From Golubevia sp. BC0850 (taxonomy: Eukaryota; Basidiomycota; Exobasidiomycetes; Golubeviales; Golubeviaceae), in assembly GCA_012976225.1 (NCBI GenBank), contig JAAVVG010000007.1:682001-746000 (forward strand): a DNA stretch of 64,000 bases. The letters are read 5' to 3'. Below the pieces are notes generated by a model. It saw only the letters and a list, made by a program, of their open reading frames with translations. It was not told the origin of the DNA and did not search any database. The position numbers were made by a program, and so were the translations under genes. Shown here piece by piece: positions 1 through 64,000 of the stretch. Position 1 is the first letter of the stretch; each line of letters starts with the position of its first letter.

Positions 1-608
1 ATTAGAGAGAAAAAACTGCTTTCTTTGAGGGTTTTTGAATCTCTAGTTGTCGGCTCCGTACAGAAAGCTCCAGGTCCGTCGTCTCGGAATGGAAAACGAG
101 ACGCAAGATTTTACAGACAGCAATAAAAGCGGTGATCAAAAAAGCTTTCACAAAACCTTTTTTGTTTAGATTGAAGCTAAAATTGAAATCTTCTAAGTGT
201 AACGAGGTTGAGCTCAAGATCAACCCAGCTCGGTGAAATCTAGAAAAGAAACAAAAAGTTTCTGGATTGGGATGGCGCGCAGCCCATCAGAACTTTACGC
301 TGAGAGTGAGTAGAAGCAACGTAGTAAGGAATAATTCTTTCAACATGAAGAGAAAATTAAGAGAAAATGAGGACAGAAGCTAGGGAGAAATGGTCCAAGA
401 GAGAGATGTTACCAGAGCTTACACGCACCCCTGATTTCGTAGCCAAGCTTTTCTCACTTCCCCTGGCTGACGAACCTCCTTATGCCACGCAGCTGGACTC
501 ACGCCTTGACTTACCTTTCCACTCAAAGTAAAACGACTAAAAGAGCGACTGAAGGCAAGACTTCTGTCTCTTTGAGTAAGTAGGACCAGATCACAGATGG
601 AGATCCCC
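1..608. other. left edge, no supported gene
   Basis: Open frames here are short and have biased composition. On the minus strand a GTAAGT donor follows a short open stretch near 525-540, so 3' exons of the neighbouring minus-strand gene could reach in. I could not join them convincingly. Confidence 0.3.
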
Positions 609-1437
609 TCAAGAATCTCCAAACAGACTCTTTCTTACAGGATGAAAAGAGACCTTTGTTGGCGATTGAAACGATACAATTACAAAAGAATGAAGGTGAG
701 AATGAGAATGAGAAGGAGTCTGAGAGGAATAATGACATGACCTGAGAGATAGAGCTGAGAACGAACACAAATCGGTCAAATCAATTGCCTTCTCTTTACT
801 GGATTCCGCACCAGAGCGAGTCTTCTTCTTGAAAGGCTTGACATCTTCTTCACCATCATCAATGACCACGACAGCATTATTCGCTTTACGTTTTCCAGCT
901 GCATTTGAACCTTCAGCTTGATCACCCGCTTTCTCTCTTGTGTTTGAAGTTGAAGGTTTGATATCTTCGACCTCCTTTTCTGCTGTCATTGGGGCTTCTT
1001 GTAGAATGTTTGCGAGAGCCAAGGCTTGTCTAGTACGGTTTGAAGATGATGTGATAAGATGGATAGGAGGAGTTGGTGTAAAACTTGCTCCAGATGGGAT
1101 TGTTGTTCGAAGGAACTTCTGGCGCCTACTAGAGTTACCATTTTGGAGCGTCTAGTATTAATTGTGAAAGAGAAGGGAGGAAGATAGGCGAGTCAAAGGC
1201 AAGGTCGGCAATGAGAGAAAGTCTTGAATCGTAGACTTACTCGTGGATTTTCGCTTGGCTTGCAGAGCCAGGGTACGAGGCGACGGCGGGCTCCGCTTGA
1301 CGACCACCTGCGAACTTTATCTCCAACTGTCCCTGGTTAGCGAGGGCAAGGAAAAGAACAGAAGAATGGTCAAACGGTGAAGGTAGTGTGATTCCACGAA
1401 TCGCGAACTCTCGCTTTATCATCTTCTTCTGTCCCAT
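609..1437 (-). CDS. hypothetical lysine/acid-rich protein with SUMO-interaction-like motifs, boundaries unresolved
   Basis: I do not recognise this gene. The part that reads as real protein is a continuous minus-strand frame over about 1140-765. It begins with a basic stretch (SSRRQK) and continues through ALALANILQEAP into a low-complexity hydrophilic region rich in Lys, Glu, Asp and Ser. Two hydrophobic-acidic patches, VVVIDD and IDLTDL, resemble SUMO-interacting motifs; that is inference from pattern only. A GTAAGT donor near 1243 ends an upstream open stretch whose first ATG is at 1437. Two acceptors, near 1150 and near 1132, could receive it, and they give different frames. The 3' end is equally uncertain: the frame stays open to 609 but loses protein-like character after about 770. 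A small nuclear protein is plausible, but no family can be named. Confidence 0.35.
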
Positions 1438-2388
1438 TCAGCGACTCCTAACTTCTGCTACATACTCACTAATTTCAACAGATACTCTTGGGATACTCTT
1501 GGTCTCTGTTGCAGTCGTCGTTGTCGTCGGTCAGTTCCAGAGCCCCGAATTGCAACCCTTGAGAAGTAATGGCGCTCACTTCTTTGGAAGAGACGATGTC
1601 CATCCTCTTTGCATTGGATCGGCAGCATTTTCCTTGAAACGAAGGTATTGTCGCAATAGAAGAAAACACTTGTATCATAAGCAAAAGGCTGAGTTGGGGG
1701 GCAAGGGGAAGAGAGGGTCAGACTCAAGGCTCAAGAATTAGCATTGAAGGCTAAGTCACTGGAGCTTCACAGCAGAGAGAGAAGTGAAATCCTAAAGTAG
1801 TCTCCAGGTCTTGGGGGTGTTGAGAGAGAAGGGAGCGGGTGGGAGGTGAGATAAGGTCTTAAACCCTGCTGCCCTGCTACCTCCTTTTGCAGGTTCTTAG
1901 GTTGATCAGGAAAAGATATAAATTGCAATTTCTGTCTTTGATTTGCAGAAAAGGGAGGAATCGACATTGTCCTTTCTTTGGCCACATCGAAATCATTCTA
2001 CCTTTCTTTCTACCTCAACTTCGCTCTCTCTCCTGCTGTCCTTCCCACCTCCAGTTGAGGGTAGCATATGTGATCATCACTCTACACTCACCACCCATAC
2101 TCACAACAAGTCATCGTAGTCTTTAACCCATCCACCTTTGTTTCTGTCCCATGTTCTGGAAACGAAGTTCCGTCCTGTCTTTGAACCCAGAATCTTGCTC
2201 CGTTCGGCGCGATCATGATTTGGTGTTCTTTCTTCCTTTTTCTGTCGTTTGAGGGAGAGGGTTGAGACGTTTTGAGGTGGGAGGGTTTGGTTCCGAAGAG
2301 ACTGATTGTACGCAAATTTATGGACTTGACCGTCTCATCTTTCTTCTAAGTTCTACAACCTGAACAGTTACCTCATCAAGCAACCGAT
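1438..2388. other. unresolved stretch upstream of the glycosyltransferase
   Basis: Both strands hold short open stretches bordered by possible splice signals. On the minus strand one runs about 1955-1880 and ends at a GTAGCA-like donor; another runs about 1700-1480 after a CT-rich acceptor. These may be 5' exons of the minus-strand gene at 609-1437, but their frames could not be joined. The last 100 bases before 2389 probably hold the promoter and leader of the glycosyltransferase. Confidence 0.25.
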
Positions 2389-4093
2389 ATGGTTGTTCCT
2401 AAGAAGTTACTCTTTATCACCAACTCAGAGTATGGCCAGTCATCTGTTCATTGCAGTGTCATCCAGGAACTACTCTCTCGTCCAGATGCTCCACAGATTC
2501 AGCTTCTATCCTTCCCAGCTCTCCAAACCAGAGTTGCCAGTCTCTCAGCCCTCAACTTCAAATTTCATGGTTTAACTAGTGCTCCTTCCTTCTTAGACAA
2601 GTTGACAGAGCAGGGAGAAGTGACCTCAGCAGCCTCGCATTCAACTGGTTTCATTTCTGCAATTCTCTCGTACTTCGTGATCAACAAGTTTTTGATTCCC
2701 TGGACTTCGAGCGAGTATCTCAAACTGTATCATGAGATCTCACAAGTCGTTCAAGAGGTTAGACCAGATCTCTGTGTGGTGGATTCTCTCTTCTTCGTTG
2801 GGTTGGACGCTTGCCTCGGCGAGAAACAGAAGCACATCGTCTTGTCGCCTGTTCAGTTCAAAGGAGATCAAGGATTAAAGAACTTCAACTTTCCAGCGTC
2901 AGTCGTCTCTATCTCGATCTGCGATCGAACGACAGCCACTCAATGAAGACTGACAGACCGTTCTTTTTTTTCTCCTGCAGCGTTTCATCGGGCTATGCCT
3001 ACCCACTTGGCCCAGTAACGAAGCCTTTGAACTATCTATTGATGATCATTATGACTTTATGTATCGCTTTCGGTGGCATTTTCAGGTCGATCGAGAAGGC
3101 GAGGAAACAAGCAAATATCCTTCACCCTTTCCCTTCACTTCTAGTCCCTTCCAAGAACTTAACTATAAGTGCCTCTGCTCCAGAATGCGACTATCCTCAC
3201 GAGCCTAATCCAGCTCTAAGTTTGCCCGTTGGCCCAATAGTTCAGCCCATCCAGTCTTTAGAAGAGATAGATCCTCATCTGTTCAACTGGATCTCTCGGA
3301 AGCCGACGATCCTTTTGGTTCTAGGATCTCATGTCCGAACGACGGAGAAGATGAGTTTAGAGCTTTCTTTAGGATTTAAGAAGGTGCTAGAGAAGAGAAA
3401 CGACGTTCAACTACTATGGAAGGTCAGGAAAGGCAGTGAAGGCTTCGATCCTTTAGACACAATTCATCAGATACTGAAGAAGGAGCTGGAAGAGGATCGC
3501 ATCAAGATCATCGACTGGTTAAAAGCTGACCCAGTCTCTCTGCTAGCCAGCAGCCATATCTGTTGCTTCGTCAATCACGGAGGAGCGAACTGTTTCCTCG
3601 AGGGAATCTAGTGAGTCTGAAATGAAGAGATATCTCATTTTCTCTGTGCTGAGCTGACCTTCCTTTGATCCTGCGATTTTCTTCAATCCAATTTACCCCC
3701 CCCCCCCGGGGTTCATCAAATTACAGTACTGGAGTCCCCCAGGTCATTCTAGCATGCTGGTAAGCTCTGACTCCTGTTTTGTAGCCTCTCGTCACTTCTG
3801 CTTAACTAACCAAGCAAAGTCTACCTTCGTTCCACATCAGGTACGACACCATGGATAATGCAAGTAAGGCTGAATACCTGGGCGTTGGACTCTTCGGAAA
3901 CCGTGGGTCTGCTCCGGATGCTGATCACGAACAGTTCTCTACGAAACTCCTAATGGTCATTGGAGATGGAAGCTGGAAAGGAGAAGAAGCAGCAGCTTTG
4001 ATGAAGAAGAGAGCTCTGGAAGTCATGGAAAGAAGTAGAAAAAGGGGCGGCGCTCGAAGGGCTGCCGACAAAATCTTGGAATTGACACGATGA
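2389..4093 (+). CDS. UDP-glycosyltransferase (GT1 family)
   Basis: Four exons, 2389-2897, 2981-3610, 3727-3759 and 3841-4093, join in phase. The enzyme would transfer a sugar from a UDP-sugar to a lipid or other small acceptor; the acceptor cannot be read from sequence. The C-terminal donor-binding signature is clear: VNHGGANCFLEGI runs across the exon 2/3 junction into YTGVPQVI, then WYDTMDNASKAEYLGVG. HGG is the nucleotide-sugar motif. The DTMDNA form replaces the plant-type DQxxNA and resembles what I recall of other fungal members. A hydrophobic segment near the start of exon 2 (NYLLMIIMTLCIAF) may be a membrane anchor or a buried helix. Exon 3 is only 33 nt. Intron 2 contains a run of about 12 C residues. 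The start was taken at the first ATG, which is followed by the typical N-terminal strand LLFITNSEYG. Confidence 0.88.
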
Positions 4094-4272
4094 AAACCTC
4101 CAGACATATCTATACATCTCCTACTTTACTCTACCGTTAGTCTCTTTTATGTCTTGATTTCTATAATTCCCACTTAACATTATTCGAGCTCGCTCCCTCT
4201 TTGGTGAACGATGTCGCCAACCCTTTGAATCCTTTCATTTTCTAGAGATACTATTCTACTTCGTCATCAATC

Positions 4273-6356
4273 TTAATTAGTACCATACAGTTCTCTCATC
4301 TCTTCACCTTTTTCCACTCTCCTTCTGCCTTCCAGCCATTTCAAAACTTCCAGGTAGGTTTCCGGAGAGACTCGCTTGTTCGTCTCTCCCAACGAGAAAG
4401 AAAAGTGGAAAGTGTTGGATCGGTTTCTAGCTCCAGTTTTCACTGTGGTCCAGTTTCGGATGGAGCAAAAAATTTAATCAGAATCCCGAGGCAGGTCAAA
4501 GTTGAAGAGATGGTGACCCTGAAGCGTTGATGTCACTCACTGTCAATGACTTCAGCAAGAACTGTGATGGCAGCGACCACTTCCTTATCCCCGTTCGTAT
4601 TCAGCCTTGAGGTCTCATCAGCGGTTATGATTTCACCATTTGAAGTGTAAGTGATCTCGGAGGACAGAGACAGGAGGGCTCCGATTGGTACTGGAGCGTG
4701 GAAAGCTAAAGCGTCTAGAGAAAGGAAAGAAACTGGAGCTTGGGTGAAGTAAGATCCACACAGCCATGCCAATTCGAAGGCGAAGCGCATCAAAGCTCCT
4801 CCGAAGGCTTTTTGATGGACTGCGGAGGGGGAAGGAAGTGCGTAGGATTGATCAGTCTCAAGGGAAACCAAGAGAGGATTTGGAAAGCCATTTGCGCCTA
4901 TGAGTACCAACCATTTCGTTGTTGAGGGTGAATGTGAATGTTGGTATTCATCTGAGTCAATCTAGTAGGGACGATCTCATCTCCGGATCCTTGGACGATT
5001 TCCTTTGCTTGATGTTTCCCATCTTCAGAGAAAAGGTTGGCGTCCATCAAAAATCTTTTGTGAATCAAGGCAGCTTCTTCTTGAGTTGGAGGGACCTTTT
5101 CAAGAGAAGATGCTGAGGCTTGGAGCTTTCTTTGCTTGTGATCTGAGCGAGGGGGGAGAGAGAGCGGAGTGAGTTGGATCTCATCTCTATGTTTCATACT
5201 CCCGACTGAGAGTATTGTCTCACCTTCTCCCATCTTGAATAAAGCCTTTTCACCCTCAGTAGTCAACTCCAACGGAGCGATCTTCTGACTCTTGCCGGTT
5301 GTCGAATTTCTGGTCGCCATGGTGAACCTTCCAGTCAAACACGTCGTACTAGCATCACCACTTCCTTCCTTTGGTAGCTTCTCTATCTGAACAAAAACCT
5401 CCATGGAAGAGTTTCCAACGAAGATTGGAAAACCAGAAAGACGATAGTCTTCGGTAGCTTGCAATTGTTCCACTAAATCTAGACGATCTACGGAAGCTGT
5501 CACGATGTGAATGTTTGAGGTGGAACCAGCTGTCGGAAGTGATGAGAGAGCATGTTGATAGGAGACTGAGATTAAGAGAGAAGAGAAAACGGAGAGGGTA
5601 AGTTAATGAAGATGTAAGGGGGGTTGAAAACCGTTATGAGATCCGAATGCGTGACTGACTTGTTCCTGCCAATGTGTCCAGGTCTTCAAAGATCTTTCCA
5701 AGTCTGCGAGGAAATGATTGGAAGTTAAGTCGAAACAAGAGATTAAGAACAGTGGGAAGGTGTGATCAGACAAGATGAGAGGGTAGCGAGGTCAAAAGAT
5801 AAAGTCCTTTCACTCTTTCTCTACCTACCGAAGAGCACCACTAGTAGCGATGTACTTTTCCAACAGAGCTGGGTCCTTTGAGAAAGGCAGAATCAACTCC
5901 GCATAGGAGTCCGACATCTTCTTAGGAGTGAGATCTATCGAAGGTGAAGAGATAGGAGAAGTCGTCGTCGTGTCTTCTGCCTGGCTACCTTTAGACGAAA
6001 GAACTCTGGCTTCCTCAAACCAAGATCTCTTTGGAGCTAATCTAGCTGGAGAGCAAGGAGGGGACAGGGGCTATTAGCATCGAAAGTGAAGATGTTCGTT
6101 CTGACTTCTGACTTCTGCAGAAGTGCAGTCTTTTTGTCAGTGACTCACTTGGCATTTGAATGACGCCATGGTCTTTGAGACCAGTAGATCTTACTTGAGA
6201 CAATAGTTGATTGATGGTCTTTACGGTTTGAGTCTCTTCAAGAGCAGATTTGACGAGTGGAAGGGGTGAAGAAGAGAAGAGTCGTTGAGGAGAGAAAGCG
6301 GAGAGTGAAACGCACCTGGACCTGGCGAAGCATCCAGTGGCCTTGTAGGAGAACAT
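4273..6356 (-). CDS. mitochondrial acyl-CoA thioesterase, ACOT9-like double hotdog
   Basis: Six exons, 6356-6149, 6045-5829, 5703-5660, 5565-4912, 4819-4541 and 4442-4273, total 1572 nt and give 523 aa. The product would hydrolyse fatty acyl-CoA to free acid and CoA in mitochondria. The N-terminus is rich in Arg and Ser without acidic residues (ARSRCVSLSAFSPQRLF), as in a mitochondrial targeting peptide. The first hotdog follows GKIFEDLDTLAGT; the second carries FGGALMRFAFELAW, the ACOT9-type helix signature. The last exon ends in KTGARNRSNTFHFSFS, the usual C-terminal strand of this family. The fully in-phase splicing makes the model firm. The gene starts 160 bp from the divergent VHS-domain gene. 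Both genes must share that short promoter. Confidence 0.88.
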
Positions 6357-6516
6357 GGGAGAGAAAAGAACAAAAAGTGCAATGATGTTTAAGGATGTGA
6401 AAAGAGAGAGAAGCTGCGGAAGCGACTTGCGGGGGCTGTACAGATTACAACGGCTTGGCTTGTATCTTTCACTTTCTCTCCATCTCTTCCTTCTTTTTCT
6501 TCCTCATAACGTCAAG

Positions 6517-9500
6517 ATGAAGAGATTGTTCGGAAAGAATTCGAATCCGAATCCTAAACAGCAAGTCACTCCTTGGAAATCGAGAGAGGAGGAGCAGTAT
6601 GGTGGTTACGCTGAGCAGAATGGAAATCATGGAGGATTGAATGCTGCAAGTCGAGAACCTCCATCTTCTGCTTCATATCCTTCTTATTCAGAACAGCAAC
6701 TAGATCCAAGAGACGGTAACAAGCACAGACACTCAACTCAGATCCTCTATCAGCAGCACCAACAGCAGAGTAGAGATAGAAGGAGGGATCAACAATCTCT
6801 GAATCGATCTGCTTCTCTCCTCAACGAGTATTCAACTTCAAGCTCAAATCCCACCAATCCTTCAGCTTATCAGAATCAATACTCAATCCCGCTTTCAGCC
6901 TCGGCCAGATCAGCAGAGCAGCAGCTGTCCCCTAATCGACCTCCATCTCCTCCTCATTCCTCTATAAGGGCTATCCCTGCACCTTCCTCTGTCAGCTATC
7001 AAGATCAATTCCAATCATCTCAACCAATGTTCAAGTCCAACTCCTCTCACTCTCACTCGAGGTCCAACTCAAATCAGCATCCAATCAGCCACCCTCGGGT
7101 TCCAAGCTCACCACCTACAACTCAAGATGGTCATCGTAACTTCTCGACCGCTTCGGGAGCTTCAAACGGCAACAGAGGCACTGCAAATGACTCTCAAGAT
7201 GGAGATGCTCCAACGGGTAAGATCAAGAGGTGGAGATCTTTGAGAGGTTCGAAGGATAAGGAGAACGGAGCTGTTGGGAGGAAGCCAAACCTGCAAGAGA
7301 CAATGCTTCAACCAGGTGTCCCGCCGTCTCCAGCTCTATCTGATGGGAATGGAGGTGGCTTTGAGAATGAAACCTATCAGAATGGAGCTTCTCATCAAAC
7401 CTTAAGAGATGGAAACTTCAGCGAAGATGTCAGTCCTTATCCGGTTTACTCTGATACTGTTCCAGCTGGAATTCAGGCGGAGACATTCAATGCTAGTCCA
7501 ATTCCAACCTCAGTGGACAAGAAGAAAGATCAGAAAGATGGAATGAAGAAGTTCATGGCTGGTTTCGGTGGGGGTAAGAAGGAGAAGGAGAAGCAGATGG
7601 CGGTAGTAGAAAGAGAGATTCCACTTCAAAATCCTAATCTTATTCACCTCAACTCTGAATCCCCGAGTTCGGGACCAGCTTCTGTTACCTATGCTTCTCT
7701 CGGAAAGAAAGAAGGTGGCTGGTTTGATTCGAAGCGGGACAAAGAGGAAAAGAAAGAGAAAGTAAAGGAGGAGAAGAAGGACAAAGGAAAGGAAATGGAA
7801 GAGCAAGTTCGAGATCGGATCAGTGAGTTTTCAGATATCTTCCTCTTCTTTCATATGTAGTGGATAGCAACTGAGTGGCGTCTGAAATCTCAAATTCGAT
7901 CTAATCATTCTCTTGTCTCTCCCTGACAACTTTCTCCATCAAGGTCTCATCTGTGCTACATCTGAATCCTCAGCTTTCTGGCCATCCATCATGTTACTCG
8001 CAAACCTGATCTCTCACTCGACAGAAGCTTCCAAGGAAGCAGCAAGGTCGCTTCGAAAGGAAATCAAACACACTGGCGTCTCTGAGAACAGAGTCACAGC
8101 TGCTAGAGTTTGGGGTATCTTATCTCTGAAAGCAAGCGATCGATTCAAAATGCAGATAGCAGAGAAAAAGTTCTTAGTGGTGGTAGAGGATATAATCAGA
8201 AGTAAAGACACTCCTTGGGAGGTCAGAGAGATGCTGTTCAAGAGTTTGGGTATGCTGGCGTGGCAGGTGAGTTTTCTCTTGAGTTCAGATTTCTTTTCTA
8301 GCTTCTGACTAACCTTTCAAACTCTCTTCCTACTTTCAAACTCTTTTCCTACTTTGTAGTTCAAGGACGACAAAGAGCTCGGATCAGTAACCAAGCTCTG
8401 GAACAAGCTCAAGCCCTCCGACTTACCGAAGGATGGCGAACCTCTCGATCCTCGTTCGCTTGACTTTTGTCCTCCAGTTGTCAAAACGCCTCAAACCCAG
8501 CCTCAACCCCAATCAGCACCTCAAACACACCCTCCATCGCAAACTCAAGATATTCCAGCAGCAAAAAGAGCTCCTCGTCAAAGCTTCATCGACACTTCAA
8601 AGATCGTTTCAGAAGACGAAGATATCAGAAAACTACACGAAGAATGTCATATCGCTAGACTCAATGCTGGAGTTCTGGTAGACTCTCTGACAACTGATGG
8701 GCTGTCAGCTCCTCTAGTCTCCGAATTCAGTGACAAGGTAGCCTTGTCGAGAGAGTTCCTGGGTAGTCAAATCGAATGGGCTTCTGCTAAGGCGACAAGA
8801 TCTCGTGAAGCAGTTCATCGAGAAGAAGAGTTCGAAAGAGTTCAAGCCGAATCGGAAGGAAGGAGTCCCCCTGCGATCCTTCCTGTATCGGAAACTCGAG
8901 AGGAGGCTCTGCTGGCGGATCTCTGGGACGCGGTTGAGAAGTTGGCAGAGGCTGAAAGTTTGCTGGAGAATATTAGAAGGACAAAAGCCGAAGATGACGA
9001 AGAAAGAGCTGTTCTTGAAAAGAGCATGGTGGAAGTTAGAGTCGATAGAAGTGTGAGTGAAGTCACTGACAAAGGAGAGAGGAATTAGGATTGACAAGAA
9101 GCTGACCGTCTGTTCTCTGCTCCTCTCTTCTTCCAGGCTCTCACTCAAGATCCAGTGACAGGTGATTACTACGCCTTGAAGCCTGGTAAAAGCTCGCTGA
9201 CAGCTCCTCTGGACGACAACGCTCGAGCTTCTGGATCTAGACCTGCCTCGCCCGCTCCTCCCCCTCAAGCTTCTCCCCAACTCGGTCAAACTCAAGCTCA
9301 ATTCTCTCAAAACAATCCTTATCTTCAACATACTTCCGGAGCTCCAGTCTCGGCAAGTCCTAACATGGGTTCCAGCAATTCGTCTTTTCAAAGAACATCT
9401 ATCGAAGACAGAAATCCATACAATCGTCTACCAAATCCCTACGGATCTGGTTCGGTCGATGGAGATGGAGCTGGAGCTGGAGCTGGAACCGGTCACCAAA

Positions 9501-10060
9501 GAACTTCTTCTTCAGGTCATGGAGCTGCTCATCTTTCAAATTCAATCTCTTCAAACCCAGGTAGAGCATCACCTTCTTCACTAGCTCACAGAGGAGGTCC
9601 TCGTCCTTTGCCAATTCACACCAATCCGATCTCTCCAATAGCAACTCGTCCAGTCATCGAATCGGAAAGGCAACCAGAGATGGTTCGATCTGCAAGTCCA
9701 ATCTCTGACAACAGAGGAAGTGCAACTCCAAATCTGATGAAAGACGACGATGGAGATTCGATCATCTTAACTCCAACTCAACCCAGTGAGAAGGCTCTTG
9801 GGAAGAGGAGACAGATCAGTGATAGAGGCGATGCCTTCGATCCTAATATTCAAGCTCTGGCTTTGGGAGATCAACTTCAACAGACTCAAATCCAGCCGAC
9901 TATCGTCGAAGGTCAAGCGGCTCAGATCCCCTCAGCCACGCTTCAGAACCAACATCAAAATCAATACTCGAATGTGGACTCTCATTTGAATGAATTGAGA
10001 AATCGACCACCTCCTCAAGCTCCAGTAAATAGAAACCAAACAAACCCATTCCTAGTCTAA
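6517..10060 (+). CDS. VHS/GAT-domain adaptor protein (Lsb5/GGA-like) with long disordered arms
   Basis: Exons 6517-7822, 7944-8266, 8360-9052 and 9137-10060 give 1081 aa. The start is at ATG 6517 (MKRLFGK); earlier in-frame ATGs overlap the divergent neighbour's start. Residues about 1-430 are disordered and rich in Ser, Gln, Asn and Pro. Exon 2 encodes the core of a VHS-like helical repeat (ANLISHSTEASKEAARSLRK, then WEVREMLFKSLGMLAW). Exon 3 holds a helical segment compatible with a GAT domain. Residues from about 775 on are again disordered. VHS and GAT modules bind cargo signals, ubiquitin or Arf on endosome/Golgi membranes. I see no C-terminal GAE ear, so this is not a complete GGA; Lsb5 is the closer architecture. 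The helical core could also be called ENTH/ANTH-like; VHS is preferred. It converges on the AP-1 beta gene. Confidence 0.72.
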
Positions 10061-10398
10061 CACTTCTCTCTCGCTCTCTCTCCTGTCTTCAGAAGTGGAT
10101 TGAGACAAGAAAAGTGGGATTCCAGGAGAAGACTGAGAGCAGAAGAATTTCCTGAATCATGGTCTCTGTCTTACACCTCTTCCGTTCTGTAAATAGCCAC
10201 TTTGAATACTCCTCATTGACACCAATATACATATCATTTTATTCTTCCCACTAGTAATATCATAATCAACGCGCACTGATGCCATCTCTCGAAAGACGAA
10301 AGAAAGTGAAAAATTACAAAAAACAATTGCTCAGAGAACAAGGTAACAAAAGAAAAGGAGCGAGGGGTCATCAATTTTTGCCTTCTACTTCATCCTTC

Positions 10399-13300
10399 TC
10401 AAATGAGATCAAGCAAATCACCACCCCTCTGATTTTGGTTGAATCCACCATTCATGTTAGAAGACGGAGATGGAGAATGAGAAGGAACCATCGGTAGAGC
10501 CTGAAGAGCTTCCATCCCGCTTGGACCAGCTCCCGGAGCGGCATCGAATCTGAGTTGATGGCGGGACAAAGGAAAAAGATCGGGCATTAGTCTTCAGAGG
10601 CTACAAGAGGTTGCGACTTCTCGCAACAGTAAAGTCGTAACAGTACTCACAATCCTAACAAGTCATTCAGCTGAGATCCACCACTCTGTTGCTGAGCCGA
10701 ATTCGAACTGGATGAAGATCCTGCCATCATATCGTCCATCATTCCGATTCCACTTGGAGTTCCAGAAGCTCCATTGCTAGCAACCTCGTCGTCTTCACCG
10801 AAATCGAGAAGGTTCTCTGCATTTTGACCTTGGACTACTGTAGCTAGAGCTTTCTCTCTTGTGATTTCGTCATGACTGATTAAAAGTGAACATTGAGACG
10901 AAGAGTCAGTAACTATGATGTTCGAGAGAATTAGCACTGCGGTCGAAAGTTCCGAATCACTCACTCTTCTTCTCTCTTCTTGATGGCGTCCTTTCCACTT
11001 CTACCCCTTCCAATGAAAGTACTTGCAGGTTTGTGGTAAGCGGAAGCTAAACTTGAGAGATCAGCGATAAGTTCGTCTAGCAGAGCCGGAGGAACTGAAG
11101 TGAGAGGAATAGAAATCGGAGGCCTAGGTGCCAAAATGACAGCCTGATAGGGTAGCAGAGAAGGTTCAGCGTCAAAAGCTAGATCGTCTCACTGAATTAA
11201 AAAACGATTCACGAACTCACCTTGGCAGCTCCCTGATCCTCACTACTCAATAACCTCCAATAAACATAAGCTCTATCCCTAATATCTGGATTTTCACATT
11301 CCTTCGTAGCCTTCTCCAACACGCTCTGAACAGCAGCTTGAGCATCTTGAGGTTTCTGTAAGAAGAGTTTCACGATAGCAGTCAAAGTTGCGAACTGAAC
11401 TTGATAAGGTTCATCAACGAAACCATCCAAGAATGAAGATAGAAGTTCAGAAGCATTCTCAATTGATGATGAATATTCTCCTAGAATCCAAATTAAAGAC
11501 GCTTTGGCTTCTGGTTCATCTAGATCTTCAAGGTTGGAACAGAGAGTTGCTATAATTCCTTCGTATTGATGTGGATATTTACGGAAGATGTCCTGTAGAA
11601 AAGGAATGGAGAATGAGGAAGATTAGAAAGTCGACCTACGATGAGGCTAGATTAGAGAATGAATCTCAAGCTTCACTACTCACCTTGATGACACAAACTC
11701 CCTCCTGAACGACATAAGAAACCTTGGTGGCGATCAAATCTAACAAGACATGAACGCAACGTTCAGCTGCAGCGTCGATCTTGATAGCACATTGTCCAAT
11801 AGCTCGAATCGCTCGCCTCACGAAATCGACATCCACTTCCGACGCGTACCTAGAGAGAGTGTAAAAGACGTTAAAAGGTTGAGCAAAACCGAGAGAACAC
11901 CTGCGTGATCTTGAAATCGACATCGACTTCCACTTTTCGATCAAAACTCACTCTTTCAATTCGCTCAAAAGCATATCCACGTTCCTCTCATTGGCCAACT
12001 TGACCATGATCTCCAACTTCTCAACTTTGACATAAGATGGATCATTATACTTGCAAAAGAAGATTCTCAATTCGTTTGAAAGCATTTCAGGTCTTTTCTG
12101 AAGTAGAAGATTTGTATTCCTTAGAGCTACCCATTGAACTTCCGGAGCTGAGGAAACTAGAGTAACTAAAGGAGGAGCCATCTTCTTGACTAATTGAGCT
12201 ACGAAAGCTGGTTTCTGAACTTGTTGCATATGAATCATGATGACCTAAAAGAGAGAAAGGAGGAGAAGAGAAATTCAGATCGGGAGTTCAAACTTTCTCT
12301 GGACCTTCGAGGTAGGACTTTTGAACTCACCTTAACAGCGCCCAAAACCACACTCCCATTAGCATGACCAAATTGAGGTACAACTCTCTCACAAATATGT
12401 TCAGCTTCTTCATTATCAACTGATTTATACCTTGCCAAACTATTCAAAATCGCAACTCTACCCCATTCAGTACATTCATTAAGAGCGTTCAAAAGTTTGC
12501 TCAAAACATTTGAATCGATGATGAAAAGACTTGCATTCCCATTAGGAGAGTTTTCAACTGCAGCTAAATGCATGTCAGTCAAAGCTGTCACTGCATTTGC
12601 AACCACCATTGGATTTGAATCTCCAACCATGTCTTGTAATCTTCCAACGAAACCATTTTCGATTGCCATTTCAGGTTTGAGGTCATAAAGTTTTGCAACA
12701 CAGATAGCACCTGTCTTTCGAACGTAGGGGTTCTCGTCTTTTAATGCTTTCTCTAAGGGATCGGAAAGATAATCTAGAATCTTTTCGGCTCGTAAACATC
12801 CCATTGTTCGGATTGCTAGAGCTCGGACTAAAGGATTTGGATCGTCTGCGTCCTGGTGGGGGAAAGTTAGAGTGAAGGGGAAGGGTTAGTCGAACTGGGG
12901 AAGGGAGAGATAGAGGAAGGAATGGGAAGACGTCTAATCGAGTAAGGGCTGACACTTTCTCCTTTCACTTCGATGGTACTTCAATCAAAGGATTATCATC
13001 TCTCCCATCTAATTTCTGCCTTAGACGTGCTCCCATCATTCGCATCGACCCTCCCCCAAGTTCTTATCGTGCTCCTTCATACCTTTGCCAGCTCACTCCT
13101 CTCCAACTCCACTCACTTTAACAAAAGTGTTAACAGCCAAGATGACTAGCTCAGGTTGAGTCTTTGCATAGTTCATCAAGTAAAGGTAGACCAACTTTTT
13201 CTGTTCCAAATCTTCTGTCTGCATGTTCTTCAAAACGTCTGGGAATAAACCTGAAACGTCCTTTCCTACAGTCATGTTGGCGATGACTCTTTTGATAGCA

Positions 13301-13585
13301 TCTTTCCTTCTATCTCTGTATTCGGAGTTGACTGGGGTGAAAGGGAGAGATTGGAAGGTTAAATTGGGTGTGGAGAGTAAGGGTTAGAACGAGAAGGACG
13401 TGGGATTAGATGCTCACGATCTGCTCGTAGTTCGAAGTTCTCCCCTGAGAACGGTGATTGGATATTTAGAGATTAGAGATAGGATCTGATTAGTCTTGGT
13501 ACAAAGAAGATGCTTATTGTATGGGTTATCTAGTTGCTAGTTGCTCACCTTTCCTTGGAGCAGTGAAGAATCTTGGTCGACTCAT
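10399..13585 (-). CDS. APL2: AP-1 clathrin adaptor beta subunit
   Basis: Ten exons, 13585-13549, 13444-13418, 13331-13117, 12852-12331, 12244-11952, 11849-11684, 11592-11221, 11143-10965, 10875-10651 and 10549-10399, total 2187 nt and give 728 aa, the length expected of a fungal beta adaptin. The trunk is unmistakable: [39 protein letters not shown] and [20 protein letters not shown]. The protein pairs with gamma-adaptin in the AP-1 core and recruits clathrin at trans-Golgi and endosome membranes. The hinge has clathrin-box-like motifs ([16 protein letters not shown]) and the protein ends in DLLDLI; no large appendage ear is present, as is usual in fungi. Exon 2 is only 27 nt and is required for the conserved N-terminus. 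The gene is divergent from DIM1. Confidence 0.95.
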
Positions 13586-13748
13586 TCTCTTCTCTTCTCT
13601 CTCGTTCCAGCTATTGACTAATCTTGGTTCAATTCAACCTTTTGGTGATTTTGATTCTGATTCTAGTTGGAGGATTGGTCTGGAAGTGAAGTGAAAGTGA
13701 GATAGCAAGTGTAGGTGTGAACAGCGTACTGCGTAATCTAAACGCGAG

Positions 13749-13769
13749 TTTTGCGTTTTGCGTTTTGCG
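13749..13769 (+). repeat. three tandem TTTTGCG heptamers in the APL2-DIM1 divergent promoter
   Basis: The 268 bp between the two start codons holds three head-to-tail TTTTGCG units, directly preceded by AACGCGAG and followed by TGTTGAACGCA. ACGCGA resembles an MBF/SBF-type core, but that assignment is inference. No other such repeat was noticed in the window. Confidence 0.75.
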
Positions 13770-13829
13770 TGTTGAACGCATTATTTTCTCTGTCTTGAGA
13801 TTTGGATTCTTCTCCCAGACCCAAGTTAA

Positions 13830-15658
<1,829 letters not shown>

Positions 15659-16949
15659 TTCTGGGCTTGGTTTCATGTTTAAATTGTTGTTTCTCTTGTT
15701 GATGTCAAATATTTGTACCATACTATTCAAAAGCGCTTTTACCAAACAGAGTTTTATATAATTCAATGAGTCTCCACTATTTCTATTTCTTTTTTGATCT
15801 CGTTTCTAAAACCTTCTCACAAAGACGCCTGGGAGAGAGAGAATGAGAAGCTCGCTCCCCCCCCCCCTTTTTCTTTTTGTTTCTCCTTGCCCCCTTCTTT
15901 CACTCACTTCTCTCTCCTCTCTCACGTCAAATCCGTATCCCCAATCCAATCTACATCAGAGATGGAAACTTGAAGTACGAATTTTTCGTTCGTCAGATTT
16001 TGGGGCAGTGAATTTGGAAAAGCAAAAGAAAAAGTGCTATGAATCTTTTAATCTTCTTTCCAGAGCCTACCCACACAAATCTGTCTTTCTGAATTGTTTC
16101 GTCTTTTTTCTGACCTTTCCCAGTTACTTTTTTTGATGACTTCGCCTCTTTTGTTTCTCTCTGGCAATGAGAATGTCTTTTATGACTTCGGCTTTCGCTT
16201 TTGGAAGAGGTTTTGTTTGGTTGATGCCTGAAGTTTAAGATAATTTTCTGTAAAATAGTCAGTACTTTCTTGACTATGAAAGTTAGCTGCCTGGTCGAAG
16301 ATCTGTCGAATGGAAAGAGACTTTTGAGAGAGCGGAATGTCGAGTATCGACGGGAAGACAGAGGCTGGTTTCAATTTTCAAGCATGTGCACCACTATGAT
16401 TTCACTCTCAATACCGCTCAAAATTTTCAAGATTTGATCAAAACAAACACTTCAAAAAATTTAGCCTTTTGGTATTTAAAGAGTCCCTGCAAGATGGAGA
16501 ATTGAGCTCTACCCCTTCTCTCTTCAACACCCACCCCCTTTCTGTTCCCGGTAACTCCACCTTCCTCGCTTCACATAAAACTTGAAGCCGAATATGGTTA
16601 CGATCCTAGTCCCGAAACTTCATCATTGAGGCCAAGGGGAGATCCACGGAAGGCTCGACAGGCAATTCTCTCCTTTTGACTCGTCGCCAAATGAGAGAGA
16701 ACGAGAGAACAATGTGAGATGAGATAAAATTCTGGATTCGTTTGTGTGAAAAAGGTAAACCCCTCAGTTTACTCACTTGTTTCGCCTTCTTCCAAGATCC
16801 TTAGCTTCACCTTCCCACTTTTGACCATCTCGTTCCCTTGCAGGACTTCCCTTGCCTCTTTCCAAAGTTTGAGTGAGCGAGGAGAGTTTCTTTGGCCAAA
16901 CCCCATCATTCCATCCGAGGCGATCGATAGGCTCTTCATCGCCCGTGAT
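15659..16949. other. 1.3 kb intergenic, no gene seen
   Basis: AT- and CT-rich sequence with a poly-C run of about 11 near 15860. Open frames on either strand are short and low-complexity. It separates the DIM1 stop from the start of the next plus-strand gene and should hold the DIM1 3' end and that gene's promoter. Confidence 0.5.
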
Positions 16950-18299
16950 ATGTCTGCCACGGTGGAGGAGCTCAAGAAGTTGAAACCAGGAAGAATAGGT
17001 TTTGACGAGGAAGGAAGTCTCAACAGATACTCGTCAACGGGTCCGGACGGAAAGGGGTTCGATGCCAACATCACCTCTCCCGAAGACTTCCAGCTAGCCC
17101 TCGAGGAGATCTTCGCCTCCTTGACAAAGCTCCGAGAACTTCAATGGAATAGGGATGAAGTCGCTTTCTCCTCCTCGATCATTACTCAACTCGAGCCTAC
17201 AACACGTTGGATGTCCTTTACGTCGCATTCTCCGCCTGCGAAGAGGACTTTCTCATCCCACCAGAGTCTCTCCCTTCCAAAGGTCTACCACGACCAAGTG
17301 AGTTTCCCAAGTATTTCAAATCAAGCTTGTTTCCCTGACATGCTCACTCCCTTTCTTCAGCGCCCATCTGGAAGCCCTCCAAAAACCTCTCGTGTATAGG
17401 AGTCGCCAATCTAGGAGAGGGTCTCCGAGACGTCATCGGACTAAATAGCGAGCCAGGCAACGGATTGAAATTTGAGAGTGGTCCACTTCTCGAACGTCAG
17501 TGTAGAGCGTTCGCGAAATTCGTCAGATCCGCGGAGAACATCACCTCAATCGATCTCAGTGGCCTGGGATGGGTGGGAGAAGAAGAGCAACGGCCAGACG
17601 CTATCGCCTCAGTACTTCCCACTTTCCCTGCGTTCCAGCCAAGATGTCTAGAGGGGGAAGGCTGTATCCTAGGTCTTCACCCCGCCATCAAGGAGTTGGC
17701 GGAGCGTCATCACGTTTTGAATAGAGAAGTCATTCAAGCCTTTGGGAAAGAATGCTCAGAGGTACAGAATCATCCTCTGGCTCAGATAGCGGATCTTCTC
17801 CAAGAACAAGGAATTTCTCAAGAGGTACCGGAGGAGTGGAACAGGAGGTTCGTGAGCAAGAAGAGTTGAAAAGTTGGTGGCAAGTTTGAAAGTGAGTGAA
17901 TCTCTCGTCGATGTGTTTAGCCCAGCATCTTCTTTCTGGATCTGCTTAATCGAACCTTTTCTCTCCATCTGTCCTGCAGTTCCGTCTCTTTGTGAAGAAC
18001 GAGAGTCTGCTGCTATATCGTTTAACTGGAAGTGAGAAGGCTACCATTCTACTCGGTAGTCTTAACTGTACCTCGGATTCAGACGATTCAGACAGCAAGA
18101 AGACGCATTATTCGAGCTTCTATGCCTCATCTGGTACCGTTTGCGGAAGCTCAACTGATGGAACTTCAGTTGAGAACGTCAACAAAGACTTAGATGGAAC
18201 CCAGAAATCCTCTTTGATGATGAGAGAATGCTGTTGAGATTCAAGTCGAAGGATAGCTTGAGATATGGTGACACCGTCGTTGAACTTGAGACTCTATGA
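16950..18299 (+). CDS. unrecognised protein-coding gene with apparent frame breaks
   Basis: I cannot name a family. An ATG at 16950 (MSATVEELKKLKPGRIGFD) opens a frame that reads well to about 17180. The continuation that reads as protein (RAYNTLDVLYVAFSACEEDF) is in another frame, shifted by one base around the TCTCCTCCTCG run at 17166-17177, with no plausible intron between. That frame continues across a clean intron (17298-17360) into exon 17361-17851 or -17869, which contains CLEGEGCILGLHPAIKELAE and ADLLQEQG. Further exons may follow after an acceptor at 17980 (FRLFVKNESLLLYRLTG). A late open stretch, DDERMLLRFKSKDSLRYGD, ends at 18299. Either there is a single-base error in the sequence, or the gene is decaying. 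Composition and codon use look like the neighbours. No signal peptide or membrane segment was seen. Confidence 0.45.
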
Positions 18300-19197
18300 A
18301 TGAGACAGGTGGAGTACGATCCTAAGGGAAGGAGCGATATGGGGAGGAAGAAAGGAGATATAATCTGGAGATTGAGATGATGAGGCTGAAGAGGACGAAA
18401 AAGAAAGAATATCAGTCATACCCTCGCGCCTTCCATGCCAATCTGAGAAACACTCCAGAGAGACTCAAAAATAACATGATTCACTAAGGTTGACTCCTTC
18501 AATTCTCTGACTCACACACTCTGATCCTTAAGGGACTTGAACTTTCATCACTTTCATTGGATTAGAGATGTTCAATGTGCCACTGCTTACTTGCTTGTCC
18601 CCGACTCTCTCCAGAAAATCAAAGACACCAATTTGGTCACAGAACTCGAGTCTGATTTCGGTGCTCCAGAAAGACAGCATTTTTTCAAGGTGCCGAGAGT
18701 TGCCCGTGGAAGAATGACCGAGTGAGCAATGGTACCTACGTTCCCCCCCCCCCCTCTGGCACTCTGCTAGGGATAGGTGATTCACCTGTGGCTAGGCGTT
18801 TTTGTAGAAGTCAAGAGAAAGACTCGACCCATGAACTTATGAACTTGAGAGGTTGCCACCTTATAGGACAAAGGCGCTCCGGTCTTCCCACCGATGAAGA
18901 AGAACTCACCCTCTTCTAAACCCAAACCAGCTGAACCTTCTCAATTTAGAATTGTAAAATGACTGACCGATCAATTGAATCCAAGGTACAAATATTTGTT
19001 TGGGTCATCTGCGTTACGACCGGTCGTCAAGGTGTTTGGAAACCCTATCCCTTTTTTTGCTTTTTGCGCCTCGACCCTTTTAACCTTCTTTCTTTCTTTT
19101 CTTTCCTTTTTCTTCTCCTCCCAAACCACTCCCTTTCCTTTTCTTTCTCTTCTTCAAAACATTCTTTCAACACCACCTTCTCTTTCACTTGACCATC
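18300..19197. other. intergenic, upstream of the PR-1 gene
   Basis: No convincing frame. A poly-C run of about 12 lies near 18743. From about 19060 to 19190 the sequence is a long CT-rich tract leading directly into ATG 19198, as expected for the leader of a strongly expressed secreted-protein gene. Confidence 0.5.
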
Positions 19198-20411
19198 ATG
19201 AAATTTTGTTGTTCATTCATCATCCTAGCAAGCACTCTCTTCTTGGCCTTTTCAAGCGCTGGCGCTTCATCTCATTCCAATCACCCACCTTCCAAAATCC
19301 GTTCTCATTCTTCTTGCGATTCTAAAAAGATCAAGAACCATCATCAAATTCAAGTGAAGGCGAAAGTGAGTAAAGAAACTTGATGTCTTTAAATAGATGG
19401 CTGTTGGCCCAACCTTCAACGCTTCAAATTCTGACAAAGACTTTTCTTTATTCTCTCTTTTCTTAGAACCACCAACCTACAGAGAAAAAGAACCAGGAAT
19501 GGGTAGTTCTTTCTGCAGGATTCCATTCTGAATTCTCAACTGGTTTCACAACCTCTCGTCATTCAACCAAGACCAAAACCTCAACTTCTCCAACTGCCAC
19601 TAAAGAACCAACTTCTCCAGATTCATCTTCATCTTCCACTGAGACTTCAACTGATTCAACTCTCACAGATGAGCAATCTTCAATGCTTTCAGCCACCAAC
19701 AAAGACAGAGAAGCTCATTCAGCATCTCCACTTTCTTGGGAAAGTTCTCTAGAAGCTTCTGCAAAGAAATGGGCCTCTGGTTGTGCTTTCAAACATTCAG
19801 GTGGAGATTATGGAGAGAATCTTTACTCTTCTTGGTCTTCTTCTACTTCTTCAAATGGACCTTCTTTGGAAGTAGCCGAAAAAAGTTGGTATGGGGAAGT
19901 CAAGGACTATGATTTCTCCGATGGAGATTTCGGTTCTTCAACTGGACATTTCACTCAGGTTGTCTGGAAAGACACTAAGAAGATTGGTTGCGCAAAGGTT
20001 AAATGTGATGGAGATCAGCTTGGTTATGGAAGTGGTGGAAATGCTTGGATGATCGTATGTCAGTGAGTATCGGTTTGAATTTAGTTGTGGGCTCGGGAAA
20101 TTGTAACTCAGTGTAGTGACGGATTTTATGATTTCCTTCTTCGCTTCACAGGTACTCTCCAGCGGGAAATGTATTGGTAAGTTTGGGAAAAAGAATCGAC
20201 GGTGGCGTGAATAGACGACGATGGGGATCCATCTCTTTCTGTCTACTAACCTAACTTCTTTCTCCTCTGTGCTCCCTGAAATCGATCGAACATTTCACAG
20301 GGTCAATTTGCGTAAGTAACTAGCCAGCATTGGCAGGTCGATGAACACTCGAATTTCTCCTTACACTCTCTCTCTTATTGTTCTCTCAGTGAAAACGTCT
20401 TGTCATCATAG
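19198..20411 (+). CDS. secreted PR-1/CAP-superfamily protein
   Basis: Five exons, 19198-19365, 19467-20062, 20152-20176, 20301-20311 and 20390-20411, give 273 aa. A signal peptide is evident (CCSFIILASTLFLAFSSAGA). A Ser/Thr/Lys-rich linker follows to about residue 125, likely O-glycosylated. The CAP domain then shows NKDREAHSASPLSWESSL, KWASGC, GGDYGENLY, STGHFTQVVWKDTKKIGC and PAGNVLGQFAENV. CAP proteins of fungi (Pry family) bind sterols and lipids or act in host contact; the exact role here is unknown. The domain's last motif is built from three tiny exons, one of only 11 nt, and all joins are in phase. Leader and start context fit strong expression. Confidence 0.92.
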
Positions 20412-20746
20412 TCGTAGATCGATACTGTATTCTTTCTGAGATCTATTTTATGGGCTTCTGTTTGTCTTCTTTCCTTTCTCTGGGTTCTGTATTTCCTTCT
20501 GTATCTGGGCTCGATCGATTCGAGTCCTGTGCAAAACCGAGACTGGTTCTCTCTCTCTCTTTCGCATCTCAGTTTCAGATGTTTCTCATTTTACCTTCTA
20601 GATACGATTCACGAAATGTCATCTCCAGGTTGAGAAGATGCGATTTTACAGTGGCGGTGGACCCCTGGCTCGCACTGACTTTTGTGATCTTGGCTGTGGG
20701 AGTCGTCAGCTCCTTCCGTCTCACCCACCCACCTCATCCGTCCATC

Positions 20747-22638
<1,892 letters not shown>

Positions 22639-23687
22639 AGAACATCAACATCGTTCAATCGATAGAATCATTAGCAATCAGTTCTAGGAAGTTGCTCAAC
22701 GAGACTTCCTCGAACCACAAGATCGCATCAAATCAGAAATATGACTTCTAAACCAACAACATCTTTGATCCATTCTTCGTCATCAATTTGTCGATCCTCT
22801 CCCTTCCCCTACTTTACCTCCGTCTCTTCCCTGGGCTTTCTCTTTCTCCTTCTTGTTCCCCCTTTCCCTCTTTTGTTATGAACTTTCTGTTATCTCCCTC
22901 TTTCTGGTCTCTGTTTTCTTTCACCCTTTCCATCTCAAACCATCTCAAAGTTACAACCACCCTACTCCCCTTCAACCTTGTTCTCTCTTCACTCTCGAAA
23001 CGAAACATCGTACCTAATTCAAATTCAATTGTACAAACTCTTTGCTTCAGCTTGAACGTCTGTGCTTGACTGACTCGACTGCATGCAGGTGAGTCCGGGC
23101 TCTATTGATAAAGAAAAATCAGATCGTAAAGGAGAATCACAGGAGAAGATGAAGAGCATCAACATTTGAAAAGAGTTTGATGAATTGAAACCAAGGAAAA
23201 TGGGAGAAAAGAGAACAAATTACGAAGGAAATGTGAGATTGCTTGGAGGAAAGAGATTTTTTTTCTGTATCTAAGTTTTTCTAGTTAGAGTAACGAGGCA
23301 AAGGGATCCGGATTCCAATTGAGAAAGAATTCGAGGGGCAGAGAATTATCAAGCTTTAGTGTTCTTAACTTGTTCCATCTGGTTTAGAAGGGAGAGAAGC
23401 GTTGAAGACGTTTGAGGTCGAGACTTGGTTTGATTTATTATTTTCGAATCTTGAATCTTGAGTCGTTGGACATAAGACATGAGAAGTAAAGTATCGGGAG
23501 AAGAATTGGCAAAGAGAAAGGACTGTGAGAATAGGGGGAAGTGGAAAGTGGAAAGTGGAAACCGGAAACAGGGAGGAAGAGGTCAGTTTGATTCTTGACA
23601 AGAGGCTGAGAGAAGGAGTGAAAGCAAATCAGAAGAACTACTCACCTTGATGATAGCCCAAGTGAACCTGATATGACTCTAGAGAGA
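22639..23687. other. intergenic between convergent PEP4 and zinc-finger genes
   Basis: About 1 kb, CT-rich on the plus strand just after PEP4, then purine-rich. It must hold the 3' UTRs of both genes. A GTGAG-type donor on the minus strand sits just past 23645, so the zinc-finger gene may have a spliced 3' UTR. Nothing else was seen. Confidence 0.45.
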
Positions 23688-26285
23688 TCATCTGATGCGA
23701 TTCCAGACTTGAGGATGAGCTGATTCTTCAGCAGCTTTCAAAGAAGGAACTCTCTGTCTCTTGCTGACTCGAACTCCACTCTCATCATCAGCTTGACTTG
23801 AAGCCACTTCTGCCTGACCTCCTTGAGTAGATTGTTTGGTTTGAGGAGTGGATCCTAGAACAGCTGCAGGGAAATAAGGCATCTCCTCATCTCTAGCTCC
23901 CCCATCTTCTAATCCAGAGCCACCAGGTGCGACCAGCCTCCTCTCGCTCATCGGGATCTCGTCCTCATCTTCTTCGTCCAGATCCAATTCGATTTCATCT
24001 TCATCCTCATCCAGATAGGCATCATGTGGATAAGGAATTCCAGGTCCGACTGGTGCAGATTCCAAGCGAAATCTAGGATCCGAGCTTGAGTATTGTCCAG
24101 CTGAAGAAGGATGACGAGCTTGAGGATAGGGTTGATAGCGAGGATCGTTCCTATCGAGTCCTTCTACCGGGTACTTGGCGCTCAAACGAGGTCTACCTAA
24201 GACAGGCATCTTCTGTTGCTCTTCTCTGACGAATCTAGGTTGAGGTGGAAGAGCTCTTGGGCTGTGACTTGACTCTGCTTGATATCGGTATGGATTTGAG
24301 AAAGATTGATTGCGCATGTTACCGTTTTTGAAAGTTGAAGGAATCATTTTGGTACTGTCGTTAGGATCCTCCACCCACTTGCTTCTCTTCCCCTTCTTCT
24401 TGTCCGAAGCCTGATGTTCCATTCTTTGAAGACTGTCTCGGTTGGAAACGCTGCTTCCAGGGATCTCATGTAATCTTTGATGTTGAATTAAGTTATCAGA
24501 TCTGTTGAATCTCTTCTGGCACAGAGGGAAACTACATGCGAAAGGTTTGGAGTTGGTGTGCAGAGATCTTTCGTGTCTTCTTAGATGTTCCGATCTTTTG
24601 AATGATTTCCCACAGTTCGGAGCTGTACATAGGAAGGCTTTGAGTCCAGTATCAGGAGCGATAGTTCTAACCAATGGCTGACGGATTAGATGTGGACTTT
24701 CGGTAGTTGGACCTAGATTGTGAGGATCTGTCGAGGGACCAGCTCTTGAAGGAACGGGAGGTGGACTGAGACTTGGACGAGCGATAACTCCATCATTGGT
24801 TGCTGCTCCTTTGAATGGATTAGAGTGAGGAGATATCTCTGCATCGACTTGCATTTCCGTTTCCGATGACATTCCTGACGAGTTCCCATGACGATCGAGG
24901 CTCGAATTTCCAATCCTGGCCTCTAGTTCTCCATTCCTTCCTCCATTCTTGACTCCATCCGTTTGTATAGAAGAAGACCCAAGAGAGTTTGATCCGATTC
25001 CTTGAGACTTGGTGAGGTAGGGAGCTGGTGCGTGAGAAGAAGAGCCAGAAGGAGCCTTTCTCGCTTTAGGAAGAGACTCGTTCGTAGTTGGAACCAGACC
25101 AGAATACTTGGAAGTATGCTTGTTTGTAGTCTTAGTAGGTTGAGTTGAATCTCCTTCTTTACCTAATCTTGATCCAGGTCCCAAACCCCTTGTTTGAGTT
25201 TTCTCCTTCCTGCTTGACTTGCTCTCTCTCTCAGATACCGGGTTGAAGACTGAAGGTGGCTCTCTACTAGGATAACGACCTTTGATAGATCCAGAGGAGC
25301 TGAATTGGAGGTCATCCTTCGAGGACTTGACGATCGGAAGAGGAGGAGTGTTTGGATGAGGAACTGGCTTCTGATTCTGCAATCTTGCTGCTCTTCTAGG
25401 TGCGGCTGCTGCTGTTGAAGATGCTGATTTTGTCTTTGAAGTAGAAGTAGACGTCGAATCCGGAGCCGCGGTAGCAGGTCGAGGAGAGAGTTGTTCGTGT
25501 CGGATTGAGGTCGATTGAGACTCCTTTTTGCTGCTGTTGGAGGAAGACTGCAGGTTCGGATCTTGAGGATTGGAAGGCGATTCCTTCTCACCAATTTCGA
25601 TTCTAGATGGAAGAGAACCTTCTGCCGCACCGGGAGGAGATCCAGAAGCAGAAGAGTCGTTCTTGTTTGAGTTCTTGCTGATAGATTCGGCAGCAGGGTT
25701 CATGACCAATCGAGTACTTCCAGCCATCTCGTCCATAGCTTCTAATCTAGGTAGCTGAATGGCTTGAGGTTGAATGAGTTGGTGTATATTCGAGGTTGGT
25801 AGAACTGGAAGAGGAGGAGAGGGATTTGAAGTTGAAGAGGAGAAGTTTGAAGTTGTTCGTTCTCCTGGATGCTGGAAAGGGGTCGAAGGACTGGATCTAG
25901 AGTTTGAGCGGTATTTAAGAACTGGCAGTTGACGGTGAAGAGGTGAATTGTTCTCAAGAGGGATTTCTCTTGATTCCACTAGCGATCTGAGCGAAGGAAG
26001 TTGGTTTTGATGAGATGGTGGTGGTTGAGGGGAAGAGGAAGATTTTGACGTGCCTTCATCGATGAGGGGAAACATTCGCGCTCTGTTTTGAACGTCAACG
26101 GGAGAGAGGGAGGGCGTCAAAGATGCGGGTGGAGAAGGATTGTGGAGATAAGAAGAAGAAGAAATTCTAAGAGAAAGATGTGATGAACTTGACGAAGAGA
26201 GAGTAGGGGATGAAGGGGGAGCACTTCTCCTTGGGATTTCGTTGATATCTTCTAAGTTGCAGGTTGAGCTTGGGTTCTTAAGCAT
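23688..26285 (-). CDS. C2H2 zinc-finger transcription factor, Msn2/Msn4-like
   Basis: One long exon, 865 aa from ATG 26285 ([18 protein letters not shown]). I chose this start because an acceptor (TTCATAG) lies one base upstream. It pairs with a GTGAGT donor at 26413, giving a 127-nt 5'-UTR intron (26287-26413). Two tandem fingers lie near residues 545-605, CX4C-X12-HX4H and CX4C-X12-HX3H. Their helices contain [15 protein letters not shown] and [15 protein letters not shown], the pattern of Msn2/Msn4-class stress regulators that bind AGGGG elements; the DNA target is inferred. The rest is disordered and rich in Ser and Pro, with a long acidic run ([18 protein letters not shown]) near residue 760 that could act as an activation domain. 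A frame upstream of 26285 also stays open, to 26357, so a longer N-terminus is possible. Confidence 0.85.
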
Positions 26286-26413
26286 GCTATGAACGAGTTG
26301 AAACATAGAGAAAAGGAGAAAGAGACGGGGAGTTAGAGAGGATGGGTTGCATACCAATGCGGGCTTGTTGTGGAGAACTTCTCTCCGAGATCGAGGAAAA
26401 TTTGCGAACTCAC

Positions 26414-27134
26414 CTCAATTGGACTGGCTGTCGAGATGATTCAGTCTTGCACGATAAGTAATTGAGTGAAATTTAAAAGAGGAAGAAAGGGAGTGCGAAG
26501 GAAGAAGGAAGAATGGAAGAAAGGGGAGGATCAGGGAAAGGTCTATCAGGGGGTCATGAGCCATCCCTTCTGGCGGGATCACTTCAGCCTTGCAATTCGC
26601 TTGCAGCTCAATCTCCAGAATTCTTTACTCAAAGGTCTCACTATCTCACTATCTCACTATGTGATCACTACCCGAAAAAGGGCGGACCAGAACCTTTTCT
26701 GACACCTTGCGTTCGTTATTTTTGGGACCATCTGCAGGGGGTGAGGGTATTCACCCCTTGAGGAAATGTCAAACCAAATTGCCAATCCTGTTGCATCTCC
26801 ACTCAAACATGTGTGGTAAGGGGTTCCTCATTATGCAGTCAATCTTAATTCCAAAGAAATTCAAGTGGCAAAAGGATAACAAGTGACGTTTGAATGAGAT
26901 GTGCGCAATGTCTTTTCTGGCCAAGGTGAGGAAGTGACCAGTGGGGGAGGTGGAACTTCCTTTCATTTCCTTCTATTTCTTCTTTGATTCATCAAACCAC
27001 TTGAACACAGCTGAAAGCAGTACTTACCAGCAGCTGAGAGACGAGAAGGACGCTTCGATCAAAATCAATCCAACTCTTCCACATACAGGAAGAAACTCAA
27101 ACTCATCTTCATTCACCTCAAAGAACAGCCTCAA
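26414..27134. other. divergent intergenic with a CTCACTAT x3 repeat
   Basis: This is the shared upstream region of the zinc-finger gene (-) and GIR2 (+). Bases 26637-26660 are three tandem CTCACTAT units. AAGGGG/CCCCTT-like matches occur near 26755, but are too short to be called stress elements. No gene was seen. Confidence 0.5.
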
Positions 27135-28873
27135 ATGTCAGACGAAAGAGCGCAAGTGATTCAGGATGAATGGGAGGTACTGGAGAGCATCTATATGGGA
27201 GAAGAGTTAGAGAGTGAGTTTCGAGGCAGCTCCTGATCTTTGGGAGGGAGTGAAGAAAGAGACAAGAGGTTGATTGGAGCTACTTTCGAGAGGGTCTGAG
27301 TTCAAGGAGGAGAGGTGATTCTTTGAACAATGAGTTTGCCAAAGTTGGCCAACCAAGCTGCAGCATTCAGAGAGAGAAAGAGAGATTGAGAGAAGGTGCA
27401 GGAGCTAGATTCAGGCTTCAGCTTGAGCCTTCTCCCATCCTTCATCTCTGAGCTCTGAGCTCCGGCCCAATTCAGATCCTCTATCCTTGAGTCTCTCTGT
27501 TGCATTTTCCAGAATGAATGCGTGGATACAGAGAACATTGAGAAAAGAATGGAGCAAGAGCAAAGGGAAGAGTCGAGGTGGAACAAGAACAGTGCTTGTT
27601 GCCTACTGCTCTATGAAGCTTCCGTTCTCGAGCTGGAAGAATGTTCAGTTCTCGGTTTTCATGCCCACACGAAGTCATCGCGAAGGTCGAGGTGGCTCTG
27701 ATAAAGTTGTCATCGATGCCGTTGCAAAGCTTTCTCAAAGAAGTAGTACTGACCTCTATCTCTCTCTCTTTGCTGTACCTTCCGACCCACCTTCTTCAGA
27801 AATTTCCGACGAAGAACTTGTCATCAGAGTTCAACCTGAAGAAGACGCTGCTGGAAACACAGACGGTGAGTGGTTTCGACTTAGGATCCCCAATTCCCCA
27901 GCCTGACCTTTCTCTTGTTCCTTGGACTAGTAGACTCACTGCCAGTTCAAAGGTTCGTTTTCTGACACTGGTTCCTTCTGGCATCGACCTTTTTTCCCCA
28001 GAGCTCATACTTGCTCTCACAGTTCGATACACGCCCTCATACCCGGATGAAATGCCAGAATTGGAACTAGAGGTGGCGGAGGGAGAACTAAGAGAATCGG
28101 GTCTGGAGGAAATGAGAGGGGAATTGAAGACTATCGTGAGTCAACTTAAGGAGGATGACAGAAGGTATCCCTGTCTAAGAATTCTCAAGCGGATGTCGTG
28201 GCTGACCTTTTCTACTCTTTCTTTTTTTTCCAACGCAAATCACCGGACTCTCTCCGATCTACCTCTCTTTGGATTCAAATTTGTCCTTCAGGGAAAAGAA
28301 TCACTGGGAATGGCTATGGTGTTCACTCTGGCCTCCCATCTGAGAGAGGCTCTGACGAATTACGTTCAGAGAAAGCGAAAGGAAGCGGACGAGGAAGACG
28401 ACAAGAGGCGAAATGAGGAAATCGAGGTGAGTCTAAGCTCTTTCCACCACCTGCATCACCAGCTTCAGAGTATTACAGCCCGTTTAAAGCATCATCTCTC
28501 CATCTCACCCGCTCCTTTGCTCTCACACCAGGCCGAAGCAGAGAAATTCCGAGGAACGGCGGTCACAGCGGATAGATTCAAGGCGTGGAAGGTCGCTTAC
28601 GAAGCCGAAAGAGCAGCAGCAGCGAAAGCAGCTGAGAATGAACATCTTTCGAAACTGAGTGGGAAGGAGAGGGAAGAGTATAAGCGAAGAGCGATGAAGC
28701 CTACTGGGAAAGAACTGTTCAGTAAAGGACAATTCAAGGAAGAAGATGATGATGAAGCGGAAGAAGGAGTTCAGGAGGTTGACTGGAGTCTGTACAGTCG
28801 AGAGAATAGGGAGGGACGAAGTGAGAGGGAAGAGGAGGAGGCTTTGGTGACTGTAAGCGACGACGAGGAATGA
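27135..28873 (+). CDS. GIR2: RWD-domain protein, Gir2/RWDD1 family
   Basis: Exons 27135-27213, 27800-27865, 28002-28135, 28292-28426 and 28532-28873 give 251 aa. The RWD domain opens with QDEWEVLESIYMGEELE, then RYTPSYPDEMPELELEV, the YPDE..P signature. After GKESLGMAMVFTL comes a charged coiled coil, then FRGTAVTADRFKAWK, which matches the conserved C-terminal box of RWDD1 (GTPVT..NF..WK). Gir2 binds the GTPase Rbg2 (DRG2) and the eIF2-kinase activator Gcn1, linking translation to stress response. The acidic tail ends in VTVSDDEE. Intron 1 is 586 nt, the longest in the window, and carries a frame in phase with exon 2 that is probably chance. The length fits the family. Confidence 0.9.
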
Positions 28874-29109
28874 TGGAGAGGAAATCATCAGAACTCTTCT
28901 TTTCACTGGCAATGTCTAGCGTGAAGCAATGAGAACTGATGAGCCATCTTTTTCCTCGAATCAGAGAAGTGTGGTCCTACTCGTGGGCACATTCACACTG
29001 TCGGATTTTCTCAGAGCAGAAGTCATCTCTCCCATTATCACGTCTAGTATCTACAATGCTGCGACGCAGGTCAAAAAAAAAGTGGTATGAACAAACAGAG
29101 AACTGGAAA

Positions 29110-31213
29110 TCAGTCTCTAACGATGGGAGTCACTTTTATTGGCATGGCGATCTCTTTCTTCTCAACGACGTAAGGCTTCTGGACCAGAGCATGCTTTGGG
29201 ACGATGGTGAATTGAGAAGGTTCAAACCTGAAACGAGGCACGATGTCGATGACGAAAGACCTGATCTCGCTCATTGCGAAGTGAGAACCGATGCTGAGTT
29301 GAAATTCGAAAGAGGGCGAGGCACAATCGTCAGTTCTCCAAACTTTTCCGCTGACTCTTAGAGAGCTGTCAGCTTATAAGACTCACCAAGATTTAGGACC
29401 GGCCAAGAATGAGAAAAGACCCCAAGGTGGAAGCTTTGCTAAACCGTGTGCTTCAGGGAGGTTGTCCCAACGTTTGGGGTTCCATTCCTCAGCGTCCCCT
29501 CCGTATAGTAGAGGATCAAGATTGGCTTGACCTAGACCGAGTTCGACGTTAGTACCCTTTGGGATCATGACGGAGCTAGGAGAAGGAGGAAAGAGCATTT
29601 GAGCTGGCGCTTGCGATTCCTATCAAGGGGCTTTCCTTACCCACTGTATCTCTTCTCCATTCCTTCCAATGACGGGAGTGAACAAAGGCACCCTTGTGTC
29701 CTTGAAAGCCGTTCTCTCACTTTCAAAGACCGGTGGCTTCATCCTTACTGTCTCCAAAACTAGGTTAGTGATCAACTTCTGCTCTTCCGATTCTGGGTCT
29801 TCTCGCAAAACACTTTCGTTCAGCAGAATGTACTCTCGAAGCTCGTCTTGAAACTCTTGATTATGAGCTAAGTAGTAGACCAGCCAGGTGCTTGTGACGG
29901 CGGAGGTCTCGAAACCAGCCGTCAGAAGTAGAGGAAGTTGTTCGACGACTGTAAACGAGAGAGGGCCAAAGGTCAGTCGGTCAAACGACTCCAGAGACGA
30001 CATTGCCTCATTTGGACCAAAGTCTGGCTACTCACCTTCTTCATCCGACATCTTCTCCTTCTCACTTAATCCTGGAGCCAAGTTTGCTCTAAGTAGAAGA
30101 TGCAGAATGTCTTTCTTTCCTTCAAAGAGCTCACTGACTCCAGCCTTTCCATTTTCCAGACCTTCCGCTCTCATTTCATCCTTGATCTCTTGAGTTTTTT
30201 CTTCAATTAGCCTTCTTGAAACCGATCTCATAACCTTATTGTGCTTATGAGCGGCGATGTTACGAGGGATGATTGGCCAAGAACAGGCGGGAAGATAGAC
30301 CTGCGTGGCGAAAAGCATCAGCAGAATGAAACCTAAGTCGACAGGTCCCGACCAAGCTTCGACGATCTCGTGGAAAGATTTGGCGATTGGATCATGGTGA
30401 GCTCCTTTTGAAAGTGCCTCGAAATGATAACCGAAGCCAGCTTCTCCAATGACTGAGAAAAAGAAGAAGAAACGAGGGGGTGGGGGTGAGGAAAAACAGA
30501 GAATGAAGGTCTTCAAGTTGCATGAACTCACCGTCGAGAGCTGCACAGTTCATGAAATTGTAGATGTTAACAATCGCAGAACCGTCTTGACTGGCTTCCG
30601 AACTGAAGATGGCATCCCCTCCCTTCTTGATGTCTGTGGCGATGGTATCTCCTAGCCTGGTGGCAAGCTTCATGAAGGTTGGATACAATCCTTTGAGGTG
30701 GCTTGACTGTAGCCAAGAATGAAGGTAGTAAGCCCGCTGATCAGTAAGTCAAATGGAGACCTAGAACTCCTTTCTGACTTGACTTACGTGAAATGCTGGA
30801 GAAATTGTTCTGCGTTGTCTCCTGTGAACCGCTCCGAATTGACCTAGCAGAGAATCCCCAGTCATGAACAAGACCATAGCTTTCTTCAGATCATTTGATC
30901 CGAATGTATCACTCTGATTCATTATGGAGATCATAGCTTTTGGGTCTGCTAAGAAGAGATAATTTGAGCCCCCTGCCCCCGGAAACAAGACAGCTCTTCC
31001 ATACTTCTTGACTAGGGAAAGATAGTATTCTCCAGGCCCATGTGAGCCTTTCAAGCCCGCATTACCTCCAATGAAGGATTCTCTAGGTGGACCTTGAAGA
31101 ACGTCGAGAGGAGATGGAGGTTGGTTAATCTTCTTGAGAACCTTGAAACCCAAGAAAGCGATGTAGAAGAGACCAATGAGAACGTATGGGTTAGATAAAG
31201 TTGAAGAGACCAT
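29110..31213 (-). CDS. cytochrome P450 monooxygenase
   Basis: Six exons, 31213-30788, 30706-30532, 30452-30036, 29948-29645, 29575-29387 and 29293-29110, give 564 aa. A membrane anchor opens the protein (VLIGLFYIAFLGFKVL). Family motifs appear in order: HRRQRRTISPAFH, DVIGEAGFGYHFEAL, the I-helix AGFETS, the K-helix ETVRMKPPVFESER, and the haem loop FLAGPKSCIG, whose Cys codon is split by the last intron. The loop's usual Arg is Lys here. P450s insert one oxygen atom into a lipophilic substrate with electrons from P450 reductase at the ER; the substrate is unknown. The ATG is followed directly by the anchor, so the start is secure. One donor is GTGGGT rather than GTGAGT. The neighbours suggest no biosynthetic cluster. 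Confidence 0.93.
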
Positions 31214-31687
31214 CGATGGAGGTGATGTAAATTCGTAACAGTTGGATAAGGGCGAGGAGGAAGTGAAAAGATTGGGAGGTGATTTTTATAGGGAGGAACC
31301 GCGAGTCGTTTCCCATCGGACCTTTGGAACAAGAAATCCATCCTTCGCCCAACCGCTAGCGAACACCTGCGTTCCAATCGCCAATGGAATTGGTCGGTTA
31401 TGAGAGCAGATGGAAACAATTTGACTTTGAAAAGTCTTGAATCGAGGGATGAGTACATGAGTGAAGATTGAGGAGATGACAAAGGTATCGTTCAACGTTC
31501 AATCGACTTCCTACGGGGCCACGACTATTCCGTCTTCTTCTCCATTCGGACAACATCTTTTCTTACTCAAGAGCCTGCTCGGAGTCGAGAGAAATAACGA
31601 AATCGCAAAAGAAGTAGTGGTAAATTGAGGTTTGCTATTGATAGAAGTCAGAATTCATCCCTCTGATAGAAGAGCCTACAGCTTCAA
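31214..31687. other. intergenic, P450 promoter and neighbour's 3' end
   Basis: This lies between the P450 start codon and the stop of the next minus-strand gene. No frame looks coding, and no distinct motif was noticed. Confidence 0.45.
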
Positions 31688-33474
31688 TCACCCGAAACTC
31701 ATTTTAATTCTACCTGTCTCTGTGTAGGCACTAGAGAAAGACCTTCGCTCTAGTTTCATCCCACCCAAATTCTCTTCTCCTGTCACTTCTCCCCTCAGAA
31801 AGGAACCCGTCTGACCCAGTTGACCTCTCTCCGTAACACGAACCCTTTTGATATCTCCATCGACGGTCGATTTTCCATCCAGAGTCTCCATACTAAAATT
31901 GCCTTCGAACGTTCTATGCTTAATCTCCACGCTTCCAAAGAAAGTCCCAGCAGTCGAAGTTAAGATGATGTCTTCGGGATGTTCCAGATAAGTGAGATAG
32001 ATAGATCCTAGACCACTTGCAACTTGAACATAAGATTCTTTAGATTTTGAGATTTGAGTTAGATCCTTTGGAGTGCCTCCTTTCAAGGCGACTTGAACGT
32101 CGATCATTCCAGAGGCTGCTTCTACTTCCAAAGAATCGCCAACATTGCATAAAGAGGCTAAGATATAGCCTGATTCGAAGGATCGCATTCTGATGTCTGA
32201 TCCTGTCATGTTCACGACTTGAATCTGACCATTTGTGGAGTCGAGAGAGACCCAATTGGCTTCTACGGTCTCCAAAGACATGCTGACTGCAGAAGCCTCA
32301 ATTATTGGTGAATATAGTCCGGAACTTGATCGTATGATTCCAGATTCTGATTGAAGGTCTATGGATTCATTAGCTCTTAAAGACTGTTGAAAGGAAGTGA
32401 GAGTAAGAGGCCCAGACGAGTTCGCTTCCATTTTCAACATCATCTCGCTGTCAATTGAAACTTACTCTTATCTGAATGTCTTTTCCCATTTTAGCAGAGA
32501 AGTAACCAAATCGGAAATGATCACCTAAACTCTGATCCAAGAACAAATCCCCCGTTGTAGATGATTTGAAACCATGCACGAAGAGGGGCTCTGAACCTTT
32601 CTCAAGTCTAGGGAACTCGACTGAGATCGATAAGTTCAATGCTTGTCCTTTCTTGAAATGATTTCCTTCGTCTTGGTAGATGCCTAAACCTTCGCCGCCG
32701 CCATGAATCTGTCGAAGTTGAAGCAGTTGGAAGGTCTCGAACAAAATTGGTTCTGTATACATGGCTTCGACTCGGACTTTGATCTTATTCTCAGAATTGG
32801 GAGAAGAAGGTGATATTGCTCTTAAAGTCACATCAGTCAGATGAGAATGCCCATTTGATAAGAAGAAGAGTGTCGGAGCAGAGATTGGAAGCTCAAAGTT
32901 CGATGTTCGGTAGTAACCGTCGTCTGGTACTTTGCGAGGTTCTGACCATGAAGCATTTTTGACTACATTACCATCGCTCAGCTTCATGCCAGGGGGAGGC
33001 TGAGGTGAAAAGAGGTTGCGATTGAATCAGTAAGGAGCGCAGCATGCATTGAAGTCAGTTAGAGGATCAAGACAAACTCTCATTGAGAAAAGATGAGCAG
33101 CTCACCAGATAGATCCCTTGCTCTTCACCTTCCATCGTAAAGAAGAAGAAAGTGACTAGAAGGAAGATGAAAAGAAGAAGCACAGCGAGTCCATGCCCTC
33201 GTCTTTTCCTTGGATCGGGTGGGAGAAGTTGGGTTTCTTCAGGTTGAGAGATTGAGTGATAGCTTGGAGGAACAGCGGCTGAATCGTATGCTTGGGAGTA
33301 AGAATGCTGTTCTGAATTTGGAGGATTAAAGGAGTAAGATAGGAGAGCATCTGTTTCTGAAGGTTCTAAATGTTGGTGAGACGAGGCAGCAGACGGAGGA
33401 GAGGCTGAAGTGGGAGGTTCACTGTCTGCTGTCCGATTGGTTCTTGCAGGAATGGGATCTGATTTGATCGTCAT
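31688..33474 (-). CDS. single-pass membrane protein with a beta-rich outer domain, frame break in the middle
   Basis: Exon 1 (33474-33106) starts MTIKSDPIPARTN. It encodes a disordered N-terminus of about 100 residues with PPSYHS, a basic stop (RKRRGHG) and one transmembrane helix (LAVLLLFIFLLVTFFFF), giving a type II layout. Exon 2 (32999-32466, in phase) begins PPPGMKL and is a beta-rich domain with several Asn-X-Ser/Thr sites. A second beta-rich block, frame 32443-31688, repeats short strands such as DIRMRSFESGYILASL and ends RIKMSFG. Exon 2's frame stops ten bases past 32466, and the second block continues one base out of frame (VSIDSEMMLKME). An intron there would be only 18 nt. Either a single-base error lies near 32460, or the second block is separately expressed from Met 32443. 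The family is unknown; similar architectures occur in uncharacterised basidiomycete surface proteins, as I recall. Confidence 0.6.
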
Positions 33475-33604
33475 CGGATCAAAGAAGAAAGGGAAGGAGA
33501 TGTTAAAAGAAGTAGGGGAGCAGATCAACGAGCAACCGATGGAAACCCATCGCACAGCTTCACTTCATCCATCCCATCGTTTGAATCAACTTCAACAAAA
33601 CAAC

Positions 33605-35346
33605 ATGAATGCGGCTCTTTTAGGATCTATTCAAAGTGGGAAGGGTTTGAAAAGTGAGTCCCATCCTCCGTCCAACCTGAAATATTCTACATTCCTTCCA
33701 CTCCTTGTTGCAATCCTCTGACCTCTCTTCTCTTCCCTCCCCCTTATCACCCCTTCTCCACAGAGGTACAAACCAATGATCGATCGAAACCAGCTGTGGC
33801 AGGTAATGTAGCGGGAGAAGGAGGAGGTGGAGGTGGTGGAAGTGTAAGAACAGGAGCACCACCTCCAGTTCCAGGTGGAAGTTCAGCAGCGTCCTCAGGT
33901 CCTCCTGCTTTGGGTGGTCTTTTTGCTGGTGGAATGCCCAAGTTGAAACCTTCTGGTGGAGCAGGAGCTCCTCCGCCTAGTGGAATGGGTGAGTTGATTG
34001 CAAAGTAAAGTGGAGCAGTAGCACGAGAGAGAGTAGGAAGTGGAAGATAAGCCAGCTGGTGGAAGGCTGTGATGGAGTCGGGGCACAATCTCCCCAGCTC
34101 TCCAACATATGGAGTGAAGACACAATCTACTCTTGATGTAGGAAGATCATCAGCGGAAGTGAGAAGAAAGACAAATTGAAGGGTCTAAGAGGACACAAGA
34201 AATGGCCCTTCTAAACTCAAGCTTACCGTTCTACTTCGATGGCACACATGTCTGCATAAGTTGATTTAATTGAATGAGCTCGGAAAACCAGAGAGGATCA
34301 TCGTAGGCGACGAGTCTGAATGTATGCTGACTCTTTCCCCTCACCTCGCCTTACTCTTTTTCTTCTTTTCACTCCAGGACGACCGCCTACTCGACCTGCA
34401 GTAGCTCCACCGGCAGTGCCATCAGCTCCATCCCGTGGTCCTCCAATTCCTCCACCAGCGCCTCCAACATCAGCTTCTTCAATGCCATCAAAACCAGCAC
34501 CAGGTTTACCAAGTCGAGGTGTACCTCCTCCACCAGCCAGACCTCCTCCAACTTCAACTCCAAGTCGAGTAGTTCCATCGCCACCAGCACCACCTTCCAG
34601 ACCTTCAAATGGACCACCTCCACCCCCAAGTAGACCTTCACCTGCAACCTCAACTCCATCAGCTCCTCCTCCACCTTCAAGACCTTCTCCAGCTATGAAC
34701 ACTTCAGCTCCCAATCGATCTGTTCCAACCCCTCCTCCTCCTCCACCACCCCCTTCAGCTCCACCTGGAGGCTCTCTAAGCATGAAAGGATCTGGTCCAC
34801 CTTCAAGAAGGATACCTGTTCCACCACCTTCATCGAGCTTGAATTCTCATTCTTCAGCAGCAGCACCTCCTCCTCCTCCCCCACCTCCGCCTTCTTCAAG
34901 AGGTGGTCCTCCTCCACCACCCTCAAGAACAGGTCCTCCTCCTCCACCTCCAGCTGCTTCAAGTAATTCTCCAAGAGCTCCGCCTCCAGTTGCACCTTCA
35001 AGAGCTGCCCCTCCAGTGCGAACAGCTCCTCCTCCAACTATGAATGCTCCTCCCCCTTCTTCGCCAAGGACGAATGCATCTCATCAGAATGGTGGCAATA
35101 ATAGAGGTGAGCGCATTTGCGAATGCGTGTCATCGTGAATTCTTTCCTTTATACTAACTCGAACTCTTTCCTTTTCTTCTACTCTTCGTAGTTCCGTCCC
35201 CACCTCCAACGTCAGGACATCTATCATTCACATCTTCTAGCTCCTTCCCACCTCCTAGAAATTTTGATTCTTCTGCAGCTTCCAAACATGTTTATCCTTC
35301 TGGCGCTTCCAAAGGATCGAATTTTGATTTCTCGACTGTTCTGTAG
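33605..35346 (+). CDS. VRP1: verprolin/WIP homologue, actin- and WASP-binding
   Basis: Exons 33605-33653, 33764-33988, 34378-35106 and 35192-35346 give 385 aa. A WH2 actin-binding motif, ALLGSIQSGKGLKK then TNDRSKP, is split by intron 1 and sits at the very N-terminus. A long proline-rich region with runs of PPPPPPPP follows and would bind SH3 domains and profilin. The C-terminus has SFPPPRNF near residue 360, resembling the WASP-binding tail of WIP/verprolin. The protein stabilises Las17/WASP at endocytic actin patches. The ATG was chosen because it starts just before the WH2 helix. Upstream sequence keeps the frame open but has no better Met. Intron 2 is 389 nt. The gene is divergent from the membrane-protein gene by 130 bp. 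Confidence 0.88.
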
Positions 35347-35773
35347 ATCTCAGCTCTTCTCTATGCACCCAAGATAATCTTTATCATTTTCATGTACATA
35401 CACACCCAAAACAAATGTGAGACGAAAGCCTTCAAAGATGCGCAAATTTGTTAGTTCTATTTCATTGACCCTTGCTCGAACAATTCCGAGGGCTATGCAG
35501 AAGACCTAAAACGATCCTGTGCGTCGACTCTTCTTCACAATCAGACGAGGAAACATCAGAAAGAAACGCAATTCAAAAATGATGACGATAGACAAGTGAT
35601 GACCGCAGAACAAAGGTAAGTTGCAAAATTAGCGACGATGATAGATGAAATGTAAAGTTAACCAGTAGGATGGCAAGAAATTTTATTGTCCATGAAGAAG
35701 AGAGATTGAAGTAGTAAGGAAAGCTATGTTTGGAATCCTTGTCAGATCGACGAGATCCTGAATGGAAGCCACT
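35347..35773. other. convergent 3' region
   Basis: This lies between the stop codons of VRP1 (+) and the propeller gene (-). It is AT-rich with no coding signal and presumably holds both 3' UTRs. Confidence 0.5.
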
Positions 35774-37368
35774 TTAAGCGAGCAAACTATCTGGGAGACG
35801 GTAGAGGGGGAATTCCTTTCTTCCATTTCCGTGATCGTTGAAGTAAGCTCCTCCAGCGTAGATCTGTTTACCGCCTCCGAATCCAGCTTCAGTGACGACA
35901 GTGAGACCGTTGTTCTGAGGATGAAAGGGAGGGGTGATTGGGGTTAGCTTGTATCACTCGTCGAACGCTCCTACCTTACCTGTCATTCACTCACGTTGAA
36001 TTCATCTCTGGCGTAAGTGTTGAAAGAAGCGGATTTCCAGTCATCGTCAGACTTGAAAGAGTAGATGGAAGGAGCCTTTGTTCCCAGAAGTCTTGGACCA
36101 GATCCAGCGACTGGAACCATAGTTAGTTTCTCAGTTCCAGAGAGAGTTCCGAAATCACCATCGATGTCGACGGCGATTGGCTTGCTTGGAGTCAATGATG
36201 ATAGATCGAAGGCAGTCAATGGACGAGGACCTGAAGTTGAGTGGGTAGGAGGAGGAGGAGGAGGAGAGGTCAGTATCATTGCTTAAAGTATGACTAGTCT
36301 CGAATCTCATCAGCTCAATCCAACACTCACCTCCGTAGGCGATAATCTTGTTGGAAGAAGAGACGTACTGTACTCCAGTGTAACCAGGTCTTTGACTTCC
36401 ATTAGGTTTCTCAGCACTCCAAGCTTCAACAGTTTTACCATCTTTAGAAATCTTGGCAATAGCAGGCATTCCCAAAGCAAAGACAACATAAGAGTTACCT
36501 TCAGCATCTTGAGCAGAGTCAACTGGTCCGAAAGGTCTCGCATAACCGAACTTCTTGTGAAGAGCCTTTTGAACTGTATCGAAGTAAACCGACCAAGCTG
36601 GAGTAGAGCTCTTACTTAGAGGTAAATCGAAAGCATGGAAAGAACAAGCTCCATTCTTACGTTGGTTACCGAAGTCGAAGGCTCTTGAATCTTTGGCTAC
36701 TGCGTATAAGCGGTCTGCATTTGAACGAGTTGAAAGGGATAAACCAGCTAATTGTTGTTCTCCATTTCCAGAAGAAGAGACACCTGGAATTTCGACATTG
36801 AAATGAGAATCGGTCGATGGGTTGGTAACTGTGATTCTACCTTTCCATAAGTTGGATTGGTAGAACAGTTTCTCATTTCTGTCGTAAGTGGTATCTTCTG
36901 GGAAAAGCTGGGAGATGGAAGGAGAGAAAGATGAGATGAGATGAGATGAGGACACAAGGGGAAGTAGATCCTTTGTGCTAAGCAAAGAGGGGGTCCATCA
37001 ACATCTCTCAATTACAGCGATGTCCAGCTCTCTCTACCTCTGAATTGCAGGAAACTGATAGAACAAGTCAATCTATCCTGCAATCCTGAACTGGGGATAG
37101 CCCGAATGTAGGTTCTTCATGCTTTGAGCCAAACAACACGGCCCCCCACGATCCCGTCTGTTCTCTGCTGTGATTCCGCCTGCTCCCACTTCGCAACACT
37201 CACGTTGTTAACCTTTACATTGTATTGATCTGGAGCAGAAGCTCTTTCAGCTACAATTCTACGATGTTGCATTCCTTGAGAAGGATTGGAAGAGATATCA
37301 GCGACTGCATTTGGTGCTAAGGCCGCTAGAGAAATTGCGAACAATGAGATCAAAGTTGAAGTACGCAT
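35774..37368 (-). CDS. secreted beta-propeller protein, Mala s 1/Tri14-like
   Basis: Exons 37368-37204, 36907-36331, 36230-35995 and 35914-35774 give 372 aa. A signal peptide (LISLFAISLAALAPNAVA) is followed by LFPEDTTYDRNEKLFYQSNL, the opening strand pattern I associate with the Mala s 1 allergen and Tri14 family. Strand repeats continue with RPFGPVDSAQDAEGNSYVVF, RPGYTGVQYVSSSNKIIAYG and KQIYAGGAYF. There is no obvious catalytic motif. Mala s 1 is a lipid-binding six-bladed propeller on the surface of a skin yeast, and Tri14 is linked to virulence and toxin clusters in Fusarium; the role here is open. Intron 1 is 296 nt and ends in a GATGA-repeat (CT-rich on the coding strand). The family call rests on memory of the motif and is not certain. 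Confidence 0.75.
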
Positions 37369-37642
37369 CTTGCTTGGAGATTGAGATAGATTCGTTAATA
37401 AAAGAGAGTGGGAATCAAAAAAGAGAGTGAAAATTCTTGAACTTGAAGAGGAGATAACTTGAGAAAGGTGGTGTTGAGGAAAGAAGGCCTGGAGCTGGGG
37501 TCAAGAGAACAGGTCGAATTTGAGCTGATAGCGCACTCGAAGACTTAGGTGAGAGTGGAGAATCGAGAATCTTTTCTTCTTTCTTTTCCTTCCTTCCTCC
37601 ATTCAAGAACTACTCCTCAACTACTCTGATCTGCAGTCTCAA

Positions 37643-39931
37643 ATGTCTACAATGAGGACAGTAGCTGCCAGAAGGACTCTTTCACCTTCACTGCTGAAAA
37701 ATGCCACAAATCTTCACAACTTCAAATCTCTTAAGACAACACCTCTAGCTTCGGCCTACTCAGTGACGGGAAGGAGTAGTTTGGGACTACTGGATTCGAT
37801 AGGGGCAGCCAGCAGGAGGAAATTCGCCTCCACCGCTTCGAGGCTTCTAGCAACTCCCACCTCGACGCCTCTTTCAGGCTCGCAACAACAGCCATCTCCT
37901 GGTCCGACTTCTTTGAACTCATCTCTTAGTCGTCTACTACCACCTGGACAAGATCAAGCATTACCGACAGGTCTTCCAAGAGATGAAGCAGAGCGAGTCG
38001 TTCAACTGACTTTGGAATCGCTGCTGGAGAGTACCAGTGTCTCGAGCTTAGAGGAAGGAAAGTTGGTCGAAGACAAGTTACGCACAGAGCTTGAAAGAGG
38101 TTAGCATCTTATTTTGTGGGCGAAAACTCAGCTATCGGGCTTGTTCGATAGAGCTCATCCCCAATTTTTTATTTTTTTCTTCAGTCCTCTCTCCACACTC
38201 TCTACCTCTTTCCACCCTTCATACACTGTCACTCCACATTCTTCGAGCATCTTCAGACCCTAGAAAGCAACCTATAGCTCATCGTCTCTTTCACATCTCA
38301 AGTGGAATTGATCCTTACGAGTTCGCCTCCAGCTGGTCATCTTCTTCTCCTAAGTCTGACGAAGTCTTCAAGTCGCTTGGACTAGACGGATCTCCAAAGG
38401 GGAAGAATGGACCAGTAGAAGCACTGGCCAGGAACCGAGGCTTATCAAAGTCAAGCCCAACGGAGTTTCATGCTGCATCTCTTTCGCTTTTCTCATCTTT
38501 GATTTTGGCTGCCTCTGCTCCTCCACCTCCTGGAACATCTTCTCTGCCGGACAAGGGTCTTCAACAACAGATGAGACTTGCTCAGAGATCGGCCGCTTTG
38601 AGAATCTATGCTAGGCTAGCCGAAGAGGGACAGGACGGTGGAGGTGAGTAGATTCTTCTCAGAGTCTTCTTTGCAGCTCCATACTGATCTTTCTCTCACA
38701 CTTCTTACATTCTATCACAACTTTGTCTTCTTTTCATGCTGTCTTTTCATAATCAGCTCTGTTTGGGTGGGGAATGGCCCGCTTACAAGCTTTGGAGAGA
38801 AGCAAGATCGGAGCTGATGGAATGATGAAGATCGATGAGATCACTCAAATGGAGAGCCAAGGAGACCTGAAAGAGATTTTGAACCTATGGCAGAAATCTG
38901 CTGAGAAAGGAGTCAAAGAGGGATGGTTCGAGCTTGGTGAGTTGGGTGCTCCTTCAGTCCTCTTGAACGCCAACCCATCTGACCCTCTCATCCTTTTACA
39001 AAATCCCAGGTCGACTCCATCTAACTGGAACTCATATTCCTAAGAATGAGAAGGCTGCGATGGAATTCTTTGAGAAAGGAGCTCAAGTTGGTGAGCTTCT
39101 CGCGACTTCGAGAGATTCTCCATTGGTTCTTCCTTCTGACCCTCAATTTCCTTCTTCTCATAGGAAATGTCCGAGCTCATCACGCTCTTGGAATCCTCCA
39201 CTCCCAAGCCGATGGGCCTTCCATTTCGGCTGAAGAAAAGGCTGAGAAACTTCAGAAATCATACCATCACTTTCTATCGGCGGCTGAGATGGGAGACACT
39301 CAATCAGCTCATAATGTGGGAGTCAGGCATCTTCTGACTGAAGTCCCTTTCCCTCAAGAGGATTCTCAAGGAGCTGGAAGCGTAAACGGTGAACAGGTCG
39401 GAATGAGTCAAGAAGAGAAGAACATGGAAGCAGCTTTGATGGATGCTATTGCCATGCACGAGCAACGATGGGGTGTCAAACCAGACGATGACATAGCCAA
39501 AAGGTGGTTCGGAGTGGCTAGTAGAGGAGGTGAGTAGGTATAGAAAAAAGGGGTCGACCTTCCTTCTCAGTTCTGATCTTCCCTCTCCTTCATTGCTTCA
39601 TCCTTCAGGTTTCGTTCCATCGATGCTCAACTTGGCTTCTCTGCTCATCTCGGGGAGAGGCTCGACTTACATCTTGCCTTCTTCTGCGATTGATCCAATG
39701 CCATCCTCAGCCCAGTCTTCAGAAGCCCCACTCTCTCCTCGTCTTGAAGAGCTGAAGCAAGCTGAGACTCTCTACATGAGGATCATCGGAATGAGCGGTC
39801 TGGGGGGAGGAACTGCTGATCCAGCGTCCAAAGGAGCTCCAAAGAGCCCGAACGAGGAGATGGCAGAGTTTGCACAAGAAGCTTTGGAAGGAGTAAAGGA
39901 GATGATCAAAGAAGAGCTCAAGAAGTATTGA
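37643..39931 (+). CDS. mitochondrial Sel1-repeat (TPR-like) protein
   Basis: Six exons, 37643-38099, 38257-38643, 38757-38936, 39010-39090, 39164-39529 and 39609-39931, all join in phase 1 and give 597 aa. The N-terminus is basic and Ser/Thr-rich (MRTVAARRTLSPSLLKN) and lacks acids, as in a mitochondrial presequence. Sel1-like helical pairs appear in the C-terminal half: EGWFELGRLHLTG then NEKAAMEFFEKGAQVGNVRAHHALGI, and YHHFLSAAEMGDTQSAHNVGV, then RWFGVASRGGFVPSMLNLASLL. Such repeats scaffold protein complexes. The partner is unknown; a matrix role in respiratory-complex assembly or translation is only a guess. The gene is divergent from the propeller gene by 274 bp. Confidence 0.8.
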
Positions 39932-40144
39932 GAACTGTAGCTCTTCCTGAACGAATTTGGGTTTCTTGACCTCGAATACAATTGGGCTTTGAGAACAAGA
40001 AGAGATGCAGGTTTCAAGAGCGACTGGCGAGATCTGTAGCGATGTACTTCCTTTAAGATGGTAGACGTGAATGGAGAAAGATGAGTTCGAGATCTAGAAT
40101 GACCTAAGTCATCGAGGAGCCTAATCGAATCCTACTTGTTATAC

Positions 40145-41308
40145 TCACTTCTGATTCTCGAATTCTGATCTCTCTCTACTCTTCAACCCTCCCTCCAAGA
40201 CTATCGCATGACTTTGAAGAAGCCAGCCTCTTGCACGAAAAGCCTCTAAATCCTCAACCTTCAATCCTCCTCTAACATAAATCTTAAATTTAGGGGTCCT
40301 TGTCTTTTCAGTTATCCTGGATTTCTTATAAAAGCGAAATTCTTGCTGGTGAAGTAATTCTTCTTGGACTGGATCGAATCTGAGGCACGGAGATAGCATA
40401 CACCCTTTAAGAAGTTGAGCTGTACTATTGAAGAATGCGTTTCCAAAATCAATTCTCAAGACTCCTTTCTGTTTCCTTTGCTGAACTCGAATTCCTTTCT
40501 TCCCATCTCCTTCGCTTTCTCCGTTCATTAGATTATGACCCTCTTCCTTTCCAGTCTGAATCTCTTCTTCCTCTGGCTGACTCATGATCTCTAGTATATC
40601 CATTCCACCTAAAATCTGAAATGCAAAGGTAGCAACATTTGCGAAGAAGTCTTCCCTCAATCCAGTTGGAATCGTCGCTGAACCAACAAGAAAGTTCAAT
40701 TCCTCTAAATCTGCCGGCCAGACCAATTCCTCTAAAACCTCCATCTCTAACCTCAGTTCTAGTGGATGAATGTTGAATAGAGTTAGAATAGAGTGCATGT
40801 CTAGAGATATAACCTTGATATGTTCTCTCATCAAAGAGATTGTTTTGACCAGCATCTCCCTAAGATCTTCTCCCATTGAACCAGAAGAAGAGATGCTCAG
40901 CTTCTCCAACTTTGGAAAGTCTGGAAAGGTCTCGGGTTCTGTGATCTCTTCAAAGTGCTTGATCCTTCTCTCTCTGACTGCCTCGGAGGAGAATTTCTTC
41001 TGCTCAGGAAGATCGAGATGGATAGAGAGAGATTTGAATTGCGAGGCAAGGTAGGATCGTTTCCCTTCTAGAGCGTAGAAGCGGGCTTGAGCTAGATAGA
41101 CTTCGCAGTTGCCCCATTTTGGATCTGGAAATAGAGTTGGAAGCAGTCGATGGTTGAGCGTCTTGTTGGTTTGATACAAGGATCCCACCGCCTGCCTAGA
41201 TTCTCTTCTCGTCCTGGGATTTGCGAATTGATCGACTGAAGAGTAAGAGAGAAGGTCTGCTATGCTCAAAAGCACTTCGTGAGGTAGTCTTGACTGCTTG
41301 GATGACAT
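40145..41308 (-). CDS. F-box-like protein
   Basis: A single exon of 387 aa. The N-terminus, RLPHEVLLSIADLLSYSSVDQF, fits the first helices of an F-box, which would dock on Skp1 in an SCF ubiquitin ligase. The remainder has loosely spaced leucine-rich stretches (LEKLSISSSGSM, VISLDMHSILTLF) like the degenerate repeats of fungal F-box/LRR proteins. The reading ends at TGA overlapping a GTGAGT at 40145-40150, so a further 3' exon is possible. A related decayed locus lies divergently beside it. Substrate unknown. Confidence 0.6.
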   Translation of the reverse strand: MSSKQSRLPHEVLLSIADLLSYSSVDQFANPRTRRESRQAVGSLYQTNKTLNHRLLPTLFPDPKWGNCEVYLAQARFYALEGKRSYLASQFKSLSIHLDLPEQKKFSSEAVRERRIKHFEEITEPETFPDFPKLEKLSISSSGSMGEDLREMLVKTISLMREHIKVISLDMHSILTLFNIHPLELRLEMEVLEELVWPADLEELNFLVGSATIPTGLREDFFANVATFAFQILGGMDILEIMSQPEEEEIQTGKEEGHNLMNGESEGDGKKGIRVQQRKQKGVLRIDFGNAFFNSTAQLLKGCMLSPCLRFDPVQEELLHQQEFRFYKKSRITEKTRTPKFKIYVRGGLKVEDLEAFRARGWLLQSHAIVLEGGLKSRERSEFENQK

Positions 41309-41782
41309 CTTTGAGGGGAAGGGAAGGGAAGATATCAGCTCCAGATCAGCGATTCTTCTGGATCCTTTTGCTTTTGAAAAAGCTGTAATACCTCTCAGTA
41401 CTCACTTTCGCAATTGAGTTTTGGTGAGATCTAAAGTAGAGCCAAGTCGTGAAAGGACAAGATGATCGTCCATTCTTTTTCTTCCCAATTGAGGAGGAAG
41501 AGAACCTGGACTCTGGAGAGAGCTTGAATTTGATGCTGAGATGGAGATGATGATGGTTGCCTAATGCTTAGAATTGAATCAAAGATGATGAAATTCCAAT
41601 GAGATTTGGATTGATGGAAGGAAGAACGAGTGACTTTGACAGATTCCAATCATCTATACTTCCCGCCGGCCGCCAGCCGCCAGAACAACGCGAAGAAAAA
41701 CGCCGAACCGCGTTGCTGCGTTAAGAGACAAGTTCTTTTCCTCTTCCAACTTCTTTCTTCTCTTTCCCCAAACACCATCCAA
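41309..41782. other. divergent spacer beside the F-box gene
   Basis: It contains a GC-rich cluster (GCCGGCCGCCAGCCGCCAG near 41667) unlike the surrounding AT-rich sequence. No convincing frame. Confidence 0.4.
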
Positions 41783-43093
41783 ATGCAGACTCCATCACCT
41801 GCTTGCGGATTCTCGAAGCTACAGGAAGATATGATCAATCAAATCGCCCATTGAATCTCTTCATATGTGCAAGACGATAGGATCAGAGAAGAGACAGATC
41901 TCGTGGATATCAAGAGACGAAAAGAAAGAAGGTGAGCTCAAGCAGAAGTTTCTACTTGCCAATCTCTACAGCTGAACATAATCTTCGAGAACAGTGAAAG
42001 TTGGACATACAAAGGATCTATCGATTGAATAGCCCACTTTGACCTGCCATTGCTCTTTTCACTCTGAATCTCCCCTCCAACGACCATCTTCACTCCAGGT
42101 TGCGAGATTCTTCCTTTCGAGCGATCTCACTCCTCACTCACAAGATCGAAAACCTCTAGGCTCCTTACTTGCTCAGAAAGGTTACGGTTGATATGATGAA
42201 CTTCGATTGTCTCTACCATATCGTGAAAGCAAGTCCAGATCGACGAACTCAGATCAAGTCCCTTAGCATCCTATTTCGACCATTGGGTACCAAGCAGGAC
42301 GAGGTCATGGAGAAGTTTCAGGAAGCGATGGAAGGAATGTTCTCTTTCTTAGCATCGGACGAGTTCTGGTCACTCAGCAGCAACAGGCAGAACATAATGA
42401 CTATGACCTTGTTCAACTATTCCAGAGACTTCGTCTTCTCAAAATTTAACTCACTCATACTTATCCAGCTTCGAATCAGTCCCAGACATGACCAAGTACA
42501 CAAATCTACCGATGACCTTTTCGAAATCTTCGTTAAAGAGACTTTACGTCTGCGATGATAGAAATCAGAGGGATATGAAGGCTAGATGTGTAATCTGGCT
42601 ATTAATCTTTTGTGAGCAATTGGAAGAAGCTGCTCTTTCATGTGTACTTTCCATTGAAGATTTCAAGTATCTCAACGAATTCCATTCCACTATCAAAGGT
42701 TTATCTAACATTAAAGATTTAGCTTTGTCTATTAAACCTCTGAACAACGAAGAGAGGGTTATTAATCGGGATAATGAGGAGAGGAAAAGGTCATGGTTCG
42801 ATATGGACATTGAGGAGGCGTTGAAAGACTCAAAATGGATCGCTGGGAACAAGAGATCTGAAGGTGTCTTCAAACTACTTTCAGTCACAGACAAGTTAAG
42901 AAGCCTGAAACTCAATTGGTGTGGAACTGACGAACATGAAATTGAAAGTCTGAGCGGAGTGTTGATAGAATCTCTCAGCTCTCTCGAATCCAGTTTTGAG
43001 ACCCTCAAGGTGTTAAGGCTAGTGGGATGTTGGTTGGCAAGACTGGATCTTGGGCTGCAGAAGTATTCGAAAGAGAGGAGAAGAAAGGGGTAG
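41783..43093 (+). pseudogene. decayed F-box/LRR-like gene, or unresolved multi-exon paralogue
   Basis: ATG 41783 begins CGFSKLQEDMINQIAH, which resembles the F-box start of the neighbour, but the frame stops there and reads on as protein (ISSYVQDDRIREETDLVD). A second block, 42169-42480, has SLSILFRPLGTKQDEVMEK. A third frame, reading FESVPDMTKYTNLPMTF then SLKRLYVCDD, runs on to 43093 with LRR-like segments (LRSLKLNWCGTDEHEIESL). The blocks lie in different frames and I could not place introns that join them. Most likely a host paralogue is losing its frame, but a gene with several introns or a locus with sequencing errors would look similar. The blocks keep normal codon texture. Confidence 0.45.
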
Positions 43094-43310
43094 GGGGTAG
43101 TGGGAAACGAGTGGCTAGAACGAGCGCGGCTGTGGATTTGAGGGTGGCTGAAATTAGAGGTGAATGGAGAGGGAACACGTTGGGGTACTGGAAGTATATA
43201 CAAGCATGTAATTGACACGTCGCTTGACGAGCGAAAGATTTGCGCTGCAAGAGAGTTGATCAGGTCTGAAAGGGGGAAACCATCGAGAGAAGAGGTAAAA
43301 AGTCCAAAGA

Positions 43311-43808
43311 TCAAAAACAGACCGGGAACAGATTTAGATAGGCTTGTTCAAACATTATGAGGCGAGGCAACTTGAACTCACGAATCTCTCTAGCTTTCAA
43401 AAGATGAAGGCCAACTTCGCCGTTCTTGATGATTTTCAAATTCTTCAGCGCTTTTCTTCCTTCCTTCCAGAAAGATCTAAATGAAGCGTGTGGAATCTTT
43501 TTATAAAGAGGACTGATTGGAAATTCTGGGATTGCCACCAATTTAAGATTTGGAAGTCTACTTTCTCTATCCAATCTTCCTATTCCATCGAAATCTCTTC
43601 CTTCTTCTTCTTCTTCTCCTCCATCTCTGTCCCTATTTCTATCGCCATCACCATCACCATCACCTTCGCTTGGACCATCACGATAATCTTCCTGTTCCAT
43701 TTTCTCTCTTCTTTCCTTTGCGTAAACCGCAAGCGGCTTTTGATTACGAATTGATGGCTTTGTGCCGTGTGATAGAGGAAGAGCCAGGCTGAGCGGTGAT
43801 TCAGACAT
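43311..43808 (-). CDS. small hypothetical protein with acidic/basic central run
   Basis: From ATG 43808 (MSESPLSLALPLSH) the frame runs to 43311, 165 aa. The middle is a charged run of alternating Gly-Asp and Arg-Asp, then EEEEEGRDFDG. The C-terminal half reads as a folded domain: LVAIPEFPISPLYKKIPHAS, FRSFWKEGRKALKNLKIIK and GLHLLKAREIR. GTGAGT at 43376-43381 (read on the minus strand) could be a donor, in which case the last 22 residues are wrong and a 3' exon is missing. The Met was chosen over the upstream open frame because that stretch is Ser/Phe-rich and lacks protein character. No family recognised. Confidence 0.4.
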   Translation of the reverse strand: MSESPLSLALPLSHGTKPSIRNQKPLAVYAKERREKMEQEDYRDGPSEGDGDGDGDRNRDRDGGEEEEEGRDFDGIGRLDRESRLPNLKLVAIPEFPISPLYKKIPHASFRSFWKEGRKALKNLKIIKNGEVGLHLLKAREIREFKLPRLIMFEQAYLNLFPVCF

Positions 43809-44794
43809 GGAGGAGGTAGAGTTGTGGTTCGAGAGAGATGAGATGAGATGAGGGTTGAGTCTCAAAGGAGTTGAGGAAACACCGATTGATCTGAAGATTG
43901 ATTGAAATTTGCAATTGAGTTTGGGGAGTGAAACTGAGATTGCGAAATTGAATTGAGGGATTGAATTGAAGAAAGAGAAGGTCTCTTGAGGTTGGCTGGA
44001 GAACAGGAGCTGAAGTGAAATTCTTGGAGTATCTTGCACACCTTTCAAAACGTTTCGCTGACTCGAACCTCTTCAATTTTATCTTCTTCTTCTGTCTAGC
44101 GAGCAATCGAGGAGAGGAGACGTTTTGTCCTTCTGTGTTGTAATGGATCCAGCCGTTCGGGGTGTAATTGCTTGGAGAGGAGAAACGGAAATAGAAGAGG
44201 AGCAGAGGAGAGCTAATTTCAAGTTGACATAAGTCTCGCTATCTTCTGTTACACCTGATTTGAAATAGTTGTTTCGATTGTGAGGCGGATCTTAGCTTTT
44301 ATAGAAGACTGAAGATTTTGTGTACAAGCTATGACCCGGCTGCGTGACTTGAGGCTTTGACCCCTTGGAATAATCCCTGCCGTTCTTATCGCACTACGCT
44401 TCTTTTCTCATCATCTCGAAAGCGCTGGAACCCTACTTCAATTGATGGTAATATTTTTGTCGTATCATAAATTCTCTGAATCCCTATCTGTTCGCGATGT
44501 CAGGGTTTATGTAGATTAAGAGCAACGGTCGCGAGGTATCAAGGTACCGAAGCAGATGCTCCGAGGCGCAGTCAATCTGAACGTGAGAAGAACCTTGATT
44601 TTTTCCAAATTCTCTTATCCTCCTTCTTTCGCACATCATAAATTCAATCACCCCTTTTGCTTATCTACTCGGTAATATAATAATTGAAGATGATGAGTGC
44701 ATAGGCAGTATTCAGGGGCCGGCCATTATCTGTGCTTGATTGGAAGACACCTTTTCGAAGGCTGTTGAGAATGGTATCTGACACACTTCCAACC

Positions 44795-44803
44795 TATAAA
44801 AGG
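44795..44803 (+). promoter_or_regulatory. canonical TATA box followed by a CT tract
   Basis: TATAAAAGG occurs about 50 bp before a (CT)n run on the same strand. In fungi a TATA box followed by a pyrimidine tract marks the initiation zone of strongly expressed genes. No convincing plus-strand coding frame follows in the next kilobase. Confidence 0.5.
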
Positions 44804-44851
44804 GGCTGATTGAACTAGAAAACGGATCCCTTTCCTGCTCAACTCACATTC

Positions 44852-44874
44852 CTCTCTCTCTCTCTCTCTCTCTC
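44852..44874. repeat. (CT)n microsatellite
   Basis: About eleven CT dinucleotides in a row, in a longer pyrimidine-rich tract that extends to about 44890. Confidence 0.85.
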
Positions 44875-45117
44875 TTCCTTCCGACCCCCTTTTGAGCGAC
44901 AAGCAACCACACTCTTTTTTTCTTCTACACTTTAGCTCAAGTAATTCTTCATTCGATGTCATAAAACGAGAAAAAGCGCTATAGTTCGATTCTTCATCTT
45001 TCGCCCCACTTGTTATCCTTTCCCACTTGTACCTCCCGGTTTCGACAGCCAATAACAGAAACGGCAAGCCAAGACGCCGTTCACCCTTCTTCTTGTCAAA
45101 TCCTTGAGATTTCAGAT

Positions 45118-45848
45118 TCATGTATCAAGGGATTTCCCAAGCTCCTCCAAAAGCCAAGGAATCATGAGAGACCAAATCGGAATCATTGCTATGAGAGCGC
45201 AAATAATGATTTTTTGTTCTAAGTTGGACGAGTGAATTTTGAGAATCCATCTGATTGAGAAACCGAAAACTAAAATGAGAGGCCATAAGTCCACCCGCAG
45301 TGTCTCGAGAACTGATAGCAAAGATCCATCAAGATAGATCAAAAAGTCAAGTGCCTTGCCAAAGAGTGCTATTCCGAGCTCCTTTTCGAGCCGGGTTCTG
45401 AGGTTCTGAGGCTGCATCAGGGAGTTAAAGAAGTGAGAACAGAAATTCAGCGAAGAGGAGGATACCCTGTGGTGTGGTTCATTTGAGGCTTGAGCGAAAA
45501 TACCTACGTTGTTTCCATCTGAGCTAGCTTGCCATTGTAATTCTTGAGAAGGCGATGGAACTGGTTCCATTCTCCCTGAAGGTAGCTTCCAGCTTATTGA
45601 AACGTTGCCTATACGTTGAGCAGAGGTTGTCTGGAAGAGGAAGTTTCGCTCAGGAGTTTTGCCTCTTCCCGAGTTCCCCCTCCCACGAGGTATAGGTCGT
45701 GCAAGCCTAAAGTGTTACTTTCGCCTTCTCTGCATAGAAGGACAAATCCAAGATAAACTAGACAAAGGCTCGAGCAGATAAGAAATCCAAAACGTGTTTG
45801 TTCGTTACGTGAAAAGGGAAGAGAAGGGTTCTTTATACACTGACGCAT
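45118..45848 (-). CDS. putative multi-pass membrane protein, splicing unresolved
   Basis: Two minus-strand blocks look coding. The first starts at ATG 45848 (MRQCIKNPSLPFSRNEQTR) and has a hydrophobic helix (FGFLICSSLCLVYLGFVLLC). The second is open from about 45690 to 45118 in another frame. It reads AQRIGNVSISWKLPSGRMEP, then ALFGKALDFLIYLDGS, and ends with two strong membrane helices (WPLILVFGFSIRWIL and IICALIAMIPIWSLMIPWLL) and the tail EELGKSLDT. An intron must link the blocks; candidate signals near 45690-45710 did not give a clean join. Alternatively the second block alone is a protein from Met 45570. No family recognised. Confidence 0.4.
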
Positions 45849-45975
45849 TGAGGCGATCTTTCAGGAGGAAACAGATGACAGGTAAAATAGTGATTTGAAG
45901 GTGGAAGAGGAGAATTGAAGAGAGACCAGGGACAAAGCGGGAAAGGAAGTTAGAATTCCCTTGAGAGATGCCTCA

Positions 45976-48948
45976 CTACTTCTCTGAGAGAGACTCGTTC
46001 GCCAACCAGCGGTTGATGAGGTCAGAGGCAGCCTAGATGAAAGAAAAAGGCAGATGATGAAGTGGGAAAGAGGTAACGGAAAGGCGGTCAGCTAAACTCA
46101 GATTGCTCGAGAGCTTGGAGTCAGAACTTACCTCTGGTTGATCCATTGGTACCTGTTTAAAGTTAAAGTAAGAAGAAACAAAAAAGAAAACAAGCATAGA
46201 ATAGAAAGGCAGAAAGGATTCGAAGATCAGAAGCCAAGCAATTAGACGACAAGGTCCCCACACCTCTTCTGTTTAATCTGACTCTTTCTCATTCACGAAG
46301 TTTCCTCTCTTCTACCAAATCACAGCCCACTATCAAGACTCACCATGTGACCAGAATCCTTAACCTTAACAAAAGTCACAGATCCAGCTCCTTTACCAGC
46401 AGTTTTGTACCAACCACCAACTTGTTTCTTATCTCCCTTACTCTGTTTCTCAGCTTGTTTAACAAACCAAGTTCCATTACTTCTACCGAATTCTTCTTTG
46501 TAAGAGGTTTCCATTTCAGTAACCCAACGTTCATTTCCAAGAGCATTGCACATGAAATCAGCTTCTCCCGCGTAAACCAAAAGTCTCAAGCCATCTTCGA
46601 TTAAATCTGGAAGTAAGAGGGAAGTATCATGCATGGAGTCACCTTTCATCATGAACGCTTGATTACTGCATTAGATTGAGAGGGGTGGGGTGAAGAGGTG
46701 AAGAGAAGAGAGGTCAGCGGTCAGCCGGGTGGAGTTGACAAGTACCAATCTTGAATGAGTCTGTACTCACACTTGCATGTTACACGATTGGAAAGTCACT
46801 GAATCTGGTACTCCGAAAGATTCTTTAACGTTTGGCAGGTTCATGTATTTGTCGATTGCTTGCATCTGGAGTAGAAAAGGAAAGAGAGAGGGGAGGGGGG
46901 GGGGGAATTGCAGATTCAGACCAACTACCTCTTTCTTCGATCCTCCTTCTCCTTTCATTAGATACTCACAGCAGGGTAACAAAGTGGACCATCCTTATCC
47001 TCATCTCTGTCGCATTTCTTTCTAACATCATAGAGGTTTAATCCGGATTGTTGAGCAGGACCGTAAAGAGATGACCAACAATAAAGAGCAGCTGGAGTAC
47101 AAGTCAAACGAGAATCAAACTTATAACATTGTTCAATTAACTTTTCACAAACTCCAGTCTTTTGTTCCAAAGATTGACAAGTTGGAGAATCGGAATCGAA
47201 GATGGCGTAATCACCTGCGAAAAAAAAGGAAGACAAGGGGCCAAAGTCAGCGCTTTATGCTTTCGAGCCAGAATCTCCTTGCCTTGACAGAGAGTGACAG
47301 AGAGTACTTGAACTTGCAAAACGATCCAAAAAGGAAACGGAGCAGGAGATAAAAAGAACTCACCATCACAGGCGTATTCCTTGACGGATCCGAATTGAGC
47401 TTTAGCAGAAGTCAAACCATTACCTAACATCAAAGTAGTCAAATGAATATGTTTTGGAGCGTTCTCTCCGACATAACGAGATCTAGCTAAAGCTTTATTT
47501 TTGGAAGCCAAAGTATCAGCAATGACTGGTCCGTACCTATTATCATAAAAAAGAAAATTTTAAGATCAACAAAACTCCTCTAACCCTTTTTTCTCCCCAA
47601 CTCTTTCTGTAGAGTTCTAAAAAGTTGAACTCACCTTCCACCATAACTCTCAGCAGCCACACTAAATTCCTGAGTAGAATATTCAGGGAATTTCTTAAAG
47701 AAGAGTTGTAAGAAAGCATAAACGTCTTCAGCTGCTTGAGGAGTGTCTGAAACTTGTTCTCCCTCAGTGTAGGAATATCCTACTGCAACCGGTTGATCTA
47801 GGAAAATCATGTTGGCTTTGTTATTCCAAGAATATGGGTTGTTGGTAGTTCCTAGACCATCTTTTTGGATGGTACAAGGTCCTAATTCGAACAGGAGACC
47901 AGTTGAGGAGGAACATCCTGAGAGGGAGAAGGAGAGAGGACGAGAAGGAGAGTGGATGGGAGAGATCATGGGTGAGAAAAAGAAGGTGAGGTTATAAATT
48001 GAAGAGGAGATGAGGGCTCTCGTAAGGTTCCGCGTCCTCTCTACCCTTGCTCCTCCTTCTCCAACGCTTTTGAAACCTATCTTTTCCACTCACCTGGACC
48101 TCCGTTCAGCCAAAGAACGACTGGATCCTCCTTTGGATTGGATCTAGATTCGAAAAAGACGAACCACAAATGCTTGTCTTCGCCAATGTCTAAATAACCA
48201 GAATGTTGCTTGACATTTGGATCACAGAGGGATTGATTTGAAGCAGTTGAAAGACGAAGAGAATAGTTTGGGAAGGATGGATGAATGTGACGTTCGACTG
48301 GTTGAGGGGAGAGGAAAGGGGGTCACGAGGGTCGGAGATAGATTGCGAATTCAGAGGAGAGGGGTAGGAAGGTCAGTAAGCAGAAGATATTGACGATTGG
48401 GATTGTAAAGGTTTGAAGGTTGATTGGAAAACCAAGTCTTGGATGAATCTCGAGTAAATTCGGTGATTGATAGGCTGTCCTACTTTGGAGGTGGACCTTA
48501 TCATGAGACCCTATCATGTTGCTCAGTCAACCTCATCCCCCCACCTCTCTATCTTTTCTCCCATTCACTCACATTTCATTCCATCAATTTCAACCAAACC
48601 TTGACTGATCCATTTCTCAGTTTTCTTCTTTCCAACTTTCCAAACCTGATCCAATTTGTTTAGATGAAGTTTGAACTCTTTCTCCACTTCAGGATGATGT
48701 TCATTCAAAGATTGAAGTAGACTGTCAATTGAAGAAGGTTGTAAAGCTGATTTTGAAAAATCTGGTCGTTGTAAAGATGGAATCTCAGAGGATTCTTCAA
48801 GGTTGTCGTTCCAGATTAAGTTACCTTTAATGTCGGTTTTGAGTTCCTCAGCTAAGGATGGAATTGAGAAAGCGTAAGCTTTTGATAGTGCTGAGGCACA
48901 AATCAATGCAGATGCTGCCGTAGTTAACCAGGAAGATGTTGATGGCAT
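45976..48948 (-). CDS. PRC1: vacuolar serine carboxypeptidase, carboxypeptidase Y
   Basis: Nine exons, 48948-48573, 48297-48094, 47917-47635, 47536-47364, 47214-46970, 46865-46771, 46665-46344, 46152-46132 and 46032-45976, give 591 aa. A signal peptide ([21 protein letters not shown]) and a propeptide of over 100 residues precede [15 protein letters not shown]. The oxyanion loop [16 protein letters not shown] is intact. The catalytic triad reads ESYGGR (Ser about 284), GEADFMCN (Asp) and DSGHMVPMDQPEAA (His about 565). The enzyme trims C-terminal residues in the vacuole after Golgi-endosome sorting and Pep4-type activation. Exon 8 is only 21 nt and encodes VPMDQPE just after the catalytic His. 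Intron 1 is 275 nt. The gene is divergent from RAD14, with 145 bp between start codons. Confidence 0.95.
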
Positions 48949-49093
48949 GATTGGGTGGTAGGTGTAGGAGAGGAGAGGAGAGGTGGAGAGAAGGAGAGAG
49001 TCGAGAGGGAAACGTGGCTTGCTGTACTGTTCACCGTTCACCTATTGATTTCATCTTCTTCCAGCTTATCAACTATTCTATTCTATTCTTTTG

Positions 49094-50582
49094 ATGTCTT
49101 TCAGTGGATCCACCAAAAGAGCTGCCCCAGATAGTTCATCCTCTTCCAGTGACGCTCAACTGATTCAACAAAATCGACTTCGAGCGAAAGAATCTATTCG
49201 ACAATCAGCTTCTGCAAGAAGAAACGAATCAACAAAAAATTCAAATTCAAATTCATCTGGTCCTACAAAAAATCAGATCAGATTAGAATCTTCAGCTTCG
49301 AATAGAAGGGGAGCTGATTCAACAACTGTTCAACAGCAAGGTTCATCTACTAATCCACGTAATGCTAACAGACCTCCGCAGAAACCGAATGATCCTTTAG
49401 GCAATTACATCGAATACGATCTTTCAAAAATTCACAATTCAAAAGGTGGTTTCTTAGTAGATGAAGAAGAAGAATCTAGAATCAAAACAAAGGAAGAATT
49501 GGAAAGGGAGAGGGATAGAGATAGACAGAGGTTGAGAGCTAATGAGGAAACTGGTGAGAATCAAGTTTGCGCTGATGAGAAAGAAGCTTGATAGAAGCAA
49601 AGGAAGAAAAGGAAAGGAAAGAAAGAAAAGAAAGGGAAAGGAAAGGAGGCTGGGGACTCATTCCCTAAAGGAGTGGCAACCCTTCCCCCTTTCTGTGCTG
49701 CGCTTCCAAATTCCTTCACTCCCTCACCCTTCTGAAGTCTTTTGAAAAGCCGTGTCTTACTGTTTCTTCATTTGCACCTTCGGGTCTCTATGGCATACAG
49801 GTATCTCATACGGAGCAGATCAACCAGTCTGTAGAGATTGTGGTTCACCAGAATTAAACGATCAACTAAGGAAAGTCTTCAAATTCTACGTTTGCGTCAA
49901 ATGTGAGAAAAAGGAGATTTATAGTTTATTGACAAAGACTGAGGCTAAAGCTGATTATCTATTGACTGATGGTGAGTGTTGATAATTTCGAGCAAAGTCC
50001 AACCCCATCCTCTTTTGAAAGCAGAGTGAACCTCTGTCTTCGACCCTTAACCCCTTCTATGATACTCAGTACCAACTGAACAAAATTCACCGGTTTTTCT
50101 CCTTCTTCTCAGCCGAACTAAACGACCCAGATCTTCTACCTCATCTACTAAAAAGAAATCCACATAAAGCTTCCTACTCAAACATGATGTTATACCTTCG
50201 ACATCAATTAGAATCCTACGCCTTTTCATCTCATAAATGGGGTTCAGAAGAAAACCTAGATTTGGAATTTCAAAAAAGAGAGGAAAAGAAAAAAGCCTTA
50301 AGTGAGAAGAAATTTAGAAAAGGGTTGAATGATTTAAGGAGAAGGACAAGAGGGAATGTTTGGCAGAAGAGAAAAGATGAGGGTTTACATGAACATAGAT
50401 GGTTGAATCATTGGGTTGTTTATACAGCAGGAAATGGGGAAGGTGAAGAAGGGGGAGAGTTGGAAATTTATGGAGAGGAAGAATGGGAACAGATCAAGGG
50501 GGAAATTGGAATGAATGAGGAAGTTAGGAAAAAAATGCTTTGTCAGGATTGTGGACAGGAGTTGGAGGTGGAGGAGTTTTAA
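49094..50582 (+). CDS. RAD14: nucleotide-excision-repair DNA damage recognition protein, XPA/Rad14
   Basis: Exons 49094-49553, 49801-49971 and 50113-50582 give 366 aa. The N-terminal 130 residues are disordered, with a charged helix ([19 protein letters not shown]). The zinc finger is CRDC-X17-CVKC near residues 163-186. The DNA-binding domain continues [19 protein letters not shown], then [17 protein letters not shown], and ends in a long basic helix. The C-terminus carries a second Cys pair ([13 protein letters not shown]), matching the conserved tail of human XPA. Rad14 binds kinked DNA at lesions and organises RPA and the Rad1-Rad10 nuclease. Intron 1 (247 nt) begins with GTGAGA. Confidence 0.93.
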
Positions 50583-51445
50583 ATTAGAGCGAAAAAGTAT
50601 GGAAACAAAGGTGACGAAGAATTTTAAAGAAAGTGTTAAATAAAAGAGAGATTGAAGAACAAGACGTACTTGTCCATTGCCTCCATAACTTTCCTTCCCC
50701 CTCCCTACCAATTCCAAAAGCAGGAAAAACAGAAACGAATGTTGTATTCTACCAAAAAATCAAGTGATACGTCTCGCAGCCTCCATCAATGTAATCTTCC
50801 CAATCTGTTTCCAATTTTCCTTCGAAAGATAGAAAGCTTGCCCTCGCGATTTCTCCCAAGATTAAGAACAACCAATTGCATCGCGTTTTTCTTTCCTCCT
50901 TATTCCCTCCCAACTCCACAGATCTTTTGGAATCTCTAGGTGTTCTGATCGAGCTTAACCTCCGGAACCTCTAAGCAAAGTTTTTTCGGATAGGATTCAA
51001 CAAAGGACCTTGGAAGAATCGGGAGTCAATAACAGGTCAGCTTTCGTCTGAAGCTACTGCCGTCAGAGAGCTAGGATAATTGGGGGAACAAAGAAAGTGA
51101 ATAGACTTGTAACTCAGAAAGCTAAGGCAAGTTCTAGAGATATAGAAGAGATAGGATAATAAGGGAGAAAGAAGAGCTTACAACAAGTTTGGGAGAGGAG
51201 ACGATCAAACGTTCCAAGTTCCAAGTCTCAAGTCCTATCCTTGGTCAGAGAGGAGAGTCAAAGATAGAGTTAAGATAGCTTATCTGTAGCAATCTACTAC
51301 CTCTCAACTAGAGAACCTCGACCTCAAGATCTTTGGCAAGCTACAGAAGAGAGACCCTTGCTCCTCCCTCCCACTCCCTCCCTCTCTGTTTCTATCCTCC
51401 TACTCCTCCTCTCTACTCCAGGAATTAAAATTTTCAAGAAACAGT
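50583..51445. other. intergenic, SET2 promoter
   Basis: AT-rich with no protein-like frame. A CT-rich stretch at about 51358-51420 leads into the SET2 start and is likely its transcript leader. Confidence 0.45.
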
Positions 51446-54400
51446 ATGGAACAGCTACCAACAAAGGCATCAGTTTCACCAACCGAAACACGTAAACCTT
51501 CAAGATGGGACAATTCAAAGACCTCAACAACTCAGCACCAAGCGGTAGTAACACATCCTTCTCTACCTCCAACTCCTACTCATCCATCAAATCGTACTCT
51601 CAGTGAGAATCAGAGATCTAGAGAGAACTCTCAGACTCAGACTCAAGGTCAAAGTAGTGGATGGAAAGAGAAAGAAAGTTGGAAAGATCAGCAGCATGGG
51701 CAAGGAGGAGGAACAGGAACTAGTTCATCCGTCTTGCCTAGAACTTCAACTAATTGGTCAGAAAGGCCTGATTGGGATAGTAATGGAAAAGGTTATGATT
51801 ATAGTAGATATGATGATTATGATAGGTATGGAGAAAGGAATTCTTATGGTTCAGATAGGAATAGAAGTTCTTCCAATCATAACACTTCTTCTAGAGATTA
51901 TGATTATGAAAGAGAGAAATACGATAATAGATATGGATATGGTGGTGGTGGTGGTGGAAATGGTAGTGCGACTAGAAGAGACGATGGATATTATAAAGAG
52001 GATTATTATGGTAAAACTTCATCGAGAGGTCATGATGAAAGAGATAGCGAACGAAGTTCTAGTAGAAGGAACAGTCCTGATAGAAGAGAATCTGGGAATG
52101 GAAATCGGATATCTGGTTCCAGCTCAGCACCTAGACCACCGATTCCAGAAAGGAGAAGACAAGGAGATAGTCCTGTTAGAACTGAAGTTTTACCTAAAAA
52201 ACCAGTTTTAGACCCCTCTTCTTCTACCACTTCTTATGAGACTAATTCTACTTCTATCGATTCGAAAGTAAGAATCAAAAAGGAAGATACTCCTTCAATA
52301 AGAGAAGAATTTCCGAAAACGAATTCTCATTCCCATTCAGATTCAGAAGATGAGAAAGTTAAGTCTAAAAGCACCACTTCCAAACTGAAATCAAACGGCG
52401 ATGGTAATGGTTTAAAAAGATCTAAATCCAAAACCTCTGCTTCTTCTGGAAATGAAGATTCTGGTGATGAAAGCTCAAGCTCATCTGGATCTTCTACTTC
52501 TTCGAAATCTACTTCTCAGCCACCACCTGCAAAATCTGTTGTTACCAAATCGAAAGCGATTCCTAAAACTACTAAACAGAAACCTAGAAGTCCAATGAAA
52601 CCAGTTCAATTAATCAATCATTTGCCAAGAGCTGAAACTTCTGCTTTGAAAAGTTTTGTTGAAATGGAAAGTTGTACTTATGCTAGAGGGTTAGGGAAAA
52701 GTAGAGGGCAAACCGATGGAGATGGAATGGTCTGTGAATGTAGTTGGAGATTTGGTAAGTCAGAATCTTCTGTTTGCTGGTCCAGTCAAAAAACTGGGTG
52801 CATTGATATGAGGAAGAGGGAATTAATCTTCCATTTTCCCTCTTTCCTACTGTCATCAGGTCCAGACCCTCCAACAACAGCTGAAGCTTGTGGAGAAGAT
52901 TCAGATTGTATCAATAGGCTAACTCAAGTCGAATGTCTCGAGTCTACTTGTCATTGTACTGTCTCTTGTCAGAATCAAAGGTTTCAGAAAAAGGAATATG
53001 CAGATGTTCAAGTGGTTCAAACAGAGAAGAAAGGTTATGGAATCAGGGCTGGGTCGGAAATCACCAAGTGAGTAGATTGGAAGTCTATCTATTTCGATGG
53101 AGAAAGAACTCTACTCTTTAAGAAGATCATAGATTTTACCTTGGGCTCATCAACTCGCTCTCTCATTTTCTTGCCTGTTCCTCAGTGATCAATTCATCTA
53201 TGAATACATTGGTGAAGTCATTCCTCACGAAACTTTCATGAAGAAGATGCAGAAATACAAAGATGAAGGGATTCAACATTTCTATTTTATGATGCTTCAA
53301 AAAGATGAGGTGAGCCTTCCTTAGAATTCGCCTTTTGAGACACGGAGGTTCGTTTTCAATGTTTCTTACCTCCCCGCTTTGCGATTTTTGTTTCCGCAGT
53401 ATCTCGATGCAACGAAGAAAGGTGGTAAAGGTCGATTCCTTAATCACAGTTGTAATCCCAACTGCTATGTCGCTAAATGGCACGTTGGTAAACACATGAG
53501 GATGGGTATCTTTGCCAAGAGAGACATCGTCGCTGGAGAAGAACTCACTTTCAATTACAACGTAGATCGATACGGGTGAGTTGATTTGACATCTTTTCTC
53601 TTCTCCGACCACGCTCTTGAACTGACTCTCTCTCTTTGCCACTTCTTTAGGAACGATGCCCAAGAGTGCTTCTGTGGTGAGCCCAACTGTGTTGGTTCGA
53701 TCGGAGGAAAGACTCAGACCGACATTGGTGGAATGGACGATCTCTTCATCAGTGGTGAGTTTACGAGTCGAATTTGAAAAAGAGGTAGACACACGCCAGT
53801 AAGACTAGCTCTCACATTCCGTCTCATTCCCATTCACCGTTCTCGCAGCTCTCGGAATCGAAGATGAGGTAGCCGAACTCGAAGCCAGAGGAACCAAGAA
53901 GAAGAAGAGCAAGCATCTCGACGACGATTTCAATCCGATTCTTCAACCAATGGACGAAGATGAGGTTCCCAAAGTCATGACGGCAGTTCGTCAAGCCACC
54001 GCCAACCGACGAGTTCTCTCCAAGCTTCTCGCTCGTATTCACATGACAGAAGATACCCAAGTTCAGAAGCTTCTGGTCCGACTTCACGGATTCTCGCTCA
54101 TGGCAGCGGTTCTAGAAGATTGGAAGGACGACAAGGAAATTGTCACCTTGACCTTAGGAAGTCTGGCTAGATGGCCTTTGATCGCTCGTAACAAGGTCGT
54201 CTCAGCTGGTGTAGATCAGCAAGTCAACGACTTCTGCAACAGCAAGGATTCAGAAATCAAGAACCTGGCCAAAGGACTAGTGGAAGCTTGGGACGCTTTG
54301 GAAGTCAGTTACCGTATTGCCAAGAAGGAAGCTGCCGAAAGAGATGGAGAATCAAAGGAAGGCGAGTCTCAAGATGATATTTGGCAAGATCGAAGAAGAG

Positions 54401-55557
54401 GTAACGATGAAATCACTCTGGATACTGCTCAAGCTCCAAACGCAGTTTCTGCTCAATTGAGTAGGATCGTACCCAGACCTTTGGGAACTCAAGTCCCCTC
54501 GAAACCTTATCTTGGAAGATTAGGTCTTCCTCCCAAATCAAGATTCTCTCATTCTCATCATGGTTTAGAATCTCCAACTACTCCTGGAACTCCTAGATCC
54601 CCAGGAACTCATCCTTCAATGCATGGTTCACAACAAGGACTTCATAATTCTTCTCCTTCTACAACTCCTCTTGTTCCCTGTCTGAGTATTTCAGAGATTA
54701 TCAGACTGGCTAATGAGAATGAGGAGAAACAGAGAAAAGCAGCACTAGAAGCTGCCGAGCAAGAGAGGGAAAGAGAAAGAGCTGCTCTTGCAGCGGAGAA
54801 AAAGTTGAAACGAAGTCATTCCAGTAGTGGGAAGCATTCAGACAAAGACAAGGAAAAGAGAAGAAGAGAGAAGGAGAAGGAAAGAGAGAGAAAGAAGAGG
54901 AAGACTTATGGAGAAAGTTCAGCTCCTCCTGAAGCGTCTTCTTCGGCTACTGGACCTATGGATTCAGCTACTCTCGAAAGAAGATTGGAGAAGTTGGTGG
55001 GAGAGATCGTCGTTGGGGCGATGTCGAAACAGAAGGACAAGCTCGAGAAGGACGAGTTTAAAAAATACGCCAAGGATGTGAGTATCTGATCCCAGTGGCC
55101 CTGCCTTGAAACAAATTCCGCTTTCTAATCTCACATCGTCTCGTTCAAATTCCCCCCTCAGCTCACCGCCACCATCTGCGCAAAGGAGAAGAAGAATCCG
55201 AAATCCTGGCCTCCAGCTTCTGGTAGGCTCGACTCCTTCCCTGATGAAAAGAGGACGAAAATCAAAGCCTTCGCCAAAGAATGGATCTCCAAGCTGCTTC
55301 AAAGGAAAGAAGAAGAAGAAGCGAAGCTGCGAGAAGGAAATCATTCAGCTACTGCTTCGACTTCACAACCCTTCATCGCTACCACTACTACTCCTACCAG
55401 CGCAGATGGAACAAGCAATACAACTCTTTCAGCTTCAATTTCAACTCCTAGAGACGCTCCAACCCTTTCTTTTTCCAATAGTGAAAGCGGGAAACCTGCA
55501 GATTTGGAGCTAAATGGAGTTGCGGATCAAGAAATGGAGGTGGACCCTCAACAGTAA
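51446..55557 (+). CDS. SET2: histone H3 lysine-36 methyltransferase
   Basis: Seven exons, 51446-52754, 52860-53067, 53186-53309, 53400-53575, 53651-53754, 53849-55077 and 55162-55557, give 1181 aa. A disordered Ser/Gly/Tyr-rich N-terminus of about 400 residues is followed by the AWS domain ([22 protein letters not shown]), the SET domain ([41 protein letters not shown]) and the post-SET Cys cluster ([10 protein letters not shown]). A TFIIS N-terminal/LW-like helical region lies near residues 670-770 ([20 protein letters not shown]). A charged coil and an SRI-like C-terminal segment ([33 protein letters not shown]) would bind the phosphorylated CTD of RNA polymerase II. SAM-binding and catalytic residues appear intact. 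It methylates H3K36 during elongation. The long N-terminal extension is the main departure from budding yeast Set2. Confidence 0.95.
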
Positions 55558-56624
55558 GAGTCAGAGTCTATGGCTCTAACGTCCAGCATTCTCTATCTTA
55601 ACTCAATCACATCAATCCTCGCTATTCATCCAGAACACTAACTTTCTTACAAATGGATCTGCTACCCCCAAAACTCGATTCGCAAAACATTCCAAACATT
55701 CCTCACTACACCCACTTCTCTCCTTCTGCCTTTGCTTTGAACTGTCTTTTTAAATCCACCAATTCCCCTTCTCCTCTCATACATGTCGATTGATATCATC
55801 AAGGATGAAATAACTTCTAATGTAACATTTTTCGTTTGTTTCACAATGATTTGCGACATTCAAATTGAAGATGTACAAGCTGCTCATTCGACGAATTAAA
55901 AAAAATTGAGAACTAAACAGCAGTCAACTCGCACTTGACTGTTTGGAAAGACTCGAGGCTCTTAAAGACACTTCAGAACTGATGGTGGTATTACAAGAGG
56001 AACAGAGAATCGAGGCTCTAGATGAAAAGTACATGGTTGGAATTTGAGGAAAGAGTTGGCTGTAGATGAGAATGAGGATAGTTCGGAAAGAAGTCAGGAG
56101 AGACAAGTAAAAGCTGAAGACAGAAAAGTTGAAGACAGAAGGTTGGAAGCTAGACATGAACAGAAAGGAGGAGGATAGAAGTAGTTGAAAAGATCTTGAG
56201 AAAGATTCAAAGTGGAAGGAAGTTGCATGTATGCAATCAAATGGATGAAGTTTGGATGGTGGAGATAGTAAAGGATGAGCTGGAAGTATCCATGGCACTT
56301 TGAGAAATCACTGAGAGGACTAGGAAAGCTTGAAGTCCAATGGAAAAGGTTCGGATCTTTTTGTTTGCTGCATCCTTGATCATTTAGTAATAGCATTTCC
56401 GGAAACCGATACCATATGCTTGATTTACCATAATCTGAGAGTAAATATTGCTTAATTAGACAGCAATTCCAAGATATTTAGGTAAAGACCTTTCCTTCCC
56501 CTCAGCTTCTTCCTTGCTCCAACCTTATCTTCTCCTTCCAATTAACCCTCATTCCTTCATTCAAATCTTGGGAAATGACTCTTATATCCTCTCCTTTCAT
56601 TTGCGTTCAGAGTTCACCTCCTCC
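55558..56624. other. intergenic with purine-rich coil-like open stretches
   Basis: Two short plus-strand frames, about 55906-56053 and 56042-56178, read like coiled coil (ALDCLERLEALKDTSEL, and SQERQVKAEDRKVEDRR). They lie in different frames with no start codon or clear splice sites. They may be a gene remnant or purine-rich noise. The stretch after 56180 is featureless. Confidence 0.3.
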
Positions 56625-57102
56625 TCACCTCCTCGATGCTTCCTTGCCTACTGCACCAGTCCCACTGTTCCTCCTTCCAACCTCCTCCTTGACGACCCTT
56701 TCGATTCTCATCTTCTCCCTCTCTTCAGCTGATATCATCTTCTCTGCTGCAGCTCTTCGTTCTTCCCCAGCATTTGCACCTCCTACAAGAGAGGACAAAG
56801 TGAATCTCTTCCTTGCTGAGAGAGGTCTGCAAGCTTGAGCTATGATTCGATCTCCCACTGAGAGCACTTGTGATTCGTCATGGACTAGGTATTTCTGGTG
56901 GCGTGTGTATGTCTGAATGAGTTTGAAAGATTGGAGAGGAGGGGCAAGCTGTCAGCAGGAGTGAAGATGAAGCCTGGGAAGTAAGCAAGGAACTCACTTT
57001 CAATAGCTTTGGATGAGTCAACCTTTTCTCTACAGTCATGGTGACAGTTTTGGCCATGACACCTGCTTTTGTGACTAATCCTGTGATGGTTTGAGCTGGC
57101 AT
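56625..57102 (-). CDS. MRPS17: mitochondrial small-subunit ribosomal protein uS17m
   Basis: Two exons, 57102-56998 and 56912-56625, give 130 aa. The start MPAQTITGLVTKAGVMAKTV and the spliced continuation HPKLLK|TYTRHQKYLVHDES, then VLSVGDRII, are the canonical S17 OB-fold. The protein binds 16S-type rRNA in the mitochondrial small subunit. A charged C-terminal extension (AAAEKMISAEEREKMRIERV) is typical of the fungal mitochondrial form. There is no obvious cleavable presequence, as for its relatives. The gene is divergent from the USP-like gene, with only 96 bp between start codons. Confidence 0.92.
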
Positions 57103-57198
57103 CTTGAAGAATGGATTTGAAGGCAGATGTTGTGGTGGGAGAAGAAGAAGAGAAAGATTGCTATCCTCTTTCCTTTCCAACCAACACTGACCTCGATC

Positions 57199-60100
57199 AT
57201 GAGAATGAACCGAGAGGAAGAAGAAAAGCTCACTCAAGTAGTCGAATTCACAGCGTGTTCAACTGACGTGGCATTCAGAGCTTTAAAGGTGAGCGTCGAA
57301 GCAGATCACCAGCAGCAGCACCTTCCTTCAAAGAGACCTGATAGATTACCCTCCTTTCACGCCTCTAAATCTTCTTTCCTCTGATCCTTTACTCAGAAAC
57401 ACAACGGAAACGTCGAAGCTGCGATCGGAGCTGTCTTGGAAGGTTCAATTCAAGAGCTAACTCTAGATACTTCTTCTAATCAGCCTTCAGTTCCGTCTCA
57501 AAACACTGCTACTTGGTCCGCCCAAGATCAGAAGAGCAATTCAGTTGTTCAATATCAAGCGAGCAATTCCTTTGAGAAGGCAAGCTCGGATGGACGAGCC
57601 AACGCTAGGGAAGGTTGGAAGGATGAGAAGGAGAGGGTCAAAGGGTCTGGCAGTGGTGAGTCTCCGGCCTCCGAATGATGCATGGAGTAGCTATTGAAAT
57701 ATATGGAACTGAAAGTAAGAGGGCAGCTTCTGCAGGGAAGACGAAGAGGTGGAGATCAAGTCAGTCTCTTATCAGTAGCTCATCTCCGTTTTGATCTCCA
57801 CTCCCGACCGTCCTCTACTTTCCCTTACTAAAAACGCAAGGTCAAAAGAAAGATACTATCCTGTTTGCTGAAGATGGAGACGAGCCAGATTCGGAGCTGG
57901 CAAAGGCTCTAGCAGCTTCTCTCGAAGGTAACCCCAATCGACCGCCTCTCTATGGACCTCATCAACCTAATCAGTCAAGTTCTTACAAGCCTGGCAATGT
58001 AAGTTTGAGTAAAGCTCAAATGAGCTCCATCAGAAATGTGTCTTCGAAGCAGGTAGACCTGAAGAAACTTAGACACCATAACGACAAAGGGAAGAAGAGA
58101 GAGAATGAGAATGAGAAAATGGGGATGGAGGGACGAAGAGAGGCTTTATCGAAGAGCAACATTGGATCAGGTTCCGCTTTCGAGACTAAAGGAGCAGCTA
58201 ATCGTCGAGACCTTGAGCCAGACGATCTCGAGACTCCCTTGGAGTTGGACTTGGGCGTGCGTTGGAGTAAGGGAAAATCTGTTCAGAAGTTCAGTAAAAG
58301 CTCTTCTGAAGATTTTCAATATCAAGAATTAGAAAATGAGGAGCTAGAGGAAGAAGAAGGTGGAAACATAAGCTCGCCTAGCTCTAGATCAAGAATCAAA
58401 GTCTTGGGTTCAATGAATCCTTCTCGCTTCGCAAGCCAACGCAACGCCTCAAACACTCTTCGTCCGGGACCGCTTCCTGATCACAGAGACATTAGAGTCA
58501 AAGGTCAGAGATCTCTCGAGGAAGCTCTTCGAAAGAGAGCAGCCGCTCGCAAGAGCCTGGACAGCGATCTCGAGACGCAAGAGAGCGAGGAAGATTCGGA
58601 TACTGCTGGAACGAGGGGTTGGGATGTTCACCCTCAATCTAATTCTTCGACTCTGAGACAGTACAATCAACAAAGTCCTTATCACGAGTCAGGTCAAGAA
58701 TGGCCTTCAAAACGCAAACCCGTTTCTCGCAACTCTACTTATTCTCGCAAGTCCAGCAACAAAGCTCTCCATCTAGACCGGAAGGGAAAGGGAGCTGACA
58801 TCAAGACTCCAAGGAAAGCAACTCTAGACCTAAAACAGCAGAGGTCTAAATTTGTAGAATACTTCAAGCATCCAAATCGACGGGGGAAGAACGAGAATGT
58901 GTTCAACAACTCAGATCAAAGACAGCTTACCTTTGGTCAGAGGATTGAAGAGAGCGTCAATCGGTCCAAAGATGCCTTTCCAACTTCTGGTCGATTCTCT
59001 GGAATTGGAGACGTGATCGCTGACTACACGGTACGCATACATCCCCTTTCTCGGTGATGCTTTTCTGGAGGGTTTGAACAAGACTCACTTCACTTCTCTT
59101 CGCTTCTGCTTCCGCTGCTCGTGCTCTGGACCTTGGCAGCTGGGTAGCTTGATGTCTCTTCTCCATATTATCATGAAGAGCCTTAGGGTCAAATCATCTT
59201 TTGAGACTCCGAGTAATCGAGCGATCAAAACGACTCTTCGACCATTCGACCCCTCTTGTCGCTGGGCTTTCTTGAGGACGTTCTCTACTCTCTGAAGTTC
59301 AAATTTCCATCTTCTTCATCTCTTATCTCTTCTTCTTCCTCTTTTGCTTGTTCTTCGTCCTCTCAACTTGGGCTGGCTGGCTTTTCTCGAAACCTGATTT
59401 TCCAAACTTCTATACTGATTATCGCTTTTCTTTCTCTCTCTTTCTACTTTTTCCTCTTCTTTTCCTCACACTATGACTTAGAACAATAACAACGACGAAG
59501 ATAAAGATCTGAAGAGAGCAATAGCTGCCAGCATGGGAGGTGCGAATTCTATCTCCAACAACGGCGACGGAAATGGAAACGGTTACAGCGAGTCTATGAT
59601 TCCCAATCTGAACGCAAGCCTGACTGTTGGACCTGACAGTCAGAGGGATCTTAACACGTAAGTATTTCCTTGCCTCGACTCAAGACCTCTACCTAGAGCT
59701 GACGTTTCGTACAACCTTCTCTCCATCCTTAGTCCTCTGGTTCTGCTGCCTCGTTACCCATCTCTCTACATGATCCCGTTCATTCTTCAAGCTCTCTTCA
59801 CCGCTGACCCGATCAAGCATGCTTACCTTCAACTCAGCCCCTCAGACCCGAGGATCAAGGTTGAGACAGCAGAATCAAGTCTCAAAGATTACTGGAGAGG
59901 AGCTTCACCGGCTGGGAATCCCAAGAGCATCGACTGCGATTGGAAGCAACTCCATACTCCAGCTATCGAGCCTATAGACAGTGGGTGTTGATCTGTGCAA
60001 GCTTTGTGTCTCTCATCTTTTTCTCGTTTCTGATCACCCTTCTTCCACCCCTTTCCTCTCTTCAGCAAGTGTGAGGATACAGTCTCTCTTCGCATTCATG

Positions 60101-61861
60101 CAGAACAGTAATCGCTCTCATGCTGTCATTGGAGACATCTTTGAGAAGATACCAGACTCGTTCTTGCTCGCTACCAGCTTAGATGGAAGCAATCCTGGAA
60201 CGATAGTGAGCGGTAAGTTCCCCTCCTCGATCTCTCTTCTTTTCTTCTCCTCATCCCACTCCGACCGATCTTCTCCCTTTCCCCCTCAACCTGTTCTCTC
60301 AATAGATTATCTGGATAACATCCTTCTAGCTTTCAAGACTACTCTTGCTGAATCCACGGGTCGTATTGGAGAAGGACAGCGAGTCTCGAGAGGGTCGAAG
60401 AACACTTGGGCGGCTGCCATGCTAGGCTCAGTCTTCTCTCACGGCGAGGCAGCTGCACCTTCTGGTTTACTAGTCTCCGGCAGGAAGACACCTCCCATTC
60501 CGACAGATGTCAATACAGTCTTCAGGATCCAGCTTCAGCCGAAGAAGTGGTGTGCAGACGTCCCAAGTGCGCTTCACGAATACTTTATGTCGGGAGAAGT
60601 TCCTAAGCTTCTGACAGTTCCTGCTCAAGTTCTATGCATGGAGGTCAAGTCTGGAGTCTTGCCTAGGAATCCTGGATCCAACAAATCGAACACCAATCCT
60701 CAAGAAGTAGTCGATCCCACCTGGATGCCAATCACTCTCCAGCCTAGGATAATGCTTGATCGATATCTATGGCAGCGTCACGATGGCTTGTCAATGGAAT
60801 GGGGCTTCAGGAAGCCGAAGGCCGAGATCAAAGCACTCGAGAACAGGAGAGCTGACCTAGAGCGCTACAGAGTTTCGATGCTGCTTCATGAGGTGAGCTT
60901 CGACTGGAGCCAGACCTCCTTCATATCACTGCTGACCATCGTGATCCTTCTAATTCGCACAGGGCAAGGATGTGTTGGAGCTCCTACAGACTTCCACCAA
61001 ATTCTTCGAGAGTGCAGAGTCCACTGACGATGCAATCCGGGCGGAGAGAGAGAAAGAAGCTGGAAAAGGCCTGCGAGCTGTGCTCGAAAGAATTGAGTCA
61101 GATGTTGCCAGTAAGTCGAACTTCAAACACGATATCAATCTGTGCTTATTTGTTGGCTGACCTTTTCCCTCTTCTCTTCTCCAGGAATCGAGCAAGAGCA
61201 GAAGCTTCTTTCAGAGAAGATTCTCGAATCAAGGATTGCCTTGCACGCTGAAATCGAATTATCTTTGGAATCGGAGGACTTCCAGAAGGGGGTGAGTCTT
61301 GCAATGAAAACTTCGGGTGCGGGTGCGGTACTGATACCAAACTATTCCTTTCGGTCTTCGCCGATCTCCCTCGATTCTCTAGGAGTTCCCCTTCGAGCTT
61401 ACATCGATCTTGATGTCCGATTCAATTTCGTCTTGGGGCTATTTCAAACAGAATGGAACTTGGTGGAGAATTGAAGATGGAAAAGTTGAACAAGTGAGTA
61501 CGAGAGTTCTGATTCATCCCCCCCCCCTTTTTTCTTTCCCTCACCCGCTTGTTTGCTAACACTACTCATTCTTCTTCTTCTTCTTCTCCAGACGACTGAA
61601 TCAATTGCTCTTCATGACCAAAGAGGATCTTCAGAGGGCAGGGGAGTCTACTATGTGATATATTCGAATCCAAACCCAACTGGCTATCTCGCAAATCTTC
61701 CGCAGCTCAACCAGCTCTTCCAAATTGCCGTCGATACGGACAATCAGCTTTTAGAAAGCGAAATTCATGCTCTCAAGAATGGAGATATTCAAAGTCAAAC
61801 TCAACTTACGCCTCCTTCACTTCCACCTCGTCCAGTTCTGAGTCAAACGAACCAAAATTGA
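57199..61861 (+). CDS. UBA/UIM/USP25-28-like protein, predicted inactive deubiquitinase
   Basis: Eleven exons, 57199-57288, 57397-57655, 57841-59030, 59482-59657, 59733-59980, 60066-60212, 60306-60892, 60963-61110, 61185-61291, 61383-61493 and 61592-61861, give 1110 aa with every join in phase. The N-terminus is UBA-like (FRALKKHNGNVEAAIGAVLE). Two UIM-like helices follow, DSELAKALAASLEG near residue 135 and DKDLKRAIAASMGG near residue 520, separated by about 370 disordered residues. The USP fold shows QALFTADPIKHAYL, RIQSLFAFM, MLDRYLWQ and ENRRADLERYR, close to the USP25/28-specific insertion. Where active enzymes have GLxNxGNTC, this reads VLLPRYPSLY; where they have the VLVH..G..GHYW box, it reads ILMSDSISSWGYF. 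Both Cys and His appear lost. It would bind ubiquitin chains without cutting them; that is inference. Intron 3 is 451 nt. Confidence 0.8.
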
Positions 61862-62505
61862 TTCTTTCCTTGCAGCTAGATAGTTTCCTGCTCATTTATT
61901 CAGAGCGAAGAAGACTTCTTTGGATTCATAGTCACGGAAATTGTCTTGTAATTGTAGCATTCACTTCCATTCATTCATTGATCAGCATTTTCTTCATTTT
62001 CTTGTTCGGTGTAGTTGTGCCTTGTTTCCAGGAAGAAGTCTTGAGATTGGGCACGCAAACTAAACGGAGCCTCACAACTTCATTTTCCATTCCCAGCCTG
62101 AAAACTCGCGAGCTCCATGACCACGCACGAAAGGAAGAGAAGAACAAAATCGGTTGGACGGAAGGACACCTGAGAACACCAAGAGAGAAGACTGTGGAAA
62201 TTTACATGGGCATGAATCAAAGAGGGTGAGGAGAGGAGGGAGATTAGGGTTCGTGAAAAGAGAGGAGAGAAAGAGAGAGAGAGAGAGGCAAGATGCTGAG
62301 AAAGGGAATACTAGCGTTCTGTCTTGAAGTCTTCGAACGTTTTTCGAGAAGAATCCCCAGAGCTCGTCATCAAATCTATCAACTTTAACTGGATCTAATG
62401 TGTTCTCCCATAATCTATCGTTATACTCCAAGGTCATAAGAGATCGTGTAGCTGGAGGGTTGAAGTTCGAATCTTCCACCTCGGAAATCTAGCTCTGAAA
62501 AACTC
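61862..62505. other. convergent spacer with a small minus-strand open frame
   Basis: From Met 62479, 27 bp past the Rab stop codon, a minus-strand frame begins ATRSLMTLEYNDRLWENT and continues VDRFDDELWGFFSKNVRRL. This is protein-like for about 55 residues, then low-complexity to 62072. It may be a small gene, a downstream exon of an alternative Rab transcript, or chance. A GA microsatellite lies near 62270-62287. Confidence 0.3.
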
Positions 62506-63773
62506 TTAGCAGCAGCCACCGCCCTGAGCGTTGTTTCCACCCTGAAGGTTGACTTTCTTCTGACCACCAGAAGGATTGATAGAGCTTCCACCTCTTCCGC
62601 TACTTCGATTCTGAGCTGCAGCGGCTTGTTCTAGAGGGAGTTTGTGGGCGATTTGAGAGAAGAGTTCCGAGACGTTGATCGAATCCTTAGCTGAAGTTTC
62701 CAAGAAGAGGAGACCTTCTTCAGCAGCATATTGAGCGGCAGTCTTTTTGAGATCCGGGGATGCAGAGATGGAGAAGATAAAGTCAGTCTATCAGATTCTC
62801 GAATTGAAGGGAAGTCGATTGGAGAGACCCGGTGACCCCTGCTCGCTGCAGAATTCAAGCTTTGATAGCTGCTGGATCCTATATGGGCTCACAAACCATC
62901 TTCTATCTCAAAAATTGAAGAAGAGCTCAAACGAAAAAGGATCGTGGGATCGAGCTTCTCAGCCTGTTCTCCTTCTTCTCTTGCCATGCCCTCCCCGACA
63001 AGACCTAACAGTACATAGAGTCCACAATTAATTCTACTCACCTCTTCTTCGACTCCCCTCCTACCCTCTGCCAAATCCAGCTTATTTCCAGCCAGAGCGA
63101 TCACGATGTTTGGATCAGCTTGACGCTGCAATTCCCTAATCCATTGCTTCGCTTTTTCTAGAGTTGATGGTTGAGTGATATCATAGACGACGACCTGGTA
63201 GAGAAAGGGATCGAAGAGAAGGGCAGAGTAAAGTTTTAGTAAGTAAATAAAAGGTAGTAGCTTGATCTCTGAGCTTCTCCTACTACGGAGATCGCTCACA
63301 GCGCAGTTTGCATTACGGTAGTACATTGGAGCAAGAGATCTGATGGGTTGAGGAGGGAGGTGAAGGGGAATGTCAGCGAGTTGAAAGAGTTTGGGCTACT
63401 GCGTCGGCTGCTGATAAGGACCACTCAGCCTGATTCGATACATCGAGTTGACTCTCGAAAGCGGGACCTTGAATCAACTACTGCATATACTTGCAGAGTA
63501 ACGAAGAGATGGTTATTGATTTACTTGAGAGCATTTCCCAATCACCTCACAGCTGGAAGGGATCTCTCCTCCTTTATCTTTGCCAACTCCTACCCTCCCT
63601 ACCCTCGTCACACAAAGTTCAACTTGAGCTGCATAAACGCTGTCTCCAATCCTAATCGAAATCCTCATCGAAAAGGAATGATGCTCACCTATACCTCTCT
63701 TGTCCAGCGGTATCCCAAATCTCAAACTTGACTGTGGTTTCATCTACTGAGATGGTTTGTGTTAGGAAGGCGG
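62506..63773 (-). CDS. YPT5: Rab5-type small GTPase, 5' part beyond the window
   Basis: Four exons are visible: 63773-63689, 63339-63300, 63194-63042 and 62742-62506. The first visible exon begins [20 protein letters not shown], then DTAGQERYR (switch II), split before [19 protein letters not shown] after the effector loop is the Rab5/Vps21 signature. GNKLDLAEG gives the guanine-binding NKxD motif and LETSAKD the SAK motif. The tail ends GGGCC, doubly geranylgeranylated in Rabs. Rab5 drives fusion of early endosomes and vacuolar sorting. The P-loop and switch I lie left-of-start in the gene, past the window's right edge: the intron from 63774 runs to the end without a clear donor. The acceptor at 62743 is AAAAAG rather than YAG, chosen because it restores [18 protein letters not shown]. 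Confidence 0.88.
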
Positions 63774-64000
63774 CTGAATGAAGAGCAATTCCAAATAGAG
63801 GGTTCGTTCAAGTTGAATTTGAATTCGATTTCGTAAGGATTTAGAACGAAATCAAGAGAATTGGATGAGAGGAGGATGAGAAATGAGGAGAAGGGAGATG
63901 GAATTGCGCAGTGAGATGATTCGGGTGAGATTACGATGGGAAAGAGGGAAGTGTGAGGAAGGATAATGATGAATAGATCAGCATGCTTGCAAAGAGATAA

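Follow-up and report, generated by a model that had tools for sequence, protein, structure and literature searches.

A putative fungal Rup1/Ucp6-type adaptor carrying a USP-type domain that lacks catalytic residues

The locus at 57199..61861 (+ strand) of the window, the 64,000-nucleotide stretch of Golubevia sp. BC0850 contig JAAVVG010000007.1 analysed here, raises the question of what kind of protein would combine ubiquitin-binding modules with a deubiquitinase-like domain in which the catalytic residues appear to be missing. The coding span comprises 11 exons, which splice into a single frame of 1110 residues closed by a terminal stop, and all ten introns are canonical (GT..AG), in agreement with the first-pass annotation, which had described eleven exons joining in phase. 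In the two remaining sense frames, these exons contain 44 and 52 stops. The USP-like part is open over 539 codons, for which about 28 stops would be expected in random sequence of the same composition (P 2e-13), making a degenerating gene unlikely, and the intact open frame supports maintenance of the gene. Intron 3 (59031-59481), which is 451 nt long compared with 70-185 nt for the other nine introns, begins with GTACGC and is located directly before the exon carrying the second UIM; no USP-like box was found inside it.

Just upstream of this gene lies a divergent ribosomal protein S17-like fragment (56628-56951, - strand; PF00366, E 6.4e-12), and downstream, on the opposite strand, a Ras-family GTPase fragment (62892-63395, - strand; PF00071, E 2.4e-11). 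Elsewhere in the window, an AWS domain at 51290-53068 (+; PF17907, E 2.6e-13) suggests a Set2-like histone methyltransferase, a Mala s 1-like protein is encoded at 36158-36997 (-; PF22701, E 5.4e-49), the family name deriving from the Malassezia allergen, and at 27617-28870 (+) an RWD domain precedes a weak DFRP_C match, an arrangement seen in Gir2-like partners of DRG. A CAP/SCP-family protein (19467-20063, +) and an aspartyl protease (21444-22358, +) are separated by about 1.4 kb.

The protein starts with a UBA-like domain (residues 8-45, exons 1 and 2, 57220..57441, +), which matched Pfam UBA_4 with an E-value of 2.2e-9 in a search of the N-terminal piece. Two UIM stretches were detected by Pfam in the whole protein (E 4.5e-5), the best being residues 518-531 (59494..59535, +), and the other was placed by reading the sequence at residues 133-146 (DSELAKALAASLEG; 57888..57929, +). 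These matches bear out the earlier description of a UBA-like start and two UIM-like helices. The linker between the UIMs (residues 147-517; 57930..59493, +, with intron 3 within) measures 371 residues and is poor in order-promoting residues by composition, consistent with the roughly 370-residue spacer first proposed. Just C-terminal of the first UIM is the motif PPLY (residues 151-154; 57942..57953, +), which was absent from the first-pass annotation. PPxY motifs are ligands of WW domains in Rsp5/Nedd4 ligases, and PPLY is a predicted ligand of this kind; the chance of any PPxY is 7% across the whole protein and 2% across the N-terminal linker.

Membership of the USP family was less directly accessible. 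Pfam UCH (PF00443) was undetected in the 1110-residue protein and phmmer against PDB sequences matched it to no USP; since both searches are blind to the USP domain, the claim of a USP fold required a separate test. Human USP25 and USP28 sequences, letter-perfect against PDB entries across the USP domain, gave marginal direct similarity (z 2-4), and with profiles of USP25/28, alone or together with USP7, USP47 and Ubp6, the domain could not be told apart from shuffles. Addition of yeast Ubp2, which is the relative of USP25/28 in fungi, to the profile raised the domain to rank first or second of about 1000, with E-values that were still modest. The Ubp2 sequence used was checked by PDB search, Pfam and published residues: its top PDB matches are USP28 and USP25, it contains Pfam UCH with an E-value of 6.8e-53 and, when numbered from Cys745, the catalytic Cys of Ubp2 (PMC3777918), it agrees with all eight of the eight modified residues of PMC7653365.

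Compared with this Ubp2 sequence, the USP-like domain reached a z of about 10 with full shuffles and of 6.1-6.6 (0/300) with shuffles within 15-residue blocks, and its reversed sequence scored like a shuffle. The signal was strongest in the last block (z 5.3-5.8, at most 1/2000 shuffles), and the N-terminal half of the domain, including the Cys box, was not significant by itself. The inserted stretch (residues 853-985, exons 7 to 10, 60752..61385, +), which runs from MLDRY at 853 up to FPFEL at 986, matched the Ubp2 insertion with a z of 3.3-3.5 under local shuffles, and hhalign of the region from MLDRY to the end against Ubp2, USP25 and USP28 gave a P of 6.7e-4. In the C-terminal USP-like end and tail (61592..61858, +), the VYYVIYSN strand aligns with AYCLMYIND of USP28 and PYFLVYVKQ of Ubp2. 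By its significant similarity to Ubp2, the protein would be a member of the USP (peptidase C19) family. The first-pass annotation had called it USP25/28-like, with an insertion matching the USP25/28-specific one; the USP type and the presence of the insertion are upheld, but the former reaches significance through Ubp2, with USP25/28 themselves giving only the marginal values above, and the insertion has its equivalent in Ubp2.

That the region is instead some other helical and beta domain, unrelated to USPs and sharing only a few short words with them, is very unlikely. Such a domain would account for the absent Pfam UCH and PDB matches, the non-significant N-terminal half and the single-sequence structure model of exon 7 alone, which is unusable at a mean pLDDT of 33, but the match of the insertion and last block to Ubp2 is significant when local shuffles and the reversed sequence serve as controls. 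The helix and strand order of that exon 7 model (pLDDT 33), and its more confident helix at 171-194, fit a USP with an insertion stalk. No relatives of the protein were found in the prokaryote and viral contigs scanned.

The set of catalytic Cys, His and Asn/Asp of active USP25/28 or Ubp2 is not present in this protein. In one of two alignment settings, the degenerate Cys box (LVLLPRYPSLYMIPFILQALF; 59737..59799, +) aligns Tyr584 (59767-59769) with the active-site Cys of Ubp2, USP25 and USP28, and Arg579 replaces the oxyanion Asn; in the second setting the box stays unaligned. Because the N-terminal half is not significant alone, the Cys position rests on colinearity and an ungapped match ending Q-x-x-F. 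The stretch VLLPRYPSLYMIPFILQALF was found without a Cys, and Cys640 is the sole Cys in residues 572-640, leaving 572-639 Cys-free. The degenerate His block (FPFELTSILMSDSISSWGYFKQNGTWWRIEDG; 61386..61481, +), which falls in the region matching the C-terminal block of Ubp2 (z 5.3-5.8), is without His, as is the entire interval between residues 969 and 1029, and the His loop is about 7 residues shorter than in active USPs. The first-pass annotation had already reported a Cys box without Cys and a His box without His, both of which are confirmed, and had put Tyr at the Cys site, as one of the two alignment settings does. Its statement that an IED was kept near the final triad position has to be corrected: the third triad position is Glu1015, where USP28 and Ubp2 have Asn, and only the following Asp is retained.

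All frames of the locus are devoid of G[NAS]TC and GHY/GHF boxes, and the closest matches elsewhere in the window are more than 10 kb off, so that a missed exon cannot supply one; a GNTC box contributed by a hidden exon, which had been envisaged earlier, is absent at the DNA level in any frame. That the gene is a pseudogene in decay, or that an error in its model conceals intact boxes, is the most improbable of the readings weighed here: the length of intron 3 and a gene model derived from DNA alone could be taken in its favour, but the 1110 open codons, the ten canonical introns, the stop-free USP part and the absence of these boxes from all frames oppose it. Residual activity through other residues, as proposed for USP39 and USP52, is highly improbable. 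Some USPs once called inactive were later reported to be active (PMC10919355; USP53/54, PMC12037411), but here the Cys, the His, the third triad residue and the oxyanion Asn are all replaced, the His loop is shortened and the USP domain goes unrecognised by Pfam. The reading supported is that of a USP-type domain which has been maintained, presumably without catalytic activity, alongside ubiquitin-binding modules.

The PPLY motif argues for a Rup1/Ucp6-type adaptor rather than a generic chain reader. The PPPSY motif of Rup1 (131-135) tethers Ubp2 to Rsp5, and Ubp2 and Rup1 show complete co-purification in about equimolar amounts (PMC2626285). Rup1 also stimulates Rsp5 self-ubiquitination and is reported to raise Ubp2 activity (PMC3777918), and S. 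pombe keeps the pairing as Ubp2-Ucp6 (PMC2935449). The Rup1 sequence compared here was checked only by PPPSY at 131-135; it has 675 residues against an expected 671, and small errors in it are therefore likely. Pfam detects only the UBA of this sequence, and its C-terminal half, which is without the catalytic His, resembles Ubp2 with a z of 6.0-6.7 over the domain and about 4.8 in the last block. The UBA of the 1110-residue protein matched the UBA of this Rup1 sequence with a z of 6.6-7.1, and its USP-like domain matched the corresponding Rup1 domain with a z of 4.6-5.4 (at most 1/300); compared directly, the last blocks of the two were not significantly similar (z 1.3-1.8). Between the first His-block strand and the conserved Trp, both have 7-9 residues fewer than active USPs, and these two proteins and Ubp2 all retain the insertion in some form. 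In a topology test of five sequences, grouping with Rup1 was preferred (AU 0.965 and 0.854 in two alignments) and one alignment rejected the alternatives (AU 0.038) while the second did not (AU 0.16), but the test is weak because of long branches, and the grouping with Rup1 may be long-branch attraction.

These comparisons also bear on whether the protein is an independently inactivated USP25/28- or Ubp2-type deubiquitinase, retained as a chain reader or scaffold and not orthologous to Rup1. Its UBA region matches USP28 (z about 7) and USP25 as well as Rup1, Ubp2 gives its USP-like domain a higher score than Rup1 does, and one of the two alignments leaves the alternative topology open at AU 0.16; all three speak for independent inactivation. 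This origin is nonetheless unlikely, given that PPLY, the short His loop and the layout of UBA, linker and dead domain are common to Rup1, and that the other alignment rejects the corresponding topology (AU 0.038). The chain reader or scaffold suggested in the first-pass annotation survives in so far as a dead USP-type domain accompanies ubiquitin-binding modules, but Ubp2 and Rup1 fit the domain better than a dead USP25/28 does.

The preferred reading, to which a probability of roughly two in three is given, is that the 1110-residue protein is the fungal counterpart of Rup1/Ucp6, a non-catalytic adaptor built on a dead Ubp2/USP25/USP28-type USP domain. We infer this identity with Rup1/Ucp6 from the sequence features described above. 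If it is correct, PPLY would bind the WW domains of an Rsp5/Nedd4-type ligase, ubiquitin chains would be held by the UBA and UIMs, and the adaptor would probably pair with an active Ubp2, which this genome is assumed to encode. In USP25 and USP28, dimers form by way of the insertion that comes after the (M/L)DRY strand (PMC6509359), and the pseudo-USP could pair with Ubp2 via its inserted helical hairpin as in these homodimers. The outcome would be a ligase-adaptor-protease complex editing K63 chains, in which the K63-editing protease is tethered to an Rsp5-type ligase and acts together with it. In evolutionary terms, an ancestral homodimer may have become a heterodimer of active Ubp2 and a dead partner bearing the UBA, UIMs and PPxY. 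Extending this to the entire Rup1/Ucp6 family, as dead Ubp2 duplicates whose pairing with Ubp2 makes a heterodimer of enzyme and pseudoenzyme, descended from a homodimer like those of USP25/28 and with ubiquitin and ligase motifs on the dead partner, is a proposal for and against which the odds appear evenly balanced.

What Rup1 does has been termed enigmatic (PMC2626285), and the open-access papers searched present it as an adaptor or cofactor that contains a UBA. Rup1 goes unmentioned in a 2024 review that has a section on pseudo-DUBs, and a search of the open-access literature found no statement that Rup1-type adaptors are dead Ubp2-type USPs. The gene would belong to a known kind of adaptor with a UIM pair added, and the new part is the structural reading as a dead Ubp2-type USP. 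Should the C-terminal half of Rup1 be a USP25/28-type domain that has lost its activity, an enzyme/pseudoenzyme dimer would account for the stoichiometric complex of Ubp2 and Rup1, and this could be tested at the dimer interface known from USP28. The few pseudo-DUBs on record would gain a further branch, and one route would be shown by which an E3 ligase gains a tethered deubiquitinase.

Several known systems resemble the proposed adaptor to different degrees. USP39/Sad1 and USP52/Pan2 have USP domains described as lacking catalytic residues and are likewise kept in complexes; they belong to other USP branches, in the spliceosome and deadenylase complexes, and neither is known to have the UBA/UIM/PPxY arrangement. 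USP25 and USP28 share the order of UBA-like domain, UIM and USP with an inserted helical hairpin, but they are active enzymes with an extra C-terminal domain, and their USP similarity to the protein is slight.

Ubp2 shares the USP subtype, including an insertion that follows the (M/L)DRY strand, and is similar with a z of 6-10. It is active (Cys745, GHYW), whereas the 1110-residue protein is without the Cys, the His and the third triad residue and, unlike Ubp2, has the UBA, UIMs and PPxY. The likeness to the Rup1/Ucp6 pair, assessed on the Rup1 sequence described above, comprises an N-terminal UBA, a PPxY in the linker, a C-terminal domain whose similarity to Ubp2 is weak but significant, the lack of Cys and His boxes and a short His loop. 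The Golubevia protein differs in adding two UIMs and the 371-residue linker, giving 1110 residues where Rup1 has about 671, and its pseudo-USP domain is no more distant from Ubp2 than that of yeast Rup1.
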